A stretch of 64,000 nucleotides of DNA from Terriglobia bacterium (GTDB taxonomy: Bacteria > Acidobacteriota > Terriglobia > Acidiferrales > UBA7541): NCBI GenBank assembly GCA_020073485.1, contig JAIQFB010000016.1, positions 1 through 64,000 on the forward strand. The letters are read 5' to 3'. Below the pieces are notes generated by a model. That model was not told the DNA's origin and did no database searches. It worked only from the letters and a program-made list of their open reading frames with translations. Positions 1 to 64,000 of this stretch are shown here, in pieces; the first letter of the stretch is position 1, and each line of letters begins with the position of its first letter. A program made the translations under genes and the position numbers.

Positions 1-171
1 GAGCTGCGCCAGCGCGGGCGCTCGCTGCTGCTCGTCGAGCAGCGCATCGACCTGGCGCTGCGCGTCTGCGACCGTCTGTACGTGCTCGCCGGCGGCGAGG
101 TCGCGCTGGAGGAGTCGACGGCCGCCGTCGGCAGCAGCGACCGCGCGCTGATCGACGCGTACCTCGGCTGA
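1..171 (+). CDS. ABC transporter ATP-binding protein, C-terminal fragment (LivF-like)
   Basis: The window opens inside this reading frame, so only the last 56 residues are present. They include LLLVEQRIDLAL, followed by RLYVLAGGEVALE, and end in IDAYLG. This is the H-loop region and tail of branched-chain amino-acid-type ABC ATPases (LivF family), which energise import across the inner membrane. The family-typical sequence is VEQ-N-x-x-x-AL, then R-x-Y-V-L-x-x-G. The codons are almost all G or C at the third position, unlike genes beyond 1.2 kb. The LivF assignment is an inference from a short tail; another ABC ATPase of the same branch is possible. Confidence 0.75.
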   Translation, partial: ELRQRGRSLLLVEQRIDLALRVCDRLYVLAGGEVALEESTAAVGSSDRALIDAYLG

Positions 172-212
172 GCGGAGAGGCTGCGCCGGGCGCGCGGGTA
201 GGCTTCGCGGCG

Positions 213-785
213 ATGACGGCGATGAGCCTTGGATCGACGGTCGCCGGGCGGATGCCAGGCGCGCTTCGTGTACGCCGGCGCGGCCTCGCGATCGTCGCGG
301 CGGCGTTGCTCGCCGCGGTCGCCGCGCCGCCGCTCGCATCCGCTTCGGCGAGCGCGGCGAGCGCTCCTCGCTGCGCGACCTCGCAACTTCGGCTCGTGCT
401 CGTGCGCCAGAGCGGCGCCGTCGGCCGGCGCTTCTGGGAAATGGCGCTGCGCAACGCCGGCTCGACGACGTGCGCGCTGCGCGGCTATCCGGGCGTCGGG
501 CTGCTCAACAGCCGCGGCCGCCTGCTCGGCGTACAGGTCAAGCGCGAAACCGGGCTGCCGGTCCGGCTCGTGACGGTCGCTCGCGGGCGCAGCGCGTACT
601 TCACGTTCGCCTACGAGGACAGCGGCCCGTGCCTGCCGCGCTTCTTCTCGGCGTACGGCATCTCGGTCTATCCGCCGGGCTCGAAGACGCGCCTGCTGCG
701 ACGCTCGGCGCGCTTCGACATCTGCTCGGTCGCGGTCGGCGGCTCGCCGGCGGTCACGCCGGTCCGCGCGACGCTCGAACCGTAG
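213..785 (+). CDS. Exported DUF4232 domain protein
   Basis: This 190-residue protein has a basic N-terminus and a hydrophobic Ala-rich segment (about residues 24-50), consistent with a signal peptide. A DUF4232 domain follows: CATSQLRLVL at the start, then MALRNAGSTTCALRGYPGV, and Cys residues near the C-terminus (SGPCLP, FDICSV). DUF4232 is a beta-sandwich domain of unknown function common in secreted proteins and lipoproteins of Actinobacteria. Codon use matches the ABC fragment upstream and not the genes after 1.2 kb, which supports a different genomic origin. No function can be given. Confidence 0.8.
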   Translation: MTAMSLGSTVAGRMPGALRVRRRGLAIVAAALLAAVAAPPLASASASAASAPRCATSQLRLVLVRQSGAVGRRFWEMALRNAGSTTCALRGYPGVGLLNSRGRLLGVQVKRETGLPVRLVTVARGRSAYFTFAYEDSGPCLPRFFSAYGISVYPPGSKTRLLRRSARFDICSVAVGGSPAVTPVRATLEP

Positions 786-942
786 GCGCTCGCGCCAGCC
801 GACGCTTGTGACGCGTTGCGCATCGGCCGTCTTGAACCGCAGCGCTTGTAGTAGAACGGATCGCCGATTCCCGGCCTGCGCGGGCGGGTAACGGAACACG
901 GTCGGTCGAACGGTCAGACTCGGAGCACGGACAGGAGGTCTC

Positions 943-1221
943 ATGAGGAATCGATTCGCAACGTGCGCCCTCTCGTCGCTCGCGCTCGGCATCGGACTGC
1001 CGGCCGCCGCGTCCGGCGCCGCCGCCACGCAGGCGCTGCCGCAGAGCGTCTCGCCCGCGGCGACGCCGTCGAACCTCGTCAGCGCGACGCCTTCGACGAC
1101 GCCGATCGAACTGGAAGTCGGCCTGCAGCTCAGCGACCAGGCCGGCGCCGAAGCGCTCGAGCGCTCGGTGTCGGAGCCGACGAGCGCCGGCTACCGCCAC
1201 TACCTCACGCCCGCCCAGTGG
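943..1221 (+). CDS. Kumamolisin-like S53 protease, N-terminal fragment cut at the contig join
   Basis: The ATG follows a strong ribosome binding site (AGGAGG six to seven bases upstream). A signal peptide (about residues 1-25) is followed by the start of a sedolisin/kumamolisin activation domain: IELEVGLQLSDQAGAEALER, then SAGYRHYLTPAQW. The G-Y-R-H-Y-L-T-P-x-Q-W/F motif is the hallmark of S53 pro-domains. Immediately after this motif homology stops, and the frame runs on for about 60 unrelated residues made from another gene's DNA. The catalytic domain is absent. I read this as truncation by a chimeric join rather than a natural short protein. Confidence 0.75.
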
Positions 1222-1235
1222 GAGACTGCCGGGAG
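1215..1235. other. Probable chimeric contig junction
   Basis: To the left, frame 1 encodes a kumamolisin pro-domain that stops making sense right after YLTPAQW. To the right, frame 2 encodes a DUF6986 protein that is already in mid-sequence (RLPGAETLPKSGKQ) with no start codon of its own at the expected place. GC richness and third-position bias drop at the same point. Two unrelated genes truncated at one site, with a composition change, is the signature of an assembly join or a very recent illegitimate recombination. Confidence 0.75.
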
Positions 1236-2428
1236 CGGAAACGCTGCCAAAATCGGGAAAACAAGCCGCCGCGGGAAAACGGTTCATCAAATCGCCCGAA
1301 AAATTGCGCCAGGAAAATCGCGCGGCGTGGCTGGCCATGACGGTCTACAGCCTTGTGCAGGAGAAATTGCGGCGGGAGCCGGTCGAGGATTTCCACATCG
1401 ATTTTGAGGACGGCTATGGCAATCGTCCCGACGCGGAGGAAGACCACCACGCGAAATTGGCCGCCGAGGAAGTGGCGCGCGGATTCAAGGAAAATTCGCT
1501 CCCGCCTTTTATCGGCATCCGCATCAAGCCGTTTTCCGCGGAATTGTCCGCGCGCAGCATCCGCACGCTCGACCTGTTTTTGAGCGCGCTGTGCGAGGCG
1601 ACGCGCGGGCGCCTTCCGCAAAATTTTGTAGTCACGCTGCCCAAAGTCACGATCCCGGAGCAGACCGCCGCGCTCGCGAAACTGCTGGAGGCGATGGAAC
1701 CCGCCCTGGGCCTGGAAAAAGGCGCCCTGAAGTTCGAGATCATGATCGAAACGACGCAGGCCGTTCTCAACCATCGCGGGGAATCGGCGCTGCCTCGGTT
1801 GCTGGAAGCTTCCGCTGGGCGCTGCACCGCCGCCATCTTCGGAACGTACGATTACACCGCCAGCTGCAGCATCACTGCCGCGTACCAGACGATGAGCCAT
1901 CCCGCATGCGATTTCGCCAAAAACATGATGCAGGTCGCATTCGCCGGCAGCGGCATCTGGCTTTCCGATGGTGCCACCAATATTCTTCCCGCTGCGCCAC
2001 ATCGCGCCGAAAAGGGCAGGCGTTTGACGGCCGCACAGAAAAAAGAAAATCGCGATGTCGTCCACCGCGCGTGGCGGCTTCAGTACGCCGACATCCAGCA
2101 TTCGCTCGCGACCGCCTATTATCAGGGTTGGGACCTGCACCCGGCGCAGCTCCCCACGCGCTATGCCGCCGTGTTTTCCTTCTTCCTCGAGGGTCTCGAT
2201 TCCGCCGCCGCACGCCTGAAGAATTTCGTCGAGAAGGCGGCCAAAGCCACGCTCGTGGGAGAAGTGTTCGACGACGCCGCCACCGGCCAAGGCCTGCTGA
2301 ATTATTTCCTGCGCGCCATCAATTGCGGAGCGATCAGCGAAGGCGAAGCGGAGCGCTTGACAGGAGTGACTTCGGAAGAATTGCACATGGGCTCGTTCTT
2401 GAGAATCTTGAAAAACCGCACGAAGTGA
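1223..2428 (+). CDS. DUF6986 / HpcH-HpaI aldolase-superfamily protein, N-terminally truncated
   Basis: About 400 residues are readable. An internal ATG at 1304 exists, but homology-like sequence (RLPGAETLPKSGKQAAAGKR) runs upstream of it to the junction, so the true N-terminus is missing. The core motif DFHIDFEDGYGNRPDAEED carries acidic residues expected to bind the metal, and FEIMIETTQAVLN resembles the PEP/pyruvate-binding TIM-barrel superfamily of HpcH/HpaI aldolases, citrate lyase beta and malate synthase. The family is sometimes annotated as phosphoenolpyruvate kinase. It converges on the purine catabolic operon, so a role in handling glyoxylate or another ureide product is plausible. 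That role is an inference; the substrate is unknown. Confidence 0.7.
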   Translation, partial: RLPGAETLPKSGKQAAAGKRFIKSPEKLRQENRAAWLAMTVYSLVQEKLRREPVEDFHIDFEDGYGNRPDAEEDHHAKLAAEEVARGFKENSLPPFIGIRIKPFSAELSARSIRTLDLFLSALCEATRGRLPQNFVVTLPKVTIPEQTAALAKLLEAMEPALGLEKGALKFEIMIETTQAVLNHRGESALPRLLEASAGRCTAAIFGTYDYTASCSITAAYQTMSHPACDFAKNMMQVAFAGSGIWLSDGATNILPAAPHRAEKGRRLTAAQKKENRDVVHRAWRLQYADIQHSLATAYYQGWDLHPAQLPTRYAAVFSFFLEGLDSAAARLKNFVEKAAKATLVGEVFDDAATGQGLLNYFLRAINCGAISEGEAERLTGVTSEELHMGSFLRILKNRTK

Positions 2429-2432
2429 CATC

Positions 2433-2459
2433 CCTCAGGCCCCTTCGGCTAGAGGTTTT
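2433..2459 (+). terminator. Putative intrinsic terminator after the DUF6986 gene
   Basis: CCTC-A-GGCC pairs with GGCT-A-GAGG across a five-base loop (one A/A mismatch and one G-U pair), and is followed directly by TTTT. It begins five bases after the stop codon. Confidence 0.5.
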
Positions 2460-2475
2460 GGACACAAAATTACGC

Positions 2476-2578
2476 CGTCATTTCGAGTCCCGGTAGGGAC
2501 CCGGATAAACTCCGCTAGGAATCCCTGTTGGATTGAAGCGCGGGAAAGGATGGATTCCTCGCTTCGCCCGGAATGACG
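2476..2578. repeat. Dispersed approximately 100-bp element, copy 1
   Basis: It is bounded by CGTCATTTCGAGTCCCGGTA at the left and CGGAATGACG at the right, which form imperfect terminal inverted repeats. The interior carries GGGACCCGGATAAACTCCGC and a GATTGAAGC segment. Closely similar copies lie at 21258-21354 and 55211-55320. It lies between the convergent DUF6986 and uraH genes. No coding potential is evident. Confidence 0.85.
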
Positions 2579-2612
2579 CGAAAAGTAAGTTTCTCCGTGG
2601 CCTATATAGCCG

Positions 2613-2951
2613 TCAACTCCCGCGGTACGTGGAATATCCAAACGGGCTGATCAGCAGAGGCACGTGGTAATGCGCCTCAGGGCGGGCGATTTCAAAGACG
2701 ATTGGAATTTCTGAATAAAAGGTTTCCGTGCGCTGGTCCTTAAAATAGCTTCCGGCATCGAAGAGCAATCGGTACCCGCCGGGTTGCAGCTTTTCGTCTC
2801 CCATCAGCGAGCCGCAGCGCCCATTTGCGTCCGTCACGCCGGAGCCGAGCGGTTTCCAATCCGTGCCGGACCGGAATTGCAGTTCGACTCGAAGCCCGGA
2901 AGCCGGCCGGCCGCGGGAAGTATCGAGAACATGCGTGGTGATTGCGCTCAT
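2613..2951 (-). CDS. uraH: 5-Hydroxyisourate hydrolase
   Basis: This 112-residue transthyretin-related protein has the two signature ends of the family: THVLDTSRGRPA near the N-terminus and the C-terminal tetrapeptide YRGS. It hydrolyses 5-hydroxyisourate, the product of urate oxidase, to OHCU in the cytoplasm. It is the last gene of the purine operon, and its start overlaps the end of uraD by four bases (ATGA). Length is normal for the bacterial enzyme, and no signal peptide is seen. Confidence 0.95.
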   Translation of the reverse strand: MSAITTHVLDTSRGRPASGLRVELQFRSGTDWKPLGSGVTDANGRCGSLMGDEKLQPGGYRLLFDAGSYFKDQRTETFYSEIPIVFEIARPEAHYHVPLLISPFGYSTYRGS

Positions 2952-3469
2952 GACGCCGCTTTTTCTCCGGCAAAAAGTTTTGTAATGCGCAGTTGCATGA
3001 TCAATCTCTGTTGTTCCGCCGCGATGGGCAGCTCGCGCGCAGCGTCATTCTGCAGGCGCTGATCGAGAAGCGCAAGCATCTCCTCCGCCGTTTTTCCCGT
3101 CGCACAAACGATGAAAATGTAGCCGAATTTCTGGAAATACGCGAGGTTTCCGCGCGCCAGGCGCGCCTTCACATCTTCGTCGGCAGCTCGCGCGCCCGTT
3201 TGTTCGCCCTCTGACCATCGCCTGTGTGATTCCGATCCGCTGGCGGCTTTTCGCCCGATCTGCGGATGATGGCTGAAGGCTTCCAGGATGTCGGCGCGGT
3301 CCATCGTCTGCCAAGCTGCATCGGCGGCGGCGCAGAGCGCTTCGGCGCCGTCGAACGGGCGCTGGGCCGCGAGCTGTTTGGTCCAGCGCGTTGCGCCGCA
3401 ACAATCGAGCAGGGCAGCTTCCGCTTTGGAAGAAGGCAGCGCATTGAATTCCGCAAGCGTCATCGTCAA
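2948..3469 (-). CDS. uraD: 2-Oxo-4-hydroxy-4-carboxy-5-ureidoimidazoline (OHCU) decarboxylase
   Basis: The 173-residue protein decarboxylates OHCU stereospecifically to (S)-allantoin. Seen in the sequence: FSHHPQIG with the proposed catalytic His, SEGEQTGA with the conserved Glu-Gln, and FGYIFIVCATGKTAEEML near the C-terminus, all in family order. It has four-base overlaps with the allantoicase gene upstream and uraH downstream, implying translational coupling. It is a stand-alone decarboxylase, not fused to the hydrolase or to a uricase. Confidence 0.94.
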   Translation of the reverse strand: MTMTLAEFNALPSSKAEAALLDCCGATRWTKQLAAQRPFDGAEALCAAADAAWQTMDRADILEAFSHHPQIGRKAASGSESHRRWSEGEQTGARAADEDVKARLARGNLAYFQKFGYIFIVCATGKTAEEMLALLDQRLQNDAARELPIAAEQQRLIMQLRITKLFAGEKAAS

Positions 3470-4473
3470 GCGCGCCCCTTCGCCAACCGGCCGAACAGCC
3501 GCAGCCGCGTCACGCCGCCATCCGGATAGATATGAAAGCGTGCGTGCGTCGCCTCGCCTACGTCCAAAATCTCTTTCTCATAGATGTGCAGGGAATCGGC
3601 CTTCAATTTCGAGTTCGGCAAGATTTCTTTCCAGGGAAGAGCCGCGAGCGCATCCGGCTCGGTGACCTCGCGTGCGGCGCTGCAGACTTCGAGCGAACAG
3701 CTGTCCGGAAAGTTTCCTTTGAAGTAAGAAGTGTCGACTTCGACGCGGCGAATCGTGCCCGCCGCACCCAGGCGGATCACGCACCAATCGTGGCCGGGGC
3801 CGCGGCGGCGGCGCGTTTCCCATCCGTCGTGCATTCCGGTCGAGCGGCCCGGTTGAATTAAATTATTGCGCGAACCGAAGAACATATCGCTAGAAACAAT
3901 CACCCAGCCGCCGTTTTCAATGGCGGCGAGGTCGATTTCACCGCCGGCGCGTTCCAATGCGGGCCAATCGGGAATGACCTCGCCGTGGACGCGCAGCCGC
4001 GCCACGCCGCCATCGGGATAAATTTTCAATCTCAAATGGGTGATTCGGCCGGAAGATGAAATCGGGAATCGATTCTGCGAGTCGCCCGCGAGGGACGATT
4101 TCGGCAGTAGCGTGCTCCACTTTGTTGAGGGATTCTCGAGTTGCTCGACGCTGGGCTCGCCATCCAGTGCGCACGATTCCAGTTCGCAAGATTCGGGATA
4201 GTTTCCCTTGAAATGCGCGGTATCCACAATCACGCCGTGAACCACGCCCGGCAGCCCCAATTTCACGATGCACCAGTCGTAGCCGGGAGTGCGCCGCCGC
4301 CGCGTTTCCCAGCCGTCCATCCATTTGCCAAGGTCGGTATACTTGTCCGTGATCCACACAGGCGCCGCCGCTTTCAGTAAATTTTCCTTTGGCGCGAAGA
4401 AATCGTCGTTGGCGGCGAGCACGCGCCCGCCCAGCCGCTCGGTGGCCAGATCGATGTAGTCGGTGAAATCCAT
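3466..4473 (-). CDS. alc: Allantoicase
   Basis: Allantoicase hydrolyses allantoate to ureidoglycolate and urea. The 335-residue sequence shows the internal duplication expected of the family: DGWETRRRRTPGYDWCIVKL in the first half and DGWETRRRRGPGHDWCVIRL in the second, each followed by VDT-x-x-FKGN-x-P-x-SC. Using allantoicase rather than allantoate amidohydrolase makes urea and ureidoglycolate the products. Its start shares one base with the allantoinase stop (TGATG). No urease or ureidoglycolate lyase gene is in the window. Confidence 0.95.
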   Translation of the reverse strand: MDFTDYIDLATERLGGRVLAANDDFFAPKENLLKAAAPVWITDKYTDLGKWMDGWETRRRRTPGYDWCIVKLGLPGVVHGVIVDTAHFKGNYPESCELESCALDGEPSVEQLENPSTKWSTLLPKSSLAGDSQNRFPISSSGRITHLRLKIYPDGGVARLRVHGEVIPDWPALERAGGEIDLAAIENGGWVIVSSDMFFGSRNNLIQPGRSTGMHDGWETRRRRGPGHDWCVIRLGAAGTIRRVEVDTSYFKGNFPDSCSLEVCSAAREVTEPDALAALPWKEILPNSKLKADSLHIYEKEILDVGEATHARFHIYPDGGVTRLRLFGRLAKGRA

Positions 4474-5834
4474 CAGCGTTGGCCTCGCCGCAGCAGCGCG
4501 CCGCGCGGAGAGCCGAGAAACCGGCCCCGGTCATAGATCATCTCGCCTCCAAGGAAAGTCGTTTCCACCACGCCGCGCAGCGATTCGTTGAGGTACGGCG
4601 TCAGTTTGTGGCGGTGCTTGAGCATCCCTGATTTTACGGTGAAACTCTTTTCGGGATTCCACACCACGATATCGGCATCATAACCCGGCGCAATCGCACC
4701 TTTGCGATTGTCGAGTCCCGCGAGTTGTGCCGGCCCGTTGCACATCCAGCGCACCAGGTGCCGCAGCGAATATTCCGTCCCACTGAGCCGCGTCCAGATG
4801 GCGGGAAGGCCAAGTTGCAGCGAGGAGATTCCTCCCCACGCGCGGAAAAAATCGCCGCTTTTCAGACACTTCATCGAAGGCGGTGAAGGGGAGTGATCGG
4901 AGACGATGAAATCAAGGGCGCCGTTGCCCAGGGCCTTCCAAAGTTTCCTGTTATTTTCCGCTTCGCGAATGGGCGGCGCGCACTTGAACTGCGTCCGGCC
5001 GTTTCCGATCGAACTCGCTTCAAAAAATAGATAATGCGGGCATGTTTCCGCGGTGATGGGAAGGCCCTCTTCCTTCGCGCGCAGAATCAACGGCGCGGAG
5101 AGCGCCGAGGAAACATGGACAACGTGAACGTGCACTTTAAATTCGCGCGCGAGGCGGATGAGCATCTCGATAGCTTTCGTTTCCGCGGCGACGGGGCGCG
5201 ACCGCAGCCAGGTCTCATATTTTGTGGGATCGGATTTTTGCAGCTTTTTGGTCGCTGCTTCGATTTGTTCCGGAAGTTCCGCGTGAACCAGCAGAGGCAA
5301 ATTCATCTCCGCGAGCGCCGGCAGCGTCTCCCGCAGATCCGCTTCGTTCACGTTCGCAAATTCCGGCACACCCGACGGCGCGAGAAAACACTTGAATCCG
5401 AATACGCCTGCGCGATCAAGACCGCGCAACTCGTTCGCATTTCCAGGGACTACCCCGCCCCAGAAACCGACGTTCACCCAGCATCTCTTGCGCGCCGCCG
5501 CGCGTTTTCTTTCGAGCGCCGCCGCCGTCGTGGAAGCCGGGATGCTGTTGAGGGGCATGTCGATCAGCGTGGTGACTCCGCCCGCCGCCGCCGCGCGCGT
5601 AGCTGTCTCGAATCCCTCCCAGCCAGTGCGCCCCGGCTCGTTGATGTGCACGTGAGTGTCCACCAACCCAGGCATCACCACGGAATCTCCGGCGTCATAC
5701 ATGTTTTTGCTGGAAGGAAATTCGTTGTACCCGGTAATCGAGGTAACGGCGCCGTCGCGCATGTGCACGGTCGCCGCGATAAGCCCCTCAGGCGTCATGA
5801 CGCGCTTGCCGCGGATCGCGTGGATAGTTTTCAT
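4473..5834 (-). CDS. allB: Allantoinase
   Basis: This is a 453-residue cyclic amidohydrolase that opens the hydantoin ring of allantoin to give allantoate. The binuclear metal site is visible: DTHVHINEPG near residue 60, the carbamylated-lysine region GFKCFL, LLVHAEL, VHVVHVSS and SDHSPS in order. GRTGWEGFETATRAAAAGGVTT is typical of allantoinases rather than dihydroorotases. It overlaps the gene for the xanthine dehydrogenase FAD subunit by four bases, so oxidation and ring opening are encoded on one transcript. Confidence 0.95.
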   Translation of the reverse strand: MKTIHAIRGKRVMTPEGLIAATVHMRDGAVTSITGYNEFPSSKNMYDAGDSVVMPGLVDTHVHINEPGRTGWEGFETATRAAAAGGVTTLIDMPLNSIPASTTAAALERKRAAARKRCWVNVGFWGGVVPGNANELRGLDRAGVFGFKCFLAPSGVPEFANVNEADLRETLPALAEMNLPLLVHAELPEQIEAATKKLQKSDPTKYETWLRSRPVAAETKAIEMLIRLAREFKVHVHVVHVSSALSAPLILRAKEEGLPITAETCPHYLFFEASSIGNGRTQFKCAPPIREAENNRKLWKALGNGALDFIVSDHSPSPPSMKCLKSGDFFRAWGGISSLQLGLPAIWTRLSGTEYSLRHLVRWMCNGPAQLAGLDNRKGAIAPGYDADIVVWNPEKSFTVKSGMLKHRHKLTPYLNESLRGVVETTFLGGEMIYDRGRFLGSPRGALLRRGQR

Positions 5835-6694
5835 CGGGAGAGCAGCATCAGGAATTCTTGAAGTAAATTCTGCGCCACGCGCAGGCGGTAGCGCGCCGTC
5901 GAGCGAATGTCGTCGATCGGCGCAATCTCGCGCGCCAGAACGCCTTTCGCGGCGGCGATATTGTCGGGGGTGATTCTATTCCCGCGAATCGCCGCTTCTG
6001 TCTTCACCGCGCGCAGCACGATGGGCGCGACGCTCCCGAGCGCGACGCGAATGTCGCGCACCGTTCCGTTCTCCATCCGCGCCGCTCCCGCGAAACACAC
6101 TTTGGAAATCGCCTGCGCCTTGCGCGTGCCCACTTTCCGGTAATACTGCTTCCACTGTTGCGCGCGGCGCGGCAGGCGGATCGCGCGCAGCAATTCATTG
6201 GGCGCGATCTGCATCTTTTTATAGCCGGTGTGAAATCCGTGGTAAGGCAGCCAGCGCAGGCCGCGCTCGGACACGAGCTCGACATCCGCATCGTACACTA
6301 GCAGCGCGGGAGGGGAATCGGCCGCGGGCGAAGCGTTCACGACGTTACCGCCGAGAGTGCCGCGATTCTGCGTGGCGATGCTCCCGGTTTCACGCGCCGC
6401 CGTGCACAGCAGCGGAAATTCGGCCTGTAAAATGGGATGCGCCTGAATTTCGGTGTATGTCGTCAGCGCGCCGAGCAGCACGGCATCGGCAGTACATTCA
6501 ATCCCGCGAAAATCCGCCAGCTTCGTCAGGCTTAGAAATTTTTTGTGAGGAAGTTTTCCAGCTTCGAGCAGCACCATCAAATCGGTGCCGCCCGCGAACG
6601 GCTGCCACACGCCCGGTTCGCGACCAATGAGAGCCAGAGCTTCCGAAAGGCTCCCCGGAACGCGCAAATCGTAGGCAGGAATGTAGGCTCTCAT
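5831..6694 (-). CDS. xdhB: Xanthine dehydrogenase, FAD-binding subunit
   Basis: This 287-residue subunit belongs to the CoxM/XdhB family. PFAGGTDLMVLLEAGK binds the FAD pyrophosphate, and GTLGGNVVNASPAADSPPAL is the second FAD motif; a CO-dehydrogenase flavoprotein C-terminal domain follows from about residue 175. It passes electrons from the iron-sulfur subunit to the acceptor. It has four-base overlaps with both neighbours. In this operon the substrate is expected to be hypoxanthine and xanthine. Confidence 0.93.
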   Translation of the reverse strand: MRAYIPAYDLRVPGSLSEALALIGREPGVWQPFAGGTDLMVLLEAGKLPHKKFLSLTKLADFRGIECTADAVLLGALTTYTEIQAHPILQAEFPLLCTAARETGSIATQNRGTLGGNVVNASPAADSPPALLVYDADVELVSERGLRWLPYHGFHTGYKKMQIAPNELLRAIRLPRRAQQWKQYYRKVGTRKAQAISKVCFAGAARMENGTVRDIRVALGSVAPIVLRAVKTEAAIRGNRITPDNIAAAKGVLAREIAPIDDIRSTARYRLRVAQNLLQEFLMLLSR

Positions 6695-7194
6695 CGGGTT
6701 CCCGCCAATTTTTCACCACTCGTCTTGCAAGCGCGCACCACGGAAGCGAAAATTTTCTGATAGCCGGTGCAGCGGCAGAGATTCCCCGCAAGCCCCTCGC
6801 GAATTTCCGCGTCGCCCGGATGCGGATGCCTCGCCAACAGCGCCATCGCGGCGATCACCATGCCGGGCGTGCAAATTCCGCACTGGGCGCCGCCGCATTC
6901 CAGAAATGCCGACTGCACCGCGCTCAGCTGATCGCCGCTGGCGACGCCTTCGATGGTGCGAATTTCCGATCCGTCCGCCTCGATCGCGGGAACCAGGCAG
7001 CTATTGACGATCGCGCCGTTCAGCAGCACGGCGCACGCGCCGCATTCGCCTTCGCCGCAGCCTTCTTTCGTGCCGGTCAGATGCATTTCTTCGCGCAGGA
7101 TGTCCAGCAGCCGCGCCATGGGGTAGGCCTGCACGCGTTGCCTCGCGCCGTTCACGATACATGCAATATTGATTTTGGCCACGGTCTCAGACAA
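6691..7194 (-). CDS. xdhC: Xanthine dehydrogenase, [2Fe-2S] subunit
   Basis: The 167-residue protein has two iron-sulfur domains: a plant-ferredoxin-like one with CGEGECGACAVLLNG, and a helical one with CGICTPGM and CRCTGYQKI. This is the usual small subunit of molybdenum hydroxylases. It relays electrons between the molybdenum cofactor and FAD. Its start lies inside the last eight bases of the Mo-subunit gene, which suggests coupled translation and fixed stoichiometry. Confidence 0.95.
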   Translation of the reverse strand: MSETVAKINIACIVNGARQRVQAYPMARLLDILREEMHLTGTKEGCGEGECGACAVLLNGAIVNSCLVPAIEADGSEIRTIEGVASGDQLSAVQSAFLECGGAQCGICTPGMVIAAMALLARHPHPGDAEIREGLAGNLCRCTGYQKIFASVVRACKTSGEKLAGTR

Positions 7195-9424
7195 GCGCGC
7201 CCGCCTTCCCAGCCATCGCTTCCATCAGCACTTCCGGAGTCGCGGGAATTTCACGCAGGCAAACGCCGGTCGCATTTTCAATGGCGTTCAGGATAGAGGG
7301 CGCCGGCCCGTCCATGGGCAATTCGCCGATTCCTTTTGCTCCGTGCGGTCCGAAGGGATAGGGCTGCTCCTCAAAAAACACGCGGATGGGAGGAATGTCC
7401 GCGGCGGTGGGCATAATGTAGTTGGTCATCTGCCCGTTGGCCATGCGCCCTTCGCGCCACGCCACGTTTTCATAGAGCGCCATTCCGATGGCCTGCGCCA
7501 CGCCGCCTTCGATTTGCCCCGCGGCCAGCACCGGATGAATCACTTTGCCGATTTCCTGCACGGCGATGAAATCGGTGACGCGGGCTTCGTAGGTCAGCGT
7601 GTCCACGGCGACTTCCGCGACGTACACGGCCCAGGCGTAGGTGCCGTAGGCGTCTCCGCTGTACGTTGTATCGTCCCAGTGCAAGCCGGGCGGCGGTTCG
7701 TATTGGCTCCGAGTGCGTAGCGGCCCGCGCGTCTCGATGTAGCGCTTGCAGGCACGCACAAATTCATCCTCGGTGCAGGCGTCACAAAGCAGTCCGCTCT
7801 CCACAAGAGTCTTTTTCAAATCAAGCGCGGCTTTTTCCACCAGGTTTCCGACCACCATCGACGTCCGCGACGCGACCGTAGGCCCGCTGTTCGGCACCGC
7901 CCCGGTATCGGGCTGCGCGACTTCGATGCGGTCATAGGAAATGCCCAGTGCGTCCGCCGCAATCTGCGAAAAAATCGTGTTCGCGCCCTGCCCGATTTCG
8001 GTACTGGCCGCCAGAACCCGGACGCAACCTTCAGCCGTAGCCTCGAGTTCCACCACAGACGCGAGGTACACCTCGCCGGATCCTGTAAATCCCGCTCCAT
8101 GCATGAACGTCGAAAAACCGATGCCGCGTTTCACGGTTGCGCCGGGATTTTCCTTCGCGAATCGCTCGCGCTTGGCGTGATAGTCGCTTTCCTTGAAGGC
8201 GCGGTCGAGTAATCCGTCGAAATTCACGTCTTCGTGAATGATCTGTCCCGTTGCCGTCGTCTGATCCCTGTGCAGAAAATTCCGGCGGCGCAATTCCTCG
8301 GGCGCTAGATTCACGGCCCGAGCGACTTGATCGAGGTGGCGCTCGACCGCAAAGATGCTCTGCGGCGCGCCGAATCCGCGAAACGCGCCATGCGGCGGCG
8401 CGTTGGTCGCCACGGCCTGCGACCGAATGCGCACATTGGGGCAAACATAGGGTCCCGCAGAATGGATCGTGGCGCGCGAGAGGACCACGGCGCTCAGCGT
8501 CGCGTACGCGCCGCCATCGATCACCAGATCGATGTCCATGGCCACCAGCTTGCCATCGCGCGTCACTCCGGTGCGATGCCGCGTGCGGGAAGGATGCCGT
8601 TTGGTCGTCGCCACCATGTCTTCCGCGCGGTCGTACACGATTTTCACGCGCTTTCCCGATTTCCACGCCAGCAGCGCGGCGTGCGCCGCGATCATCGAGG
8701 GGTATTCTTCCTTGCCGCCGAATCCGCCGCCGGTTTCCGCCTGAATCACGCGGATTTTTTCAGCCGGCAGCCCGAATATGGGCACCAGGGCCTTATGCAC
8801 GTAGTACGGGCATTGCAGCGATCCCCACACGGTCACGCCGTCGGCGGGATTCGCGACGGCGATCATGCCCTGATTTTCGATGTACAGTTGTTCCTGCGCG
8901 CCGGTCCGGTATTCGCCTTCGACAATCACATCGGCGGTGGCCCATGCGCCGTCAACGTCCCCTTTATCCACGTGGTACGCCTTCAGCACGTTGTCCTCGC
9001 CCCAGATAATCGTGCGTTTTGCAAGCGAGTCCTCAATCGTGAAGACCGCGGGCAGCGGCTCGATGTCGATGTGCACCGCGCGCCGCGCTTCCTCCAGCAA
9101 ATATTTGTCGGGATGGGCGAGCAGGACGACTGGTTCTTCGGGATGATTGATGAATTCGGAGGCCAGGCACGGCTGGTCGTGCAGGATCAGGGAGATTTCA
9201 TTCGTGCCGGGAATGTCTTTTGCAGTAACGATCGCGAATTCGTTCCAGGGAATTCCTTCGCCGTAGCGAATTCCCAGGATGCGGCCCCGCGCGATGCTGC
9301 TGCGCACTGTAACTCCATGGATCATGTCCGGGAAGGCGAGGTCGTCCACATACTGGGCGCGGCCGGTGACTTTTCCCCGCCCTTCTTTCCGCTCGACGGA
9401 ATGTCCAAAGTATTTTTCTTCCAT
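7187..9424 (-). CDS. xdhA: Xanthine dehydrogenase, molybdenum cofactor-binding subunit
   Basis: The 745-residue subunit carries the hammerhead domain (about residues 15-125) and Mo-cofactor domains. Visible motifs are ETGGGFGGKEEYPSM, GAFRGFGAPQ, EIGQGANTIFSQIAADALG and KGIGELPMDGPAPS, whose Glu fits the catalytic base. It hydroxylates hypoxanthine/xanthine to urate. No signal peptide is present, so the enzyme should be cytoplasmic. It lies 38 bases after the guanine deaminase gene, which would feed it xanthine. Specificity is inferred from this operon, since the family also includes other hydroxylases. Confidence 0.92.
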   Translation of the reverse strand: MEEKYFGHSVERKEGRGKVTGRAQYVDDLAFPDMIHGVTVRSSIARGRILGIRYGEGIPWNEFAIVTAKDIPGTNEISLILHDQPCLASEFINHPEEPVVLLAHPDKYLLEEARRAVHIDIEPLPAVFTIEDSLAKRTIIWGEDNVLKAYHVDKGDVDGAWATADVIVEGEYRTGAQEQLYIENQGMIAVANPADGVTVWGSLQCPYYVHKALVPIFGLPAEKIRVIQAETGGGFGGKEEYPSMIAAHAALLAWKSGKRVKIVYDRAEDMVATTKRHPSRTRHRTGVTRDGKLVAMDIDLVIDGGAYATLSAVVLSRATIHSAGPYVCPNVRIRSQAVATNAPPHGAFRGFGAPQSIFAVERHLDQVARAVNLAPEELRRRNFLHRDQTTATGQIIHEDVNFDGLLDRAFKESDYHAKRERFAKENPGATVKRGIGFSTFMHGAGFTGSGEVYLASVVELEATAEGCVRVLAASTEIGQGANTIFSQIAADALGISYDRIEVAQPDTGAVPNSGPTVASRTSMVVGNLVEKAALDLKKTLVESGLLCDACTEDEFVRACKRYIETRGPLRTRSQYEPPPGLHWDDTTYSGDAYGTYAWAVYVAEVAVDTLTYEARVTDFIAVQEIGKVIHPVLAAGQIEGGVAQAIGMALYENVAWREGRMANGQMTNYIMPTAADIPPIRVFFEEQPYPFGPHGAKGIGELPMDGPAPSILNAIENATGVCLREIPATPEVLMEAMAGKAGALV

Positions 9425-9462
9425 TGCGAATGCCCTGCGCGGCCTCGCTCTCTATCCATCTC

Positions 9463-9930
9463 TCAATAACGAATTCGGTCGTCTTTTTGCATCCACGCGC
9501 GAAACGGCTCCAGCCCTGCCTCGCGCATCATCGCTTCAAACGGTATCCGCCGCGCAGGATGCGGGCGTTTCAATTCTTCATAGATGAAGGAATCGTCAAA
9601 GCCCGCGTCGGCGGCGTCGCTGGCGGCCGCGGCAAAATACACCCGATCCGGACGCGCCCAATAGATCGCACCCAAGCACATTGGACACGGTTCGCAACTG
9701 GTATAGATTTCGCAGCCGGTCAGCTGGAATGTGTTCAGGGCGCGGCAGGCCTCGCGAATCGCGGTTACCTCCGCGTGCGCGGTGGGGTCGTTTGTTGAAG
9801 TCACGCAATTCAATCCGGCCGCGATGACCCGATCCTGTTGCACGACCAACGCGGCAAACGGCCCGCCTTTCCCTGAGCGGACGTTCTCCACGGCGAGCCG
9901 GATTGCTTCCTGCATGAAAGCGTTGTTCAT
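9463..9930 (-). CDS. guaD: Guanine deaminase (cytidine deaminase fold)
   Basis: The 155-residue zinc deaminase contains TAHAEVTAIREAC (zinc His and catalytic Glu) and TSCEPCPMCLGAIYWA (two zinc Cys), and ends in DDRIRY, matching the short GuaD type known from Bacillus. It converts guanine to xanthine. The frame is open further upstream to 10275, but MNNAFMQEAI fits the family start and has an AGGG upstream, so I start here. It is the first gene of the purine operon; its promoter must lie in the gap shared with pntAA. Confidence 0.9.
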   Translation of the reverse strand: MNNAFMQEAIRLAVENVRSGKGGPFAALVVQQDRVIAAGLNCVTSTNDPTAHAEVTAIREACRALNTFQLTGCEIYTSCEPCPMCLGAIYWARPDRVYFAAAASDAADAGFDDSFIYEELKRPHPARRIPFEAMMREAGLEPFRAWMQKDDRIRY

Positions 9931-10289
9931 CGTTCGTGCCCTGCGTTCCACGCGGTCACGCCAGATTGTACCGGAAAAACACAACCCGGCGTTTGCTGTT
10001 TCGTGATGCGGTACATTGCTTTTATGTATTGTGATCTTCGATTGGACTTTCCGAAATTTGCGTGCAAAAATGTAGTTTCTGCTGGTGTTCCGCAGGAAAC
10101 AGAATGAATGGATGCGACGCGACGGTGCCGTTGGTTTTGGGCCGGAAGCGTCTGTTGCGTGGAACCCATTTATTCTCTGGCGTGGCCCTCTCGAACGAAA
10201 CTCTCGAAATTGGGTACGTTGCGTAATTTGTCTCGGATTTCCGATGCTGCGTGTGTGTCGCGCGGTGCGTGTCAAAGGGAGGCAACTTC
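9931..10289. other. Divergent intergenic region between guaD and pntAA
   Basis: About 360 bases hold the promoters of two divergent operons. The AT-richer stretch near 10015-10085 is where promoters are expected, but I see no convincing -35/-10 pair or clear operator. The segment is open in several frames on both strands, none with a recognisable product. Confidence 0.5.
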
Positions 10290-11480
10290 ATGATCGTTGG
10301 TGTTCCCCGAGAAACCTATCCGGGAGAACGGCGCGTGGCGTTAGTCCCCATTGTCATTCCCAATCTCGCCAAGGCTGGGATCGAGGTCGTGATCGAAGCC
10401 GGCGCTGGGGTTGAGGCGGGCTTTCCGGATTCCGAATACACCGCGAAAGGCGCCAAGGTTCTCCCCAGTCGCGCCGAGGTTTTCGCCGCGGCGGACATTG
10501 TGATCCAGGTGCTTTGCTACGGGTCCAATGACCAGACGGGCAAGGCCGATATCCCTCTCCTGCGGCGCAACCAGGTGCTTATCGGATTCCTCCGGCCCCT
10601 GGGTTCGATTGAAACCATACGGGAAATCGCCGCTACCGGCGTGACGTCATTTTCCGTGGAACTCGTGCCCAGAACCACCCGCGCGCAGAGCATGGACGCG
10701 CTTTCTTCCATGGGCACGATGTGCGGATACAAGGCCGTGCTGCTCGCCGCCGAAACCCTTCCCAAGATTTTTCCCATGTTGACGACCGCCGCGGGCACCA
10801 TCACACCCGCGAAAGTTCTGGTAATCGGCGCGGGCGTGGCCGGGTTGCAGGCCATTGCCACGGCGCGCAGGCTTGGAGCGGTTGTCTCCGCCTACGATCT
10901 TCGGCCCGCCGCCAAGGAGCAAGTGCAAAGCCTGGGCGGGCGCTTTGTGGAACTCCCGATTGAAGCCAAGGACGCGCAGGACGCCGGGGGCTACGCCCGC
11001 GCGCAGGACGAGGATTTTTACCGGCGGCAGCGCGAATTGCTGGCCAAGGTCATTGCCGAAAGCGATGTGGTCATTACCGCCGCCGTGGTTCCGGGGAAGA
11101 AATCGCCCGTGCTGGTGACCAAGGAAATGGTCGCGGGAATGGCTCCCGGATCGGTGGTCGTCGATCTGGCCGCCGAACGCGGCGGAAACTGCGAACTCAC
11201 CAAACCCGGTGAAGTGATCGTCGTGAACGGCGTCACTATCATCGGCTATTTTAACTTCGCTTCGGCCGTGCCGTACCACGCCAGCCAGATGTATGCGCGC
11301 AACATCGCCGCGTTCCTGCAGTTGATGGTCAAGGACGGAAAGCTGCAGATCAATTTCGAGGATGACATCATCAAGAGCACCCTGGTGACACAGGGCGGGG
11401 AAGTGGTCAACGCGCGCATCCGCGAATTCTTCTCGCTGCCGCCCCTGGTGGCGCAGCAGAAAGAGGCTCAATCTCCATGA
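10290..11480 (+). CDS. pntAA: NAD(P) transhydrogenase alpha subunit part 1 (NAD-binding, PntAA)
   Basis: The 396-residue soluble domain I of the split-alpha transhydrogenase binds NAD(H). MIVGVPRETYPGERRVALVP is the family N-terminus; RTTRAQSMDALSSM, VIGAGVAGLQAIATARRLGA (Rossmann loop) and the YARAQDEDF mobile loop follow. The start is fixed by AAGGGAGG seven bases upstream; an earlier in-frame ATG at 10251 lacks support. It overlaps the next gene by ATGA. With PntAB and PntB it couples hydride transfer from NADH to NADP+ to proton flow across the inner membrane. Confidence 0.96.
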   Translation: MIVGVPRETYPGERRVALVPIVIPNLAKAGIEVVIEAGAGVEAGFPDSEYTAKGAKVLPSRAEVFAAADIVIQVLCYGSNDQTGKADIPLLRRNQVLIGFLRPLGSIETIREIAATGVTSFSVELVPRTTRAQSMDALSSMGTMCGYKAVLLAAETLPKIFPMLTTAAGTITPAKVLVIGAGVAGLQAIATARRLGAVVSAYDLRPAAKEQVQSLGGRFVELPIEAKDAQDAGGYARAQDEDFYRRQRELLAKVIAESDVVITAAVVPGKKSPVLVTKEMVAGMAPGSVVVDLAAERGGNCELTKPGEVIVVNGVTIIGYFNFASAVPYHASQMYARNIAAFLQLMVKDGKLQINFEDDIIKSTLVTQGGEVVNARIREFFSLPPLVAQQKEAQSP

Positions 11481-11773
11481 AAATGGATTTGATTACCAGC
11501 CTGTACGTTTTCATGCTGGCGGCTTTCATCGGATTGGAAGTGATCCGCCGGGTTTCGCCGCTGCTGCATACGCCGCTGATGTCGCTGACCAACGCGCTCG
11601 ACGCAATCGCCGTGGTCGGAGCCATCATCCTGGCGGGCGAACACAAGTCCACGCTCTCAACCGTGCTTGGCACCATCGCCATCGTCGCCGCCACCAGCAA
11701 CGTCGTCGGCGGCTTCTTCATCACCGACCGCATGCTCAAAATGTTTAAAGCGAGCGCCAAACCGAAGCCATGA
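11477..11773 (+). CDS. pntAB: NAD(P) transhydrogenase alpha subunit part 2 (PntAB, membrane)
   Basis: This is a 98-residue membrane protein with about three hydrophobic helices. TPLMSLTNALDAIAVVGAII is the signature of the membrane part of the alpha subunit, and NVVGGFFITDRML is the last conserved block. The three-gene arrangement (AA, AB, B) is common outside enterobacteria. It overlaps both neighbours by four bases. Confidence 0.95.
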   Translation: MKMDLITSLYVFMLAAFIGLEVIRRVSPLLHTPLMSLTNALDAIAVVGAIILAGEHKSTLSTVLGTIAIVAATSNVVGGFFITDRMLKMFKASAKPKP

Positions 11774-13170
11774 CCTCCTTTCTCGGAACTGACACGATTA
11801 TCGAGGTCACTTACCTCGTCGCAACAGCGCTATTCATTTTGTCGCTGAAATGGATGAGTTCTCCGACCACGGCCCGGCACGGTGTGTGGGCCGGCGAACT
11901 GGGCATGCTGCTCGCCGTCGCCGGAACGCTGCTCAACCGCGGCATTGTGGATTACAAATGGGTCGCCATTGCCTTGGTTCTCGGCACCATCATCGGTGTT
12001 CCCCTCGGAAAAGTTCAAATGACGGCGGTACCGCAGCGGACCGCGCTCAGCCACGCCTTTGGCGCGCTGTGCGTCACGCTGGTCGGCACCGCGGAGTTCT
12101 ATCTGCGCGCGCCGGACGTGCCCAAATTCATGATGTCGGTGCTGTCCATGGAAGTGATTCTCGGCTCCCTGACCTTTACCGGCAGCCTGATGGCAGCGGG
12201 AAAATTGCAGGAAATTCTTCCGCAGCGCCCCATCACGTTCAAGGGCCAGAATCTGGTCAACCTGGGGATGATGGTGGTCGCCGTCGGCGTCGCCGTGATT
12301 CTGGTGATTCATCCCGACCGCATGTATTTGTTTCCGGCCATCCTGGCGATTCCCCTGTTGTTCGGCGTGATGATGATTATTCCCATCGGCGGCGCGGATA
12401 TGCCCACGGTAATTTCCCTGCTGAATTCCTACGCCGGACTTTCCGCCGCGGCCATGGGCTTCGTGCTCAATAGCAAGCTCCTGATTGTCGCGGGAGCGCT
12501 CGACGGCGCTTCGGGCTTGATTCTCTCCGTCAACATGTCCAAGGCCATGAACCGCTCGTTTTCCAACGTATTGTTCGGCGCATTCGGGCAGGAGGCAGCC
12601 GCAGCCAAGGGCGGCAAGGAAGAGCGTCCGGTGCGCAGCGCGACGCCGGAAGAGGCTGCCGGAATTCTTGCCGTGGCCAGCAAAGTGGTCATTGTGCCGG
12701 GATATGGCATGGCCGTGGCGCAGGCGCAGCACAAAGTTCGCGAGCTCTACGACATCCTGACCAAAAAAGGGATCGACGTGAAATTCGGAATTCACCCCGT
12801 CGCCGGGCGCATGCCGGGACACATGAACGTGCTGCTGGCGGAGGCGGACATTCCCTATGACAAGCTGCTCGACATGGACGAAATCAACGGCGATTTCCCG
12901 CAGACCGACGTGGCCCTGATTATCGGCGCCAATGACGTCACCAACCCCGCCGCCCGCACCGACTCAGCCAGCCCCATCTTCGGCATGCCCATCCTCGATG
13001 TCGACAAAGCGCGCACCGTGATGGTCATCAAGCGCAGCATGGGCGCGGGATTTGCGGGAATTGAGAACCCGCTCTATTACCTCGACAAGACGCTCATGCT
13101 GTTCGGCGACGCCAAGAGCTTCGTTGGCTCCATCGTCCGCGAACTTTCCGGCGGCGGCAGCCACGGGTAG
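11770..13170 (+). CDS. pntB: NAD(P) transhydrogenase beta subunit
   Basis: The 466-residue subunit has about nine membrane helices, then the NADP-binding domain III from about residue 290: VIVPGYGMAVAQAQH, IHPVAGRMPGHMNVLLAEA, IGANDVTNPAA and KRSMGAGFAGIENPLYY. These are the NADP(H)-contact motifs and all are intact. It is the last gene of the operon, ending six bases before a perfect GA-loop palindrome. Physiologically it could supply NADPH when the organism oxidises purines or organic acids. Confidence 0.97.
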   Translation: MTSFLGTDTIIEVTYLVATALFILSLKWMSSPTTARHGVWAGELGMLLAVAGTLLNRGIVDYKWVAIALVLGTIIGVPLGKVQMTAVPQRTALSHAFGALCVTLVGTAEFYLRAPDVPKFMMSVLSMEVILGSLTFTGSLMAAGKLQEILPQRPITFKGQNLVNLGMMVVAVGVAVILVIHPDRMYLFPAILAIPLLFGVMMIIPIGGADMPTVISLLNSYAGLSAAAMGFVLNSKLLIVAGALDGASGLILSVNMSKAMNRSFSNVLFGAFGQEAAAAKGGKEERPVRSATPEEAAGILAVASKVVIVPGYGMAVAQAQHKVRELYDILTKKGIDVKFGIHPVAGRMPGHMNVLLAEADIPYDKLLDMDEINGDFPQTDVALIIGANDVTNPAARTDSASPIFGMPILDVDKARTVMVIKRSMGAGFAGIENPLYYLDKTLMLFGDAKSFVGSIVRELSGGGSHG

Positions 13171-13176
13171 TTAAGC

Positions 13177-13198
13177 AGGACAGGCTGAAGCCTGTCCT
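13177..13198. terminator. Palindrome at convergent gene ends, probable bidirectional terminator
   Basis: AGGACAGGCT-GA-AGCCTGTCCT is a perfect 10-bp inverted repeat with a two-base spacer. It sits between the convergent pntB and MFS genes, and the MFS stop codon lies within it. A GGCTGAAGCC core recurs in GGGGCTGAAGCCCC at 58027-58040, so it may belong to a short dispersed palindrome family. There is no T-run. Confidence 0.55.
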
Positions 13199-14654
13199 AC
13201 TGGGCCACGGAACTTTTTTCCGGAATCCCGCTCAAACGGTGCCCGCTGACCGACATACCCGCCTCCGGTTTTAGGCTGAAACAATCGATCGTCCCCAGGA
13301 CCACCAGCACAGCCACAAGAAAAAATGCGACGTGAAATTCCCTCGTCGTGGGAATCCCGCTAATATTTCCCGTAATGAGTGCGCCCAGGCGCAGCGCTAT
13401 GGCGCCGGCCGCCACGCCCATTCCCATGGCCATCTGCGTCACCACACTGAAAAAGCTGGTGGCCGTCCCGAAATCCGATTTCGGCACATCCGCGAAGGCT
13501 AGCGTGCTTAAACATGTAAACTGCATCGAGCGGCACAATCCGTTTAGAAACAGAATGAGCAGAATCGTAAACCGCGACGTCTGCGGGAATATGGCCGCGC
13601 AGGCCAGCATCAGAACCGCTGTCAGCATTCCGTTGACGATGAGCACCGAACGAAATCCGAAGCGCCGGAGCACCGGGGTCGTGACCGTTTTCATGCCCAG
13701 GTTGCCCGCAAACAGGCCCAGCATCAGCAAGCCCGACTGAAACGCATTCAGCCCAAAGCCTACCTGAAACATGAGGGGAAGCAGGAAGGGCGAAACGCTG
13801 ATGGAAATACGGAACAATGATCCACCGGCGATGGTGATGGCAAACGTCCTGATCCTCATTAAATTCAGATTCAAGAGAGGCGCCCGCGCGCGCTGGAAAT
13901 GAACCACCGAAAGCGCGCCCAAGATGAGCCCCGATGCCAGGTACAGCATGGTTATCCGCCATTGGGAGCCTTCGCGGCCGACCAGCTCGAGACCATACAT
14001 GAACGTCACGCACGCCGTACTGCTCAGTGCGAAGCCGATCCAATCGAATGGTTTTTTCTCCTCCCCTTTCAGATTCTTGATCAGCAGAAAAGTGAGTCCC
14101 AGTCCGATCACTCCAAGCGGCACGTTTAGAAAAAAAATCCAGTGCCAGGAAACATACGTGGTGATGAAGCCTCCAAGAGGAGGGCCCACCACCGGCGCCA
14201 CCAGGCCGGGCCAGGTAATGTACGCAATTGCCTCCATCAAATTGTGTTTCTCCGTCGTGCGCAGCACCACCAGGCGCCCCACGGGCACCATCATCGCGCC
14301 GCCGATGCCCTGCACGATCCGCGCGGCGGTGAATTCCCACATTCCGCTGCTCAATCCGCAAAGCACGGAAGATATGGTGAAGACGCCGATAGCCGAGGCA
14401 AACACGGTCCTGGCCCCCACGCGGTCGGCCACCCATCCGCTGATGGGAATGAACACGGCCAGCATCAATAAATAAGCGGTCATCCCGATGTTGAGGTCGA
14501 CAGGGCTTACGTGGAAGGACTTGCCCATCTGCGGCAGCGCTGTGGCGATGACGGTGCCGTCCAGATTTTCCATGAAAAACGCCACCGCAACCAGAATGGC
14601 GATGGTCGTTGATTTTCCAACCGGCTGCGGTATTTCCTTCTGTGCTTCCTGCAA
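13197..14654 (-). CDS. MFS transporter, DHA2 (EmrB/QacA-like, 14-helix) family
   Basis: This 485-residue inner-membrane protein shows FFMENLDGTVIATALPQM (motif D1), WVADRVGARTVF (motif A), ARIVQGIGGAMMVPVGRLV and GPPLGGFITTYVSWHWIFFLNVP (motif C). It probably exports a drug or metabolite by proton antiport. The start is a TTG preceded by GGGGAG; no ATG precedes the first helix. It stands alone, with no adjacent HlyD/EmrA partner or regulator, so the substrate cannot be inferred. Confidence 0.88.
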   Translation of the reverse strand: MQEAQKEIPQPVGKSTTIAILVAVAFFMENLDGTVIATALPQMGKSFHVSPVDLNIGMTAYLLMLAVFIPISGWVADRVGARTVFASAIGVFTISSVLCGLSSGMWEFTAARIVQGIGGAMMVPVGRLVVLRTTEKHNLMEAIAYITWPGLVAPVVGPPLGGFITTYVSWHWIFFLNVPLGVIGLGLTFLLIKNLKGEEKKPFDWIGFALSSTACVTFMYGLELVGREGSQWRITMLYLASGLILGALSVVHFQRARAPLLNLNLMRIRTFAITIAGGSLFRISISVSPFLLPLMFQVGFGLNAFQSGLLMLGLFAGNLGMKTVTTPVLRRFGFRSVLIVNGMLTAVLMLACAAIFPQTSRFTILLILFLNGLCRSMQFTCLSTLAFADVPKSDFGTATSFFSVVTQMAMGMGVAAGAIALRLGALITGNISGIPTTREFHVAFFLVAVLVVLGTIDCFSLKPEAGMSVSGHRLSGIPEKSSVAQ

Positions 14655-14772
14655 CTGGCTCCCCTAAGCTTGGGAACAAAGAGTATGGATTTTGGACCGC
14701 GTGGTCAACAGGGTGTCATTGCTGGCAGGGAATCCGAAAGCATAGGGATCCGGAACGGCGCCCCAAGAAGAC

Positions 14773-14812
14773 AAGCGGTTCACCGGGGGAGCTTCCCGGT
14801 GAACCGCTTTTC
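14773..14812. terminator. Strong intrinsic terminator hairpin
   Basis: AAGCGGTTCACCGGG and CCCGGTGAACCGCTT form a perfect 15-bp stem with a seven-base loop, and the plus strand continues with TT. It lies just beyond the stop of the minus-strand TPR gene, whose side reads CTTGTCTTCTT, so it most likely terminates that gene and may work in both directions. Confidence 0.75.
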
Positions 14813-14835
14813 CGGTACGCAGGAGGAAGTCTACT

Positions 14836-15915
14836 TCAGAAGGAAACGGGGTTGATGCCGCGGCTGGACGTCAGCGCCTCAAACTGGCGCGCTTCATTCT
14901 TCCGTCCTTCCTGGCGAAGCAGGGCCGCGTAAAATTGCACCGTCTGCAACACGGCCGGATCGTTCTCACCCAGGTTCTGTTTGCGGATTTGCAGGGCTTC
15001 CAGATAAAGGGGTTCCGCCGCGGCATATTTGCCCTCGCAATAGTAGAGCAGCGCCAGCCGGCTTGCGTGATTTGCGATTTCCAGGCTGTCCGATGCGAAT
15101 TCCTGCCGATTGATTTCCAGGACTTTGGCGAAGTAGGGTTCCGCCGCGGCGTAGCTTCCCGCCGCGCTGTAGATTTCACCCAGCTTGTCCATGGCCTCGA
15201 TCGTTTGCGGCGCGTCCAATTTTCCGATCATTTCCTGAGTTGCAAGAGCCTTGCTGTACAACGGCGTCGCCTCGGAATCCATCTTTCGCGCGTGGTAAAT
15301 GTCTCCCAGGTTGAGCAGGGCGCCGGCAGCCTCGGCGCTTTCCATATTTCCATTCTTCTTCCAGATGGCCAGCACGCGCAAATACAACGGTTCCGCATCG
15401 GCGTCCTTTTGCTGGGAGTGATAAATGTCGGCAAGCCCCGCGATCGTGACGGCGGCGTCTGCGTTATGCGCAATGCCGGTCTTTTCCCAGACGGCCAGCG
15501 CGCTCGTATAATCCGCTGCCGCGGCCGCGTCCATGTTCTCATCGTGATGCAGCGCCGCAAGATTGTTTAGGCACAGCGCGGCTTGTATCTCCTGGCCGGG
15601 AATCTGTTTCCAGATCGCCAGAGACTTCTTGTAGAGGGGCTCAGCCTGCGTGAACAACGCCTGGTCCTGGTAAAGCACCGCGAGGTTGTTCAGGCTCGCA
15701 GCCACCAGCGCGTTTCCCGCGCCCAGCTCTTTTGTCTGAACCTCAATGGCCTGCTTATAGAGCGTTTCCGCAACGGAGTATTCGCCTCGCTGGCGCGCGG
15801 CGGTAGCCGTGGCCAGATCCTTGTTCCAATCCGCCTCTTCGGCCGGCGTATAAAAACTGGAAACGAAGAAAATCAGGACACAGATGACAACCGGTGCCAG
15901 CTTTTTGAGGTTCAT
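14836..15915 (-). CDS. Exported TPR-repeat protein
   Basis: The 359-residue protein begins with a signal peptide (MNLKKLAPVVICVLIFFVSS) and consists almost wholly of 42-residue kinesin-light-chain-type TPRs. The repeated unit is A-x-LYKQAIEV...SLNNLAVLYQDQ...AEPLYKKSLAIW, roughly seven to eight copies to the C-terminus. Such repeats mediate protein-protein contacts, presumably in the periplasm. I chose the ATG with GAGGAA eight bases upstream; the longer open frame before it has no signal peptide. No enzyme domain is present, and the partner is unknown. Confidence 0.85.
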   Translation of the reverse strand: MNLKKLAPVVICVLIFFVSSFYTPAEEADWNKDLATATAARQRGEYSVAETLYKQAIEVQTKELGAGNALVAASLNNLAVLYQDQALFTQAEPLYKKSLAIWKQIPGQEIQAALCLNNLAALHHDENMDAAAAADYTSALAVWEKTGIAHNADAAVTIAGLADIYHSQQKDADAEPLYLRVLAIWKKNGNMESAEAAGALLNLGDIYHARKMDSEATPLYSKALATQEMIGKLDAPQTIEAMDKLGEIYSAAGSYAAAEPYFAKVLEINRQEFASDSLEIANHASRLALLYYCEGKYAAAEPLYLEALQIRKQNLGENDPAVLQTVQFYAALLRQEGRKNEARQFEALTSSRGINPVSF

Positions 15916-16304
15916 GTCTGCGCTTCCTCTCATGTGGTTCTCGTTGCCTGGGCCGCTCAACTCTTGAACACGTCCAGTGTGCCTAGAGGATCCGGCTGAG
16001 CCAATGAGTGGCCAGAGCCATTTTTTTTGTGACCCGGGTCCTGGTACTGGGCAGCGAAAGGGGTTCACAGTGGGCCTGGTCTAAAATGCTGAAAACAGGA
16101 AGGTTACTTTTCTAGGGCCAAGTCGCCTACCACTCGCCAATCCATGTCAGCACGGTCCTCGACGCATGAAATCTCGAGCCTGTTGGGCAGGTTCGTGAAT
16201 CTCGATTCGAGCAGGCGCACAAAGCCCCGTCGATTCCCATGTGCACTTGAAAGCTTGCCGTGATGTTGTAAGCGCGGAGTTTGCCAGAAAACGGGGTGAT
16301 CGCC
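15916..16304. other. Intergenic region upstream of the TPR gene
   Basis: About 390 bases hold the expected promoter of the TPR gene and the 3' end of the IPT/TIG gene. I see no RNA gene, no clear terminator and no recognisable promoter hexamers. Confidence 0.4.
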
Positions 16305-16727
16305 CTACTCTTCCACCCTGAATTTTACAGGCTTGATGAACAGCTTATCGCCCTCTTGAATCGAAACATTGTAATCGCCGGCTTTGACTTGAGGAATCTT
16401 GATGACGATCTTTTCCGAGGATTGCTCCACCACCGTGGCCTTGTAATCGTTCTTGTCGTCGGAAAGAAAAACTGCCGAGACGCCCGGCTTATCCAGATTC
16501 GTGCCCGACACGGTGGCTGTATCATTTACTTTGCCCGAGGGAGGAGCAATGCCGGTCACCTGCGGCGTATTCTGGGCAATGACCACCGGGGAAAGGAGAA
16601 TCGCGGCGGCAAGAAACAGCCACCGGCGCCGCGCGAGGCTTTGCCGCAACGCCGAGGCGTTCGCCTTCAAATTGGAAATTGAAGCGCATTGGACGGCCCG
16701 CAAACCGTTGGCCGGAGTATTCGCCAT
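16305..16727 (-). CDS. Exported IPT/TIG-domain protein
   Basis: The 140-residue product has a late hydrophobic signal segment (RRRWLFLAAAILLSPVVIAQ, about residues 33-52) and then a single IPT/TIG immunoglobulin-like fold of about 85 residues: PQVTGIAPPSGKVNDTATVS, then GVSAVFLSDDKNDYKATVVE and KIVIKIPQVKAGDYNVSIQE. TIG domains usually bind surfaces or sugars. The ATG used follows GAGGTGG; another ATG five codons earlier overlaps that site. Small exported single-TIG proteins are frequent in Acidobacteriota; the function is unknown. Confidence 0.8.
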   Translation of the reverse strand: MANTPANGLRAVQCASISNLKANASALRQSLARRRWLFLAAAILLSPVVIAQNTPQVTGIAPPSGKVNDTATVSGTNLDKPGVSAVFLSDDKNDYKATVVEQSSEKIVIKIPQVKAGDYNVSIQEGDKLFIKPVKFRVEE

Positions 16728-16998
16728 GAGTCCACCTCGCACAATGATGTTGGAATACGGAGTTGCAGCCGTTCCTGCCCCGGACGTTACTGCACCCGCC
16801 CGGCTGTGTCAATCTCTTACACGAGATTTTCACGCCGCGGCGCCGGCAGACTGGATTATCCGTCGTGGGCCGCTGCCCCGGGGCATTCATCGCTGCGTCA
16901 GGACCGGTCTGCGGAGTTTGGGTTGCCCTTCGCGGGGATGGAACAGCCGTTATAACTTTCTTGCGGCAAAACATCGAACGCGCTAACTTTTTCTGAGA

Positions 16999-17625
16999 AT
17001 GTTCTCGGATGACGCAATTCGGGCTGAGACACGCGCTGCGGGCCGAAGAATAAAAAGAAACAACCTGATCGCTGCGTCCCTTTCCGGCACCGTCCTCGCG
17101 TTCGTCTCCCTTGCGATCTTTCCTCATTCCGAGGCCGGCCTTCTGACTGGTCTGGCGGCAGGGCTCTTCTATGCCAATGGGTTTGAATATGTTCTGCACC
17201 GGTTCCTGTTGCACTCGGGCCGCGGAATCTTTTGCCGGCAGCACATGGTGCACCACGCCACGCTCCATTCTCCCGAGGTTGCGCGCTATGTGAATTTTTC
17301 AAGCAACCCGTGGGGCGTGGTCGCGCTTTTTTGCGTGAACGCCATTCCGGTTTTTGTGCTGCAATGGATTTTCCGTGGAGCGTGGGGAGCAGGAGTGTTC
17401 ACGAGCTTCGCCCTCTACTACATGGCCTTTGAAGAAATTCACTGGCGCTCGCACATGGGCGGATGGCTGCCGAAGTGGCTGCGCCCGGCGGCACGGCATC
17501 ATCTGCTGCACCACGCCCACGACACCGGCCGCTTCAACGTATTTCTTCCAGTATTCGACTGGCTGCTGAAGCCCACATTGCCATTGTGGAATGTTCCTAA
17601 CAAGAAGGAAAATCCCCGCCTCTGA
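16999..17625 (+). CDS. Fatty acid hydroxylase / sterol desaturase superfamily membrane protein
   Basis: This 208-residue membrane protein has histidine clusters typical of non-haem di-iron membrane hydroxylases: YVLHRFLLHSG, CRQHMVHHATLH, EEIHWRSHMGG and RHHLLHHAHD. Hydrophobic helices lie at about residues 24-58 and 96-140. The superfamily includes carotenoid, sterol and fatty acid hydroxylases; the short length resembles the carotene hydroxylase/fatty acid hydroxylase group. The stop codon sits in the loop of a perfect 8-bp hairpin. The lipid substrate cannot be told from context. Confidence 0.82.
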   Translation: MFSDDAIRAETRAAGRRIKRNNLIAASLSGTVLAFVSLAIFPHSEAGLLTGLAAGLFYANGFEYVLHRFLLHSGRGIFCRQHMVHHATLHSPEVARYVNFSSNPWGVVALFCVNAIPVFVLQWIFRGAWGAGVFTSFALYYMAFEEIHWRSHMGGWLPKWLRPAARHHLLHHAHDTGRFNVFLPVFDWLLKPTLPLWNVPNKKENPRL

Positions 17626-17634
17626 TGAGGCGGG
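17615..17634 (+). terminator. Hairpin overlapping the hydroxylase stop codon
   Basis: CCCGCCTC-TGAT-GAGGCGGG is a perfect 8-bp stem whose loop contains the TGA stop. There is no T-run, so termination is uncertain; it could instead protect the 3' end of the mRNA. Confidence 0.45.
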
Positions 17635-17738
17635 CTGCAAAATCCTTGCTCTACCCCGGGTCTCTTGCACTGAACAACGCGAAGGGTCAGGCCCGGGGAT
17701 TTTCGCGCCATGTAGATGTATTGTTCGGGAACGGGGAA

Positions 17739-18974
17739 TTACGGCTGGTTCGACGCCGCCGCAACCAGCGTTTTCTCTTTTTCCGCCAGCAGCGGGCAAT
17801 CGGCCGGCAGCAGAGCGAGTTTCTTCTGAATAATCTTGTCCGAATATTTTGCCAGATAATGGACGATGGTCTCGATGCGAATGCGGATGCTCCCGGCGGG
17901 TTTCGTGGAATCCAGATCGCCGAATTTAAAAAACAGCGTGCCGGCCGCCTCAACGATTTTCTGGGTGGGCGTGTAAGTCGGCTGGTCCATGCCGCACTCA
18001 TAGCTCGAAAGCCGCAGCACGCAGGTAATCCACGGAAACCGCGCGGCGAACTTCGCTCCCCACAAGATTTCATTTGTGTTGCTGCTGTTGGACGACGTCC
18101 ACACGTCGGAAATGTCCAGCGGCGACCTGATTTTTTTCGCCTGGACCTCTTCGCCGAAAATCCAGTTCAGTAGATCGTCGTCGATCGGCAGGTATTGCAG
18201 CCACACGATGGGATAGCCATGCGCCTGCAAATCGGATTCGATCTCGTGCCCGATTCCCGGGTCCATGTGGTACGGCCGCCCGAGCACCAGCACGCACGGT
18301 TTATTTTCGCGGGCGCACCAAGCCATGATTTCGCGGCTGGCGTCGCGCATTCTCTTGTTGAATGCGCGCAGTTCCCGGTAGCCGGCCTCGACGGCGTGCT
18401 CGATCTCGGCGTAGTCCACGTCCAGGACATCCTTCAGGCAATCGTACATTTGCTTCGGGACCACGTCGGGCTCGGCCATGCTCAGAAAGGGAGAGGCATA
18501 CTTGATCCCGTTATCGGCGAACACGTCGCTTTCCTTCATGAATCCGGCCTTGATGTTTTCCGGGCCGGCCATCACGCGCGTACAGGCCAGTGTTTCCGAC
18601 ACGTGCCCGCGCATGAACGAGGGCAGCGAATAAATCATGGGGCTCAAAATGATGTTGATTTTTTTCTTCTGGCCGAAAATCAGCTCGCCGTAATGCCCGC
18701 TGATGCTTTTCACCGGATAGCAGCAGTCCACCGTGCCGCGCCCTTTTCCAAATTCGCGGCCCTGCTCCTCGGACGTATCCGAGCTGAAGACGATATTTTC
18801 GGATTCGATCCCGAGGTCGCGCAGGAATCCCACCCAAAACTGGGAGGTGCTCCACACGTTCAGCACCTTGGGAATCCCCACGCGGATTCCCGACCGGTCC
18901 TTACGCGGAGACGGAGGCGGAGACCCGGCGGAAGCCTTCTTGCCGAACCATGTCTGCAATGTTGGGAAAGGCAT
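17739..18974 (-). CDS. DUF2229 protein, 2-hydroxyacyl-CoA dehydratase activase-related
   Basis: The frame encodes 411 residues; recognisable homology starts at about residue 29 (GIRVGIPKVLNVWSTSQFW), the start of DUF2229. Further motifs are VDCCYPVKSISGHYGEL, PCVLVLGRPYHMDPGIGHEI and SSYECGMDQPTY, with Cys residues that could hold an iron-sulfur cluster. In many bacteria this domain is fused behind BadF-type activase domains in one very large protein. Here its first 25 or so residues overlap the end of the activase gene by 74 bases and look like out-of-frame sequence, so the ATG given may not be the real start. It is the third gene of the minus-strand set. Confidence 0.78.
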   Translation of the reverse strand: MPFPTLQTWFGKKASAGSPPPSPRKDRSGIRVGIPKVLNVWSTSQFWVGFLRDLGIESENIVFSSDTSEEQGREFGKGRGTVDCCYPVKSISGHYGELIFGQKKKINIILSPMIYSLPSFMRGHVSETLACTRVMAGPENIKAGFMKESDVFADNGIKYASPFLSMAEPDVVPKQMYDCLKDVLDVDYAEIEHAVEAGYRELRAFNKRMRDASREIMAWCARENKPCVLVLGRPYHMDPGIGHEIESDLQAHGYPIVWLQYLPIDDDLLNWIFGEEVQAKKIRSPLDISDVWTSSNSSNTNEILWGAKFAARFPWITCVLRLSSYECGMDQPTYTPTQKIVEAAGTLFFKFGDLDSTKPAGSIRIRIETIVHYLAKYSDKIIQKKLALLPADCPLLAEKEKTLVAAASNQP

Positions 18975-21204
18975 TTTTTGTCTTTTCGATTCCTGCTTTG
19001 ATGACTCTCATTTCGTTGACGTCTTCGACCAGCCCCTTGGGGCACGAATTGTTGACGATCACGCGCTCCCAGCCGACCCCGATGGGCACCTTGCTCCAGT
19101 CGCGGCCTTTTCCGCCGGGCAACTCCACGTCGATAAAGCTGCGCTGGCACGTCACCGGGCACCAGTTGCAGATCGTTTCCTTCGATGTGGTCGTCGTGTA
19201 AGTCAGTTTTTCGATGGTGTCAAAGCCGCGGAACTGGCTCTTGCCGCCCTTCTCCCACCAGTCGAGCGAAACGATGGCGGCGCCGATCGCGCCCGCCTCG
19301 CCGGAATACGGATGCACCACCACTTCCGCGTCGGGCACTTTAGAGCGGATGAAATCCACCTGCGTTTTTACCACGGCCAGATTCTTGTGCGTGCCGCCCT
19401 GCAGGATATATTTCTTGCCCACCTGCGCCAGGTTGTTCATTCCGCCTGCGTAAATCCAGACGTTCAGCGGAAGGATGGAGCACAGCGCCGCGAGAATCTC
19501 CTCCGCCTGCCACCCTTTGCGCTGCTGGTTGACGATGTCGCTCTGCAGGAACACGCCGCATCCCATGGAAAGCTGCGGCATCGCCTGCGCGCGGAAGGCG
19601 CCGTCAGCGATTTCACTGAGTGGAATGCCAAACCGTTCGGCGACACCCTGCAGGAATGCGCCGTTGCCCGACGAGCACTGCGAGTTCAGGCGGAAATCGC
19701 TCACCGCGCCGTTTTTCAAAATCATGATCTTCACGTCCACGCCGCCGACGTCGCAGATGCAATCGGCATCGGGGAAGTAGTGCAGCCCCGCGGACGCATG
19801 CGCGATGGTTTCGACCACGCCGCAATCCGCGCCCAGAATGCCTTTCAGCAGGTCCTTGCCGTATCCTGTGATTCCCAGCCCGAGAATTTCGCCGTCGCCG
19901 ATCGCGTCGCGAAGCTGGCGGAACAAGCTGCGCGCATCCTCGATGGGATTTCCCTTGCTCAACGCGTAGCAGGAGAAAAGCAGATCCTTGTCGGGCGAAA
20001 GACAAACGGCCTTCGCGGTAGTCGATCCGAAATCGCAGCCCACCACCACTCGATCCAGCTTTTTCGCCGGCACCGAAACATCCACCGTTTTCGCAACGGC
20101 GTTTCCCGGAGCGGTCGCGTCCATCTTCGAGTACAGATCGATGAACGACCGCAAATTGTCTTCGCTGTCGCACAGCCCGCCGCGGCCCTGTTTCTTCTTC
20201 TCCTCGTACTGGCCTTCTTCGATCCACCAGTGCAGTTGCTTCACGCCCTGGTAGACGCCCACGTGTGCGGCTTCGCCCATGGCGATTTCCACGCAACCCA
20301 GAGCCGCGTAGTACAGCGCGTCCGACGGCACGGTGATGAACGATTCAGGATCTCCGCCGCCCGGCATCTGGACTTTTCTTTCCTTCCAGATTCGCTTCAG
20401 GTGCAGCCTCCAGGCCTCCTGCAGGCCCTTGAAAAACAGGTTCGGGCCGCCCAGCAGCAAAACTTCCGGCGAAGGCGTATTGCCGCGCGTCAGCGTCGCG
20501 AGATTCTGGTAAACCACCGCCTCGAATAGGGAAGCGATGATTTCGTCGACGGTCACGCCGGCTTTCAAAAGTGTATTGGCGTCGGCCTCGGCGAAAATCC
20601 CGCACTTGCTGCTGATCTTGTGCAGCGTGTGCCCGGTGTAGCGCATTTCGGAGAGCTGCTCCGGCGGAATCTGCAGCTTGCGAGCCGTCTTTTCGATGAA
20701 CGTGCCGGTGCCGCCCGAGCAGGCGCTCTGCATCAGCACCTGCTTGCTCTTCGTCTTTTCGTTTCCGTTGAAGAAGATGGTCTTCATATCTTCTCCGCCG
20801 ATTTCGCTGACAAATCGCACGCCGGGGTGTAGCCGCTCGACGCTCGCCGCCACGGCCACCACTTCCTGGATCACTTTGGCGCCCGTCAGCGGGGCGATGA
20901 GCCCTGCTCCCGATCCGGTGAAGAACACTCGATCGCGTTTCGGCTCCAGGCCGTGCTGCGCCTCCAGCCGCGCCAGGAACTGCAAGATTTTTTCCGCCTG
21001 TTTGGTGTTGTGCCGCTCGTAGGCCTGGGAGATTACTTCTCCGGATGCGGACGCGAGGACGTACTTGCACGTGGTGCTTCCGACGTCGACGCCGCAGATC
21101 TGCGCGCCATTCGCGCTCGGCTGCCGCTTCTCCGGCATCTTGATTTCCATCACGCCCGGTTCCCGCATCAGCGGCGCGATTTGTACGAAATTCCCGTCAG
21201 ACAT
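18901..21204 (-). CDS. Double-domain BadF/BadG/HgdC-type 2-hydroxyacyl-CoA dehydratase activase
   Basis: The 767-residue protein holds two ASKHA ATPase modules. The first begins ICGVDVGSTTCKYVL (about residue 37) and the second VVVGCDFGSTTAKAV (about residue 385). Each keeps both cysteines expected to bridge the [4Fe-4S] cluster of activator proteins: ACSGGTGTF with KCGIFAEAD in module 1, and CSSGNGAF with GCGVFLQSD in module 2. A Cys-rich tail (ICNWCPVTCQRSF) follows. Such activases use ATP to push an electron into a dehydratase. The start has AAGGAG upstream; 28 further codons are open before it. It probably works with the adjacent dehydratase-like and DUF2229 proteins. Confidence 0.88.
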   Translation of the reverse strand: MSDGNFVQIAPLMREPGVMEIKMPEKRQPSANGAQICGVDVGSTTCKYVLASASGEVISQAYERHNTKQAEKILQFLARLEAQHGLEPKRDRVFFTGSGAGLIAPLTGAKVIQEVVAVAASVERLHPGVRFVSEIGGEDMKTIFFNGNEKTKSKQVLMQSACSGGTGTFIEKTARKLQIPPEQLSEMRYTGHTLHKISSKCGIFAEADANTLLKAGVTVDEIIASLFEAVVYQNLATLTRGNTPSPEVLLLGGPNLFFKGLQEAWRLHLKRIWKERKVQMPGGGDPESFITVPSDALYYAALGCVEIAMGEAAHVGVYQGVKQLHWWIEEGQYEEKKKQGRGGLCDSEDNLRSFIDLYSKMDATAPGNAVAKTVDVSVPAKKLDRVVVGCDFGSTTAKAVCLSPDKDLLFSCYALSKGNPIEDARSLFRQLRDAIGDGEILGLGITGYGKDLLKGILGADCGVVETIAHASAGLHYFPDADCICDVGGVDVKIMILKNGAVSDFRLNSQCSSGNGAFLQGVAERFGIPLSEIADGAFRAQAMPQLSMGCGVFLQSDIVNQQRKGWQAEEILAALCSILPLNVWIYAGGMNNLAQVGKKYILQGGTHKNLAVVKTQVDFIRSKVPDAEVVVHPYSGEAGAIGAAIVSLDWWEKGGKSQFRGFDTIEKLTYTTTTSKETICNWCPVTCQRSFIDVELPGGKGRDWSKVPIGVGWERVIVNNSCPKGLVEDVNEMRVIKAGIEKTKNAFPNIADMVRQEGFRRVSASVSA

Positions 21205-21257
21205 GGATGACTCCTTGCTGCTCTGGGGCTCTACTTTGTTCTCAAGAAAAATAGCGT

Positions 21258-21354
21258 CGTCATTCCGAGTCCCGGTAGGGACCGGCATAAACTCCGCGAG
21301 AAATCCCTCTTCGATCGCAACCCGGAGCGATTCCTCACACCGTTCGGAATGACG
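21258..21354. repeat. Dispersed approximately 100-bp element, copy 2
   Basis: It starts CGTCATTCCGAGTCCCGGTA, contains GGGACCGGCATAAACTCCGC and CCCTCTTCGATCG, and ends CGGAATGACG. It is the same family as 2476-2578 and 55211-55320. It fills the gap between the dehydratase-like gene and the activase gene, which are co-directional, so it would be part of the transcript and may fold into a long hairpin. Confidence 0.87.
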
Positions 21355-21371
21355 GTTCTAAAGCGAACCGC

Positions 21372-22889
21372 CTAAACCGCCGCCGCTTTCGCGCCCGCCA
21401 GGTGCATCACATAATTGGCCGCGGTAGACGCATAGCCGAGATGCGGGATGCGGTATGTCGCCTTCTTCAGCTCCGGCCGCTTTGCCTCGATCTCGCGGGC
21501 TTTTTCAATGGTCATCCCGGTTCGCGCCATCGCTTCCACGAATTCCGATTGCGCCCGCTTCTTCGCTTCAGTCAGGATCATCTGGCAACGGGACAGCGCG
21601 TGGACCTCGGCGTCTCCCTTGATTTCGATGGGGGCGTAGAGCAGTTCGGGATACCGCCCCTGCACGTTGGCCATGGCGCCCTGGGACATCGTGTTCGGCA
21701 TGCAGGAATAGGGAGAGAGTTCGCAAGTCATGTTGGCTTGCTTGTGAAGATGCGCATGCAGCGCCTTGCCCACAAGCATGTGCCCTTCGCCGCCGCGCAA
21801 TTCGTAATGAAAGAACGGGGAAGCGAGTTTTTTCAATTCTTCCTGGTCCGGCAGAGCGTACGGCACATTCCCCAGCGCTTTCCGGAAGCGGTTGTAGGTG
21901 CCGACGTACAGGCGTTCCATCCCACGCACCATCGCCATCTTAAACTTCACTTTCCGGTCGACGACCGCCTTCTTCTGCAGGCGCCAGATCGGCGTATGCA
22001 GCAGGTAGCCCAGCCACACGGCCACCGGTGGCGGCATCACTTCCGAGCCTTCCTGCTCGAGCCAGTGCTTGATGTTGTAGTTGCCGTCGCCTTCGTGCGT
22101 CTGCAGCCAGAATTCGCCGGTGATCTTGATCTTCGGCTTCACCTGCAGGCGGTCCACTTCAATCGCGTCGAATTTCTTTTTCACCACGCGCAGCGCGTCC
22201 GCAAAATAACTGGAAAGGAAGTGCCAGGCCAGCAGGCCCCACTTCTTTCCGTGAATCGGCCGCTTCTGAAAGACCTCAAACAGATAGTCCGCGCTTTCCT
22301 TCATCACCCGGTCGGTATCCCCGGGATTCACCTCGTACGGACGCGTCTGGTACTCCATGTCCGTGAGCATGTCGCCGCAGAGGATGGCCCAGACGATGCC
22401 CAGGCTGAGCGGCATGTTGATCTCGAGGCCGCCGCCCTTTTCAGGCGCCTGGTCGAGCTGGTCCTGCGCCAGCAGGAAGAGGCGGAAATCCTTCAGCCCC
22501 ATTCCGTCGAGCGCCATTTCGTAGGATTCGTGGTACTGCCCGAACCGGCAGGGGCCGCACGCGCCGGCCGTCAGGAAGACGTAGTCGTCGATCGTCTTCT
22601 GCTTGCCGTTTTCGGCGACCTCGGTCTTCAGGAAATTGACCAGGCTGCCCGTGGTAAAAATCGTGGGGCAGCAGGCGCCCACGTCGATCAATTCCTTGCC
22701 GGCGTCCAGGTCCGCGCGCGTGATATTCGGCAGCGGCTTGGCTTTGTAATTCAGGTTGTTGAAGACGCCCTGCACCAGCCGTTCGTGCTTCCAGGTGAGG
22801 CCACCGAACAGAATGGTGGTCGTGTCGCGCTGTTCCCGCGTAAAGGGCCGTGCTTTATAGGAAGTGTAATGTTGAACTGCGGTCGCCAT
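21372..22889 (-). CDS. 2-Hydroxyglutaryl-CoA dehydratase D-component-like protein
   Basis: This 505-residue cytoplasmic protein resembles the HgdB/FldC/BcrB-type subunits of 2-hydroxyacyl-CoA dehydratases and benzoyl-CoA reductases. Cys motifs that could bind [4Fe-4S] are GACCPTIFTTGSLVNFL, AGACGPCRFGQYHESYEMAL, and later CELSPYSCMPNT. The start follows GAGGAGG by seven bases. It is the first gene of the set with the activase and DUF2229 protein. No acyl-CoA transferase or obvious fermentation gene is nearby, so the substrate is unknown and a radical-type reduction is only an inference from the family. Confidence 0.82.
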   Translation of the reverse strand: MATAVQHYTSYKARPFTREQRDTTTILFGGLTWKHERLVQGVFNNLNYKAKPLPNITRADLDAGKELIDVGACCPTIFTTGSLVNFLKTEVAENGKQKTIDDYVFLTAGACGPCRFGQYHESYEMALDGMGLKDFRLFLLAQDQLDQAPEKGGGLEINMPLSLGIVWAILCGDMLTDMEYQTRPYEVNPGDTDRVMKESADYLFEVFQKRPIHGKKWGLLAWHFLSSYFADALRVVKKKFDAIEVDRLQVKPKIKITGEFWLQTHEGDGNYNIKHWLEQEGSEVMPPPVAVWLGYLLHTPIWRLQKKAVVDRKVKFKMAMVRGMERLYVGTYNRFRKALGNVPYALPDQEELKKLASPFFHYELRGGEGHMLVGKALHAHLHKQANMTCELSPYSCMPNTMSQGAMANVQGRYPELLYAPIEIKGDAEVHALSRCQMILTEAKKRAQSEFVEAMARTGMTIEKAREIEAKRPELKKATYRIPHLGYASTAANYVMHLAGAKAAAV

Positions 22890-23547
22890 GCCTTGCCTCC
22901 TCGCTTCCTCAGACTTTTTTCCTGCGGTCCCCTGGCCCCCAATTCACTACCAGCAGTCTTAAACTGATGCGCGGAATTCCCGATGTGTATCCAAGCCTCT
23001 GACTGATTTCCTGCTTCCAACGGTACTCGCCATTCAGACCAATGGCGACGGAAGATTTAATGGAAGTCCACGAACGCTGCGGCAACGCGCGTTTGACTGA
23101 TTGCCTGTACTGGAATAGGAAACGGTTTGGGAGTGATTGCCCTCGATCCACGGGCAGACGACAACCCGCATGGGGCGCTAGGGCCGGAATGCAGCCCACG
23201 GTTGTACACTACGGCGCACTTCACACCTTTGGGGACGTCAAAGCAACTCATGACCCAATCTCCATGAGGTCCACGGTCCAAATTCCGGGCAGGTGAGAGT
23301 CCCCAGTGATGAACCGGACCCTCTGCTTATAACAAAATATAAGTGTAAAAGCCATATAATGGTTCTGCTTTGTTATCAGGAATTAGCGGCCCCCCTCACG
23401 GTAATTCGGCATATTTTTCCCATGGCAATACCCGCCTCGGCCAAGGGATTTCCGATAAGGCACGCGGACAAATACGCGTTCCAAGTAACCTGTGATTGAC
23501 AATGCCCGCCCACGCATGGAAGATACGTTAGATTCAATTCAAAAATC
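22890..23547. other. Long intergenic region between the dehydratase and cytochrome/propeller genes
   Basis: About 660 bases separate divergent genes. The left part (22,890-23,290) has ordinary GC and only overlapping open frames with no recognisable product. The right part is AT-richer (for example near 23,330-23,365) and is the likely promoter zone. I see no RNA gene and no copy of the dispersed repeats. Confidence 0.45.
23496..23526 (+). promoter_or_regulatory. Weak candidate sigma70 promoter for the cytochrome c/propeller gene
   Basis: A perfect TTGACA lies about 50 bases before the start codon, but the -10 region at usual spacing is poor (GAAGAT). The position is right for a promoter; the -10 is not convincing. 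Confidence 0.3.
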
Positions 23548-25686
23548 ATGCAGGTGCCTATGCCACGATCATCAAAGAATTATTTTCTGCGCGCAATTCT
23601 GACGATCCTCGCGATCGGAATCTCTCTTTCCTTAGCGGGCTTCGGCGCCGGTCTGGCGCGGGCCCAGAGCGCGTCCCAGCAGCCCCCGGCGGCATCGGCC
23701 AAAGTCATGCACACCGACGACCTGCAGCGATCCTACCGCCTGGATCACTACAAGCTTCTCGCCGATAGCGGCGCCTCCCGCGGCGAAAACATCTATTTCT
23801 TCAAGTGTTGGATGTGCCACAACAAATACGCCAAGACCGGGCCCTCCCTGAAGACTCTCTATAAGCACGAAACCCTGATGTCCGGCGACCCCGTTACCGA
23901 CCAGAACGTCATCGCAAAGATCCGGGAAGGCGGGCCCGGGATGCCTTCCTTCGGCACCACCTTGTCCGAAGCGGACATGCAGGATGTGGCCACCTACATC
24001 CGCGAAGGCAAGTGCTGCGTGGAAGGCGAAAATCCCCCCGCGAATCCCTTATATACCGCCGAAACGAATAAGTGGCCCGTTCAGAGCGGCCTTAAGGGTG
24101 GCGCAACCGGAACCGTCCGCGTAACCAGCGGTGATTCGCCGGAAGGCATCGGTGTGCAGCTGGTAGCGCCCAACGGCGTCCGCACGACCGTGTATACGAA
24201 CGATGCGGGACACTTCGAGTTTCCAAAAATGCAGGCCGGCAACTACACCTTGCGCATTCCCACGCCGCGCGAATTCCAGCCCTACCGAATCGACTCCGTG
24301 CATATCGATGGAGCCACAAAGCTCGATGACATCGTCCTCGAACGCGTTTCCAGCAGCGACGGCTTGCCTTCCACGCCCGAGATCGAAAGCCAATTGAGCG
24401 GCGCGGAATTGTTGTGGAACGTTCCCGGCACGGGACAGGAAAAATCGCTGTTTCAGAAAAATTGCTCCGCATGCCATTCCTGGCAGCAGGTTTTTCGCAA
24501 CCGCTACGATGAGCGAAGCTGGGCACTGATCGTCGACCGCATGACGCACTACTCCGGCACCTCGCTCGTCATCCGCATCAAAGGCACGACAACTACCGCC
24601 AGCGGAAACAATTCCGTGTCCCGACAGGATGGCACCTCGGACGAGGAAGCCGCCATCCTAACCAAGTGGCTGGCTCGGGTTCGCGGCCCGGAAGCGAAGG
24701 ATGAGCCGCTGCACTTCTTCCCGCGACCTCGCGGTGAAGGCACCAAGGTCGTCATCACCGAATACCAGTTGCCCCAGGAGTTGCTCGCCCTGCACGACGC
24801 GCAGGGCGATTCCAAGGGAAATATCTGGTTCAGCAGCCACAAGACGCAAGTCGTCGGCCAACTCGATCCCAAGACAGGAATCGTGAAAGAGTACACCATT
24901 CCCCTCACGCCCGGCGCCATGCCCGGCACGCATGCCGTGCGTTTGGATAAGCATGACATCCCCTGGTTCTCCGAAAATTGGGGACACAACCTGAACCGCC
25001 TCGATCCGCAGACCGGCAAAGTCGTCCAGGTCAAAATCGAAGACACCGTGCCGCTGAATGCCCCGGGCTTCGGTAATTTCAGCCTGACCGATGACGGTTA
25101 CGTCTGGGACAGCCGCGACTATAACCTGCGTAAGATCGATCCGGAGACCGGCAAGGTCGTGCAGCGCTGGCCAATCCAGGTAGGCTTCAGCTACGACAAC
25201 CTGATTTCCAAGGACGGCAAATACTATGGCGGCGGAGGCTTGCCCGCCTGGGGAAATACCGTCGAGCGCATGGACCTGAAGACCGGTGAATGGATCAAGT
25301 CGAATACCGGCACTCATATGGCCACCGCGAAACGCGGCGGATTTGACCCTTACGATAATCCCTGGTTTGGCGGCGGCGATGGCGCCCTTGTGGAGTTGAA
25401 TGCAAAAACAGGACGCATCGATGAGTTTTACCCCCCGACACCTCCCAGCCCGCTGACCGATTTCTACGAAGCCATGCCTGACGACAACGGCGAAGTTTGG
25501 GCGGGCGTCCTTCACGGACGGCAGATGGTGCGCCTGGATCCAAAAACGGGCCGCTGGATCGTCTACGAATTGCCCGAGCCCTTTGCCTACGATCGCCGCA
25601 CGTATATCGACGCTTCCACCAAGCCTGTCACAGTGTGGTACGTCGATTACAACGGCTATCTGGTCCGCGTCCAGCCGCTGGACTAG
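23548..25686 (+). CDS. Exported di-haem cytochrome c / carboxypeptidase-regulatory / Vgb-like propeller fusion
   Basis: The 712-residue exported protein has four parts: a signal peptide (about 12-40, ending LARAQS); cytochrome c with CWMCH at 87-91 and a distal-Met candidate PGMPSFG; a carboxypeptidase-regulatory beta-sandwich (about 185-270, TVRVTSGDSPEGIGVQLVAP); a second haem site CSACH at 306-310; and, from about 405, a streptogramin-lyase-like propeller with repeated LDPKTG and EYxLP units. The propeller probably binds a ligand while the haems move electrons, but the substrate is unknown. A second ATG four codons in is an alternative start. A shorter paralogue lies at 62194-63861, and a decayed copy at about 30.6 kb. 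Confidence 0.88.
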   Translation: MQVPMPRSSKNYFLRAILTILAIGISLSLAGFGAGLARAQSASQQPPAASAKVMHTDDLQRSYRLDHYKLLADSGASRGENIYFFKCWMCHNKYAKTGPSLKTLYKHETLMSGDPVTDQNVIAKIREGGPGMPSFGTTLSEADMQDVATYIREGKCCVEGENPPANPLYTAETNKWPVQSGLKGGATGTVRVTSGDSPEGIGVQLVAPNGVRTTVYTNDAGHFEFPKMQAGNYTLRIPTPREFQPYRIDSVHIDGATKLDDIVLERVSSSDGLPSTPEIESQLSGAELLWNVPGTGQEKSLFQKNCSACHSWQQVFRNRYDERSWALIVDRMTHYSGTSLVIRIKGTTTTASGNNSVSRQDGTSDEEAAILTKWLARVRGPEAKDEPLHFFPRPRGEGTKVVITEYQLPQELLALHDAQGDSKGNIWFSSHKTQVVGQLDPKTGIVKEYTIPLTPGAMPGTHAVRLDKHDIPWFSENWGHNLNRLDPQTGKVVQVKIEDTVPLNAPGFGNFSLTDDGYVWDSRDYNLRKIDPETGKVVQRWPIQVGFSYDNLISKDGKYYGGGGLPAWGNTVERMDLKTGEWIKSNTGTHMATAKRGGFDPYDNPWFGGGDGALVELNAKTGRIDEFYPPTPPSPLTDFYEAMPDDNGEVWAGVLHGRQMVRLDPKTGRWIVYELPEPFAYDRRTYIDASTKPVTVWYVDYNGYLVRVQPLD

Positions 25687-25836
25687 GCGCGGTCAACGCA
25701 GGATTCACAATTTCGTAAAAGGTCCAAGCGGTTCAGCGCCGAGCTTGTAGCATGCCTCTGAAGAGGCGAACTACAGCATTCCGAATCCCCGAAAGATATC
25801 GTTAGGCGATCCGCCGCGAGTCGCGGATCATCGGAA

Positions 25837-27333
25837 CTACTCCTGGTACTTGCCTACCTCCGCGCTGCCCGTGCCGGTGCAGCCCGTTTGCCCGTACCGC
25901 AGGAACTTCTGCGTTCTTGCTGCACCATCCACTTCTCCCACGTAAACATTTCCTTCGGAATCGGTAGCCACCATGTGCGGCCAGTGGAATTCGCCCGCCT
26001 GGCGCCCGCCGCCTCCAAAGCGGCTCAACTCCGTCAGGTTCTGCCGGTTGATCACATAAATCACATCATTTAGAAGATCGGCGACGTACATGCAGCTCTG
26101 CTTCGCGTCGGTGGAGAAGTTCACCGTGCCCGACGTCCCGCCGATGGTTTGCGGAGCGACGTGCACTTCGCCTACAAAACCGCATTTGCCAACTTCGCCG
26201 TTCGGATTCGCGCACGGCTTTCCCACCTCGGACGCCTTGAAGATCTGCACTCGATTGTTGCCGCGATCGCAGACGTACAACAGGCCGTCATTCGCAAGCT
26301 TGGCGCAGTGAACGGGACTCCGAAAGAATTTCGGTTTCATGTTGCCCGCCTTGAAATCGGCCGGCCATGAGCCGGCGCCCTCGCCGACATCCGCATCGCC
26401 GCCATTTTCACCTTCCACGGGATTCTGCCCGTAAGCGCCAAAGTGCCCCACGTATTTCCCGGTGGCCGCGTCCACAATCAGCACCCGCCGGTTCCCGTAC
26501 CCATCGGCGATGTACATGAGGTTCGTTTTCGGATCCACCACCATGTCCGCGGGCCAGAAAGGTTCGGGCGTCCCGTTGACGCCGCCATTCGTGTCGTTGC
26601 TGTTTGGTCCCTTCGCGCCCGGGGTTCCGATCTGATATACGAACGTGCCGTCCGTTTTGAATTTCAGGATCTGCGAATCGTTCCCAAAGTTTGGCGCCCA
26701 CGGATATTGACCGTGGAAATTACGCGCCTGGCCGTTGCCGGCGACGTACACGAAATCGTTCTGGTCAATGTAGATGCCATGCTCGCGCGCGGGCCACACG
26801 CAACCGTCCTGCTGGCGGCACTTCGTCTCCAAAAAGCCTGGGTCGCCCGGACCGCCCCACGACTGCAGCAATTTGCCCGCTTTGTCGAACACCAGCACCG
26901 AAGGCGCGGCCTGGCAGCAACCGTTGATCTGCCCCAGGGGCCGGGGAAATCCGAGTGCGCTGATTGGGTTGCCCTTGGCGTCCTTGCCTGCCGCGCCTTG
27001 CATCCCGCTATCGCTGGAAGTCACTGAACGCGGGCGGTGAAAAACCCAGATATGGTCGTGCTTGTCGACGGCAATCCCGCCGACGTCGCCGATCACCCAG
27101 TGGTGCGGCAGCGGCTGAGGCCAGGCAGGATCGAGCACAAAACCCGGTGAGCTGCCTTTGTGCTCCACGGCCATCCCCTCGGCGAGCCGGTCCAGCACGC
27201 GGGCCTTTTGCAGAGCGTCCTTGGCGGTCGTCGCGGTTTGCTGCGCACGCAGCGAAGGAACGACGCGCGGCAGGCTCAATGCGCCAGCGAACACCGCGAC
27301 TAAAATCGCACACTTAGTAATTTTCGAAGTCAT
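25837..27333 (-). CDS. Exported NHL-repeat beta-propeller protein
   Basis: The 498-residue protein has a signal peptide (about 1-30) and a six-bladed NHL-type propeller: VGGIAVDKHDHIWVFHRP, EHGIYIDQNDFVYVAGNG, PADMVVDPKTNLMYIADGYG, NDGLLYVCDRGNNRVQIF and PHMVATDSEGNVYVGEVDG. Several paired Cys (NGCCQAAPS, CRQQDGCVW, GKPC...GKCG) suggest disulfides in the periplasm. Similar propellers include peptidyl-alpha-hydroxyglycine lyase-like proteins, but no active-site assignment is safe. The start follows GGGGGAG. It lies 30 bases after the DUF3999 gene and may share its transcript. Confidence 0.85.
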   Translation of the reverse strand: MTSKITKCAILVAVFAGALSLPRVVPSLRAQQTATTAKDALQKARVLDRLAEGMAVEHKGSSPGFVLDPAWPQPLPHHWVIGDVGGIAVDKHDHIWVFHRPRSVTSSDSGMQGAAGKDAKGNPISALGFPRPLGQINGCCQAAPSVLVFDKAGKLLQSWGGPGDPGFLETKCRQQDGCVWPAREHGIYIDQNDFVYVAGNGQARNFHGQYPWAPNFGNDSQILKFKTDGTFVYQIGTPGAKGPNSNDTNGGVNGTPEPFWPADMVVDPKTNLMYIADGYGNRRVLIVDAATGKYVGHFGAYGQNPVEGENGGDADVGEGAGSWPADFKAGNMKPKFFRSPVHCAKLANDGLLYVCDRGNNRVQIFKASEVGKPCANPNGEVGKCGFVGEVHVAPQTIGGTSGTVNFSTDAKQSCMYVADLLNDVIYVINRQNLTELSRFGGGGRQAGEFHWPHMVATDSEGNVYVGEVDGAARTQKFLRYGQTGCTGTGSAEVGKYQE

Positions 27334-27363
27334 TCTGACTCCCCCTGATCATGACCTAAGTTC

Positions 27364-28575
27364 TCAGACCGCCGCGTTTTTCATCGAGCGCACCGCGATC
27401 CCCCCAAGCACCGCCACCGCCGCGAGAATCGCCGCCCAGAGCACCGCCGGATGGCGTTCCGACCATGGCCGCTCGTCAGGACGCCCGGTGAAACCGGCGT
27501 TGGCTTCTTCGGCTTCCATCGGCACCAATGCGGCATTCGCGTCGGCCTGGAAAAGCTGAGCGTAGTCATAAACCGGCGCATTGAGCTTATCGTCGCCATA
27601 ATAAAATTCCAGCGAAGTTCCCGCATCGCAATCGAAATAAATCCGCCGCTCGTACTGCTCCAGGTGCGCGCCGGTAATTTTCAATGCGGCATCATCGCCA
27701 TTATGAATGACGGCGCGTAATCTTCCATTGATCGTCGCGTTGAGGTCGACCCACGTTTGTTCCACGTCGATTTTCTGTCCGTTGCGCAGCATGTGAATCC
27801 GGCGAACCTCGCCAGTCCTGATGGTTGACCCTTTGTCGTCCTGTAATTCCATTCCGCGCTGGAAATTTCCCTGCGCCGGATCAATGGCCAGCAGCACGCG
27901 CTCCACCGGAATATTTCCGGCGACCTCGAATGTCAAAACCGTATCCTTGCCCTCCTGCGTCCGTTGCGGTGAGCTGCTGAGGTCGCGCCACACGGCCTGT
28001 TGAGCCCGTTCGATTCCCGCCGTCGCGCCCTGCACGTCCGAAGGCTTTACTGGGCCGTCAAGCGTGACCTGCAAATACTTGTAGGTGCTCACCGGAATCT
28101 GGAGCGTGCTGTTGTGCCCCAGTTTTTCGTCGGACAAATCGAACAGAGTGGTGGTTCCCAGGTCTGCCCATTTCGTGCCGTGCGGATCGTCCTGGCCTCC
28201 GACCCGCGCGTGGGCCACGTAGTTTTTTGTCACGAGGTCCAGCGTAATCCGGTCGTACTCGGACACGTCGGACATGTCCAAAAGAAATTGGGTTTTTCCG
28301 CCGAGCGTGGCGGGTTGCAACAAACGCACGGTCTTTTGCTCGGTATGCAAGCTTCCGTACATCGTCTTCCGAGCGTTAGGAATTTCCTTGCCGGCGGCGT
28401 AAATACGCAGGTCATCCAGATTAGGCTGCGCGTGCTCCCAGACGGTTTCGTCCACGGCGGCGTAATGCTGCCCGCTTGCATTTGGCGCGGCCAGTTTCCG
28501 CTGGTATTTGAAATAAGGGATCGCGGGGCTCGTAACCAGCAGGACCGCCAGTAATCCCCAGGTCGTCCGCATCAT
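27364..28575 (-). CDS. DUF3999 family exported/membrane-anchored protein
   Basis: The 403-residue protein has an N-terminal signal-like helix (TTWGLLAVLLVTSPAIPYF), a long beta-rich extracytoplasmic region (YKYLQVTLDG is typical of DUF3999), and a C-terminal membrane helix (about residues 380-398, PAVLWAAILAAVAVLGGIAV) with a short basic tail. Its start overlaps the DUF2339 stop by ATGA. DUF2339 and DUF3999 genes often occur as a pair, so the two products probably form an envelope complex of unknown function. Confidence 0.85.
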   Translation of the reverse strand: MMRTTWGLLAVLLVTSPAIPYFKYQRKLAAPNASGQHYAAVDETVWEHAQPNLDDLRIYAAGKEIPNARKTMYGSLHTEQKTVRLLQPATLGGKTQFLLDMSDVSEYDRITLDLVTKNYVAHARVGGQDDPHGTKWADLGTTTLFDLSDEKLGHNSTLQIPVSTYKYLQVTLDGPVKPSDVQGATAGIERAQQAVWRDLSSSPQRTQEGKDTVLTFEVAGNIPVERVLLAIDPAQGNFQRGMELQDDKGSTIRTGEVRRIHMLRNGQKIDVEQTWVDLNATINGRLRAVIHNGDDAALKITGAHLEQYERRIYFDCDAGTSLEFYYGDDKLNAPVYDYAQLFQADANAALVPMEAEEANAGFTGRPDERPWSERHPAVLWAAILAAVAVLGGIAVRSMKNAAV

Positions 28576-30479
28576 TGGGTTCCCTGATCTTTTGCTTTCG
28601 GCGCATGCGGAGAAAGCTGCAGCCAGTCGCGCTGGTAAATAAACGAAATGCCGAGCAGCACCGCGCCGAGGGCGATGAAGCTCACAATCCGGTAGCTCCC
28701 GCCAAGCTGCGAAACGTCATACAAAAACACCTTGCAGATCGTGAACGCGATCAAAATCAGCGATTGCCAGCGCACAAACGCCGAGCGCCTGCGAAAGCCG
28801 ATGGTCATCAATACCGCGCCGTACACCAACCAGATCGCGGAGTAGCTGAAGTCCCGCTCCAGATTCAACTGCTGATAGGAAGCGGGCAAACTTCCCGCGG
28901 TGTACATCCGGCGGTCAAAATAATCCGAGGCTTCCATCGTCAGCGCGACCAGCGCCAGCAAATTCGCGCCGACCACCGCGCCGTCCAAGATCACCAATTC
29001 CGTCTGCGCCGCATGGCGCCTGCCCAACACCGCAATTCCGCCCAGCACCGCGATGGCCACCACGTAGGTCGCAAACCGCATGTTGAATACCAGCGTGTCC
29101 GCGCGAATTTGATCGTAGAAGAGCAACCGGGCAATTCCCAGCACCAGCGCGACCGCTGCGAAATAGCGCAGAATATCGGTTCGCACCTCGACGCTCAGCC
29201 ACAACAAAACTCCCGACTCCACCAGCCATCCGATGGTGATCCATTGCGCGTCCAGCTTCAGGGGAATGGCAATCGTGAGGAACGCCACGGCAATGGCCAC
29301 GTGCACCAAATTAATGAACGTGACATCCTCGGCGGTCGCTCGTTTCTTGATGGCGCTGCCCAGACCCAGATAAACCGCCGCCAGCGCCAACGCATACCAA
29401 GTGAGTGTGGTCTTATCTTCTTCATACATGGCGTACAGCGCCAGGAAAAACCCCGCCGCGTTGAACAGCGGAAGCAGCGTCAGCGTAATCGAGGGACCCG
29501 AAAGCCGCCTGGACCGCACGGTATCGGTCACCAGTGGAATCACGGCAAAGATGACTGCGAACATTGCCGCGAACGCCACGGTGAGCACGCGCTGGTCGTC
29601 GGAATAATATTGCGAATACCAGCCCAGATAGAGCAGGATGGTTCCCGCAAAACTTCCCCAAAGCAGCCGCCGCCACGGCTTGAAAACCGCCATCGCCAGA
29701 ATGGCCAGGTCCAGCAGCGCGACGTAGCAGAATAGAACCGCTTCGTGATTTTCCCCCGTGGAAAGCAGTACCGGAGTCGAGAACCCGCCCACCAGCGCGA
29801 AGCTCGCCAGCAATTCCGCATCCTGGCTCAGCGCCAGAGCGATCGTCGCCGCGGTCACGATGGCCATGGCCATGAAGGCGGCCGCCGCAGGGATCAGGTG
29901 ATAAATTTGAAACGCTCCCCACAGCGACAAATAAAGCGTGCCGATGCCCACTGCCTTCAGCGAATAGGAAAACGCCGCATAGCCGCGGCTGCGGAATCGC
30001 TCGCTCCACAGGACCAGCCCAATTCCGAGCAGCAAGCCGATCGCAATCCGCCCTCCGGGCCCGACCCAGTTATTATCAAACGCAAATTTCAGAAAATAGG
30101 AGACTCCGATCAGCATCGCGACGATGCCGATTCGGTTGAGCCAATACTGTCCTATCTTCTTTTCCAGATCGGTGTCCGCGCGGGCATTCCCGGAAATTGT
30201 TCCAGAAACCGATGGCATGCTCAGCGGCAGGGACGGCCGAGGTTCTTGCGGCAGTGGCGCCGAACTTATCGGCAGTGGATGAGAGGAGCTTGGCGCGGAA
30301 GCAGGCTGCAGCATCGTTCCGCTCGGAGGCGGAGCGATGGTTTGCGGTGATCCCGCAGGGACATCTTGCTGGCGCGCGCCTGGAACGACGCCGCTGATTT
30401 GCTCCAGCTCATAGACCCGCGCAGTCAGTGCCGCAACCTGTATTTTCAGAGCCTTAAGTTCATCTTCCGGGCCGGCCAT
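28572..30479 (-). CDS. DUF2339 polytopic membrane protein
   Basis: The product of about 635 residues starts with a short coiled coil (EDELKALKIQVAALTARVYELEQ), then a Pro-rich linker (about 35-95), then EKKIGQYWLNRIGIVAMLIG, the signature entry into roughly 18-20 hydrophobic helices filling the rest of the protein. FLKFAFDNNWVGPGGRIAIG is typical of the family. The function is unknown; roles in envelope or polysaccharide handling have been suggested for such large membrane proteins. A TTG six codons upstream is an alternative start. Translationally coupled to DUF3999. Confidence 0.87.
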   Translation of the reverse strand: MAGPEDELKALKIQVAALTARVYELEQISGVVPGARQQDVPAGSPQTIAPPPSGTMLQPASAPSSSHPLPISSAPLPQEPRPSLPLSMPSVSGTISGNARADTDLEKKIGQYWLNRIGIVAMLIGVSYFLKFAFDNNWVGPGGRIAIGLLLGIGLVLWSERFRSRGYAAFSYSLKAVGIGTLYLSLWGAFQIYHLIPAAAAFMAMAIVTAATIALALSQDAELLASFALVGGFSTPVLLSTGENHEAVLFCYVALLDLAILAMAVFKPWRRLLWGSFAGTILLYLGWYSQYYSDDQRVLTVAFAAMFAVIFAVIPLVTDTVRSRRLSGPSITLTLLPLFNAAGFFLALYAMYEEDKTTLTWYALALAAVYLGLGSAIKKRATAEDVTFINLVHVAIAVAFLTIAIPLKLDAQWITIGWLVESGVLLWLSVEVRTDILRYFAAVALVLGIARLLFYDQIRADTLVFNMRFATYVVAIAVLGGIAVLGRRHAAQTELVILDGAVVGANLLALVALTMEASDYFDRRMYTAGSLPASYQQLNLERDFSYSAIWLVYGAVLMTIGFRRRSAFVRWQSLILIAFTICKVFLYDVSQLGGSYRIVSFIALGAVLLGISFIYQRDWLQLSPHAPKAKDQGTQ

Positions 30480-30549
30480 GCGCGTACAGTAACTCAATTT
30501 TCAATCCGAGAGCAAAGAACTTGCTTCGGCAAATCGAGGCCTATCTATT

Positions 30550-30736
30550 CCTTGAGATCGCCCGGTTTTGGCGGAGCCCAGTGGAGCCAAGTGTGAGAAT
30601 CGGTCAATTCGATGAATATGCGTCTCATTCAGATGCCAGCCTGCTAACCGATTTTTCTGACGCTATGGCGGACGACCAGGGGGACGCATAGGGAGGCTAC
30701 TTCCACGAGCGGCCCATGGTGCGCCTGGATTCTTAA
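30550..30736 (+). pseudogene. Remnant of a Vgb-like propeller / cytochrome gene
   Basis: Translation from 30599 gives FDEYASHSDASLLTDFSDAM, then ADDQGDA, a stop, GGYFHERPMVRLDS and a stop. The intact protein at 23548-25686 reads IDEFYPPTPPSPLTDFYEAM, then PDDNGEVWAGVLHGRQMVRLDP at the matching place. The in-frame TAG replaces a TGG. Just upstream, in another frame, PGFGGAQWSQV matches PWFGGGDGALVEL, so a frameshift is also present. Nothing else of the gene is recognisable. This is a decayed C-terminal fragment of a third paralogue, now upstream of the divergent DUF2339 and DUF3300 genes. Confidence 0.72.
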
Positions 30737-31151
30737 TGGAGGTCAAAACGGCCTCGCCCAGGTTGCGGACGAGACAGGCGGGGGAGTCCTAATCTTCTCG
30801 GCTTCCAGAGCCCGGTAAGCCTTAATCCATATCTCGAACAGATTCAATCCAATCTGAACAACCAGTATTGGCTTGGGTTTGAAATGATGCCAAGTTAGAA
30901 AACAGAATTGCGCTCCGTTGATACCGATACGGAAATTTCCGGCGTCGACTGCAATTCGGCGAACGGCGTCTTAGTTCCCGCTGCAAAATAAATCTTCTCG
31001 CCGGGGGCAGGCATGCCAAGAGAATTTCGATCTGAGGTCTGCCCCTCAACGATACATGCCTGAAAGCGAAGTGATCCGGATCACCGCGTTTCACCGCGCT
31101 TTCGGATATATATCATATACATCCAAGAGTAGCAGGCGGAGGGATATAGTC
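30737..31151. other. Intergenic region upstream of the DUF3300 gene
   Basis: About 415 bases follow the propeller remnant. No further homology to that gene is visible. An AT-rich segment (TATATATCATATACAT near 31107-31122) just before the DUF3300 ribosome binding site is the likely promoter or 5' leader. Nothing else is recognised. Confidence 0.45.
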
Positions 31152-32534
31152 ATGCGAAGAGTCTGGGCAGTCTCCATTTCACTTTTATTGGTGTTTGTAC
31201 CCGTGCTCCAGGCCGCGTCCTCCGCAAGCGGTTACACCCCGCCTGGAGGTCCGCCCCAAGATCAATACCAGGATCAGGTCAATTACGTTTCCTATTCCCC
31301 CGAACAACTCGATAACCTGCTTGCACCGGTCGCGCTCTATCCCGATCCATTGCTCGCTCAGGTGCTTCCCGCTGCGACATTCCCCGACCAGATTGATGAG
31401 GCCGCCCGGTACGTGCGCTCCTACGGCCAGGATGGAATAGACGGCCAGTCATGGGACGTCAGCGTGAAGGCCGTGGCGCACTATCCTTCCGTTCTTTACA
31501 TGATGGCGGACAAGATTGACTGGACCAGTGCGCTCGGTCAGGCCTACGTAAATCAATCCACTGAGGTCATGAGTTCCGTGCAGCGTCTGCGGGCGATGGC
31601 GCGCGCGCAAGGCAACCTCGTTACGGGGTCGCAAATCGAGGTCATAGAGGACGCAGGGTTCATCCAGATCTGGCCGGTGAACCCTCAGTTCCTTTACGTT
31701 CCTATATATGACCCTGCAATCGTCTATTTCAGGAGGCCGTTCTGGGGTGTGGCCATTGGCTTCGGCATTGGCTTTATCATCGGCTCTTGGCTGAACTACG
31801 ATTGCGACTGGCATGGCCGCCGCATCTACTACACCGGATGGCGAGGCGGAGGCTGGATCGGGCGTTCTCGGCCGTACGTTCATATTACAAACGTGTATGT
31901 GAATAACCGGTACGAGCATGTGAACGTCAACCGAGGAATCGTCGATCGCCACGTGAATTTCTACAACGTGAATCGCTACAACAATGTGCATCGCAATGTG
32001 AACTTTGATGACCACGATCGCTCCGGGCGCACTCCACGGCCGGACAGCCGCGTAAACAACCAGATCATCAACCGCAACATCCCAAATGACACTCGAGTAG
32101 ACGAGTTTCGCGGACGCGAGCCCCGGCCAGCTCCACCCACAGGCAGGCCTGGACAACCGGGCGGCGTGGATCGTTCGACTCCACCCACAGGCAGGCCTGG
32201 ACAACCGGGCGGCGTGGATCGTTCGACTCCACCCACGGGCAGGCCTGGACAACCAAGCGGCATGGCGCGTCAAAACCCGCAGCCGCAACGACAGGCTCCA
32301 GCGCCACCATCCGCAGTGCCTCAGGCTGAGCGGTCAGCGCCTCATCCATTCGGGAGAAGTGAGGGTAATTTCCCTCCGCCCGTGGCGAGCCAAAGAGGGC
32401 AAACCAGCCGCGCAACTCCTCCTGGCCCGGCCCCGCGGCCTGGGCCCAGTGCCCCTTCGCGCCCAGCATCTCGCGCTCCTTCAACGCCTGCGCCCAGTGG
32501 TTCACCTGCACGTCCCTCGGGGAGGTCGAAATGA
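31152..32534 (+). CDS. DUF3300 family exported protein with Pro/Gly-rich repeat tail
   Basis: The 460-residue protein has a signal peptide (about 1-24), then the DUF3300 domain: SPEQLDNLLAPVALYPDPLL, ATFPDQIDEAARYVRSYG, WDVSVKAVAHYPSVLYMMAD, IQIWPVNPQFLYVPIYDPAI. A glycine-rich hydrophobic patch (about 195-215), a region rich in Asn/His/Val (NVYVNNRYEHVNVNR), and a low-complexity tail rich in Pro, Gly, Arg follow. The tail contains a tandem 16-residue unit (PPTGRPGQPGGVDRST). The start follows GGAGGG by eight bases; an upstream in-frame ATG at 31056 has no signal peptide. The function is unknown; it is coupled to DUF2950. Confidence 0.88.
   Translation: MRRVWAVSISLLLVFVPVLQAASSASGYTPPGGPPQDQYQDQVNYVSYSPEQLDNLLAPVALYPDPLLAQVLPAATFPDQIDEAARYVRSYGQDGIDGQSWDVSVKAVAHYPSVLYMMADKIDWTSALGQAYVNQSTEVMSSVQRLRAMARAQGNLVTGSQIEVIEDAGFIQIWPVNPQFLYVPIYDPAIVYFRRPFWGVAIGFGIGFIIGSWLNYDCDWHGRRIYYTGWRGGGWIGRSRPYVHITNVYVNNRYEHVNVNRGIVDRHVNFYNVNRYNNVHRNVNFDDHDRSGRTPRPDSRVNNQIINRNIPNDTRVDEFRGREPRPAPPTGRPGQPGGVDRSTPPTGRPGQPGGVDRSTPPTGRPGQPSGMARQNPQPQRQAPAPPSAVPQAERSAPHPFGRSEGNFPPPVASQRGQTSRATPPGPAPRPGPSAPSRPASRAPSTPAPSGSPARPSGRSK
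32131..32265 (+). repeat. 48-bp tandem repeat, about 2.8 copies, inside the DUF3300 gene
   Basis: Units begin at 32131, 32179 and 32227 with CTCCACCCACAGGCAGGCC. The first two units are identical over all 48 bases; the third diverges after about 28 bases. Each encodes 16 residues (PPTGRPGQPGGVDRST), so copy number can change without shifting the frame. Identity between units points to a recent slippage duplication. Confidence 0.95.
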
Positions 32535-33667
32535 AAAGCGCAAAAACGCAAGTCTTCGGCGGTGAGCGAAATGGAAAACAAAACAAAAAGGGGCAGAGTC
32601 GCATGGGCAATCCGCGTTATAGGAATCCGCTGAGCATTTTGAAAGGCACACCTTCGGTTCTGCTCTTTGTGGTTCTCTTTAGTTTTGCGTTCGGAGCAGG
32701 CGTCGTTGCTCGTGGCCAGTCCCAGGCGGCGGTTGCGAATCCGGGCACGCCTTCTGCGGATCAGCAAACGTTCTCCACGCCCGAGGATGCCTCCCAGGCG
32801 CTCCTCACAGCGATAAAGGCAAAAGATAGTACGACGCTTGCTAAGATCTTTGGCCCTGGCGAGGATCAGTTACGCTCTGGAGATCCGGTGGAGGACAACA
32901 ACGACTTGGACGACTTCGCCAAGGGACTGGACGAATCCGCAAAGCTTCGAAAAGACAGCGATACAAAATACACGCTTCTTGTTGGGGAAAACAGCTGGCC
33001 GATGCCAATTCCGATCGTGAAGCAAGGAACCGTGTGGTACTTCGATACGAAAGCCGGCCTCGATGAGATATTGAACCGCAGGATTGGCGATAACGAGCTA
33101 TCAGCGGTTGCCACCGCCCGCGCCTACGTTGTTGCGCAATGGGAGTACTTTACCGCTGGCGATCATGACAACGACGGCGTGGCCGAATACGCGCAGAAAT
33201 TATTCAGCTCACCCGGGCAGAAAGACGGCCTTTACTGGCCCACGGCAGATGACCAAGAACCAAGCCCGCTCGGCGCCCTGATCGCGGACGCGCGGACCGA
33301 AGGATACGGCCCCAAGGCGCGAACGAATATGGGGAGCCCCAAGCCCGTGAACTCCAATGTCCCGGCAGGAGAACAGAGCGCGGCGCGCCCGCGGTATCCC
33401 TACCGCGGCTATTATTTTAAGATCCTGACGAAACAAGGCCCCAGCGCCCCCGGCGGTCAATACAATTACATCATTAATGGAAACATGATTGCGGGATTCG
33501 CCCTGGTCGCGTATCCGGCAAAGTGGGGGAACTCGGGTGTGATGACCATCATCGTGAACCAGCAAGGCCGCGTCTATCAGAAGAACCTCGGTCCCAGCAG
33601 CGATGCGATCGCGACCACGATGACCGAGTACAACCCCGATCCAACCTGGCAGCTTGTCCAGCCCTAA
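32531..33667 (+). CDS. DUF2950 family exported protein
   Basis: The 378-residue protein has a late signal peptide (about residues 37-62, LKGTPSVLLFVVLFSFAFGA) and then DUF2950: FSTPEDASQALLTAIKAKD, RIGDNELSAVATARAYVVAQ, DGLYWPTADDQEPSPLGALI, YPYRGYYFKILTKQGPSAPG and NQQGRVYQKNLG. Its ATG overlaps the DUF3300 stop (ATGA) and has GGAGG five bases upstream, so translation is coupled. A second ATG at 32603 with AAGGGG gives a more usual signal peptide and could be the main start. DUF3300-DUF2950 pairs are recurrent; the joint role is unknown. Confidence 0.88.
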   Translation: MKSAKTQVFGGERNGKQNKKGQSRMGNPRYRNPLSILKGTPSVLLFVVLFSFAFGAGVVARGQSQAAVANPGTPSADQQTFSTPEDASQALLTAIKAKDSTTLAKIFGPGEDQLRSGDPVEDNNDLDDFAKGLDESAKLRKDSDTKYTLLVGENSWPMPIPIVKQGTVWYFDTKAGLDEILNRRIGDNELSAVATARAYVVAQWEYFTAGDHDNDGVAEYAQKLFSSPGQKDGLYWPTADDQEPSPLGALIADARTEGYGPKARTNMGSPKPVNSNVPAGEQSAARPRYPYRGYYFKILTKQGPSAPGGQYNYIINGNMIAGFALVAYPAKWGNSGVMTIIVNQQGRVYQKNLGPSSDAIATTMTEYNPDPTWQLVQP

Positions 33668-33692
33668 GCCGTAAGGAAAAGCATCCTGACCC

Positions 33693-33743
33693 TAATGCTT
33701 CACGCGGGAAGCCGGCGTGAACGTCGGCCTGCGTGAAGCATTA
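33693..33743 (+). terminator. Long hairpin terminator after the DUF3300-DUF2950 operon
   Basis: TAATGCTTCACGC pairs perfectly with GCGTGAAGCATTA, enclosing an inner stem GCCGGCG-TGAA-CGTCGGC. The cruciform-like hairpin begins about 25 bases after the DUF2950 stop. There is no T-run after it. Confidence 0.65.
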
Positions 33744-33873
33744 CCCGGCCCAGCGCAACAAAACCATGTGCGTACATTGTTGCGGCAATTTCTCGCACGT
33801 GACGCTGCGGAAGGGCCGGGCAATCCGCAGTTTATCGGCTGCGATACATCTAGATCAGCCACGACACATTCGC

Positions 33874-34914
33874 TTACTGTTTAGGCAGCGGCGTCGAATC
33901 TGTCCTGACTGGCAGAATTGGCACATCGATCCTGGGTTGCTCGCCCGTGAGTGATTGCAGGAACGCCACGATGGAGTCTTCCTCTTGATCGGTCAGCTTC
34001 TGCCCAAGCTGGCTGGCGCCCATGATGGCCACTGCCTGCTTGAGGCTCCAGACTTGGCCGGAATGAAAATAAGGCGCTCGCAATGCCACGTTGCGCAACG
34101 GGCCCGCGCGGAAAACATATTCGTCGCTGGCCGTTTTGGTTACCGCAAAGCGTCCCTTGTCATTCGGCGGAAGAATGTCCGCGCCGGGCTTCTCTACCAC
34201 GCCAAAGGGGAAATAGGCTTTGCCGCCAACATTGATCCCGTTGTGGCAGGCTGAGCAGCCCTTATCCATGAAAAGTTTCAGGCCATCCTTTTCCTGCGCG
34301 TTCAAGGCATTCGCGTCACCATCGAGAAATTGATCGAAATGGGATCCGGGCGTAATCAGGGTCGCTTCAAAGGCCTCGAGCGCCTTGGCAACGTTGTCAA
34401 ACGTTACCGGGGCGGCCTCTTCGGGAAAGGCTTTCTTGAACTGCTCGACATAGCCGGGCATGGAAAGCAATGTCTTTTCGACGAGCGAGGGCGTGGCGTT
34501 CATTTCGACGCTCGCCTGCATTGGTCCTTTGGCCTGAGCTTTTAGATCCTCGGCCCTGCCGTCCCAAAACTGAGCGACGTTGAAAACGGCGTTGAGGACC
34601 GTCGGCGCCCGCCGCGGCCCTTTTTGCCAAGCGTGACCTATCGATGTGGGCCCGGCGTCCACGCCGCCGGTGCTCAGGTTGTGACACGATTCGCAACTGA
34701 TGATCTGGCTGGCCGAAAGACGCGGGTCAAAAAACAGCATTTTTCCAAGTTCAATTTTTTCATGGGTAACGGCGTTGTTCTTCACGGATGGAACAATTGA
34801 CGGGACCGGCTTGAAAGCCTGCTTCGCCGCTTGCATCAGATCATCCGCCCGCAGCAGCGGCATCGCGCCGAGAGCCATCAAAAGACTTGCCACAAACAAG
34901 ATACTTCGTTTCAT
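33874..34914 (-). CDS. Di-haem cytochrome c peroxidase / MauG family protein
   Basis: The 346-residue periplasmic protein has a signal peptide (about 1-23) and two c-type haem sites, CESCH at 74-78 and CSACH at 220-224. Flanking motifs are typical of bacterial di-haem peroxidases: KMLFFDPRLSAS, RAPTVLNAVFNVAQFWDGRA, and FRAGPLRNVALRAPYFHSGQ, with a C-terminal SIVAFLQSLTGE. It may reduce hydrogen peroxide using a cytochrome donor, or oxidise a partner as MauG does. The start follows GGGGGG. It lies 105 bases downstream of the sortase gene on the same strand. Confidence 0.92.
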   Translation of the reverse strand: MKRSILFVASLLMALGAMPLLRADDLMQAAKQAFKPVPSIVPSVKNNAVTHEKIELGKMLFFDPRLSASQIISCESCHNLSTGGVDAGPTSIGHAWQKGPRRAPTVLNAVFNVAQFWDGRAEDLKAQAKGPMQASVEMNATPSLVEKTLLSMPGYVEQFKKAFPEEAAPVTFDNVAKALEAFEATLITPGSHFDQFLDGDANALNAQEKDGLKLFMDKGCSACHNGINVGGKAYFPFGVVEKPGADILPPNDKGRFAVTKTASDEYVFRAGPLRNVALRAPYFHSGQVWSLKQAVAIMGASQLGQKLTDQEEDSIVAFLQSLTGEQPRIDVPILPVRTDSTPLPKQ

Positions 34915-35019
34915 GATTACCCCCCTAATTGCACTCTTCGGAGTTCTCTAATCTTTGATTTTGGTTAAAACGTTCCGACAGTGCCTCTGCTCCGAACAAC
35001 CGGGTCGTCCAAGCGTAAT

Positions 35020-35664
35020 TCACGGCGCGCCGGGCGGGCTCGGAAGAGCCGAAATCCTTCGCGCGCGCACGACAAATCGTTCCGGCGCCGCTCCGACGTA
35101 ATAAAAAGGAAAGCATGTAATCAGCGTCATCGCCGGGTCGCTCGTCGGTTCGATCACGCGCACTGCGGTCGGAGGCACGACCGCAGTCCATTCCACCTGG
35201 TACTGGAATTCGCGATCCGGTGTCCTGAACGTGATAAGGTCACCCGGAAGGACGTTGCGCAGCGGCCGAAAAATCCCGTCGCGGTGCCCCGCCAACGCGA
35301 CGTTTCCTGCTTCGCCTGGCAGCGCGGTTTCCGGGAGATGCCCCACCGCGCGTCGCAACATCTGTTCGGAATCGCCTTGAACGACCATTGCTTTCAGCTT
35401 CAATCGCGGCACTTCAAGCTCGCCGATCACTCCGCCTACAGCAATGGGAGCTGCAACGAAAGCGGGCGGCTTTGGAGGCACGCTGACCGCGACTGCCTCA
35501 AACTTGGACATCTCGACATTCTGATACCAATATTGGTCAAGCACGGCGTAGCCCGCAAAGCCGAGCATGAGGATCCCTGCGACCAGAAACACATAATGAG
35601 CCGCCTGCAACACTCGCAGTGTCAGCCCTTCCGCCTGGTGCCTCATGGAAAAAGTCACTCTCAT
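35020..35664 (-). CDS. Class D-like sortase (transpeptidase)
   Basis: The 214-residue protein has one N-terminal membrane helix (about residues 17-45) and a sortase fold from about 75: GELEVPRLKLKAMVVQG and HLPETALPGEAGNVALAGHR, with catalytic His127; TLITCFPFYYVG with Cys184; and ERFVVRAR with Arg196. The TLxTC motif is intact. Sortases cleave LPxTG-like signals and join the substrate to an amine. The ATG overlaps the VWFA stop by four bases; the frame upstream is only the VWFA gene's shadow. Both nearby LPKTG proteins are obvious substrate candidates, which is unusual for a presumed diderm. Confidence 0.9.
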   Translation of the reverse strand: MRVTFSMRHQAEGLTLRVLQAAHYVFLVAGILMLGFAGYAVLDQYWYQNVEMSKFEAVAVSVPPKPPAFVAAPIAVGGVIGELEVPRLKLKAMVVQGDSEQMLRRAVGHLPETALPGEAGNVALAGHRDGIFRPLRNVLPGDLITFRTPDREFQYQVEWTAVVPPTAVRVIEPTSDPAMTLITCFPFYYVGAAPERFVVRARRISALPSPPGAP

Positions 35665-36653
35665 CCGGGATCCTTGCCGGCGCTGACCGCCGATTCCTTC
35701 GGCGGGGTCGCAAGATAGCCGGAGCGCGTCCTGACCTGCAGTTTGCCCCGCCCGGCGGCCTTCACATCCACTCGAATCTTGCGGAACGTGTCGTCGTATT
35801 TCTTCTCCGGAACAAACCCGATCGTGTACTGCTCGCGAAGGTCGCGCGCAATGCTCGCCGAGATGTCCGAGACGGATTGCCCTTCCTCCGGAAAGAACGC
35901 TAATCCGCCCGTGTCCTTGCACAGACGCCGGAGGACACCCGGATTTTCCTCCTCATGCGAGCCGACAAGTCCGATCGCGTAAATCACCGCTTGAGACCGG
36001 TGCGCCAATTCCAAAACGTCGGCATATTTCCGCCTGCTGGCGTTGTCGCCGCCATCGCTGACGATGACCAGAGCCTTCTTATCCGAACGGCCGAGTTGCA
36101 GATGCTTCAGCCCTTCGGCCACGGCGTCGTACAGCGCCGTCATTCCGCGCGCGGAGACCGCCGAGACTGCCTGCGCTAGTTCTCCGGGGTTGCTGGTGAA
36201 AGGCTTTCCGCCCGGCAGTTCCACCGACACGTTGTCGCTGAAGTCCACCACGAACATCTCATCCTTCGGATTGCTCGATTGCGCGAAGGCGGAAACGGCG
36301 GAAGCCACCGCCGGAAGCTTCGGACCCATGCTGCGGCTATGATCCACCACCAGCCCCACGGTTACCGGCGTGTCTTCCTGCTCGAAAAACGTGATCGCCT
36401 GCGGTCGCCCGTCCTCATACACGCCAAAGTGCTCCTGCGAGAGCCCAGAGACGAAATCACCGTTTGTGCCGGTAACGCGAACCGGCAAAACCACCAGCGT
36501 GGTCTCCACGGAAATCTTGCCCTGGCCGGAAGACGCGGATTGCCGCGGCTGACGGGGTCGCGCAACAATTGCAGTTAGGCACAAGAACAGCAGGATGACG
36601 AGAGTAGCGCCCCTACGGTAGATTGCGCGGTGTGATGGCGTGATGGGATTCAC
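35661..36653 (-). CDS. VWFA domain protein (VWFA-related Acidobacterial type)
   Basis: The protein of about 330 residues has an N-terminal membrane helix (about 16-33, ATLVILLFLCLTAIVA), an Ig-like strand region with VVLPVRVTGTNGDFVSGLSQ, and a VWFA domain with an intact MIDAS: DHSRS at about 104-108, GMTALYDAVAEG, and VIVSDGGDN. The preferred start is a GTG with AAGGAGG seven bases upstream; a weaker GTG 25 codons earlier lies five bases after the LPKTG gene. VWFA domains bind metal-dependent ligands or assemble surface structures. It is translationally coupled to the sortase, so it is a likely partner. Confidence 0.87.
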   Translation of the reverse strand: MNPITPSHRAIYRRGATLVILLFLCLTAIVARPRQPRQSASSGQGKISVETTLVVLPVRVTGTNGDFVSGLSQEHFGVYEDGRPQAITFFEQEDTPVTVGLVVDHSRSMGPKLPAVASAVSAFAQSSNPKDEMFVVDFSDNVSVELPGGKPFTSNPGELAQAVSAVSARGMTALYDAVAEGLKHLQLGRSDKKALVIVSDGGDNASRRKYADVLELAHRSQAVIYAIGLVGSHEEENPGVLRRLCKDTGGLAFFPEEGQSVSDISASIARDLREQYTIGFVPEKKYDDTFRKIRVDVKAAGRGKLQVRTRSGYLATPPKESAVSAGKDPG

Positions 36654-36733
36654 GGAACGGCCTCCTTGCGTCGCGGGCTGGACCACCGGCACCTTTGCCC
36701 GCGACGCTTTGGAGTTCGACGCGTTCACAATGC

Positions 36734-37402
36734 TTAGCTCATGAACCGCTTCAGCACGAACGCGAAGCTGACCGACAGCGCGCCGAACAGCGCAATCAAC
36801 GGAACCTGGCTGCCCGTCTTTGGCAGCGGATGAATAGGCGACAGCGTCCCCGTGTCGCGACCCGTGAGCGGGATGAACTCGGCGATGGCGATTTCCGTCC
36901 TCTCAGGAGTCTCCGCAACGATCGCTTCGCTCTTGAGTTCCGGCAGGGTCGCGGGCTCGGTTTCAACCGCGGGAATGGTCTCATGCGTTATTTGGGCGAG
37001 TTCCATTGCGCGCTGCTTCGGATAGACGAATTCCTGGCCAAAATTGTCGCCTGGATAGAACCAGGCCTTCAGCGCGTCCGGGGCGTTTCCGGGCCGCTCC
37101 GAGAACTTCATCACGGTGTCTTCGGTCGGCGTCAGGCGCTGGTTTGGAATCGCCAGCACGGTGGCGATCAACTGAGTCCGGTCGGCATTGTAAATTCTCA
37201 CGATATGACGGTAGGAGAAAGTCTCGTACAGTTCGATCGTGTAGGTGCCTGCGGGAAGAATTTGGCCGGGAATCTCCACGGGCTGGCTGAAGGTGACTAC
37301 GGTCCGCTTGTTGAACTGCGTATCGGCTCGCGCACTTGCGGCAAACGTGACCACGAGCAACAAAACCACGAATAGCGTCAAGATTGTCTGCATCCTTTTC
37401 AT
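36734..37402 (-). CDS. LPKTG-anchored exported protein, paralogue 1
   Basis: The 222-residue protein has a signal peptide (about 1-26), a conserved beta-rich domain (about 30-130: RTVVTFSQPVEIPGQILPAG, HIVRIYNADRTQLIATVLAI, KFSERPGNAPDALKAWFYPG), a Pro/Glu/Thr-rich linker, and a C-terminal sorting signal: LPKTG at 193-197, a hydrophobic stretch, then LKRFMS. The start follows AAGGGGG. It is first in a set with the VWFA and sortase genes. The paralogue at 37770-38432 is divergent. The domain family is found in Acidobacteriota without known function. Confidence 0.85.
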   Translation of the reverse strand: MKRMQTILTLFVVLLLVVTFAASARADTQFNKRTVVTFSQPVEIPGQILPAGTYTIELYETFSYRHIVRIYNADRTQLIATVLAIPNQRLTPTEDTVMKFSERPGNAPDALKAWFYPGDNFGQEFVYPKQRAMELAQITHETIPAVETEPATLPELKSEAIVAETPERTEIAIAEFIPLTGRDTGTLSPIHPLPKTGSQVPLIALFGALSVSFAFVLKRFMS

Positions 37403-37769
37403 TTCACTACCCCCTTGCGATGTGGGCGGGCTCCGGTTGCCATGCTTTGCTCACTTTGCTTCGGGTGCCTTTTGCACCCGTTCCGTCCCACACACTATTG
37501 TTTACTCGCAACCCCCTCCCATCGATATGTCCCTGCTCACAAGCGCGCGTGATCTGGATCACCGATGGAAATCAGCGACAGGGCCGAGGTTTCACCCTGT
37601 GATTGGTGTCACAGCGATGGGTGAGCCCTCTCACTGCCGCACAGACCTTTTAGCGCGTACAAGGAAAGTAAGGAATCGATCCCATGACGGAGCAACGCGA
37701 AGGAAACAGGCCCCTGGACAAAGAAATTGGGGCGTATGGCATGGTTCGGTTTTTGAGGAGGATGACACA
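37403..37769. other. Divergent intergenic region between the two LPKTG genes
   Basis: About 370 bases must hold both promoters. The centre (37,490-37,620) is of mixed composition, and no convincing -35/-10 pair is visible. I see no terminator or RNA gene. A shared regulatory site is possible but not identifiable by eye. Confidence 0.4.
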
Positions 37770-38432
37770 ATGAGAGTCAAAAAAGTTTTTTCGCTATTTC
37801 TGGGGCTAACCCTTTTTGCCGGACTAATGGCGATCCAAGCCCAAGCTCAGACTTCCAACAAGAGAACGACCATCACTTTTAACCAACCTGTGCAAGTTCC
37901 TGGAAAGGTTCTGCCCGCGGGAACCTACACGTTCACGATCCCAGATACCACCGGGATGCGGCATATCGTGCAGATATGGGACAAGGACAAGACGAATCTG
38001 ATCGCCACAGTCCTCGCGATTCCCAATTACCGCCTCGAAGCCAGTGAGGACACTGTGATCGAATTCAGCGAGCGGCCCGCAAACGTGCCACAGGCCGTGA
38101 AGGCATGGTTCTATCCAGGCCACGCCTACGGCATCGAGTTCGTATATCCCCGGCAGGAAGCGATCCGGATCGCCAAGGCGGCAAATGAAGTCGTTCCCGC
38201 GGAGACTGTTGAACCTACTCCGAGCACCCTGGAGACAGTTCCGCTGATCGCCATCACCCCGCAACAAAAGGAAGAACCGATTACAGAAGCATTTCAAACG
38301 GCGCCGACTTCGGCCGAGCCGGTCGAGACAGCCCAAGCATTGCCAAAGACGGGCAGCCTGATTCCGCTGATTGGATTGCTGGGTGTAACGTTCATCCTCA
38401 TTGGATTTGGGCTGAAGCGATTCGCTCAATAA
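37770..38432 (+). CDS. LPKTG-anchored exported protein, paralogue 2
   Basis: The 220-residue paralogue of the protein at 36734-37402 has a signal peptide (about 1-27, ending IQAQAQ) and the same domain: RTTITFNQPVQVPGKVLPAG, HIVQIWDKDKTNLIATVLAI, EFSERPANVPQAVKAWFYPG, GIEFVYPRQEAIRIA. The sorting signal is complete: LPKTG at 191-195, a hydrophobic stretch, and LKRFAQ. The ATG follows GAGGAGG by eight bases; the frame is open far upstream but without a signal peptide. A probable substrate of the adjacent sortase. Confidence 0.86.
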   Translation: MRVKKVFSLFLGLTLFAGLMAIQAQAQTSNKRTTITFNQPVQVPGKVLPAGTYTFTIPDTTGMRHIVQIWDKDKTNLIATVLAIPNYRLEASEDTVIEFSERPANVPQAVKAWFYPGHAYGIEFVYPRQEAIRIAKAANEVVPAETVEPTPSTLETVPLIAITPQQKEEPITEAFQTAPTSAEPVETAQALPKTGSLIPLIGLLGVTFILIGFGLKRFAQ

Positions 38433-38463
38433 CCAATGTATCCAAGACGATTCTCTCTGTGCG

Positions 38464-38492
38464 GCGGGAATAGCGTTCCGGCGCTATCCCGC
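38464..38492 (+). terminator. Hairpin after LPKTG paralogue 2
   Basis: GCGGG-A-ATAGCG pairs with CGCTAT-CCCGC around a six-base loop, with one bulged A. It starts about 30 bases after the stop codon and has no T-run. Confidence 0.5.
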
Positions 38493-38584
38493 TGCATGAG
38501 AGAAAGTTGGAATGTGCCATGATCCTCTGCAACAAACCGAAAATCCATTAGCTCTCTCTATCTGGAAACTGCCAGGAGGCGGTT

Positions 38585-38926
38585 ATGGATGTGTTGACGG
38601 CAATGTTCGGCGCCAGTCTCGACCTCACGCTGGTCATGCTCGCTTTGGTGGGCATTTATTTGGGGCATCGCGTGGTCTGCGGAATTCGGACGTATTTCAA
38701 GTTCCGGGGACCCAGGTTGGTGACTTGCCCGGAAACGCACGAGCCTGCCGTTGTGGAAGTGGCAGCCAGGTGTGCCGGCATGCAAGCGGTGTGGGACAAG
38801 CGTTCCCTGCACCTTGGTGAATGCTCGCGCTGGCCCGCGAACACCGCCTGCCGGCAGGATTGCTTGCGCCAGATCGAAGCCCGCCCGGCCGCAATGAAAT
38901 TCTCCGCCTCCTGCAGGGCCTCCTGA
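38585..38926 (+). CDS. Small membrane protein with a cysteine-rich tail
   Basis: The 113-residue product has one N-terminal hydrophobic helix (about 10-30, SLDLTLVMLALVGIYLGHRV) and a tail with seven Cys, including LVTCPETHEPAVVEVAARC and LGECSRWPANTACRQDC. The spacing suggests a metal or iron-sulfur site, with CPETHEP near the membrane. The start follows AGGAGG by six bases, which makes it a real gene. It is not in an obvious operon. Similar small proteins occur as hypotheticals in Acidobacteriota; the function is unknown. Confidence 0.72.
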   Translation: MDVLTAMFGASLDLTLVMLALVGIYLGHRVVCGIRTYFKFRGPRLVTCPETHEPAVVEVAARCAGMQAVWDKRSLHLGECSRWPANTACRQDCLRQIEARPAAMKFSASCRAS

Positions 38927-39183
38927 TCCGATTTACAGGTTGAATCTCTCCGAGCGCCCAGCTATATTTCGTCCGTTTCCGGGCGACAATCCTTGTGACT
39001 TCCAGGGATTAGGATGAAGTTTGCAAAGGGATCGGCTTTCGCATCCGCGCGATTCATCGCCGCTGTGCTACCGGAACCATTGCTGGCGGCCTGGGTCCCG
39101 CAAAATCGCGCCGCGGCGATTGCATCCGTCGGAGAATTTAATCTCCGGTTTTTGCTGGTTCGCAACGATTTTAGGGGGAATCA

Positions 39184-39468
39184 ATGCCAACGCAATTTAT
39201 CGTGCACGACAAGATCGATACCGTGGGAGTCGTGGTGGTGGAAGACGTGCAGCCGGGCAAGGATCTGACCGGCTGGATCATGCAGACCGACGAAACCATT
39301 ACGCTGAAAGCGCTGGACGCGGTGCCGCTGGGGCACAAAATCGCGCTGCGGGATTTGAAGACCGGCGACACGGTTCTGAAATACGGGCATGACGTGGGAC
39401 GCATCGTGGCCGACGCCGGCAAGGGTCATCACGTGCATGTACACAATATGAAGACCAAGAGGTGGTAA
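39184..39468 (+). CDS. suyA: (2R)-sulfolactate sulfo-lyase, small subunit (UxaA N-terminal/SAF domain)
   Basis: The 94-residue SAF-domain protein matches the N-terminal part of altronate/galactarate dehydratases and the stand-alone small subunit Suy[21 protein letters not shown], then [14 protein letters not shown]. With the large subunit it would cleave (2R)-3-sulfolactate to pyruvate and sulfite in the cytoplasm. The start follows AGGGGG. A separate small subunit, plus a sulfite/sulfate exporter-type gene directly after the large subunit, is the arrangement of suyAB-suyZ clusters. A dehydratase for another sugar acid remains the alternative. Confidence 0.7.
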
Positions 39469-39470
39469 CG

Positions 39471-40637
39471 ATGGGCCGCTATGATTTTTATGGATACCGC
39501 CGTGAGAACGGCCGCGTGGGAATTCGCAATCATGTCGTGATTCTGCCGCTGGACGATCTGTCGAACGCCTCGTGCGAAGCCGTCGCCAACAACATCAAGG
39601 GCACCATGGCGCTGCCGCACCCCTACGGACGCCTGCAATTCGGCGAGGATCTGGAGCTGCATTTCCGGACGCTGATCGGGACTGGATCGAGCCCGAACGT
39701 GGCGGCCGTCGTGGTCATCGGCATCGAGCCGGCCTGGACCGACCGCGTGGTGAAGGGCATTGCCAAGACGGGGAAGCCCGTGGTGGGTTTCTCGATCGAA
39801 GAGAACGGCGACATCAGCACGATCGCGGCGGCGTCGCGCAAGGCACGCGAGTTCGTGCAGGACGCTTCGGAAAAGCAGCGCGAGCTGTGCACCATGCAGG
39901 ATTTATTCGTCTCGACCAAATGCGGCGAGAGTGACACGACGTCGGGCCTGGCCTCCTGCCCCACGGTGGGCAACCTGATCGACAAGCTCGATCCGATGGG
40001 CGCGACCACATGTTTCGGCGAAACGTCGGAACTCACCGGCGCCGAAGTGGTGTGCGCCAGCCGCGCCGCGAGCAAGGACGTTTCGGATAAATTCATGAAG
40101 GTCTTCAACGCCTATCAGGAAGTGATCGAGCGGCACAAGACCAGCGACCTTTCCGAATCGCAGCCGACCAAGGGAAATATCGCCGGAGGCTTGACCACGA
40201 TCGAGGAGAAAGCCTTCGGCAACCTGCAGAAGATCGGGCGAAAGACAAAGTACATCGATGTGCTCCAACCGGCGGAAGCGCCGGCGAAGGGCGCCGGGCT
40301 GTATTACATGGATACGTCCTCGGCGGCCGCGGAATGCATCACGCTGCAGGCCGCGGCGGGATTCGTTGTGCACCTGTTTCCGACCGGCCAGGGCAACGTG
40401 ATCGGAAATCCCATCGAGCCCGTGATCAAACTCACCGCGAATCCCCGGACGGCGCGCACCATGGTCGAGCACATCGACCTGGACGTCTCCGGAATCCTTC
40501 GCCGGGAGATGACGCTGGATCAGGCCGGAGACAAATTGATCGACATCATGATCCGCACCTGCAACGGCCGCCTGACCTGCGCCGAAGCCATGGGGCATCG
40601 CGAGTTCGTGTTCACCAAGCTGTACCAGTCCGCGTAA
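39471..40637 (+). CDS. suyB: (2R)-sulfolactate sulfo-lyase, large subunit (UxaA family)
   Basis: The 388-residue member of the UxaA/GarD lyase family shows [60 protein letters not shown] and a Cys near the end ([12 protein letters not shown]). Conserved Cys may bind an iron centre. The ATG chosen sits two bases after the suyA stop, with GAGG upstream; a GTG three codons earlier overlaps suyA. It acts with SuyA to release sulfite from sulfolactate. No hexuronate pathway genes lie nearby, which weakens the altronate or galactarate alternative. Confidence 0.72.
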
Positions 40638-40686
40638 ACAAGCCTGCAACCGCGGTCGCATTGTTCGCTGCGGGAGGTGAAGCGTC

Positions 40687-41616
40687 TTGAATACAAAGAC
40701 TCTTTTTTTTGTCGGACTGATTCTTTGTGCCAGCGGAGTCCTGTCGGCGCCGCTCGCTCTGGGCGCGGGGCTGGCTTATGGTCTCAGCTTCGCCCATCCC
40801 TTTCACTCCGACAGCCGCGTTCTCTCTAAATTTCTATTGCAAGCCTCCGTGGTGGGACTCGGGTTCGGCATGAACCTGTTGGAGGTGCTGCACGCGGGCC
40901 GCAGCGGAATCGTATACACCGCCGCGAGCATTTCTTTCGTGCTGGCCGTGGGTTTGATGGCGGGGCGGCTGCTGCGAGTCAATTCTATTTCTTCCGCATT
41001 GATCTCGGCCGGCACCGCAATCTGCGGCGGTAGCGCCATTGCTGCAATCGCGCCGATTCTCGATGCTGATCAGGACCAGATCGCTGTTTCTCTCGGCACG
41101 ATTTTTATTCTTAATTCCATCGCGTTGATGATTTTTCCAGCGCTCGGCTGGGCGCTGCATCTTTCGCAGTCCCAGTTCGGCCTGTGGTCGGCGCTGGCCA
41201 TCCATGACACAAGTTCCGTGGTCGGCGCCACGGCGCGCTACGGAGCCGTTTCGCTGGCGGTCGGCACAACCGTGAAGCTCACCCGGGCCTTGTGGATCGC
41301 GCCGCTGGCGGCCGGCACAGCGGTGATTAAGGGCTCCAGGACCCGCATTCACTGGCCCTGGTTCATCCTCCTATTCTGCCTTGCCACTATGGTCAATACC
41401 TATATCCCGGCGGCGGCGCATCTCTCGCAGCAACTGAGCAATCTCGGCAGATTGGGGCTGACCGCGACCCTCTTCTTGATTGGCACAAGTCTTTCGCGGG
41501 CCACGCTCCAACAGGTCGGCGTCCGCCCCCTCGTCCAGGGGGTCATTTTATGGATGGTGGTGGGGTTGACCTCGCTGTGGTTCATCGTGCAGGGATGGAT
41601 CGCCTTGCAATTGTAG
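40687..41616 (+). CDS. suyZ: YeiH/TauZ (UPF0324) family putative sulfite/sulfate exporter
   Basis: The 309-residue inner-membrane protein has about ten helices. GTAICGGSAIAAIAPILDAD and WSALAIHDTSSVVGATARYG are the family signatures (GTSICGxSAI and HDTSxVxGA). Members next to sulfonate-degradation genes (TauZ, SuyZ) are thought to export sulfite or sulfate. The start is a TTG nine bases after GGAGGTG. The 49-base gap to suyB indicates one operon. The family also occurs away from sulfonate genes, so its role here rests on context. Confidence 0.78.
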   Translation: MNTKTLFFVGLILCASGVLSAPLALGAGLAYGLSFAHPFHSDSRVLSKFLLQASVVGLGFGMNLLEVLHAGRSGIVYTAASISFVLAVGLMAGRLLRVNSISSALISAGTAICGGSAIAAIAPILDADQDQIAVSLGTIFILNSIALMIFPALGWALHLSQSQFGLWSALAIHDTSSVVGATARYGAVSLAVGTTVKLTRALWIAPLAAGTAVIKGSRTRIHWPWFILLFCLATMVNTYIPAAAHLSQQLSNLGRLGLTATLFLIGTSLSRATLQQVGVRPLVQGVILWMVVGLTSLWFIVQGWIALQL

Positions 41617-41787
41617 TTTGCGTAACGCACTCTCGAATCAAACCCCGGAACTAGCATATTGCAGGCCACCTGGTTCAGGTGTACATTGCCCCCACCCGAG
41701 AAGCCGTAATCACGAAAACCCTGGTCGATTAGCTGCGAACATGCTTTTACCTTGCGAACGAACATCTCAGGACGAAGGGAGAATGTC

Positions 41788-42705
41788 ATGAAACGGTGGA
41801 TTGCGAATGGTTTGTCCGTCGGACTCCTGTTTGGCGGCGCGGCGCTGGCGCTGGTCGCAAGCAAGCCCGCTGCGGCTGCCGACGATGCGGTCGTTCAGGC
41901 CGATCGCGCCCTGGTGGCCGCGCTGCAAAAGGGCGATCGCGCTGCCGCAGAAAAACTCCTCGACAAGGATTTTTCCTGGATCGATTCAAAGGGAGTCATG
42001 TGGGCCCCGGACGACGCTTTCGACGCCAAGCTCAAGCCGCTGATTGGCGACGCTGGCGCGGCGACGATTACCGAGCACAAGTACGGGAAAGTGGTATGGA
42101 TTCAGGAAAACGTGGACAACAAGTACGTCGCGCACTTTTGGGTGCAGCGTCCCGCGGGATGGCGCTTGCTTCACACCAACGAAATCCTGATCGATCCGTC
42201 CCTGGCCGTTAAGGAAGTGAGGCCTAACTTCGCGGTGCCATGCACGAATCCCTGCCAGATGATTCCGTACCAGCCGCTGACGGCGAACGAGAAAGCGGCC
42301 CTCGACGGATGGCTCGATCAGGAAGCCGGAAACGGCCATCACGATGCGCACCTGGGCGAAAACTTGCGCGCGGTCCATTCCGAAAATGGAGTTCAGCCTC
42401 CCAAGGCGGAGCGCATGGCCAACACGGCCAAGGCCATGGCCGACCCGGCGATTCGCAACCGCCCCCCGGTGGGAGTAGCCCCGGTGTTGTGGATGCGATC
42501 CTGGGACTTCGGCGACGCCGTTGTGTCCATCATGTTGCAGCCGACCTATGGCGGCAAAGCGTACTGGTCAAGCCGCGTCTTCGGCAACCACAACGGGTTC
42601 TGGATGATGGAGGAGAGCTATCACACCACCATCCAGGCCGCTCCCCTCATGACCGCGCTGCCCGGCGGAAAAGGTCCCATGGGCAGTTCCGCACCCACGG
42701 AGTAG
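41788..42705 (+). CDS. Exported NTF2/SnoaL-like (DUF4440-type) protein
   Basis: The 305-residue protein has a signal peptide (about 1-33, ending AAAA-DD) and an NTF2-like fold: VVQADRALVAALQKGDRAAA, EKLLDKDFSWIDSKGVMW and FWVQRPAGWRLLHTNEILI. The C-terminal half (about 150-305) is not a domain I recognise and contains PCTNPCQMIPYQPLTANEKA and VLWMRSWDFGD. The ATG follows GGGAG by eight bases. It ends 11 bases before the next NHL gene, so the two are probably co-transcribed and act together in the periplasm. Confidence 0.75.
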   Translation: MKRWIANGLSVGLLFGGAALALVASKPAAAADDAVVQADRALVAALQKGDRAAAEKLLDKDFSWIDSKGVMWAPDDAFDAKLKPLIGDAGAATITEHKYGKVVWIQENVDNKYVAHFWVQRPAGWRLLHTNEILIDPSLAVKEVRPNFAVPCTNPCQMIPYQPLTANEKAALDGWLDQEAGNGHHDAHLGENLRAVHSENGVQPPKAERMANTAKAMADPAIRNRPPVGVAPVLWMRSWDFGDAVVSIMLQPTYGGKAYWSSRVFGNHNGFWMMEESYHTTIQAAPLMTALPGGKGPMGSSAPTE

Positions 42706-42716
42706 GGAATCGAACG

Positions 42717-43976
42717 ATGTTCACTTATTCAAAGTTATGGAAGAGGGCGCTCGCACTTCCGCTCGCGCTTTGCTGCGTACTTGCGCTGCCGGCGTTTTCG
42801 CAGGCACAATCCGCGCCACGCTATAAATTCGACGCCGACTGGCCCAAACTTCCGCTGCCCAACAAGTGGTGGATGATGGGCGTAACGGGACTTGCCGTCG
42901 ATAAGGACGACAACGTCTGGGTTCTTGATCGGCCGAATGACATCGACGGCACGCAGAATTACGCCATGCTGAATCCGCCCACTGCCGAATGCTGCGTTGC
43001 TCCCCCATCGATGATTCATATCGACAAAAACGGCAACGTCATCGGCTCCTTCAACCCGCCCGAAGGGCACGGCATGGCCGTGGACAGCAAAGGTTTCGTC
43101 TACATCGGGAACGCCGTCGACGGGAAGAACACCGTCCGCAAATACGATCCGAAAACCGGCAACGTGCTCGCCGAAATTCCTCGCGCACCGGAAAAAGAAC
43201 CTGGAGGGGGCGGAGGAGAGGGCGCACAAGAAGTTCCGGCGCTCGGTCCCGGCGGTGTTGGTGCCACTGCGGCCGCACGGGCGGTCGCGCGCGGTGGCAA
43301 CCCGCCCGATCCTGCGGCTCGCGCGGCGGCCACTGCGGCTTTTCGCGCCAAGTATCCTCCCACGACACCGATGATTGTCGGTCAAATTGAGGAGGTTCGT
43401 CTGGACGAACCGGCGCGTGAAATCTACTGCGCGGATAGTTATCTGGGCGGGCGCGTGATGGTGTTTGATCTGGATACGTTCGCGTTCAAGCGCGGCTGGG
43501 GCGCCTATGGACACGCCCTGTCGGAAATTTCCACCGATCGGAAAGACCGCGAATATACTCCCGGCGGCCCGCAGCCGAAGGAATTCCGGAACCACCTCAC
43601 GCTGAATATCTCCAACGACGGTTTGGTCTACGCCGCCGACCGCGGCGCCAATCGTATCGACGTCACCACCAAGCAAGGCAAGTTCGTCAAGGAATTCATC
43701 CTGGCCCCCGAGACCGGCAATCGCGGCTCAGCGGGCGGCGTGGCCTTTTCGGCCGATCCAAAACAGAGCTTCCTGCTTATTTCCGATATTTCCAACAACA
43801 CCATCTGGATTCTGAGCCGCGAGGACGGAAAAGTAATGGGCCGCATCGGCAGCGCGGGAGACTACGGAGGGCAGTTCCACGGACTTCACATGATTGCCAC
43901 GGATTCCAAGGGCAACATTTATACCGGCGAGGTGCAAGCCGGCGAACGCGTCCAGAAATTTGTTCCGGTGAAATGA
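42717..43976 (+). CDS. Exported NHL-repeat beta-propeller with low-complexity insert
   Basis: The 419-residue protein has a signal peptide (about 1-31) and NHL/Kelch-like blades: GVTGLAVDKDDNVWVLDRP, GHGMAVDSKGFVYIGNAVDG, NISNDGLVYAADRGANRIDV and GLHMIATDSKGNIYTGEVQA. Between blades, about residues 160-215 form a Gly- and Ala-rich insert (EPGGGGGEGAQE onward) not present in the propeller at 25837-27333. AECCVAPPS parallels the NGCCQAAPS of that paralogue. The ligand is unknown. Operon partner of the NTF2-like gene upstream. Confidence 0.83.
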   Translation: MFTYSKLWKRALALPLALCCVLALPAFSQAQSAPRYKFDADWPKLPLPNKWWMMGVTGLAVDKDDNVWVLDRPNDIDGTQNYAMLNPPTAECCVAPPSMIHIDKNGNVIGSFNPPEGHGMAVDSKGFVYIGNAVDGKNTVRKYDPKTGNVLAEIPRAPEKEPGGGGGEGAQEVPALGPGGVGATAAARAVARGGNPPDPAARAAATAAFRAKYPPTTPMIVGQIEEVRLDEPAREIYCADSYLGGRVMVFDLDTFAFKRGWGAYGHALSEISTDRKDREYTPGGPQPKEFRNHLTLNISNDGLVYAADRGANRIDVTTKQGKFVKEFILAPETGNRGSAGGVAFSADPKQSFLLISDISNNTIWILSREDGKVMGRIGSAGDYGGQFHGLHMIATDSKGNIYTGEVQAGERVQKFVPVK

Positions 43977-44027
43977 TATCGGTCCCTATGCCAATGTGGC
44001 GGGAATCCACTGGCCCCGGGCGGGTTC

Positions 44028-44417
44028 TTATTCCAGTCTAGGAAACGCTTCGAGTTGCTTGCCGTCCGGAAGAATGACAGTTGTCAGCCGCAGGAAATTC
44101 GTTTTCTTCTTCGCCTGGTAACCGTTCAGAGTAACGACGTCGCCGACCTTGACGATCTTGCTGTTCCACCCCGCGCGGTGAAGCACCAGCGCGTTCGACA
44201 ATTCGCCATTCCAGTTTTGCACGTTCCCTTGTTCGTCCTTTACGTCCACGTAAATCTGCGTGTGCGGATTGATGAACTGGAAGTCGGTCACCGTTCCCTT
44301 GATCGTGACCACTTTCGAGGTATCTTCCCCGGCGGTGCCGTGGTGCGCGAACGCGGGAACGACGATCAGGAAAACGCCTGCAAGGACTGCGGAAAGGGCC
44401 CAGAGTTTCTTCGTCAT
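44028..44417 (-). CDS. DUF6152 family exported protein
   Basis: The 129-residue protein has a signal peptide ending in AFAHHGTAGED, then a small beta-barrel domain: VTIKGTVTDFQFINPHTQIY, VDVKDEQGNVQNWNGEL, and GDVVTLNGYQAKK. The HH directly after the cleavage site and INPH are typical of the family. The start follows GGAGG by eight bases. DUF6152 proteins are common beside cytochrome and propeller genes in Acidobacteriota; the role is unknown. Confidence 0.85.
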   Translation of the reverse strand: MTKKLWALSAVLAGVFLIVVPAFAHHGTAGEDTSKVVTIKGTVTDFQFINPHTQIYVDVKDEQGNVQNWNGELSNALVLHRAGWNSKIVKVGDVVTLNGYQAKKKTNFLRLTTVILPDGKQLEAFPRLE

Positions 44418-44602
44418 GGAGAAACCTCCAGAGTCGTTTATGAAAGGCTGCTCTAGTTAGGTCGCCCGCAGCCTCTTTTGGGAATCCCTTATTGTGCGGA
44501 ACGAATCTCTTGCCGGTACTCTAGCATAATTCAGCCCCAGGCAGGGCCACTCGCCCTGTCGCCGCAAATCCTCTTCAACCCGGCTCGCAAAACCGTTTGC
44601 AA

Positions 44603-45631
44603 CTACTGCGACGCAAGATACGCCACGATCGAGATCAAGTCATCGGTGTTCAGTTTCTTCACCACGGCCTTCATCATTGCGTTGTCCCGAGTGCCCTGCT
44701 GGAAGTTGTGAAGCTGCCTCATCGTATAGCTGGCGCTGCGCCCGGCAATCGGAGGAATGTCCCCCGTGCCCAACAGATCGTCGCCATGGCATGTGATGCA
44801 GGGTATCGTCTTTCCTGCTCCGCCTGTGACGATCTCCTTGCCCTTTGCCACGCTTCCGACGGGCACATAGGCCACGAACCCCGAGTGCGGGTCGCGCAGC
44901 CGTTCGGTCCGGTCGGTATCTTGTGGCACTTCGATGATGCGTTCCCCAAGCGGTTCGGTGCCTCCGCCGTCCAGCGGCAGGAACATCCCCGCCGGAGACT
45001 GCCGCGTCTTGGGCGCCGTGGCGCTCTCGATCACCTTGATCCATGGCCGCCATTTCAGCGTGGAATAATATTCCGCGGCTTGCTTGGTTTCCTCATCGGT
45101 CAGGAACCGGGCGATCTGCGTCATCTCGTTCGCGTTGGCCTTGCGCGAGTCGGCGGGTTTGCGGCCCCCGGTCTTGAACAGGTCCATCTGCTGCAGGATG
45201 TAATTCACCGGCAGTCCCGCAAGGTGTGCGTTTTCCGGTTTTCCCATCCCGTTGAAATAGTGGCAGTGCCCGCACGCGCGCAGGTGATCCTTCTCATGTC
45301 CGAATTTCACGATGTCCGGGGCCGGCGGGTGCTCGTTCGGATACCAGTCGGCCGGAGCCCAAAACGATTGCACCTGGCCGATGGTAAAAGATTGATCGCT
45401 TCCGGGAAGGCGGAGCAGTTTGCCGTCATCGGGCCACGGTCGTCCCGGCCACGAGCAGTCGTGCGGCTTGGTGTCCGCCGCGCATGGTGGTGCGGCCGGG
45501 TCGGGCCCGGAATTCACAAATCCGTACGCCCAAGCGACAGGATCCGGGGCCCTGTCTTGCCCAACCGCAACCATTGCTCCGGTGCCGATCCAAACCAGCG
45601 CCAGGGCCAACACTCCCGCATATCTCCGCAT
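44603..45631 (-). CDS. Exported di-haem c-type cytochrome
   Basis: The 342-residue protein has a signal peptide (about 1-24) and two haem c sites: CGHCHYFNGMG in the first half and CITCHGDDLLG in the second, the latter followed by GDIPPIAGRSASYTMRQLHN and DDLISIVAYLASQ, typical of class I cytochrome c domains. Both halves look like complete cytochrome c units. The start follows GGAGG closely. It probably shuttles electrons in the periplasm; no terminal oxidase or dehydrogenase partner is adjacent. Confidence 0.88.
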   Translation of the reverse strand: MRRYAGVLALALVWIGTGAMVAVGQDRAPDPVAWAYGFVNSGPDPAAPPCAADTKPHDCSWPGRPWPDDGKLLRLPGSDQSFTIGQVQSFWAPADWYPNEHPPAPDIVKFGHEKDHLRACGHCHYFNGMGKPENAHLAGLPVNYILQQMDLFKTGGRKPADSRKANANEMTQIARFLTDEETKQAAEYYSTLKWRPWIKVIESATAPKTRQSPAGMFLPLDGGGTEPLGERIIEVPQDTDRTERLRDPHSGFVAYVPVGSVAKGKEIVTGGAGKTIPCITCHGDDLLGTGDIPPIAGRSASYTMRQLHNFQQGTRDNAMMKAVVKKLNTDDLISIVAYLASQ

Positions 45632-45725
45632 CTCGCCTCCGCCAAGCTTATTAGTATGACCGTTTTCGACGGCGGTTGGTTTCACAACCAGCTCGACTCA
45701 TTCACCACGCAGACCGTAATCGGCT

Positions 45726-46733
45726 TCACACGGTCATGCTGGCGCGCCTCAACAATTCCTGGTAAAGCAGGTCGGGAACGTCGATGCCCGATTCGGCGAT
45801 TCTTCTGCGGACCGCAAATCGCCGCACCCCCGGCAATCGCGTCCCGGCATCTTCTTCGATGGCCCTGCAAAGCGTCTCGATCCTCTCCAGTACGGCTTCG
45901 CCGCCGAACGTTTGAATATCGAACATTAGGAAGAGTTGCCCGATACTTGGCGGCCCGCCTTCGGCATCGAAGAATGAGCTAGCCTCAAAACCGAAGTGCG
46001 ACCGCGTCAGCGCGGCCGTGAGCAACTCAACCATCAGGGCGAGCGCCGCGCCCTTCGCCCCGCCGATTGGCACCATCGTGCCGGCGAGCGCCTCGCGCGG
46101 ATCAGTCGTGGGTTTGCCCGAGGCATCAAGCGCCCAGCCCTCGGGAATCGATTCGTTTCGCGTGGCCGCCTGCATGATCTTGCCGCGCGCAACCACGCTC
46201 ATCGCCAGATCAATGACCAGAGGCCCCTGGCCACGCCGCGGACAGGCAAGCGCGATGGGATTGGTGCCGAACACGCCCCGTGTGCCGCCCCAGGGAGCGA
46301 TGGCCGCGGGCGTATTCGAAAACGCCAGCGCCAGCACATTCTGTCTGGCCATCGATTCCACCGCATGTCCGAGTACTCCGCAATGATGTGAATTCCCGAT
46401 AGCTATGGCCACCACGCCTGTTTCCCGAACGATCGGCAGGGCTGATGAGATCCCCGCTGCAATGGCAGGAAAAGCAAACCCGTGGCGCGCATCCACCGTC
46501 ACCACGGCCGCGGCCGCTCGCTTCACTTCCGGACTTGCCAGACCGTCAACTTTTCCGCTGGCCAGCTGATCGGCGTATGCCGCCATTCGCGCAAGTCCAT
46601 GGGAGCTGATCCCGTCCAACTCCGCGGCAATCAGCGCATCGGCGACGATCCCGGCATTCGCCGGGCTTGCGCCTGCGTTTACGAGGACGCGAGTCGCAAG
46701 CTCGTGCAATTCGCTGGAAGTGCGCGTGGTCAT
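45726..46733 (-). CDS. Ldh-family (malate/L-lactate/sulfolactate-type) dehydrogenase
   Basis: The 335-residue NAD(P)-dependent oxidoreductase is of the Ldh2/ComC/YlbC family, distinct from classical Rossmann dehydrogenases. Motifs: ELDGISSHGLARM (catalytic His region), AIGNSHHCGVLGHAVESMAR, FSNTPAAIAPWGGTRGVFGT and GGAKGAALALMVELL. The family includes ComC, an (R)-sulfolactate dehydrogenase, so a link to the suyAB-type operon about 4 kb away is possible. Malate, lactate or ureidoglycolate as substrate is equally compatible with the motifs. An in-frame TTG nine codons upstream is an alternative start. Divergent from a symporter gene. Confidence 0.85.
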   Translation of the reverse strand: MTTRTSSELHELATRVLVNAGASPANAGIVADALIAAELDGISSHGLARMAAYADQLASGKVDGLASPEVKRAAAAVVTVDARHGFAFPAIAAGISSALPIVRETGVVAIAIGNSHHCGVLGHAVESMARQNVLALAFSNTPAAIAPWGGTRGVFGTNPIALACPRRGQGPLVIDLAMSVVARGKIMQAATRNESIPEGWALDASGKPTTDPREALAGTMVPIGGAKGAALALMVELLTAALTRSHFGFEASSFFDAEGGPPSIGQLFLMFDIQTFGGEAVLERIETLCRAIEEDAGTRLPGVRRFAVRRRIAESGIDVPDLLYQELLRRASMTV

Positions 46734-46972
46734 AATTAAACTTGGAGCATATCCGTGCAATGATCGGCACGGGCTGTCGGGCCGGAACGTCTAGAAAGAT
46801 GAATTCTACAACATGCGGAACGTATCGGGCGCTTCTTCCTCCAGCTCCCAAGAATAACCCCGTGCAATGCGCGCGGTTCACGTGGCTCTCGCGGGCCCGG
46901 CCCGCGCCGGAATCGCTTGATCGCCCCTGTACCGCGTAGTAGTGTCTGGGGGCTCCGATCAGAATATAAAAC

Positions 46973-48547
46973 ATGGGAACGCCCAACCCGATTTCGCGAA
47001 AGGGGCGCACAAGGTTGGCTACAGGCGCGGCCGGGAATCGATCAAGGAAAAATGTAGGCACCTACTTTGGCGTCTCGCTGCCCGTTTGGGTGCTTATCTT
47101 CCTTGCCGCAGGTCTTGCCGTGGGTTTGCTATTTCCCAAAAACAGTTTCGCCGGCGCGGCTTATGTAAGCGGCACGTGGTTTCCGAAGGGCGTGGTAACT
47201 TTCGCCGGGCCGCTGATCTTTGGGTTGCTGGCTGCGGCTACCGCAAAGCTGGTCCTGCTGCACGGGCGGCGCGCGCGGCGTCTGTTTGGCCTGATCGTTG
47301 CCCTGTATTTGGCATTAGGGGTGGCATCGCTGGTCTTCGTCACCGTATTGATTCCTTTTCTGACCAAGCTGCCCTTCGTCGATTCCAATGCGGGCGTGAT
47401 GGGACCTGGTGAGTGGCTCGGGCAATTCGCGAAGACGTTCGCATCCTTCCTCGCCACGCAACCGCTCATACAATCTCTGATCGGCGCCATGCTGGTTGGG
47501 TACTTGTCCGCCGTCGTGCCCTCTCTGCGCCGCGTCGCCGGCGGTTTGATCCGCGCGAGCGACGCCATCCTTTGGCTATTCAGCAATCTCCTGTGGTATT
47601 ACCCGATCATGATCGGATGCCTGGCCATCGGCATCCCGCTGAAATTCGGCGCGAAGGGAATGAGCGCCTACGGCGAGACGATTCTTTGGACCGCTCTGGT
47701 CACCGTGGCCTTTTCCGTGCTCATGGTCGCCTTTACGCTGTGGACGACCAAGCGGACTGCACGGCAGGTCTTCTCTTACTTCGCTGCCGTGTGGCCCACC
47801 GGTTTCGGCACGGGCGGTTCCTACGAGACTCTCGCGGTGAACATCGTTTCCGCGGAACATGACCTCGGCCTCCGCCGCGAAATCGCTGAAGTCTCCATCG
47901 TCTTCGGGACCGTGCTGAACAAAAGTTGCGCCAGCATGTCCATGCTGCTGATCACCATTTCGGCGACGCGCCTGCTGCACATCCCCATTTCCATGACCGA
48001 TATTATTTTGCTTGTTCCGCCGATGTTGATGCTTGGACTCGTTTCCCCCGGCATACCCGGCGGCGCGGGATTTTTTATGTCGCCCATCGTCGCGATTCTT
48101 TTGCATGTGCGCGACGCTGATACCTTCGTTGCCACGTTCGTGGCCATGTACGCCGGGCTGATTCCCATGCTCTCCACGGCCGGAAACACCACCAACGACG
48201 GCCTGGTGGGCGCACTGCTCAACGATCGCTTTGCGAATTACCTTGGACTAGAGGAATCGTCCGAAGCTGCCAGGAACCTCAGGAGTTTGCCGAACCAGGG
48301 TGCGGGAACCGAATCGCCATTCGGCAAACTCATCGCCTGGGTCCTTTTGCTGGCTGGCACATGGATGCTGGTATCGCCGCAGGCGCTGCTCGGCCTTAAC
48401 CAGTTGAAGTGGATGCACGACTACGCGTTCGCCGGCGAGGTCCCGCTCGGAATGCTGGTCCTGAGTGTTTCGCTTTACTTGCTGGGTGGCCGGCAGACTA
48501 CGGGCAACGCAGCGCCACAAAAAAAAATGTTACCCCGGGATCCGTGA
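46973..48547 (+). CDS. Dicarboxylate/amino acid:cation symporter (DAACS/SDF family)
   Basis: The 524-residue inner-membrane protein has about eight helices and two re-entrant loops. It has GVVTFAGPLIFGLLAAATAK, VFGTVLNKSCASMSM (HP1-like), GLVSPGIPGGAGFFMSPIVA (HP2-like) and MLSTAGNTTNDGLVGALLND, which replaces the usual NVxGD motif. The family imports C4-dicarboxylates or acidic amino acids with Na+ or H+. Divergence from the Ldh-type dehydrogenase suggests uptake of that enzyme's hydroxy-acid substrate. The ribosome binding site is weak, so the start is uncertain. Confidence 0.82.
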   Translation: MGTPNPISRKGRTRLATGAAGNRSRKNVGTYFGVSLPVWVLIFLAAGLAVGLLFPKNSFAGAAYVSGTWFPKGVVTFAGPLIFGLLAAATAKLVLLHGRRARRLFGLIVALYLALGVASLVFVTVLIPFLTKLPFVDSNAGVMGPGEWLGQFAKTFASFLATQPLIQSLIGAMLVGYLSAVVPSLRRVAGGLIRASDAILWLFSNLLWYYPIMIGCLAIGIPLKFGAKGMSAYGETILWTALVTVAFSVLMVAFTLWTTKRTARQVFSYFAAVWPTGFGTGGSYETLAVNIVSAEHDLGLRREIAEVSIVFGTVLNKSCASMSMLLITISATRLLHIPISMTDIILLVPPMLMLGLVSPGIPGGAGFFMSPIVAILLHVRDADTFVATFVAMYAGLIPMLSTAGNTTNDGLVGALLNDRFANYLGLEESSEAARNLRSLPNQGAGTESPFGKLIAWVLLLAGTWMLVSPQALLGLNQLKWMHDYAFAGEVPLGMLVLSVSLYLLGGRQTTGNAAPQKKMLPRDP

Positions 48548-48578
48548 AGTAAGCCGCAGCCCCGCGAGAGACACGCCG

Positions 48579-49331
48579 CTACTTGTGCCCCGCGTACATC
48601 ATCTCCGCGCAGATGAATTCCCCGATGTCCCAGTCCGCCCTGAGCTGGAACGTCAACTGCGCGCTCCACGGCTTGGTGTACGCCTTCGGATCGTCAATCG
48701 TGAGGTCGTCCATAAGCGTGTCGTGATCCACTCGCCGGAATCGCTCCACCAGGTGCAGTTGATCGCTATGCGGGTGCCCGGCCCGGTCGAGCCAGGTCTT
48801 GTCGTTGAATCCGACCGTGTCCACAACCAACGTATCCCCCTCATAGTGGCCGATGGAGTGCCCCATCCACGTCAACTCCAGGCCATCGGGATGCGGCCGC
48901 CCGTCCATGAAAATCTCGCGGACGAAATGATCGTACTCGAAATACATGATCACGCGCCCCGGCGCCTGAATCATCTCAAATGGATGCGGCCGGAAATAGA
49001 TGTAGGGAACCCCCGGCGGCAGGCAGTTGTAGTCCGGCGAGTTGGAGTCTTCCACGGCCACGGCCTTGGGCCCAAATGTTGGCTTGGCTTCGTGGTATTT
49101 GGCCTCGGCCCAGGGCGTCATGGGCGGCTCGTCCTTGATGAAGGCAAAGCCGGAATAGGCGCGAGCGGCTGCCGGTGCGTGCGGCCGCCAGACTCCAGCT
49201 AAATCCGGCGCCGGATTTGCGGCGGCCGGAGAATTCTTCGCGGCTGCCGGTGCGGGAGTCTGCGCGCATAGAACGGTCGAGAAACCCGCCGCGATCAGCG
49301 CAACGCCCAACGCGATGGAAACGTTTCGCAT
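48579..49331 (-). CDS. Exported protein of unknown function
   Basis: The 250-residue protein has a signal peptide (about 1-23) and an Ala/Pro linker, then APDLAGVWRPHAP, MTPWAEAKYHEAKP, YNCLPPGVPYIYFRPHPFEM, IMYFEYDHFVREIFMDGR and MGHSIGHYEGDTLVVDTVGF. The D-G-R-x-H-P and W-x-G-x-S-I-G-x-x-E-G-D-T-L-V-V-D blocks occur in a widespread family of exported proteins in Acidobacteriota and Proteobacteria that has no assigned function. No catalytic motif is evident. The gene stands alone, convergent with the symporter gene. Confidence 0.78.
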   Translation of the reverse strand: MRNVSIALGVALIAAGFSTVLCAQTPAPAAAKNSPAAANPAPDLAGVWRPHAPAAARAYSGFAFIKDEPPMTPWAEAKYHEAKPTFGPKAVAVEDSNSPDYNCLPPGVPYIYFRPHPFEMIQAPGRVIMYFEYDHFVREIFMDGRPHPDGLELTWMGHSIGHYEGDTLVVDTVGFNDKTWLDRAGHPHSDQLHLVERFRRVDHDTLMDDLTIDDPKAYTKPWSAQLTFQLRADWDIGEFICAEMMYAGHK

Positions 49332-49801
49332 GGCACCCCCCGTTTCGATGTCAGTCTTGGCCCAATTGGGGCCACTCTAGCACCAAATTCAAGAAACAAC
49401 GCAAATAACAACGCGCACATCCAGGGGCAGGAATCACGGAACGACGCATGTATCACCTGAGGCAAACGAGTGTCAACCCAAAATCCTCCCGCGCGTTGAA
49501 GTCGCGCCCGCGCGCGCACTTGTCTCCCGCAGCGCCTCGAGTTAGCGGGCACGGTTTGGAATTAACTTGACAATAGTGATGCGCAGGTCTACAAGCGCTC
49601 CATATAACGACGCGAGGCAGGATGCCTTGTTGGGAGGACTTGCCGCTGCGTCTATCCCGAATAACTTCGAAAAGGTGAATTGAATTTGTTTCGGCGGCTG
49701 CTCACGTGCGGCGCGCCCCTTTGATTCGTTCTACTTCCGGCTGTCGGTCGGATTTCTTTGGGCCCTCTGTATTTTAACTTCACTTCCGAAGGGGTGCCGA
49801 G
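49332..49801. other. Divergent intergenic region upstream of the TonB-type gene
   Basis: About 470 bases separate divergent genes and hold the candidate promoter at 49567-49595. The part next to the unknown exported gene has no recognisable signals, and no RNA gene is seen. Confidence 0.45.
49567..49595 (+). promoter_or_regulatory. Candidate sigma70 promoter for the TonB-type gene
   Basis: Perfect TTGACA, then exactly 17 bases, then TACAAG (four of six -10 positions). It lies about 210 bases before the start codon, leaving a long 5' leader. It is the best promoter match I found in the window. Confidence 0.5.
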
Positions 49802-52800
49802 ATGAATGGGTCAACGTTGCCGTTGCATCAGGTCCGGAATCTGCCTGGAGCCCGGTTTCCTGGAATATTCGCCACGAAAATCTGCCTGGAGCGCACGGAA
49901 CGATTGCTGACGGTCGCATTTCTGCTGCTCTTCGCTTCCGTTTCCGTTTTCTCTCAAGCGAACCTGGGCCGCATCCTGGGCTCGATCACCGACCAGACCG
50001 GCGGCGCCATGGCCGGCGCCACGGTCACAGTCACTGACACCGAAAGAGGCGTGACTCGCACACTGACCACCGACGATGCCGGAGCCTACAACGCCCCCAA
50101 CCTGACCCCCGGCACATACACGGTCCGCGCGGAAGCCAAAGGCTTCAAGACCATCCAGCGCGAGAACATCTTGATCGAAGTCGGCAAGGAACTCCGCGTG
50201 GATCTCACGCTTCAGCCCGGCGAGCAGCAGCAGACCATCACCGTCACCGAGCTGATTCCCATGGTCGAGACCACCAACGCCACTCTCGGCGGCACCCTGA
50301 GCAATGAGACCATCACTCAGTTGCCGCTGAACGGCCGCAACTTCGTCAACCTGCTTTCCCTGCGCCCCGGAATGCAGGTCTATCTCGGCGGCGGCAGTTA
50401 CACCCGCTCCTCCAACGGCACTCGCGCCGACGATATCGGTTACCTGGTTGACGGTTTGTCCGTGGACGAAGGTTACACTGGACAGAGCGTGCTCAACGCG
50501 CCCATCGCCGCCGGCGACGCCTCCTCCTCTTTGCCCATCGACGCCATCCAGGAGTTCAACACCGAACAGAACCCGAAAGCCGAATTCGGCTGGAAGCCCG
50601 GCTCGATTGTCAACGCCGGGCTGAAGTCCGGCACCAACACCCTTCATGGCAGCGCTTTCGCCTTTGGCCGCACCGATGCTTTGGATGCGCGCAACTTCTT
50701 CAACCAATCAAATAGCCCCGCTTGCACGACGGTCCCCGCAGCATGCATCGCCGCGCCCCACGCCCTGGAGCAATTCGGCGCCAGCCTGGGTGGGGCCATC
50801 AAGAAGGATAAACTTTTCTACTTTGTGAATTACGAAGGGCAGCGCTATACGGCCGGTCAGGTGCTCCCGGTGACCACTCCGGTGACGAGCAGCATCCTCA
50901 GTACCTGCAATACCATAAACGACGCGCACATCGCGAGCTCGGCGGCCCCCGCGGTTACGCCGTTGAGCGCTTTGATTTCAGGCCTGACGTTTTCAAGCAC
51001 GCCAGGGAGTTGCGCCATAAGGCCCCCGAATTACACCCCCGGCACATCGGAATCCTTCTTTCCAGCCAACCCTGGGCCGAGTACCAGCGTTGTGATGAAC
51101 CTGCAAAGCGTCAATCAGCAGGATAATGGCGTCGCAAAAATTGATTTCCACGCGAACGACAAGAATCAACTCACCGGCCTGTATTTCCGCGGCCAGGGCG
51201 GCGGCAATTGGGCAGACAGCCCCGCGGAGCCTGGCATCCCGGGGACGACAACCTCTCCTTGGACATCGCTGTTGTTCGGTTATATTCAGATGGGCTCGGG
51301 CGCATGGACGTATACCCCGAATTCCACCCTGGTTAACGAACTCCGAGTCGGTTACACCCATTTTCGCCAGCCATATCTTTCCGTGGACAACGCCGTGAAT
51401 CCTGTCACCTACGGTATCAACACCGGCATCACCGATCCGCGGTTCTTCGGTTTCCCGCGCCTTTCAATCTCCGGATTCGGCATCGGCTTTGGGGGAAACT
51501 GGCCCAAAATCCGCGGACCGAACACCAGTTTGCAGCTTCTGGATCATTTCTCGATCCTGCGAGGCAATCACTCCTTCAAGTTTGGTGGCGAGGTAGTTCG
51601 TAATAACGCCGTCGGGTTCATCACTTCGAATGGCAAAGCCCGTTTCCGATTCAAGAATTTGACGCAATTTCTGGAAGGTGTTCTCGCCAGCAGCGGAGGA
51701 CAGACGACCGTTGAGGCGGGCGATCCTACCCGGCACTACTCCAACGGGCAATACGCCGCGTTTGTTCAGGACGACTGGCGCATGACTCCAAGATTCACCG
51801 TCAACCTTGGCCTTCGTTACGAACTGATTTCGGTCGTCAAGGAACGCGATGGATTGGAGGGCAACTTCGATCCAAACTCCGCCACAGGCGTTGTCCAGGT
51901 GGGCTTTCAGACTTCGACTCCATACAACGGCGATCACAACAATTTCTCGCCGCGCCTCGGACTGGTGTGGGACGTCCGCGGAAACGGAAAGACCGTCATC
52001 CGTGCGGGCGGCAGTCTCATGTACGAATACCTGCCGATTTCGACTTTTTCGGATATTGCCAATGCCCTGGGACTAAGTCTCGAGCCGACTGGCGCCACCA
52101 AGGTCTTTTGTTCGACGGTCGCGTGCGGGGCCGGCAGCACCCAGATCGTTCAGGCAGGAGTGGGCACCAGCGCCGTCACACAAGTCGTTGTGGCCGGCAC
52201 GAATGGCTTGAATGCCGGTTGGCAAGCGCAAACCGCCGCGTGCCTGTTCACCACCAATTGCGGCCCCGTCATCCCCAGCAGCGTTGTTGCCGCGACGTGC
52301 GGCGATGGCAAGACCCCTAGTGTCGTGAGTGCCCTCTATCCAAAGGACCCGCCACCTTGCAATATAATGGCTGCGGATAGGAATCTCCGCACACCCTATG
52401 TCAGCACCTGGACCATAAACCTTCAACAGGCGATCACCAACAATCTTTCCGTGCAGGCCGCCTATGTCGGCACTCACGGCACCAAGTTGATCGGCTTCCA
52501 GGACATCAATCAGCCGGCTCTTAGCGCCGCATTTTCACAGTCCGCCCGGCCGTACTACAGCAAGTTCCCGTTCCTGGGAGAAATAGCCAAGCTTGGAAAC
52601 ATAGATTTCTCCAACTACAACGCCCTGCAAATGACAGTCACCGAACGGGCCAGCCATGGGCTATCCTTTGTCGCCGGATATACCTGGTCCCATGCCCTCG
52701 GCGAGTCCTCCAGCAATTGGAACGGCCTGACTGTCCCGCCGGATAGCACCAACCCGCGCTTTCTTTATGGGAGCAGCGCCTTCGACATCCGGCACCGATT

Positions 52801-53500
52801 CACTTTCTCCCTAAGCTATGACATTCCCGGCCTTAAGACCCCGGGGCAACTCTTGCAAGGTTGGTCGCTCAATTCGATCGTAACATTACAAACCGGGCAG
52901 CCTTGGCAGCCGCAGGATCTCTCGAACGACTTCGCCGGAGATGGCCAGGTCAGCGACCTCGCCAGCTTTGGTCAAACGTGGAACTTTTTCGGCAATCCCT
53001 CGGACTTCAAATCCGGTCCAAGCGCGATTCCGTTCTTTCTGACTGGGACCCCTCCAGTGAACGATCCACTCGGGCCGACTGACCCGGCCTACGCGATCAA
53101 CAATGCTTCCTGCCTGGCGCAGGCGACGTCTACTCAACTCCAATCGTTTGGTTGCTACCAAAAAGGGACCTCCATCCTTGTGCCCCCTGCATTCGGAACC
53201 GTCGGCAACGCTGGCCCTGGCATCTTCCGCGATTCCGGCTTCCGAAACTGGGATTTCTCGGTCACCAAGATCTGGAAGATTCGGGAGAGGCTCAGCACGC
53301 AGTTCCGCGCGGAGTTCTTCAACATCCTGAACCATCCGACCTTCACCAATCCCGGAGGCCCGGCGGGTGCCGGTTACAACGATCCTTCCGCTGCCAACTT
53401 CGGCTGCGGTTGCGGCACCCCCGATCAAGTGGCCCCCAACCCGGTCCTCGGCACCGGAGGCAATCGTTCGGTTCAGTTGGGATTGAAAATACTCTGGTAA
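49802..53500 (+). CDS. Carboxypeptidase-regulatory / TonB-dependent receptor-like outer-membrane protein (Oar-type)
   Basis: The 1,232-residue protein has a signal helix (about 33-52), a carboxypeptidase-regulatory domain (about 55-140: GRILGSITDQTGGAMAGATV, GAYNAPNLTPGTYTVRAEAK), a plug-like region (ETTNATLGGTLSNETITQLP, LNGRNFVNLLSLRPGM) and a long beta-barrel to the C-terminus, ending LGLKILW. NILNHPTFTNPG near the end is typical of the large acidobacterial family. It probably imports or binds large polymers or siderophores at the outer membrane; no TonB box partner or substrate gene is near. The start follows AAGGGG by nine bases. Confidence 0.92.
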   Translation: MNGSTLPLHQVRNLPGARFPGIFATKICLERTERLLTVAFLLLFASVSVFSQANLGRILGSITDQTGGAMAGATVTVTDTERGVTRTLTTDDAGAYNAPNLTPGTYTVRAEAKGFKTIQRENILIEVGKELRVDLTLQPGEQQQTITVTELIPMVETTNATLGGTLSNETITQLPLNGRNFVNLLSLRPGMQVYLGGGSYTRSSNGTRADDIGYLVDGLSVDEGYTGQSVLNAPIAAGDASSSLPIDAIQEFNTEQNPKAEFGWKPGSIVNAGLKSGTNTLHGSAFAFGRTDALDARNFFNQSNSPACTTVPAACIAAPHALEQFGASLGGAIKKDKLFYFVNYEGQRYTAGQVLPVTTPVTSSILSTCNTINDAHIASSAAPAVTPLSALISGLTFSSTPGSCAIRPPNYTPGTSESFFPANPGPSTSVVMNLQSVNQQDNGVAKIDFHANDKNQLTGLYFRGQGGGNWADSPAEPGIPGTTTSPWTSLLFGYIQMGSGAWTYTPNSTLVNELRVGYTHFRQPYLSVDNAVNPVTYGINTGITDPRFFGFPRLSISGFGIGFGGNWPKIRGPNTSLQLLDHFSILRGNHSFKFGGEVVRNNAVGFITSNGKARFRFKNLTQFLEGVLASSGGQTTVEAGDPTRHYSNGQYAAFVQDDWRMTPRFTVNLGLRYELISVVKERDGLEGNFDPNSATGVVQVGFQTSTPYNGDHNNFSPRLGLVWDVRGNGKTVIRAGGSLMYEYLPISTFSDIANALGLSLEPTGATKVFCSTVACGAGSTQIVQAGVGTSAVTQVVVAGTNGLNAGWQAQTAACLFTTNCGPVIPSSVVAATCGDGKTPSVVSALYPKDPPPCNIMAADRNLRTPYVSTWTINLQQAITNNLSVQAAYVGTHGTKLIGFQDINQPALSAAFSQSARPYYSKFPFLGEIAKLGNIDFSNYNALQMTVTERASHGLSFVAGYTWSHALGESSSNWNGLTVPPDSTNPRFLYGSSAFDIRHRFTFSLSYDIPGLKTPGQLLQGWSLNSIVTLQTGQPWQPQDLSNDFAGDGQVSDLASFGQTWNFFGNPSDFKSGPSAIPFFLTGTPPVNDPLGPTDPAYAINNASCLAQATSTQLQSFGCYQKGTSILVPPAFGTVGNAGPGIFRDSGFRNWDFSVTKIWKIRERLSTQFRAEFFNILNHPTFTNPGGPAGAGYNDPSAANFGCGCGTPDQVAPNPVLGTGGNRSVQLGLKILW

Positions 53501-53523
53501 CTCCTGAGGTTTGAAGATTGAGA

Positions 53524-53551
53524 CCGGCAGGCGCCACTTGGCGCCTGCCGG
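53524..53551 (+). terminator. Perfect hairpin after the TonB-type gene
   Basis: CCGGCAGGCGCC and GGCGCCTGCCGG form a perfect 12-bp stem with the loop ACTT, 23 bases after the stop codon. There is no T-run. It may serve both the receptor gene and the opposite-strand tRNA. Confidence 0.65.
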
Positions 53552-53651
53552 ATCCGCAACCGGAATTGGACCAGGCTCCTTCGACCGTATCCCCAGTCTA
53601 TTCTTGCAGTCCCGAGATGAGTTTTGGAATTCCTGCGCGGATAAAAGGAAT

Positions 53652-53727
53652 TGGTGGGCCCGCCAGGATTTGAACCTGGGACCGACGGATTATGAGTCCG
53701 CTGCTCTGACCGCTGAGCTACAGGCCC
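53652..53727 (-). tRNA. tRNA with anticodon CAU, best fit tRNA-Ile2 (lysidine type)
   Basis: The minus strand folds into a complete cloverleaf of 76 bases with CCA encoded: acceptor GGGCCTG/CGGGCCC (one U-G pair), D-arm GCTC-AGCGGTCA-GAGC, anticodon arm GCGGA-CTCATAA-TCCGT, T-arm CCAGG-TTCAAAT-CCTGG, discriminator A. The anticodon is CAU. The C-C at acceptor positions 4-5, the short D-loop, and the TTCAAAT T-loop resemble E. coli ileX rather than elongator or initiator Met, so C34 would be modified to lysidine to read AUA. That choice is an inference from these features. Confidence 0.93.
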
Positions 53728-53802
53728 GCAGGGTAACTATAAGCGAAAACGAAATCTGCCGCACCATGGATGTAGTGGGTTTTCGGGTTTGGCATTCGAG
53801 AG

Positions 53803-55113
53803 CTACTCGGCGGGAAACGGCTGAACCATCCTGTTGCGCGCCCACACCCAATTGAGCGACGCCACCACCATCACTCCTGCAATTGCGAAGACATCCTTCA
53901 TTCCCATCTGCGTTACCAATGCCAGAGCAAATAGCAGCCCTAGGGAGCTCACCAATGGTCCGGCGGGCAGCCGAAATGCATTTGCGCCGGGCTGCTTCCT
54001 TCGGAGCGTAATCAGGGCCGCGCAGACCACACTATAAGTAAGAAGCCGAGCCACCACGGACAACACGGCGTTGCCCTGAAAATTTCCCGCCAGCGCGAGC
54101 AAAAACACGATTGCGGCAAACGCAATTATCGAAAAATGGGGCGTGCGGAATTTCCGGCTGATGGCTCCGAATGCGGCGGGGAAGTCGCCCCGCTCGGCAA
54201 GCGCGAATGTAATCCGCGGAACATTCAGCATTTGGGAGCTCAGATTCCCGTAAACAGAAAGCAGGGCGCCGATCTGCATTAGCACGGCTCCCCAGCCTCC
54301 CAGAAACACGCGGGCTGCTTCGGCCAGCGGCCGGTCGGCGGCGGCCGCGCCCAGGGCCCGCAAAACCACGACCTGAATCGAGATATACAGGACGGTGCAA
54401 AGAATCAGTGAGAAAAAAAGAGCGAAAGGAATATCGCGCCGTGCATCGCGTGCTTCGCCCATGGGAATCAGCGCAGCTTCAAATCCCGACATCGCAAATA
54501 TAATAAGGAGAACCGCGCTGAGCCACTGTTTCGGTCCGGCTACGGCTGCCGGAGCGACAACCGCATGTGCTCCCGCGCCTTCAAGCTGCACCAACCCAGC
54601 AACGATGAAAATCACGAGCGGCGCTATTTTCGCAGCCGCCAGAAAACTGCTTACGTTCGCTCCCAACCTTACTCCAAGAATATTGATCACGGCTAACACG
54701 CCAATCAACAGGAATAGAACAATGCCGCGTGCAAATCGCCCCTGTGCCCCCGGGAAAAATCCTCCGAGATATTCGATGAAAATGTTCGCATTCGCCGCGC
54801 CGGAGGTCAGCCTGACCAGCCACGTGAGCCATGCGATCTGGATTCCGGCAAAACGTCCATACGCCACTCGGGCGTAGAGATAGGGTCCGCCCGCCTCGTT
54901 AAATTGCGATCCGACTTCGGCCAGACAGGCGGCAATGGCCCCGACTCCCAAGGCGGCAATCAGGTAAGCCCAGGGACTCTTTTCTCCGAGAATCCGCGTG
55001 AGGATTGCGGGCAGCCCAAAAATTCCGCTGCCAATCACCATATTCACGACCAGACCGGTCAAACTCCACCGGCCGATGGTGTGGAGCAGCCTCCGATCAA
55101 GGGTCGCGGGCAT
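53803..55113 (-). CDS. APC superfamily amino acid permease
   Basis: The 436-residue inner-membrane protein has twelve predicted helices. It begins with LTGLVVNMVIGSGIFGLPAI, the family's unwound helix 1 motif (GSGIF), followed by SQFNEAGGPYLYARVAYGR and FAMSGFEAALIPMGEARDAR. It probably imports an amino acid by proton coupling. The ATG used opens MPATLDRRLL; a TTG 21 codons upstream is less likely. It stands alone, with the tRNA gene just downstream. Confidence 0.88.
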   Translation of the reverse strand: MPATLDRRLLHTIGRWSLTGLVVNMVIGSGIFGLPAILTRILGEKSPWAYLIAALGVGAIAACLAEVGSQFNEAGGPYLYARVAYGRFAGIQIAWLTWLVRLTSGAANANIFIEYLGGFFPGAQGRFARGIVLFLLIGVLAVINILGVRLGANVSSFLAAAKIAPLVIFIVAGLVQLEGAGAHAVVAPAAVAGPKQWLSAVLLIIFAMSGFEAALIPMGEARDARRDIPFALFFSLILCTVLYISIQVVVLRALGAAAADRPLAEAARVFLGGWGAVLMQIGALLSVYGNLSSQMLNVPRITFALAERGDFPAAFGAISRKFRTPHFSIIAFAAIVFLLALAGNFQGNAVLSVVARLLTYSVVCAALITLRRKQPGANAFRLPAGPLVSSLGLLFALALVTQMGMKDVFAIAGVMVVASLNWVWARNRMVQPFPAE

Positions 55114-55447
55114 CAGATGGGCGGGGATGCTAGTAGCCACGTGTGCGAAAGTCAAATCGAACCTACGCCGTACCAACCGGTTTTCCGGGCAGCAGAGAAT
55201 CTCCTTTTACCGTCATTCGGAATCCCGGAAGGGACCGGGACAAACACCGCGAGGAATCCCTCTTCGATTGAAACCCGGGAATAGAGGGATTCGTCGGCGA
55301 AAAGCGCTACTGGAATGACGGTGTCGCGAGCTCATTCGCAGCCCGTTTAGGCGGCAACCGATTTTCCTGTACATTAGATGAGTCAAGTTGATGTTCGTCC
55401 GCTTTCAACGGAGTGGAGCGGCGAAATCGCGACGCCTGACCGATTAC
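55114..55447. other. Divergent intergenic region with dispersed repeat copy 3
   Basis: About 330 bases between the APC and MFS genes, a third of it taken by the repeat at 55211-55320. The rest is too short on recognisable signals to name promoters. Confidence 0.4.
55211..55320. repeat. Dispersed approximately 100-bp element, copy 3
   Basis: It starts CGTCATTCGGAATCCCGGAA, continues GGGACCGGGACAAACACCGC, then CCCTCTTCGATTGAAACCCG, and ends CTGGAATGACG. It shares order and ends with the copies at 2476 and 21258, with an insertion near the right end. It lies between divergent genes. Confidence 0.85.
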
Positions 55448-56869
55448 ATGACCACTGCAACCCAGGAAATAGCCGGCAAGGGGATCAACCCAATCATTGC
55501 CGCCACCAGTTTTGGTTTTGTGGTGACGCAACTCGACGTGACCATCGTGAACGTGGCGTTGTCGCGCATCGCCGCGGGATTATCCGTGCACGTGGCCGGG
55601 CTGCAGTGGGTCGTCGACGCCTATACGCTGCCGTTCGCGGTGCTGATGCTTTCCGCGGGAGTATTAGGCGACCGTTTCGGCTCGCGGCGCGCCTACCTCA
55701 TTGGCCTTGCGATCTTCGCGACCGCGTCGCTCGTATGCGGCCTGGCGCCGAACGTCGCCACGTTGATTGCCGCCCGCGCCGTCCAAGGCGCCGGCGGCGC
55801 ACTCTTGATCCCCAGTTCGTTGGCGCTGCTCAATCACGCGGCCGCCAACGATCACGGCCTTCGGGCTCGCGCCGTGGGCCTCTGGACCGCCGGTGGAAGC
55901 GTGGCCATCGCGGCAGGTCCGGTGGTGGGCGGTCTGCTGGTCGCCAGCCTGGGGTGGCGAAGCATTTTTCTGGTCAACCTGCCGCTTTGCGCCATCGGCA
56001 TGTACTTGACCCTGCGGTCGGTTCCGCCCAGCGCCCACGCCGAGGCCGCGCACCATCTTGACCCCCTCGGGCAGTTGCTTGCGATCCTGGCCGTTGCCGG
56101 GTTGACGTGCTCGGTCATCGAAGCTCGCCCGCTGGGATTCGGCCATCCCCTGGTGATCGGCGGCGTGGTTCTCGGGGGCGCTGCGGCCATTGCGTTTTAT
56201 TTCGCGGAAACAAAATCCAGCGAACCGATGCTGCCATTTGAAATCTTTCGCCTGCCGAATTTCAGTCCTGCCGTGGTCTTCGGGACGTTCATGAATCTTT
56301 CCTTTTACGGAATATTTTTTGTCCTCAGCCTCTACCTGCAGCAGGCGCGCGGGTATTCAGCCCTGCGCACCGGACTAGCCTATCTGCCGCTGATGTGCAC
56401 GTTCATCGTTTCCAATGTCGCCAGCGGCGTTGTCGGATCCAGAACGGGGCCGCGCATGCCGATGATCTGGGGAGCAATCGGAACGTTTGCCGGATTCTTA
56501 ATGCTCTCTCGACTGGGGCCAACAACTTCCTATGCCGCGATGCTGCTTCCATTCATCGTTATTCCCGCGGGCATGGGTTTTGCCATTCCGGCCATGACCG
56601 CTACGGTGCTTTCCAGCGTGGATCGCAACCGCTCCGGCACTGCTTCCGCCGTGGTCAATGCCGCCCGGCAGACCGGCGGCGCGATTGGCGTGGCGATCTT
56701 CGGCGCGCTGGCAGGGAACTCGCCCACTCAAATTATTCGAGGATTGAAAACGGCTTCCATGATTTCCCTGGGGCTCTTGCTCATCGCCACCGTGGTGGCC
56801 TGGAAATACATTCGCCGCACGCACCGAACGTTTGACGTGGGCGAAGAGATTGCGATTCCGATCGAGTAG
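55448..56869 (+). CDS. MFS transporter, DHA2 (14-helix drug/metabolite exporter) family
   Basis: The 473-residue inner-membrane protein shows VTQLDVTIVNVALSRIAAGL (D1), GVLGDRFGSRRAYLIG (motif A), ARAVQGAGGALLIPSSLALL and TAGGSVAIAAGPVVGGLLVA (motif C). The start with MTTATQEIAG fits the family; a TTG-ATG 20 codons earlier lacks a better ribosome binding site. Probably a proton-driven exporter of unknown substrate, unrelated in sequence detail to the MFS gene at 13197. Confidence 0.87.
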   Translation: MTTATQEIAGKGINPIIAATSFGFVVTQLDVTIVNVALSRIAAGLSVHVAGLQWVVDAYTLPFAVLMLSAGVLGDRFGSRRAYLIGLAIFATASLVCGLAPNVATLIAARAVQGAGGALLIPSSLALLNHAAANDHGLRARAVGLWTAGGSVAIAAGPVVGGLLVASLGWRSIFLVNLPLCAIGMYLTLRSVPPSAHAEAAHHLDPLGQLLAILAVAGLTCSVIEARPLGFGHPLVIGGVVLGGAAAIAFYFAETKSSEPMLPFEIFRLPNFSPAVVFGTFMNLSFYGIFFVLSLYLQQARGYSALRTGLAYLPLMCTFIVSNVASGVVGSRTGPRMPMIWGAIGTFAGFLMLSRLGPTTSYAAMLLPFIVIPAGMGFAIPAMTATVLSSVDRNRSGTASAVVNAARQTGGAIGVAIFGALAGNSPTQIIRGLKTASMISLGLLLIATVVAWKYIRRTHRTFDVGEEIAIPIE

Positions 56870-56936
56870 CGAGCGGGAAAGCCGAACGGGCGCTACAAAG
56901 TTCCGCCAAGCCGCCGCATAATAATTTCCCCCTCGT

Positions 56937-57821
56937 TCACGATCCCGCGCGCGATTGGAATTTGATTAGCGAGGTAAGCCCGAACACATCCAGGATGCCC
57001 TTCTGAATTTCGATGGTGAACGCATTCAGCCTTGCAACGAAATCGCTGGTGACCCCCACATCCGTGCGGAGCGGACGCTTGCCTGCGGGACTTTCGATCA
57101 ACCGAAGAATCGCGTCGGCCACCTGCTGCGGGTCTTGGCGTGTGCCGAGGTTCGCCATGAGCGTCTTGGGAATTTCGCTGCCGGGGCCGTAACTTGCTTC
57201 TCTCGCTTCGTCCGCGGCTTTGTCGGCGTTCTGTCCGATCGCCGTCGCGAAGGCGCCCGGCTGCACCAAAATACTATCGATGCCCTGCCCGGCCAGTTCG
57301 TAGTGATAGCTTTCGACCAGCGCCTCGAGCGCCGCCTTGCTCGCGCTGTACATGCCGAGGCCGGGAAGTACCACGCGCCCCGCCTGGCTGCTGATGTGGA
57401 TCAGCAGGCCGCTGCCGCGACGGCGCATATGCGGCAGCACCGCCCGGTTCATTCTCTGGACGGCAAAAACGTTGGTCTCGAAAATTCGACGCATCTGTTC
57501 GAGGGTCACGGCTTCCACAAGCCCTCGAACGGTGAGCCCCGCATTATTGACCAGCACATCGATGTGCCCGGCCGCGTGAATTACCTCGGCCACGGCGCGC
57601 TCCACGGACCCGTCGTCGTTCACATCGAGTTCCACCACGCTGAGCGGCAGCGATTCCTTTTCCGCATGCGCCCGAACCTCGCCGGCGTTTGCAGCGTTGC
57701 GGCCCCGGATGTCGCGCATCCCCGCAAACACGCGGCATTTTGCCCGCGCCAGCGTCATCGCCGTCACCCGGCCGAATCCCGTGCTGCATCCTGTGATCAA
57801 AACTGCTTTTTCAGCGGGCAT
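56937..57821 (-). CDS. Short-chain dehydrogenase/reductase
   Basis: The 294-residue classical SDR has TGCSTGFG for the cofactor (glycine motif), LDVNDD, NNAGLTVRG, a Ser in LIHISSQAGR, and the catalytic YSASK. It probably oxidises or reduces a hydroxyl using NAD(P). The C-terminal 60 residues are not typical of the core SDR and may set the substrate. The start follows AGGAGA by six bases. It is convergent with the MFS gene. Confidence 0.9.
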   Translation of the reverse strand: MPAEKAVLITGCSTGFGRVTAMTLARAKCRVFAGMRDIRGRNAANAGEVRAHAEKESLPLSVVELDVNDDGSVERAVAEVIHAAGHIDVLVNNAGLTVRGLVEAVTLEQMRRIFETNVFAVQRMNRAVLPHMRRRGSGLLIHISSQAGRVVLPGLGMYSASKAALEALVESYHYELAGQGIDSILVQPGAFATAIGQNADKAADEAREASYGPGSEIPKTLMANLGTRQDPQQVADAILRLIESPAGKRPLRTDVGVTSDFVARLNAFTIEIQKGILDVFGLTSLIKFQSRAGS

Positions 57822-58026
57822 AGTTCTCTCCTGAGCGGTGGCCTATAATGCCATTTTGAATAATCCGATACGCAGCGCACGAAGAAGTAAGTGCTGCCCC
57901 GATTTGGAAGTTTCGGTGGTTCGGAGGGCCGAGCTTCAACTCGGACATTCAGGGCCTGCTTGATGTGGGCTTCCGCCCCTGAAGCTTCAAAGGTTAAAAA
58001 CCCCTGATCGGACCATGCTGTTCGTC

Positions 58027-58040
58027 GGGGCTGAAGCCCC
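58027..58040. repeat. GGCTGAAGCC-type short palindrome
   Basis: GGGGCT-GA-AGCCCC is a perfect 6-bp inverted repeat with a GA spacer, the same core as 13177-13198. It lies about 20 bases beyond the end of the next minus-strand gene and could act in its termination. Confidence 0.4.
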
Positions 58041-58060
58041 GCCTCCGAACCCTGAACGTC

Positions 58061-58708
58061 CTAGTGCAGCGGCTTCAGTTCCGGCTGCGCGCCTTCCGGC
58101 ATCGGGTAGCGATCCACATTCAGCATCATCGAAACGAAATGGTAGTAGCCGATCGTGCCGATCAGATCGACCACGGTGTGCTCTCCAAATTTGTCCACCG
58201 CGGCGTGGTACGCGGCATCGCTCACCTGGTGGGTATTCACCAGCTCGTGGGCGAAGTTGTAGACGATCTCTTCATCCGCCTGCATCCCGGTCGGCTTCTT
58301 ACCCGTGGCCACGGCCTCGATGATCGCGGGACTCAATCCAGCTTGAAGGGCCAGCTTGTGATGGGCAGCCCATTCGTACTGCACGTTCAGCCCGCGCGCC
58401 GTGATCAGGATCGCGAACTCATTCAATTTGGTCGGCACCGAGGTGTGAAATCGAATGTAGGCTCCCAGCTTTTGCGCGGCGTCGCCCATCTCGGGGCTGC
58501 GCAACATCACGTTGAACGGCCCGTTCAACGTTCCCCGCTCGCCCGTCAACAGGTGCTCCACCATTGTCTTTTGTTCCGGCGTCAATTCGCCATACGTCAG
58601 CGGCTTGAAGCGGTCGCCCCGCAGGTGAAGGTCGGGAACGGCCGGAGTCTGCGCGGTGGCGACAGCGGCAAAGGCCAGGATGCCGGCCAGGAGCAATCGA
58701 ATTCGCAT
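58061..58708 (-). CDS. Exported carboxymuconolactone decarboxylase (AhpD-like) family protein
   Basis: The 215-residue protein has a signal peptide (about 1-19) and a CMD fold: GPFNVMLRSPEMGDAAQKLG, NEFAILITARGLNVQYEWAA, HHKLALQAGLSPAIIEAVAT and VVDLIGTIGYYHFVSMMLN. The paired Cys of AhpD is absent here (the QYEW position has no CxxC), so it is probably not a peroxidase. Signal-bearing CMD proteins are common in this phylum. It lies downstream of the Tat-exported PrpD gene and could be co-transcribed. Confidence 0.85.
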   Translation of the reverse strand: MRIRLLLAGILAFAAVATAQTPAVPDLHLRGDRFKPLTYGELTPEQKTMVEHLLTGERGTLNGPFNVMLRSPEMGDAAQKLGAYIRFHTSVPTKLNEFAILITARGLNVQYEWAAHHKLALQAGLSPAIIEAVATGKKPTGMQADEEIVYNFAHELVNTHQVSDAAYHAAVDKFGEHTVVDLIGTIGYYHFVSMMLNVDRYPMPEGAQPELKPLH

Positions 58709-58870
58709 TTCATGTCCTCTTTCTATTTTTTATTTTCTTCTTGCCGCGCGAGCAGCGGCCGGAATTTTGCACGATCCAATCGTTACGGCCAAGCATACAC
58801 GACGCCTGCCTGATTTTGAACGCGCAGTTTCACCCGCGCCCGGCATGGCGGAATGGTTCCCAATCTCCGC

Positions 58871-60343
58871 TCATGCGCGTTGCAGCAGCGGCCGCAATTC
58901 CACGACGTTTTTCACCTTTTCCAGGCTCATCAGTTTTTCAATCAGGTTTCCCGCGGGCGATGCGCCCAAGACCGGCGCCATCAGGTCCCGGGCCTTGGCG
59001 ACGACTTCCTCGCGGGTCATGGGATTGGCGAAAGTGCCGCGCACGGCTTCGACGCGCTCGCTGAGCCGCGTGCCATCCTTCAACACCACGTCGACCAGCG
59101 TCACGCGCTTGGGCATCAGTTTCGAAAGTTCCGCGTCCGGGATGAGCTGCACCTTCGCGCGCTGACGCAGCACTTCCGGGTCCTGCATGCGTGCCTTATC
59201 GTGCGCGGAGGCGAACGAAACGCCCTTGTCGATCAGCATCACGGCCACCATGTGCTGCAGGCACACGTCCGGCATCGTGCGATTGTCGACGACACCTGCC
59301 TCGCGCGTTTCAATGCGCACAATCACCTGCTGCACGTCGTCGGCCCCGAACGATTTTCGCTTGCGCACATTCTCCAGCGCGTCCAGCGTCGCCTGGATGG
59401 GCGACCCGACGCTCCATTTCTTAATGTTGGTCTCCACCACGTCGTAATGTTCGCCGAGCCGGTCGACCAGCCCCGCCGGATTTGCCGTGTACCCATGGGC
59501 CTCGAAGAAATTGTCCGTGCCTGTGAACACATCGTCGACGCCCGTCCAGCCCGCCTGCACCAGCAGCGCGCCCATCACTCCGTTGCGCGCGGGCCCGCCC
59601 GCGAATACAAATGCCTTCTCCATGTGCGCGGTGTCGCGGACCCATGCGGCGACTCCCGACGATTGCTGGGCCGTGTAGTCCAGCAGCCAGCGCATCTGCT
59701 GGGCGTCCAGGCTCGCCGCGCAGCCCGCGGCGGACGAAGCCGAGAAGACCGCTCCGATGCTGTGCACGCTCTGGTGGCTGGCTACCTGGTAATCAGGTCC
59801 TCCCAGCACAAGCACGACGCGCGGCCCGATATCGTAGCCCAGCGTGACCGCGCGCAGAAAATGCGCGCCGCTGATCCCAAATCGCTCGCCCGCGGCCAGC
59901 GTCGCAGCCACCACGGACGCTCCGGGATGCACAGCCGAGATCGTGTGCGAGTCGTCGGTTTCGTCCGAATGCGCCAGAATAGCGTTCGCAAACGCCGCCT
60001 CGATCGGCCCGCACAGCACGTTGGAGCAAACCACGGTCGCGACCTTTTCGCCGCCGTAACTTCGCGCAAATTTCAGCGCAGCTTGGCCTGGAGGCAGTTC
60101 CGAACCCGACACCATTGCCGCGAACGTATCCAGGACATGTTCCTTGGCCTTCTCGATCACGTCCTCCGGCAATTCACGAGACCGGGCCGCGCCCATGTAA
60201 TCGCTGAGCTGCGTCATTACGGGGCTTATTGAATCCCCATACATCCGGGCCGCTGGCGCTAGCGCGGCCGCGGCCGCGCCCCAACCCATGCGCCGCAGGA
60301 CGGTGCGGCGTGACAATTTGGACTTATGCTCCGACGTATTCAT
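58871..60343 (-). CDS. Tat-exported MmgE/PrpD family protein
   Basis: The 490-residue protein has a twin-arginine leader (SRRTVLRRMGWGAAAAALAP), then the MmgE/PrpD fold: AFANAILAHSDETDDSHTIS, VHPGASVVAATLAAGERFG, LGYDIGPRV and PDVCLQHMVAVMLIDKGV. Cytosolic relatives dehydrate 2-methylcitrate, and others act on aconitate-like acids. The Tat leader would place this one outside the cytoplasm, which is unusual for that reaction, so a different function is likely. The start follows AGGGGA. Confidence 0.87.
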   Translation of the reverse strand: MNTSEHKSKLSRRTVLRRMGWGAAAAALAPAARMYGDSISPVMTQLSDYMGAARSRELPEDVIEKAKEHVLDTFAAMVSGSELPPGQAALKFARSYGGEKVATVVCSNVLCGPIEAAFANAILAHSDETDDSHTISAVHPGASVVAATLAAGERFGISGAHFLRAVTLGYDIGPRVVLVLGGPDYQVASHQSVHSIGAVFSASSAAGCAASLDAQQMRWLLDYTAQQSSGVAAWVRDTAHMEKAFVFAGGPARNGVMGALLVQAGWTGVDDVFTGTDNFFEAHGYTANPAGLVDRLGEHYDVVETNIKKWSVGSPIQATLDALENVRKRKSFGADDVQQVIVRIETREAGVVDNRTMPDVCLQHMVAVMLIDKGVSFASAHDKARMQDPEVLRQRAKVQLIPDAELSKLMPKRVTLVDVVLKDGTRLSERVEAVRGTFANPMTREEVVAKARDLMAPVLGASPAGNLIEKLMSLEKVKNVVELRPLLQRA

Positions 60344-60564
60344 TTCTGGGTCCCCTGGAAAATGAAAATGTTTTCTCTCACGCTAAATCTCAGCGCACAG
60401 CCTGGCCAACTTCTGTCATGGAAGCTTGCGTTCAATTTCAATTTTCTTGCGTGGTTCCGCAGTGACGAGGAACACAAGCCCCGGTGACAAGTATCGTATC
60501 GGTACGATTCTCCGCCGGAGCGAAGGCACCCGCAATCATAATTTCTCTCGGCGCGCGCGCCAAT

Positions 60565-61929
60565 TTACGCAGGCGGCCCCGCCGCGTCCTGCGGCGGCGT
60601 AGCCGGCATCATTCCTTGTGCTGCCACAAGTTCTCGGGCCGGCGCGCGCATCGCGGGCCATTTCCGGTAAAAGATCATTCCTCCGACCACGCTGGCTGCG
60701 CCTCCGATGGCGACGGTAATGGGCGCGCCGATGCGTTCCGCGATCGCCCCGGCGAATAGCGAACCGATTGGCATCATGCCCAGAAACATCATGGCGTACA
60801 AAGCCATCACGCGGCCGCGAAGCTGGTCGGGCACCATGGCCTGAATCAGCGTGTTGGTGGCCGTGAACTGCATCATCATTGTGAATCCGGTAAGAACCAG
60901 AATCACCCACGACGCCCAATACCAGCGCGACGCGCTAAAAAGAATCAGCGAGACGCCCAATCCCATGGCGCAATACGCCACCACATTTCCCAGGCCGCGC
61001 AACTGCTGCCGCATGGCGATGGCCAGCGCGCCGAACATCGCACCCACTCCCACCGCGCCCATCAGCGTCCCGTAGGCCGACGCGCCACCGCCAAAAATTT
61101 TGTCCGCAAAGATCGGCATCAGCACCGTGAAGGGCAGCGCCATGAAACTCACCAGCCCCAGCAGCAACAGCAGCGCGCGAATCGGCAAGGTTTGGCGCAC
61201 GAATCGCAACCCCTGCCGCAATTTTTCAAATGGCCCGGCGCCATCGTGCATCACCGGAGACGGCCCGATGCGCATCATGAACAGGCCCGCAATCACCGCT
61301 AGGTAGCTGAGCGCGTTGAGCAAAAAACACCAGCCTTCGCCCACCCAGGCCACCAGCAACCCGGCAATCGCCGGCCCGGCCACGCGCGCGCCGTTGAACA
61401 TCGAGGAATTCAGCGCAATCGCGTTCAGCAAATCCTCGCGCCCCACCATCTCGATCAGGAACGATTGCCGCGCCGGAATATCAAACGCGTTCACCGTACC
61501 CAGCAGCGTCGCCAGGGCGATGACCTCCCAAATGTTCCCCTTGCGAATTTGCCCGCTCAGCGTCAGCCCGGCCAGCGTGAACGCCAGCAGCATGGACGTG
61601 GTTTGCGTCACGATCACGGTGCGCTGCCGCGGCCAGCGATCCGCCGCCAGTCCCGCCAGCGGCGAAAGCAAGAAGATCGGAATCTGACTTACGAAACCGA
61701 GCACGCCCAGTAGCGCCGACGATCCCGTCAGGCGATACACCAGCCACGCTTCCGCGACGGTCTGCATCCACGTGCCCACCAGCGAAATGATCTGGCCGCT
61801 GAAAAAAAGCTGGAAATTGCGGTGCCGCAGGGCGCGGAAAAGCGTTCCGGCGCGCCCTTGCCCCCCGGGGGCAGGCGCCGGATTTGCCGCGGGTTGGACG
61901 TCGGTGGTTGCTGGAATCGAATCCGCCAT
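60565..61929 (-). CDS. MFS transporter, EntS/MFS_3-like
   Basis: The 454-residue inner-membrane protein has twelve helices: FRALRHRNFQLFFSGQIISL is the family N-terminus, and LAGLAADRWPRQRTVIVTQT (motif A) and NAFDIPARQSFLIEMVGRED follow. Such carriers export siderophores or metabolites. The Ala/Pro-rich first 28 residues are extra to the core. No linked biosynthetic genes are visible. Confidence 0.88.
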   Translation of the reverse strand: MADSIPATTDVQPAANPAPAPGGQGRAGTLFRALRHRNFQLFFSGQIISLVGTWMQTVAEAWLVYRLTGSSALLGVLGFVSQIPIFLLSPLAGLAADRWPRQRTVIVTQTTSMLLAFTLAGLTLSGQIRKGNIWEVIALATLLGTVNAFDIPARQSFLIEMVGREDLLNAIALNSSMFNGARVAGPAIAGLLVAWVGEGWCFLLNALSYLAVIAGLFMMRIGPSPVMHDGAGPFEKLRQGLRFVRQTLPIRALLLLLGLVSFMALPFTVLMPIFADKIFGGGASAYGTLMGAVGVGAMFGALAIAMRQQLRGLGNVVAYCAMGLGVSLILFSASRWYWASWVILVLTGFTMMMQFTATNTLIQAMVPDQLRGRVMALYAMMFLGMMPIGSLFAGAIAERIGAPITVAIGGAASVVGGMIFYRKWPAMRAPARELVAAQGMMPATPPQDAAGPPA

Positions 61930-62193
61930 ATGGTGCGAAGCCGCACACTATTGTAGCGTACGTTTCCTCTCTCCCGCGCCCGCGTTGTTCCCGCGGCGTT
62001 GCGATTGGCAAGTGTTCGGTTTCGGGTCTCGTCGGGAAACGCTCCGCCCCAAGCCATTGTAATTTGGTGTATATTGCTGACCAGTTCTAAAGCCATAAGA
62101 GCAACCTGAAATGATCGGCGCTGCTTTTTTCCAAGGCGAACATTGGCAGGTTCGCCGGATCGCCTGCGACGAATTTCAGTCCGAGAGGGAACC

Positions 62194-63861
62194 ATGCGAA
62201 TCAAATTTTTCTCGCTATTGTCGGCAATGACCTTGATTTTCGCCGCCCTGTACGCGGCGCCCAGTCCCGCAAAGGCGGCCGATACACAAGGCCCTGCGGC
62301 GCTGGCAGGGCAAGTGTCCTCTCAGGAAGAGGGCCCCATGGAAGGCGTCGTGGTCAGCGCCAAAAAAGACGGCTCTACGATCACCGTCAGCGTGATCAGC
62401 GATAATAAAGGACATTACAGCTTCCCGGCCACCCGCCTCAATCCCGGCCATTACACTCTCAAGATTCGCGCCGTCGGCTACAACCTCGAAGCCCCCGCCA
62501 CGGCTGATCTCGCCGCGCAAAAGACAGCCACGGCGGACCTGAAGCTGGTGAAATCGAAAAATCTCGTTCCGCAGATGACCAACGCGGAATGGCTCATGAG
62601 CATGCCCGGAACGGACGATCAGAAGGCCTACCTGCTGAATTGCGTGAGTTGCCACACGCTGGAGCGCATTGTCCGCTCGACGCACGATGTCGATGAGTTT
62701 TCGCAGGTCATTTACAGAATGATGGGTTACGCCCAAGTCAGCCAGCCGATCAAGCCGCAGCGCCGCATGGAGCCCAATCGCGGCGGTTCGCCCGACCTCT
62801 ACCGCACGCAAGCCGAATTTCTTTCAACGGTCAATCTCAGCTCGGTCGATCATTGGCAGTACCCGCTGAAGACGCTGCCTCGCCCCACCGGCAGGTCCAC
62901 GCACGTGATCATCACCGAGTATGATTTGCCGCGCCCCACCATCGAGCCGCATGACGTCATTGTCGACGAGCACGGCATGGTTTGGTACACCGACTTCGGC
63001 GAGGAATTCATCGGCAAGCTCGATCCCAAAACCGGCGCCCTCAAGGAATATCCCGTGCCGGAACTCAAGCCCGGCTACCCGCAAGGCCTGCTCGACATTG
63101 AAGAAGACAAGGCTGGAAATCTCTGGGCCAGCATGATGTACCAGGGAGCGATCGCGAAGTTCGACCCGAAGACCGAGCAACTCAAAACCTATCCGCTCCC
63201 ACCGGAACTCAATGACATCATGGCCCAGCCCAACATGCTGGGCTTGCGATACGACGTGGACGGCAAAATCTGGGCCGATAGCCCCGGCCACTACGACATT
63301 TACCGGCTGGACGTCAAAACCGGCGGCTACGAAAAATTTGAGCCCATGAAGCAGCTTCCCGACAGCCGTCCCGGCACGATTTACGGCGTCGACTCGGACT
63401 CGCACAACAATCTCTACTTTACCGACTACGCGACCGACTACATCGGCCGCATAGATGCCGAAACCGGGAACGTCTCGTGGATTCAGACTCCCACTCACCA
63501 GTCCCGCCCGCGCCGCATCCGCACCGATCCGCAGGACCGATTGTTCTTTGGCGAATATCAGGGCAACCGCATCGGTATGCTGGACGCCAAGACCGGGAAA
63601 ATCACGGAATGGCCGCTGCCCACTGCCTGGTCCGGCCCGTATTACGTGGACTGGGACAAGTCCGGCACGCTGTATACCGGAGGCATGACCACCGACCGCC
63701 TCGACCGGCTGGATCCCAAGACCGGACAAGTCATCGAATATTTAATGCCCAGGGACACCAACATGCGCCGCGTGTTTGTGGATAATTCCACCACCCCCGC
63801 CACGATCTGGACGGGGAGCAATCACGGCGCCGCCGTCGTTAAAATTGAACCGCAGGATTAA
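62194..63861 (+). CDS. Exported carboxypeptidase-regulatory / mono-haem c / Vgb-like propeller fusion
   Basis: The 555-residue protein has a signal peptide (about 1-29), a carboxypeptidase-regulatory domain (about 34-123: LAGQVSSQEEGPMEGVVVSA, PATRLNPGHYTLKIRAVGYN), one haem site (CVSCH at 150-154), and a Vgb-type propeller from about 245 (PHDVIVDEHGMVWYTDFGEE, FIGKLDPKTGALKEYPVP). It is the shorter paralogue of 23548-25686, with the regulatory domain ahead of the haem and no N-terminal cytochrome. The start follows AGAGGG. Ligand and partner are unknown. Confidence 0.88.
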   Translation: MRIKFFSLLSAMTLIFAALYAAPSPAKAADTQGPAALAGQVSSQEEGPMEGVVVSAKKDGSTITVSVISDNKGHYSFPATRLNPGHYTLKIRAVGYNLEAPATADLAAQKTATADLKLVKSKNLVPQMTNAEWLMSMPGTDDQKAYLLNCVSCHTLERIVRSTHDVDEFSQVIYRMMGYAQVSQPIKPQRRMEPNRGGSPDLYRTQAEFLSTVNLSSVDHWQYPLKTLPRPTGRSTHVIITEYDLPRPTIEPHDVIVDEHGMVWYTDFGEEFIGKLDPKTGALKEYPVPELKPGYPQGLLDIEEDKAGNLWASMMYQGAIAKFDPKTEQLKTYPLPPELNDIMAQPNMLGLRYDVDGKIWADSPGHYDIYRLDVKTGGYEKFEPMKQLPDSRPGTIYGVDSDSHNNLYFTDYATDYIGRIDAETGNVSWIQTPTHQSRPRRIRTDPQDRLFFGEYQGNRIGMLDAKTGKITEWPLPTAWSGPYYVDWDKSGTLYTGGMTTDRLDRLDPKTGQVIEYLMPRDTNMRRVFVDNSTTPATIWTGSNHGAAVVKIEPQD

Positions 63862-63909
63862 CTTCATGGCGCCGCCTGTGCGCTGCGTCATGCCTCGGCA
63901 CGAAACATT

Positions 63910-63945
63910 TCCCGCGGTTCACTCGAGAGCCGCGGGATTCTTTTT
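63910..63945 (+). terminator. Rho-independent terminator at the end of the propeller gene
   Basis: TCCCGCGG pairs with CCGCGGGA around a 12-base loop, and is followed by TTCTTTTT. It is about 50 bases after the stop codon, the clearest T-tract terminator in the window. Confidence 0.85.
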
Positions 63946-64000
63946 ATTGCTTTGAATTTCATCGCACATCCGTTTTGACTTCCCGGCAGTTGCGGTGATA

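Follow-up and report, generated by a model that had tools for sequence, protein, structure and literature searches.

The window analysed here, a 64,000-nucleotide stretch of a Terriglobia contig, contains a minus-strand operon in which the gene for a small tailed protein (substrate 1), a VWFA gene and a sortase gene follow one another head to tail and tightly packed. A divergent paralogue of the first gene (substrate 2) lies on the opposite strand. The features, with positions of the window, are as follows.

35020-35664, minus strand: sortase, 214 residues, one N-terminal transmembrane helix, His127, Cys184 and Arg196
35661-36653, minus strand: VWFA protein without a sorting signal, N-terminal hydrophobic segment, intact MIDAS; 36728 is the other candidate start
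36734-37402, minus strand: substrate 1, 222 residues, opening gene of the operon, with AAGGGGG as ribosome-binding site ahead of ATG 37402
36740-36826, minus strand: C-terminal sorting signal of substrate 1 (LPKTGSQVPLIALFGALSVSFAFVLKRFMS), tail profile E 5.7e-15, above the TIGR01167 cut-off
37016-37033, minus strand: residues 124-129 of substrate 1 (EFVYPK), with the tail-associated Lys129
37403-37769, no strand: intergenic region that the two divergent substrate genes share, with presumed promoters
37770-38432, plus strand: substrate 2, divergent paralogue of substrate 1, 220 residues, LPKTGS, GAGGAGG ribosome-binding site before ATG 37770
38340-38429, plus strand: C-terminal sorting signal of substrate 2, tail profile E 1.5e-12

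The start of substrate 2 is ATG 37770, behind its GAGGAGG site; the open frame reaches beyond the gene, beginning at 37245. For the VWFA gene, GTG 36653 behind AAGGAGG is more likely than the start at 36728. The sortase ATG and the VWFA TGA overlap, in agreement with the translational coupling proposed in a preliminary description of this DNA. No sigma-70-like site was found in 37403-37769 between the divergent substrate genes. Adjoining the operon, and on the same strand as had been described, is a gene for a MauG/CCP-type di-haem peroxidase (33874-34914). In a 60-locus sample it recurred beside the operon only in a genome of the same genus, and was therefore ruled out as a component of the system. 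The stretch 31056-33667 holds DUF3300 and DUF2950 genes, which adjoin with a slight overlap.

Each substrate begins with a Sec-type signal peptide, followed by a small beta domain and a linker rich in Pro and Glu; LPKTGS, a hydrophobic helix of about 20 residues and KR make up the C-terminus. The succession of LPKTG, hydrophobic segment and basic tail reported earlier for the upstream gene product and its divergent paralogue was thus confirmed in both, the basic tail being short. A PDB fold search with the structure model of substrate 1, from which the beta domain was read, gave no significant match to that domain, and the substrate, with its single small domain, had no CnaB match in Pfam. At its C-terminus substrate 1 scored 18.9 bits against TIGR01167 (LPXTG signal; cut-off 15.9). 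The tail of substrate 2 was missed by this model and picked up by the family tail profile. Additional TIGR01167 matches in the genome were, where inspected, unconvincing as LPxTG tails. Searching the genome for LPKTG as a DNA pattern gave four matches, one of them a true tail, as against five in a reversed control, so that profiles were needed.

With the tail profile, the genome-wide search for further LPxTG tails that the preliminary description had suggested returned exactly three matches (E 1e-12 to 6e-15; the next at E 0.13), and the full substrate profile likewise found exactly three members, two at the locus and one on contig C45. This one extra paralogue (C45 363265-363942; L078:6266-6946) ends in LPKTAS and is followed by its own VWFA gene. 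No sortase was found in the 13 kb stretch around it, and the enzyme at 35020-35664 is the sole sortase of the whole genome, which probably serves the LPKTA paralogue in trans.

Across the family the signal is LPxT[A/G]SxxP, usually with Ala, and is near-invariant whereas the linker drifts. Among 106 distinct tailed proteins the fifth motif position was Ala in 83 and Gly in 22, followed by Ser in 100; the Pro three residues further on is near-invariant too in the curated sets. Some loci carry an MPxT variant, and the same beta domain also occurs in relatives that lack the tail.

The sortase matched PF04203 at 106.8 bits (cut-off 26.6) and the general sortase model TIGR01076 at 72.5 (cut-off 39.35), placing it within the sortase superfamily. 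Its His127, Cys184 and Arg196, earlier noted as intact, were invariant in 38 homologues. No curated class cut-off was passed: the class D model NF033746 gave 124.4 against 165, the class C model 65.7 against 160 and the class GN model TIGR03784 80.1 against 158.25, the neighbouring protein belonging to TIGR03436 and not to the GN target family TIGR03788. The nearest curated class, the SrtD model NF058671, was missed by 1.6 bits (138.4 against 140). The sortase of the L098 locus, 83% identical to that of the window, passed it at 142.6, and among 11 relatives scanned singly six passed NF058671 and none NF033746. The structure model (pLDDT 89.7) had as its best fold-search match the class D sortase 4d70, and the best PDB sequence match was 2ln7, which we take to be Bacillus anthracis SrtC.

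In sortase trees of 41 and 40 rows, the acidobacterial enzymes stood together with GN, apart from classes A, C, D and E (95/88 and 95/89). GN fell within the acidobacterial sortases at modest support; the alternative topology joining the acidobacterial sortases to class D was not rejected (p-AU 0.134). Since no class cut-off was passed and the tree places the enzyme near GN with class D not rejected, we call it a putative acidobacterial lineage of its own, close to classes D and GN and grouping loosely with GN.

We then surveyed the locus in 250 genomes of the class, mostly metagenome-assembled, all tallies and E-values being drawn from sequence only. A sortase was present in 90 of them. Sortase and tailed substrate occurred together in 77 genomes, the sortase only in 13, the tail only in three and neither in 157 (Fisher p ~1e-46, with genomes treated as unrelated and phylogeny not controlled). 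Within single genera (g2 and g6) the two were gained or lost jointly. In two of the three tail-only genomes (G161 and G235) the contig ends right after the substrate or within the VWFA gene, and at four sortase-only loci that were read (L079, L083, L090 and L091) LPxT-like tails sit on other proteins. Outside the class, the substrate family occurred in 40 of 297 genomes from other families of the phylum.

The survey across Acidobacteriota proposed earlier showed the operon to be widespread. Of 123 sortase-bearing loci, from two partly overlapping sets, 75 had the order substrate-VWFA-sortase, 20 substrate-sortase, five a longer gap and 10 another arrangement, and 13 lacked such a substrate. 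Exactly three tail-profile matches in the genome, together with a gene order kept in dozens of loci, put the locus beyond chance. A malic enzyme gene separates the substrate from the VWFA or sortase gene in about 19 loci (L056:5180-6934; L142:8754-10544), a conserved insertion that we judged an unrelated neighbour. Seven loci (L067, L073, L074, L084, L086, L090 and L091) show a second arrangement, in which the gene downstream of the sortase encodes an LPxT[AG]S-tailed protein whose N-terminal part differs and gave no clear Pfam match. One record (L104), whose title Betaproteobacteria is likely to be a misnomer, has a highly similar copy of the acidobacterial operon.

LPxTG sorting is typical of monoderms, which raises the question of whether the locus came from a monoderm contaminant, the circumstance named earlier as one that would overturn the reading, or is a non-functional relic. 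The genome encodes BamA (459 bits), and the named relatives of the locus are Acidobacteria, Terriglobia, Bryobacterales and Sulfotelmatobacter MAGs, in keeping with the presumed diderm host. A genome of the same genus (L055/L098) has the identical gene order at the locus, and substrate-sortase pairs occur in genomes of one to three contigs (L075-L077); both contradict contamination, as does the presence of a sortase in 90 of the 250 class genomes. BamA, the recurrence of the operon across Acidobacteriota and the shared gene order thus argue that the locus is native, and with the frames intact and the residues conserved either origin is extremely improbable.

The VWFA protein matched TIGR03436 (acidobact_VWFA) at 193.6 bits (cut-off 81.25). 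The intact MIDAS attributed to it (DxSxS, T, D) was found at the locus and in operon-type homologues: in 82 aligned proteins both Asp, the first Ser and the Thr were invariant, and the last DxSxS position was Ser or Thr. An LPxT sorting signal was present in none of these 82. Of the two roles suggested beforehand, polymer tip or partner, the tip is thereby weakened, with a sorted tip rejected, and the partner is favoured. Many substrate-sortase pairs have no VWFA gene, making it an accessory outside the minimal core.

These observations are probably best explained by a self-contained sortase system of diderm Acidobacteriota that anchors the beta-domain protein to the meso-diaminopimelate (m-DAP) of thin peptidoglycan. 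Its direct basis is the gene set, the catalytic residues, a sortase and tail that co-occur and are co-linear, and the outer-membrane and m-DAP markers; from these we infer cleavage, acceptor, location and VWFA role. Sec would export the substrates, whose C-terminal helix would keep them in the inner membrane. Itself membrane-bound, the sortase would cut LPxT from A/G to form a thioester between Cys184 and the Thr, to be resolved by an amine, most likely m-DAP in lipid II or thin peptidoglycan. The beta domain would then be displayed on the periplasmic side of the sacculus at the end of its Pro/Glu-rich linker, and the coupled VWFA protein may act as an unsorted partner, be it a Mg-dependent binder, chaperone or ligand.

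As to the acceptor, MurE of this genome has the sequence TSDNPR, and its DNPR motif is presumably typical of m-DAP-adding enzymes. This peptidoglycan chemistry and, by analogy, the nearest characterised though distant relatives point to m-DAP. B. anthracis SrtC cleaves the T-A bond of LPNTA, with transfer to m-Dpm (PMC3297441), a reaction that the LPxTA-like signal and the nearest relatives (2ln7, 4d70 and the SrtD model) fit. A search of the genome for FemAB gave a FemAB-like frame at 54 bits, so a non-direct crossbridge is conceivable. We know of no sortase acceptor in diderms, which leaves room for an enzyme that mainly hydrolyses the signal, or transfers the protein to a small amine or a non-peptidoglycan envelope molecule, and so frees it from the inner membrane. 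The fully conserved transpeptidase His/Cys/Arg triad and fold, and the availability of m-DAP, make such mere processing quite improbable.

A different nucleophile, counting against m-DAP, is suggested by the conserved lysine of a YPK motif, Lys129 in substrate 1. It is the best conserved lysine of the tailed substrates, kept in 92 of 106, as opposed to none of 18 tail-less relatives, a count read by eye in which a few distant proteins are not alignable with certainty; most of the tail-less relatives share the preceding FVYP-type strand. This link to the tail makes a polymer of the LPxTG protein itself conceivable. In that case the Thr of one substrate would be joined to Lys129 of the following one. 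The result would be a thin, covalently linked, pilus-like polymer, periplasmic or on the surface, that the same enzyme would later anchor to peptidoglycan. Like the pilin lysine, Lys129 ends the N-terminal domain, and vWFA domains can occur on tip pilins of Gram-positive pili (PMC5817068). The pilin motif is YPKN (PMC3297441), whereas the Asn after YPK is not conserved here. The VWFA protein never carries a sorting signal (0 of 82), the class C model is far under its cut-off (65.7 against 160), and the substrate has one small domain without a Pfam CnaB match. Substrate 2 has Arg at the lysine position (its L098 ortholog has Lys), as do the single tailed substrates found in G178 and G105. Moreover, the segment 129-139, a helix starting at 129, is itself tail-specific, so that the lysine may be structural. 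Polymerisation is unlikely in our view, and about as unlikely is its fuller version, an isopeptide-linked diderm envelope polymer in which one-domain subunits are joined by the sortase through the EFVYPK lysine and accompanied by an unsorted VWFA partner.

Among known systems, the one at this locus resembles the class D sortases that act on LPxTA substrates (SrtC of B. anthracis, with BasI/BasH; Clostridium perfringens SrtD) in the nearest curated models, the PDB sequence 2ln7, the fold 4d70, the T-A cleavage site usual here and m-DAP peptidoglycan. It differs in its diderm host, in scores under the cut-offs (124 against 165; SrtD, 138.4 against 140), in a best tree that does not join the two (their joining is not rejected), and in substrates that are unlike in the libraries searched. 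With class GN (TIGR03784) and its VIT/VWA target (TIGR03788) it shares a diderm host, a dedicated neighbouring substrate, a VWA protein and the position in the best tree against A, C, D and E (95/89), but it scores 80 bits against 158, and the small beta-domain protein is tailed while the VWA protein is not. Acidobacteriota separately possess a true GN pair: at L093 sortase and TIGR03788 target are both above the curated cut-offs. This locus, L092 and L094 have class GN-type sortases beside large proteins with a C-terminal helix and another kind of tail. Class C and the YPKN pilins of Gram-positive pili have in common with the present system the YPK lysine ending the N-terminal domain and a nearby VWFA gene, and are set apart by the class C score, the YPKN Asn, CnaB domains, the unsorted VWFA protein and the single small domain.

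Sortases are commonly regarded as a feature of Gram-positives. A 2020 paper still called sortase unknown in strictly negibacterial phyla (PMC7203096), although Gram-negative sortases of class GN had been reported before (PMC3237569). No papers on acidobacterial sortases were found in the open literature searched. Here a conserved gene set of a two-membrane soil bacterium seems to provide LPxT(A/G) cleavage of a secreted protein and its covalent fixation in the envelope. About one-third of the sampled class genomes carry a sortase, mostly alongside this dedicated substrate, and the system makes the diderm use of LPxTG transpeptidation, and its target, testable.
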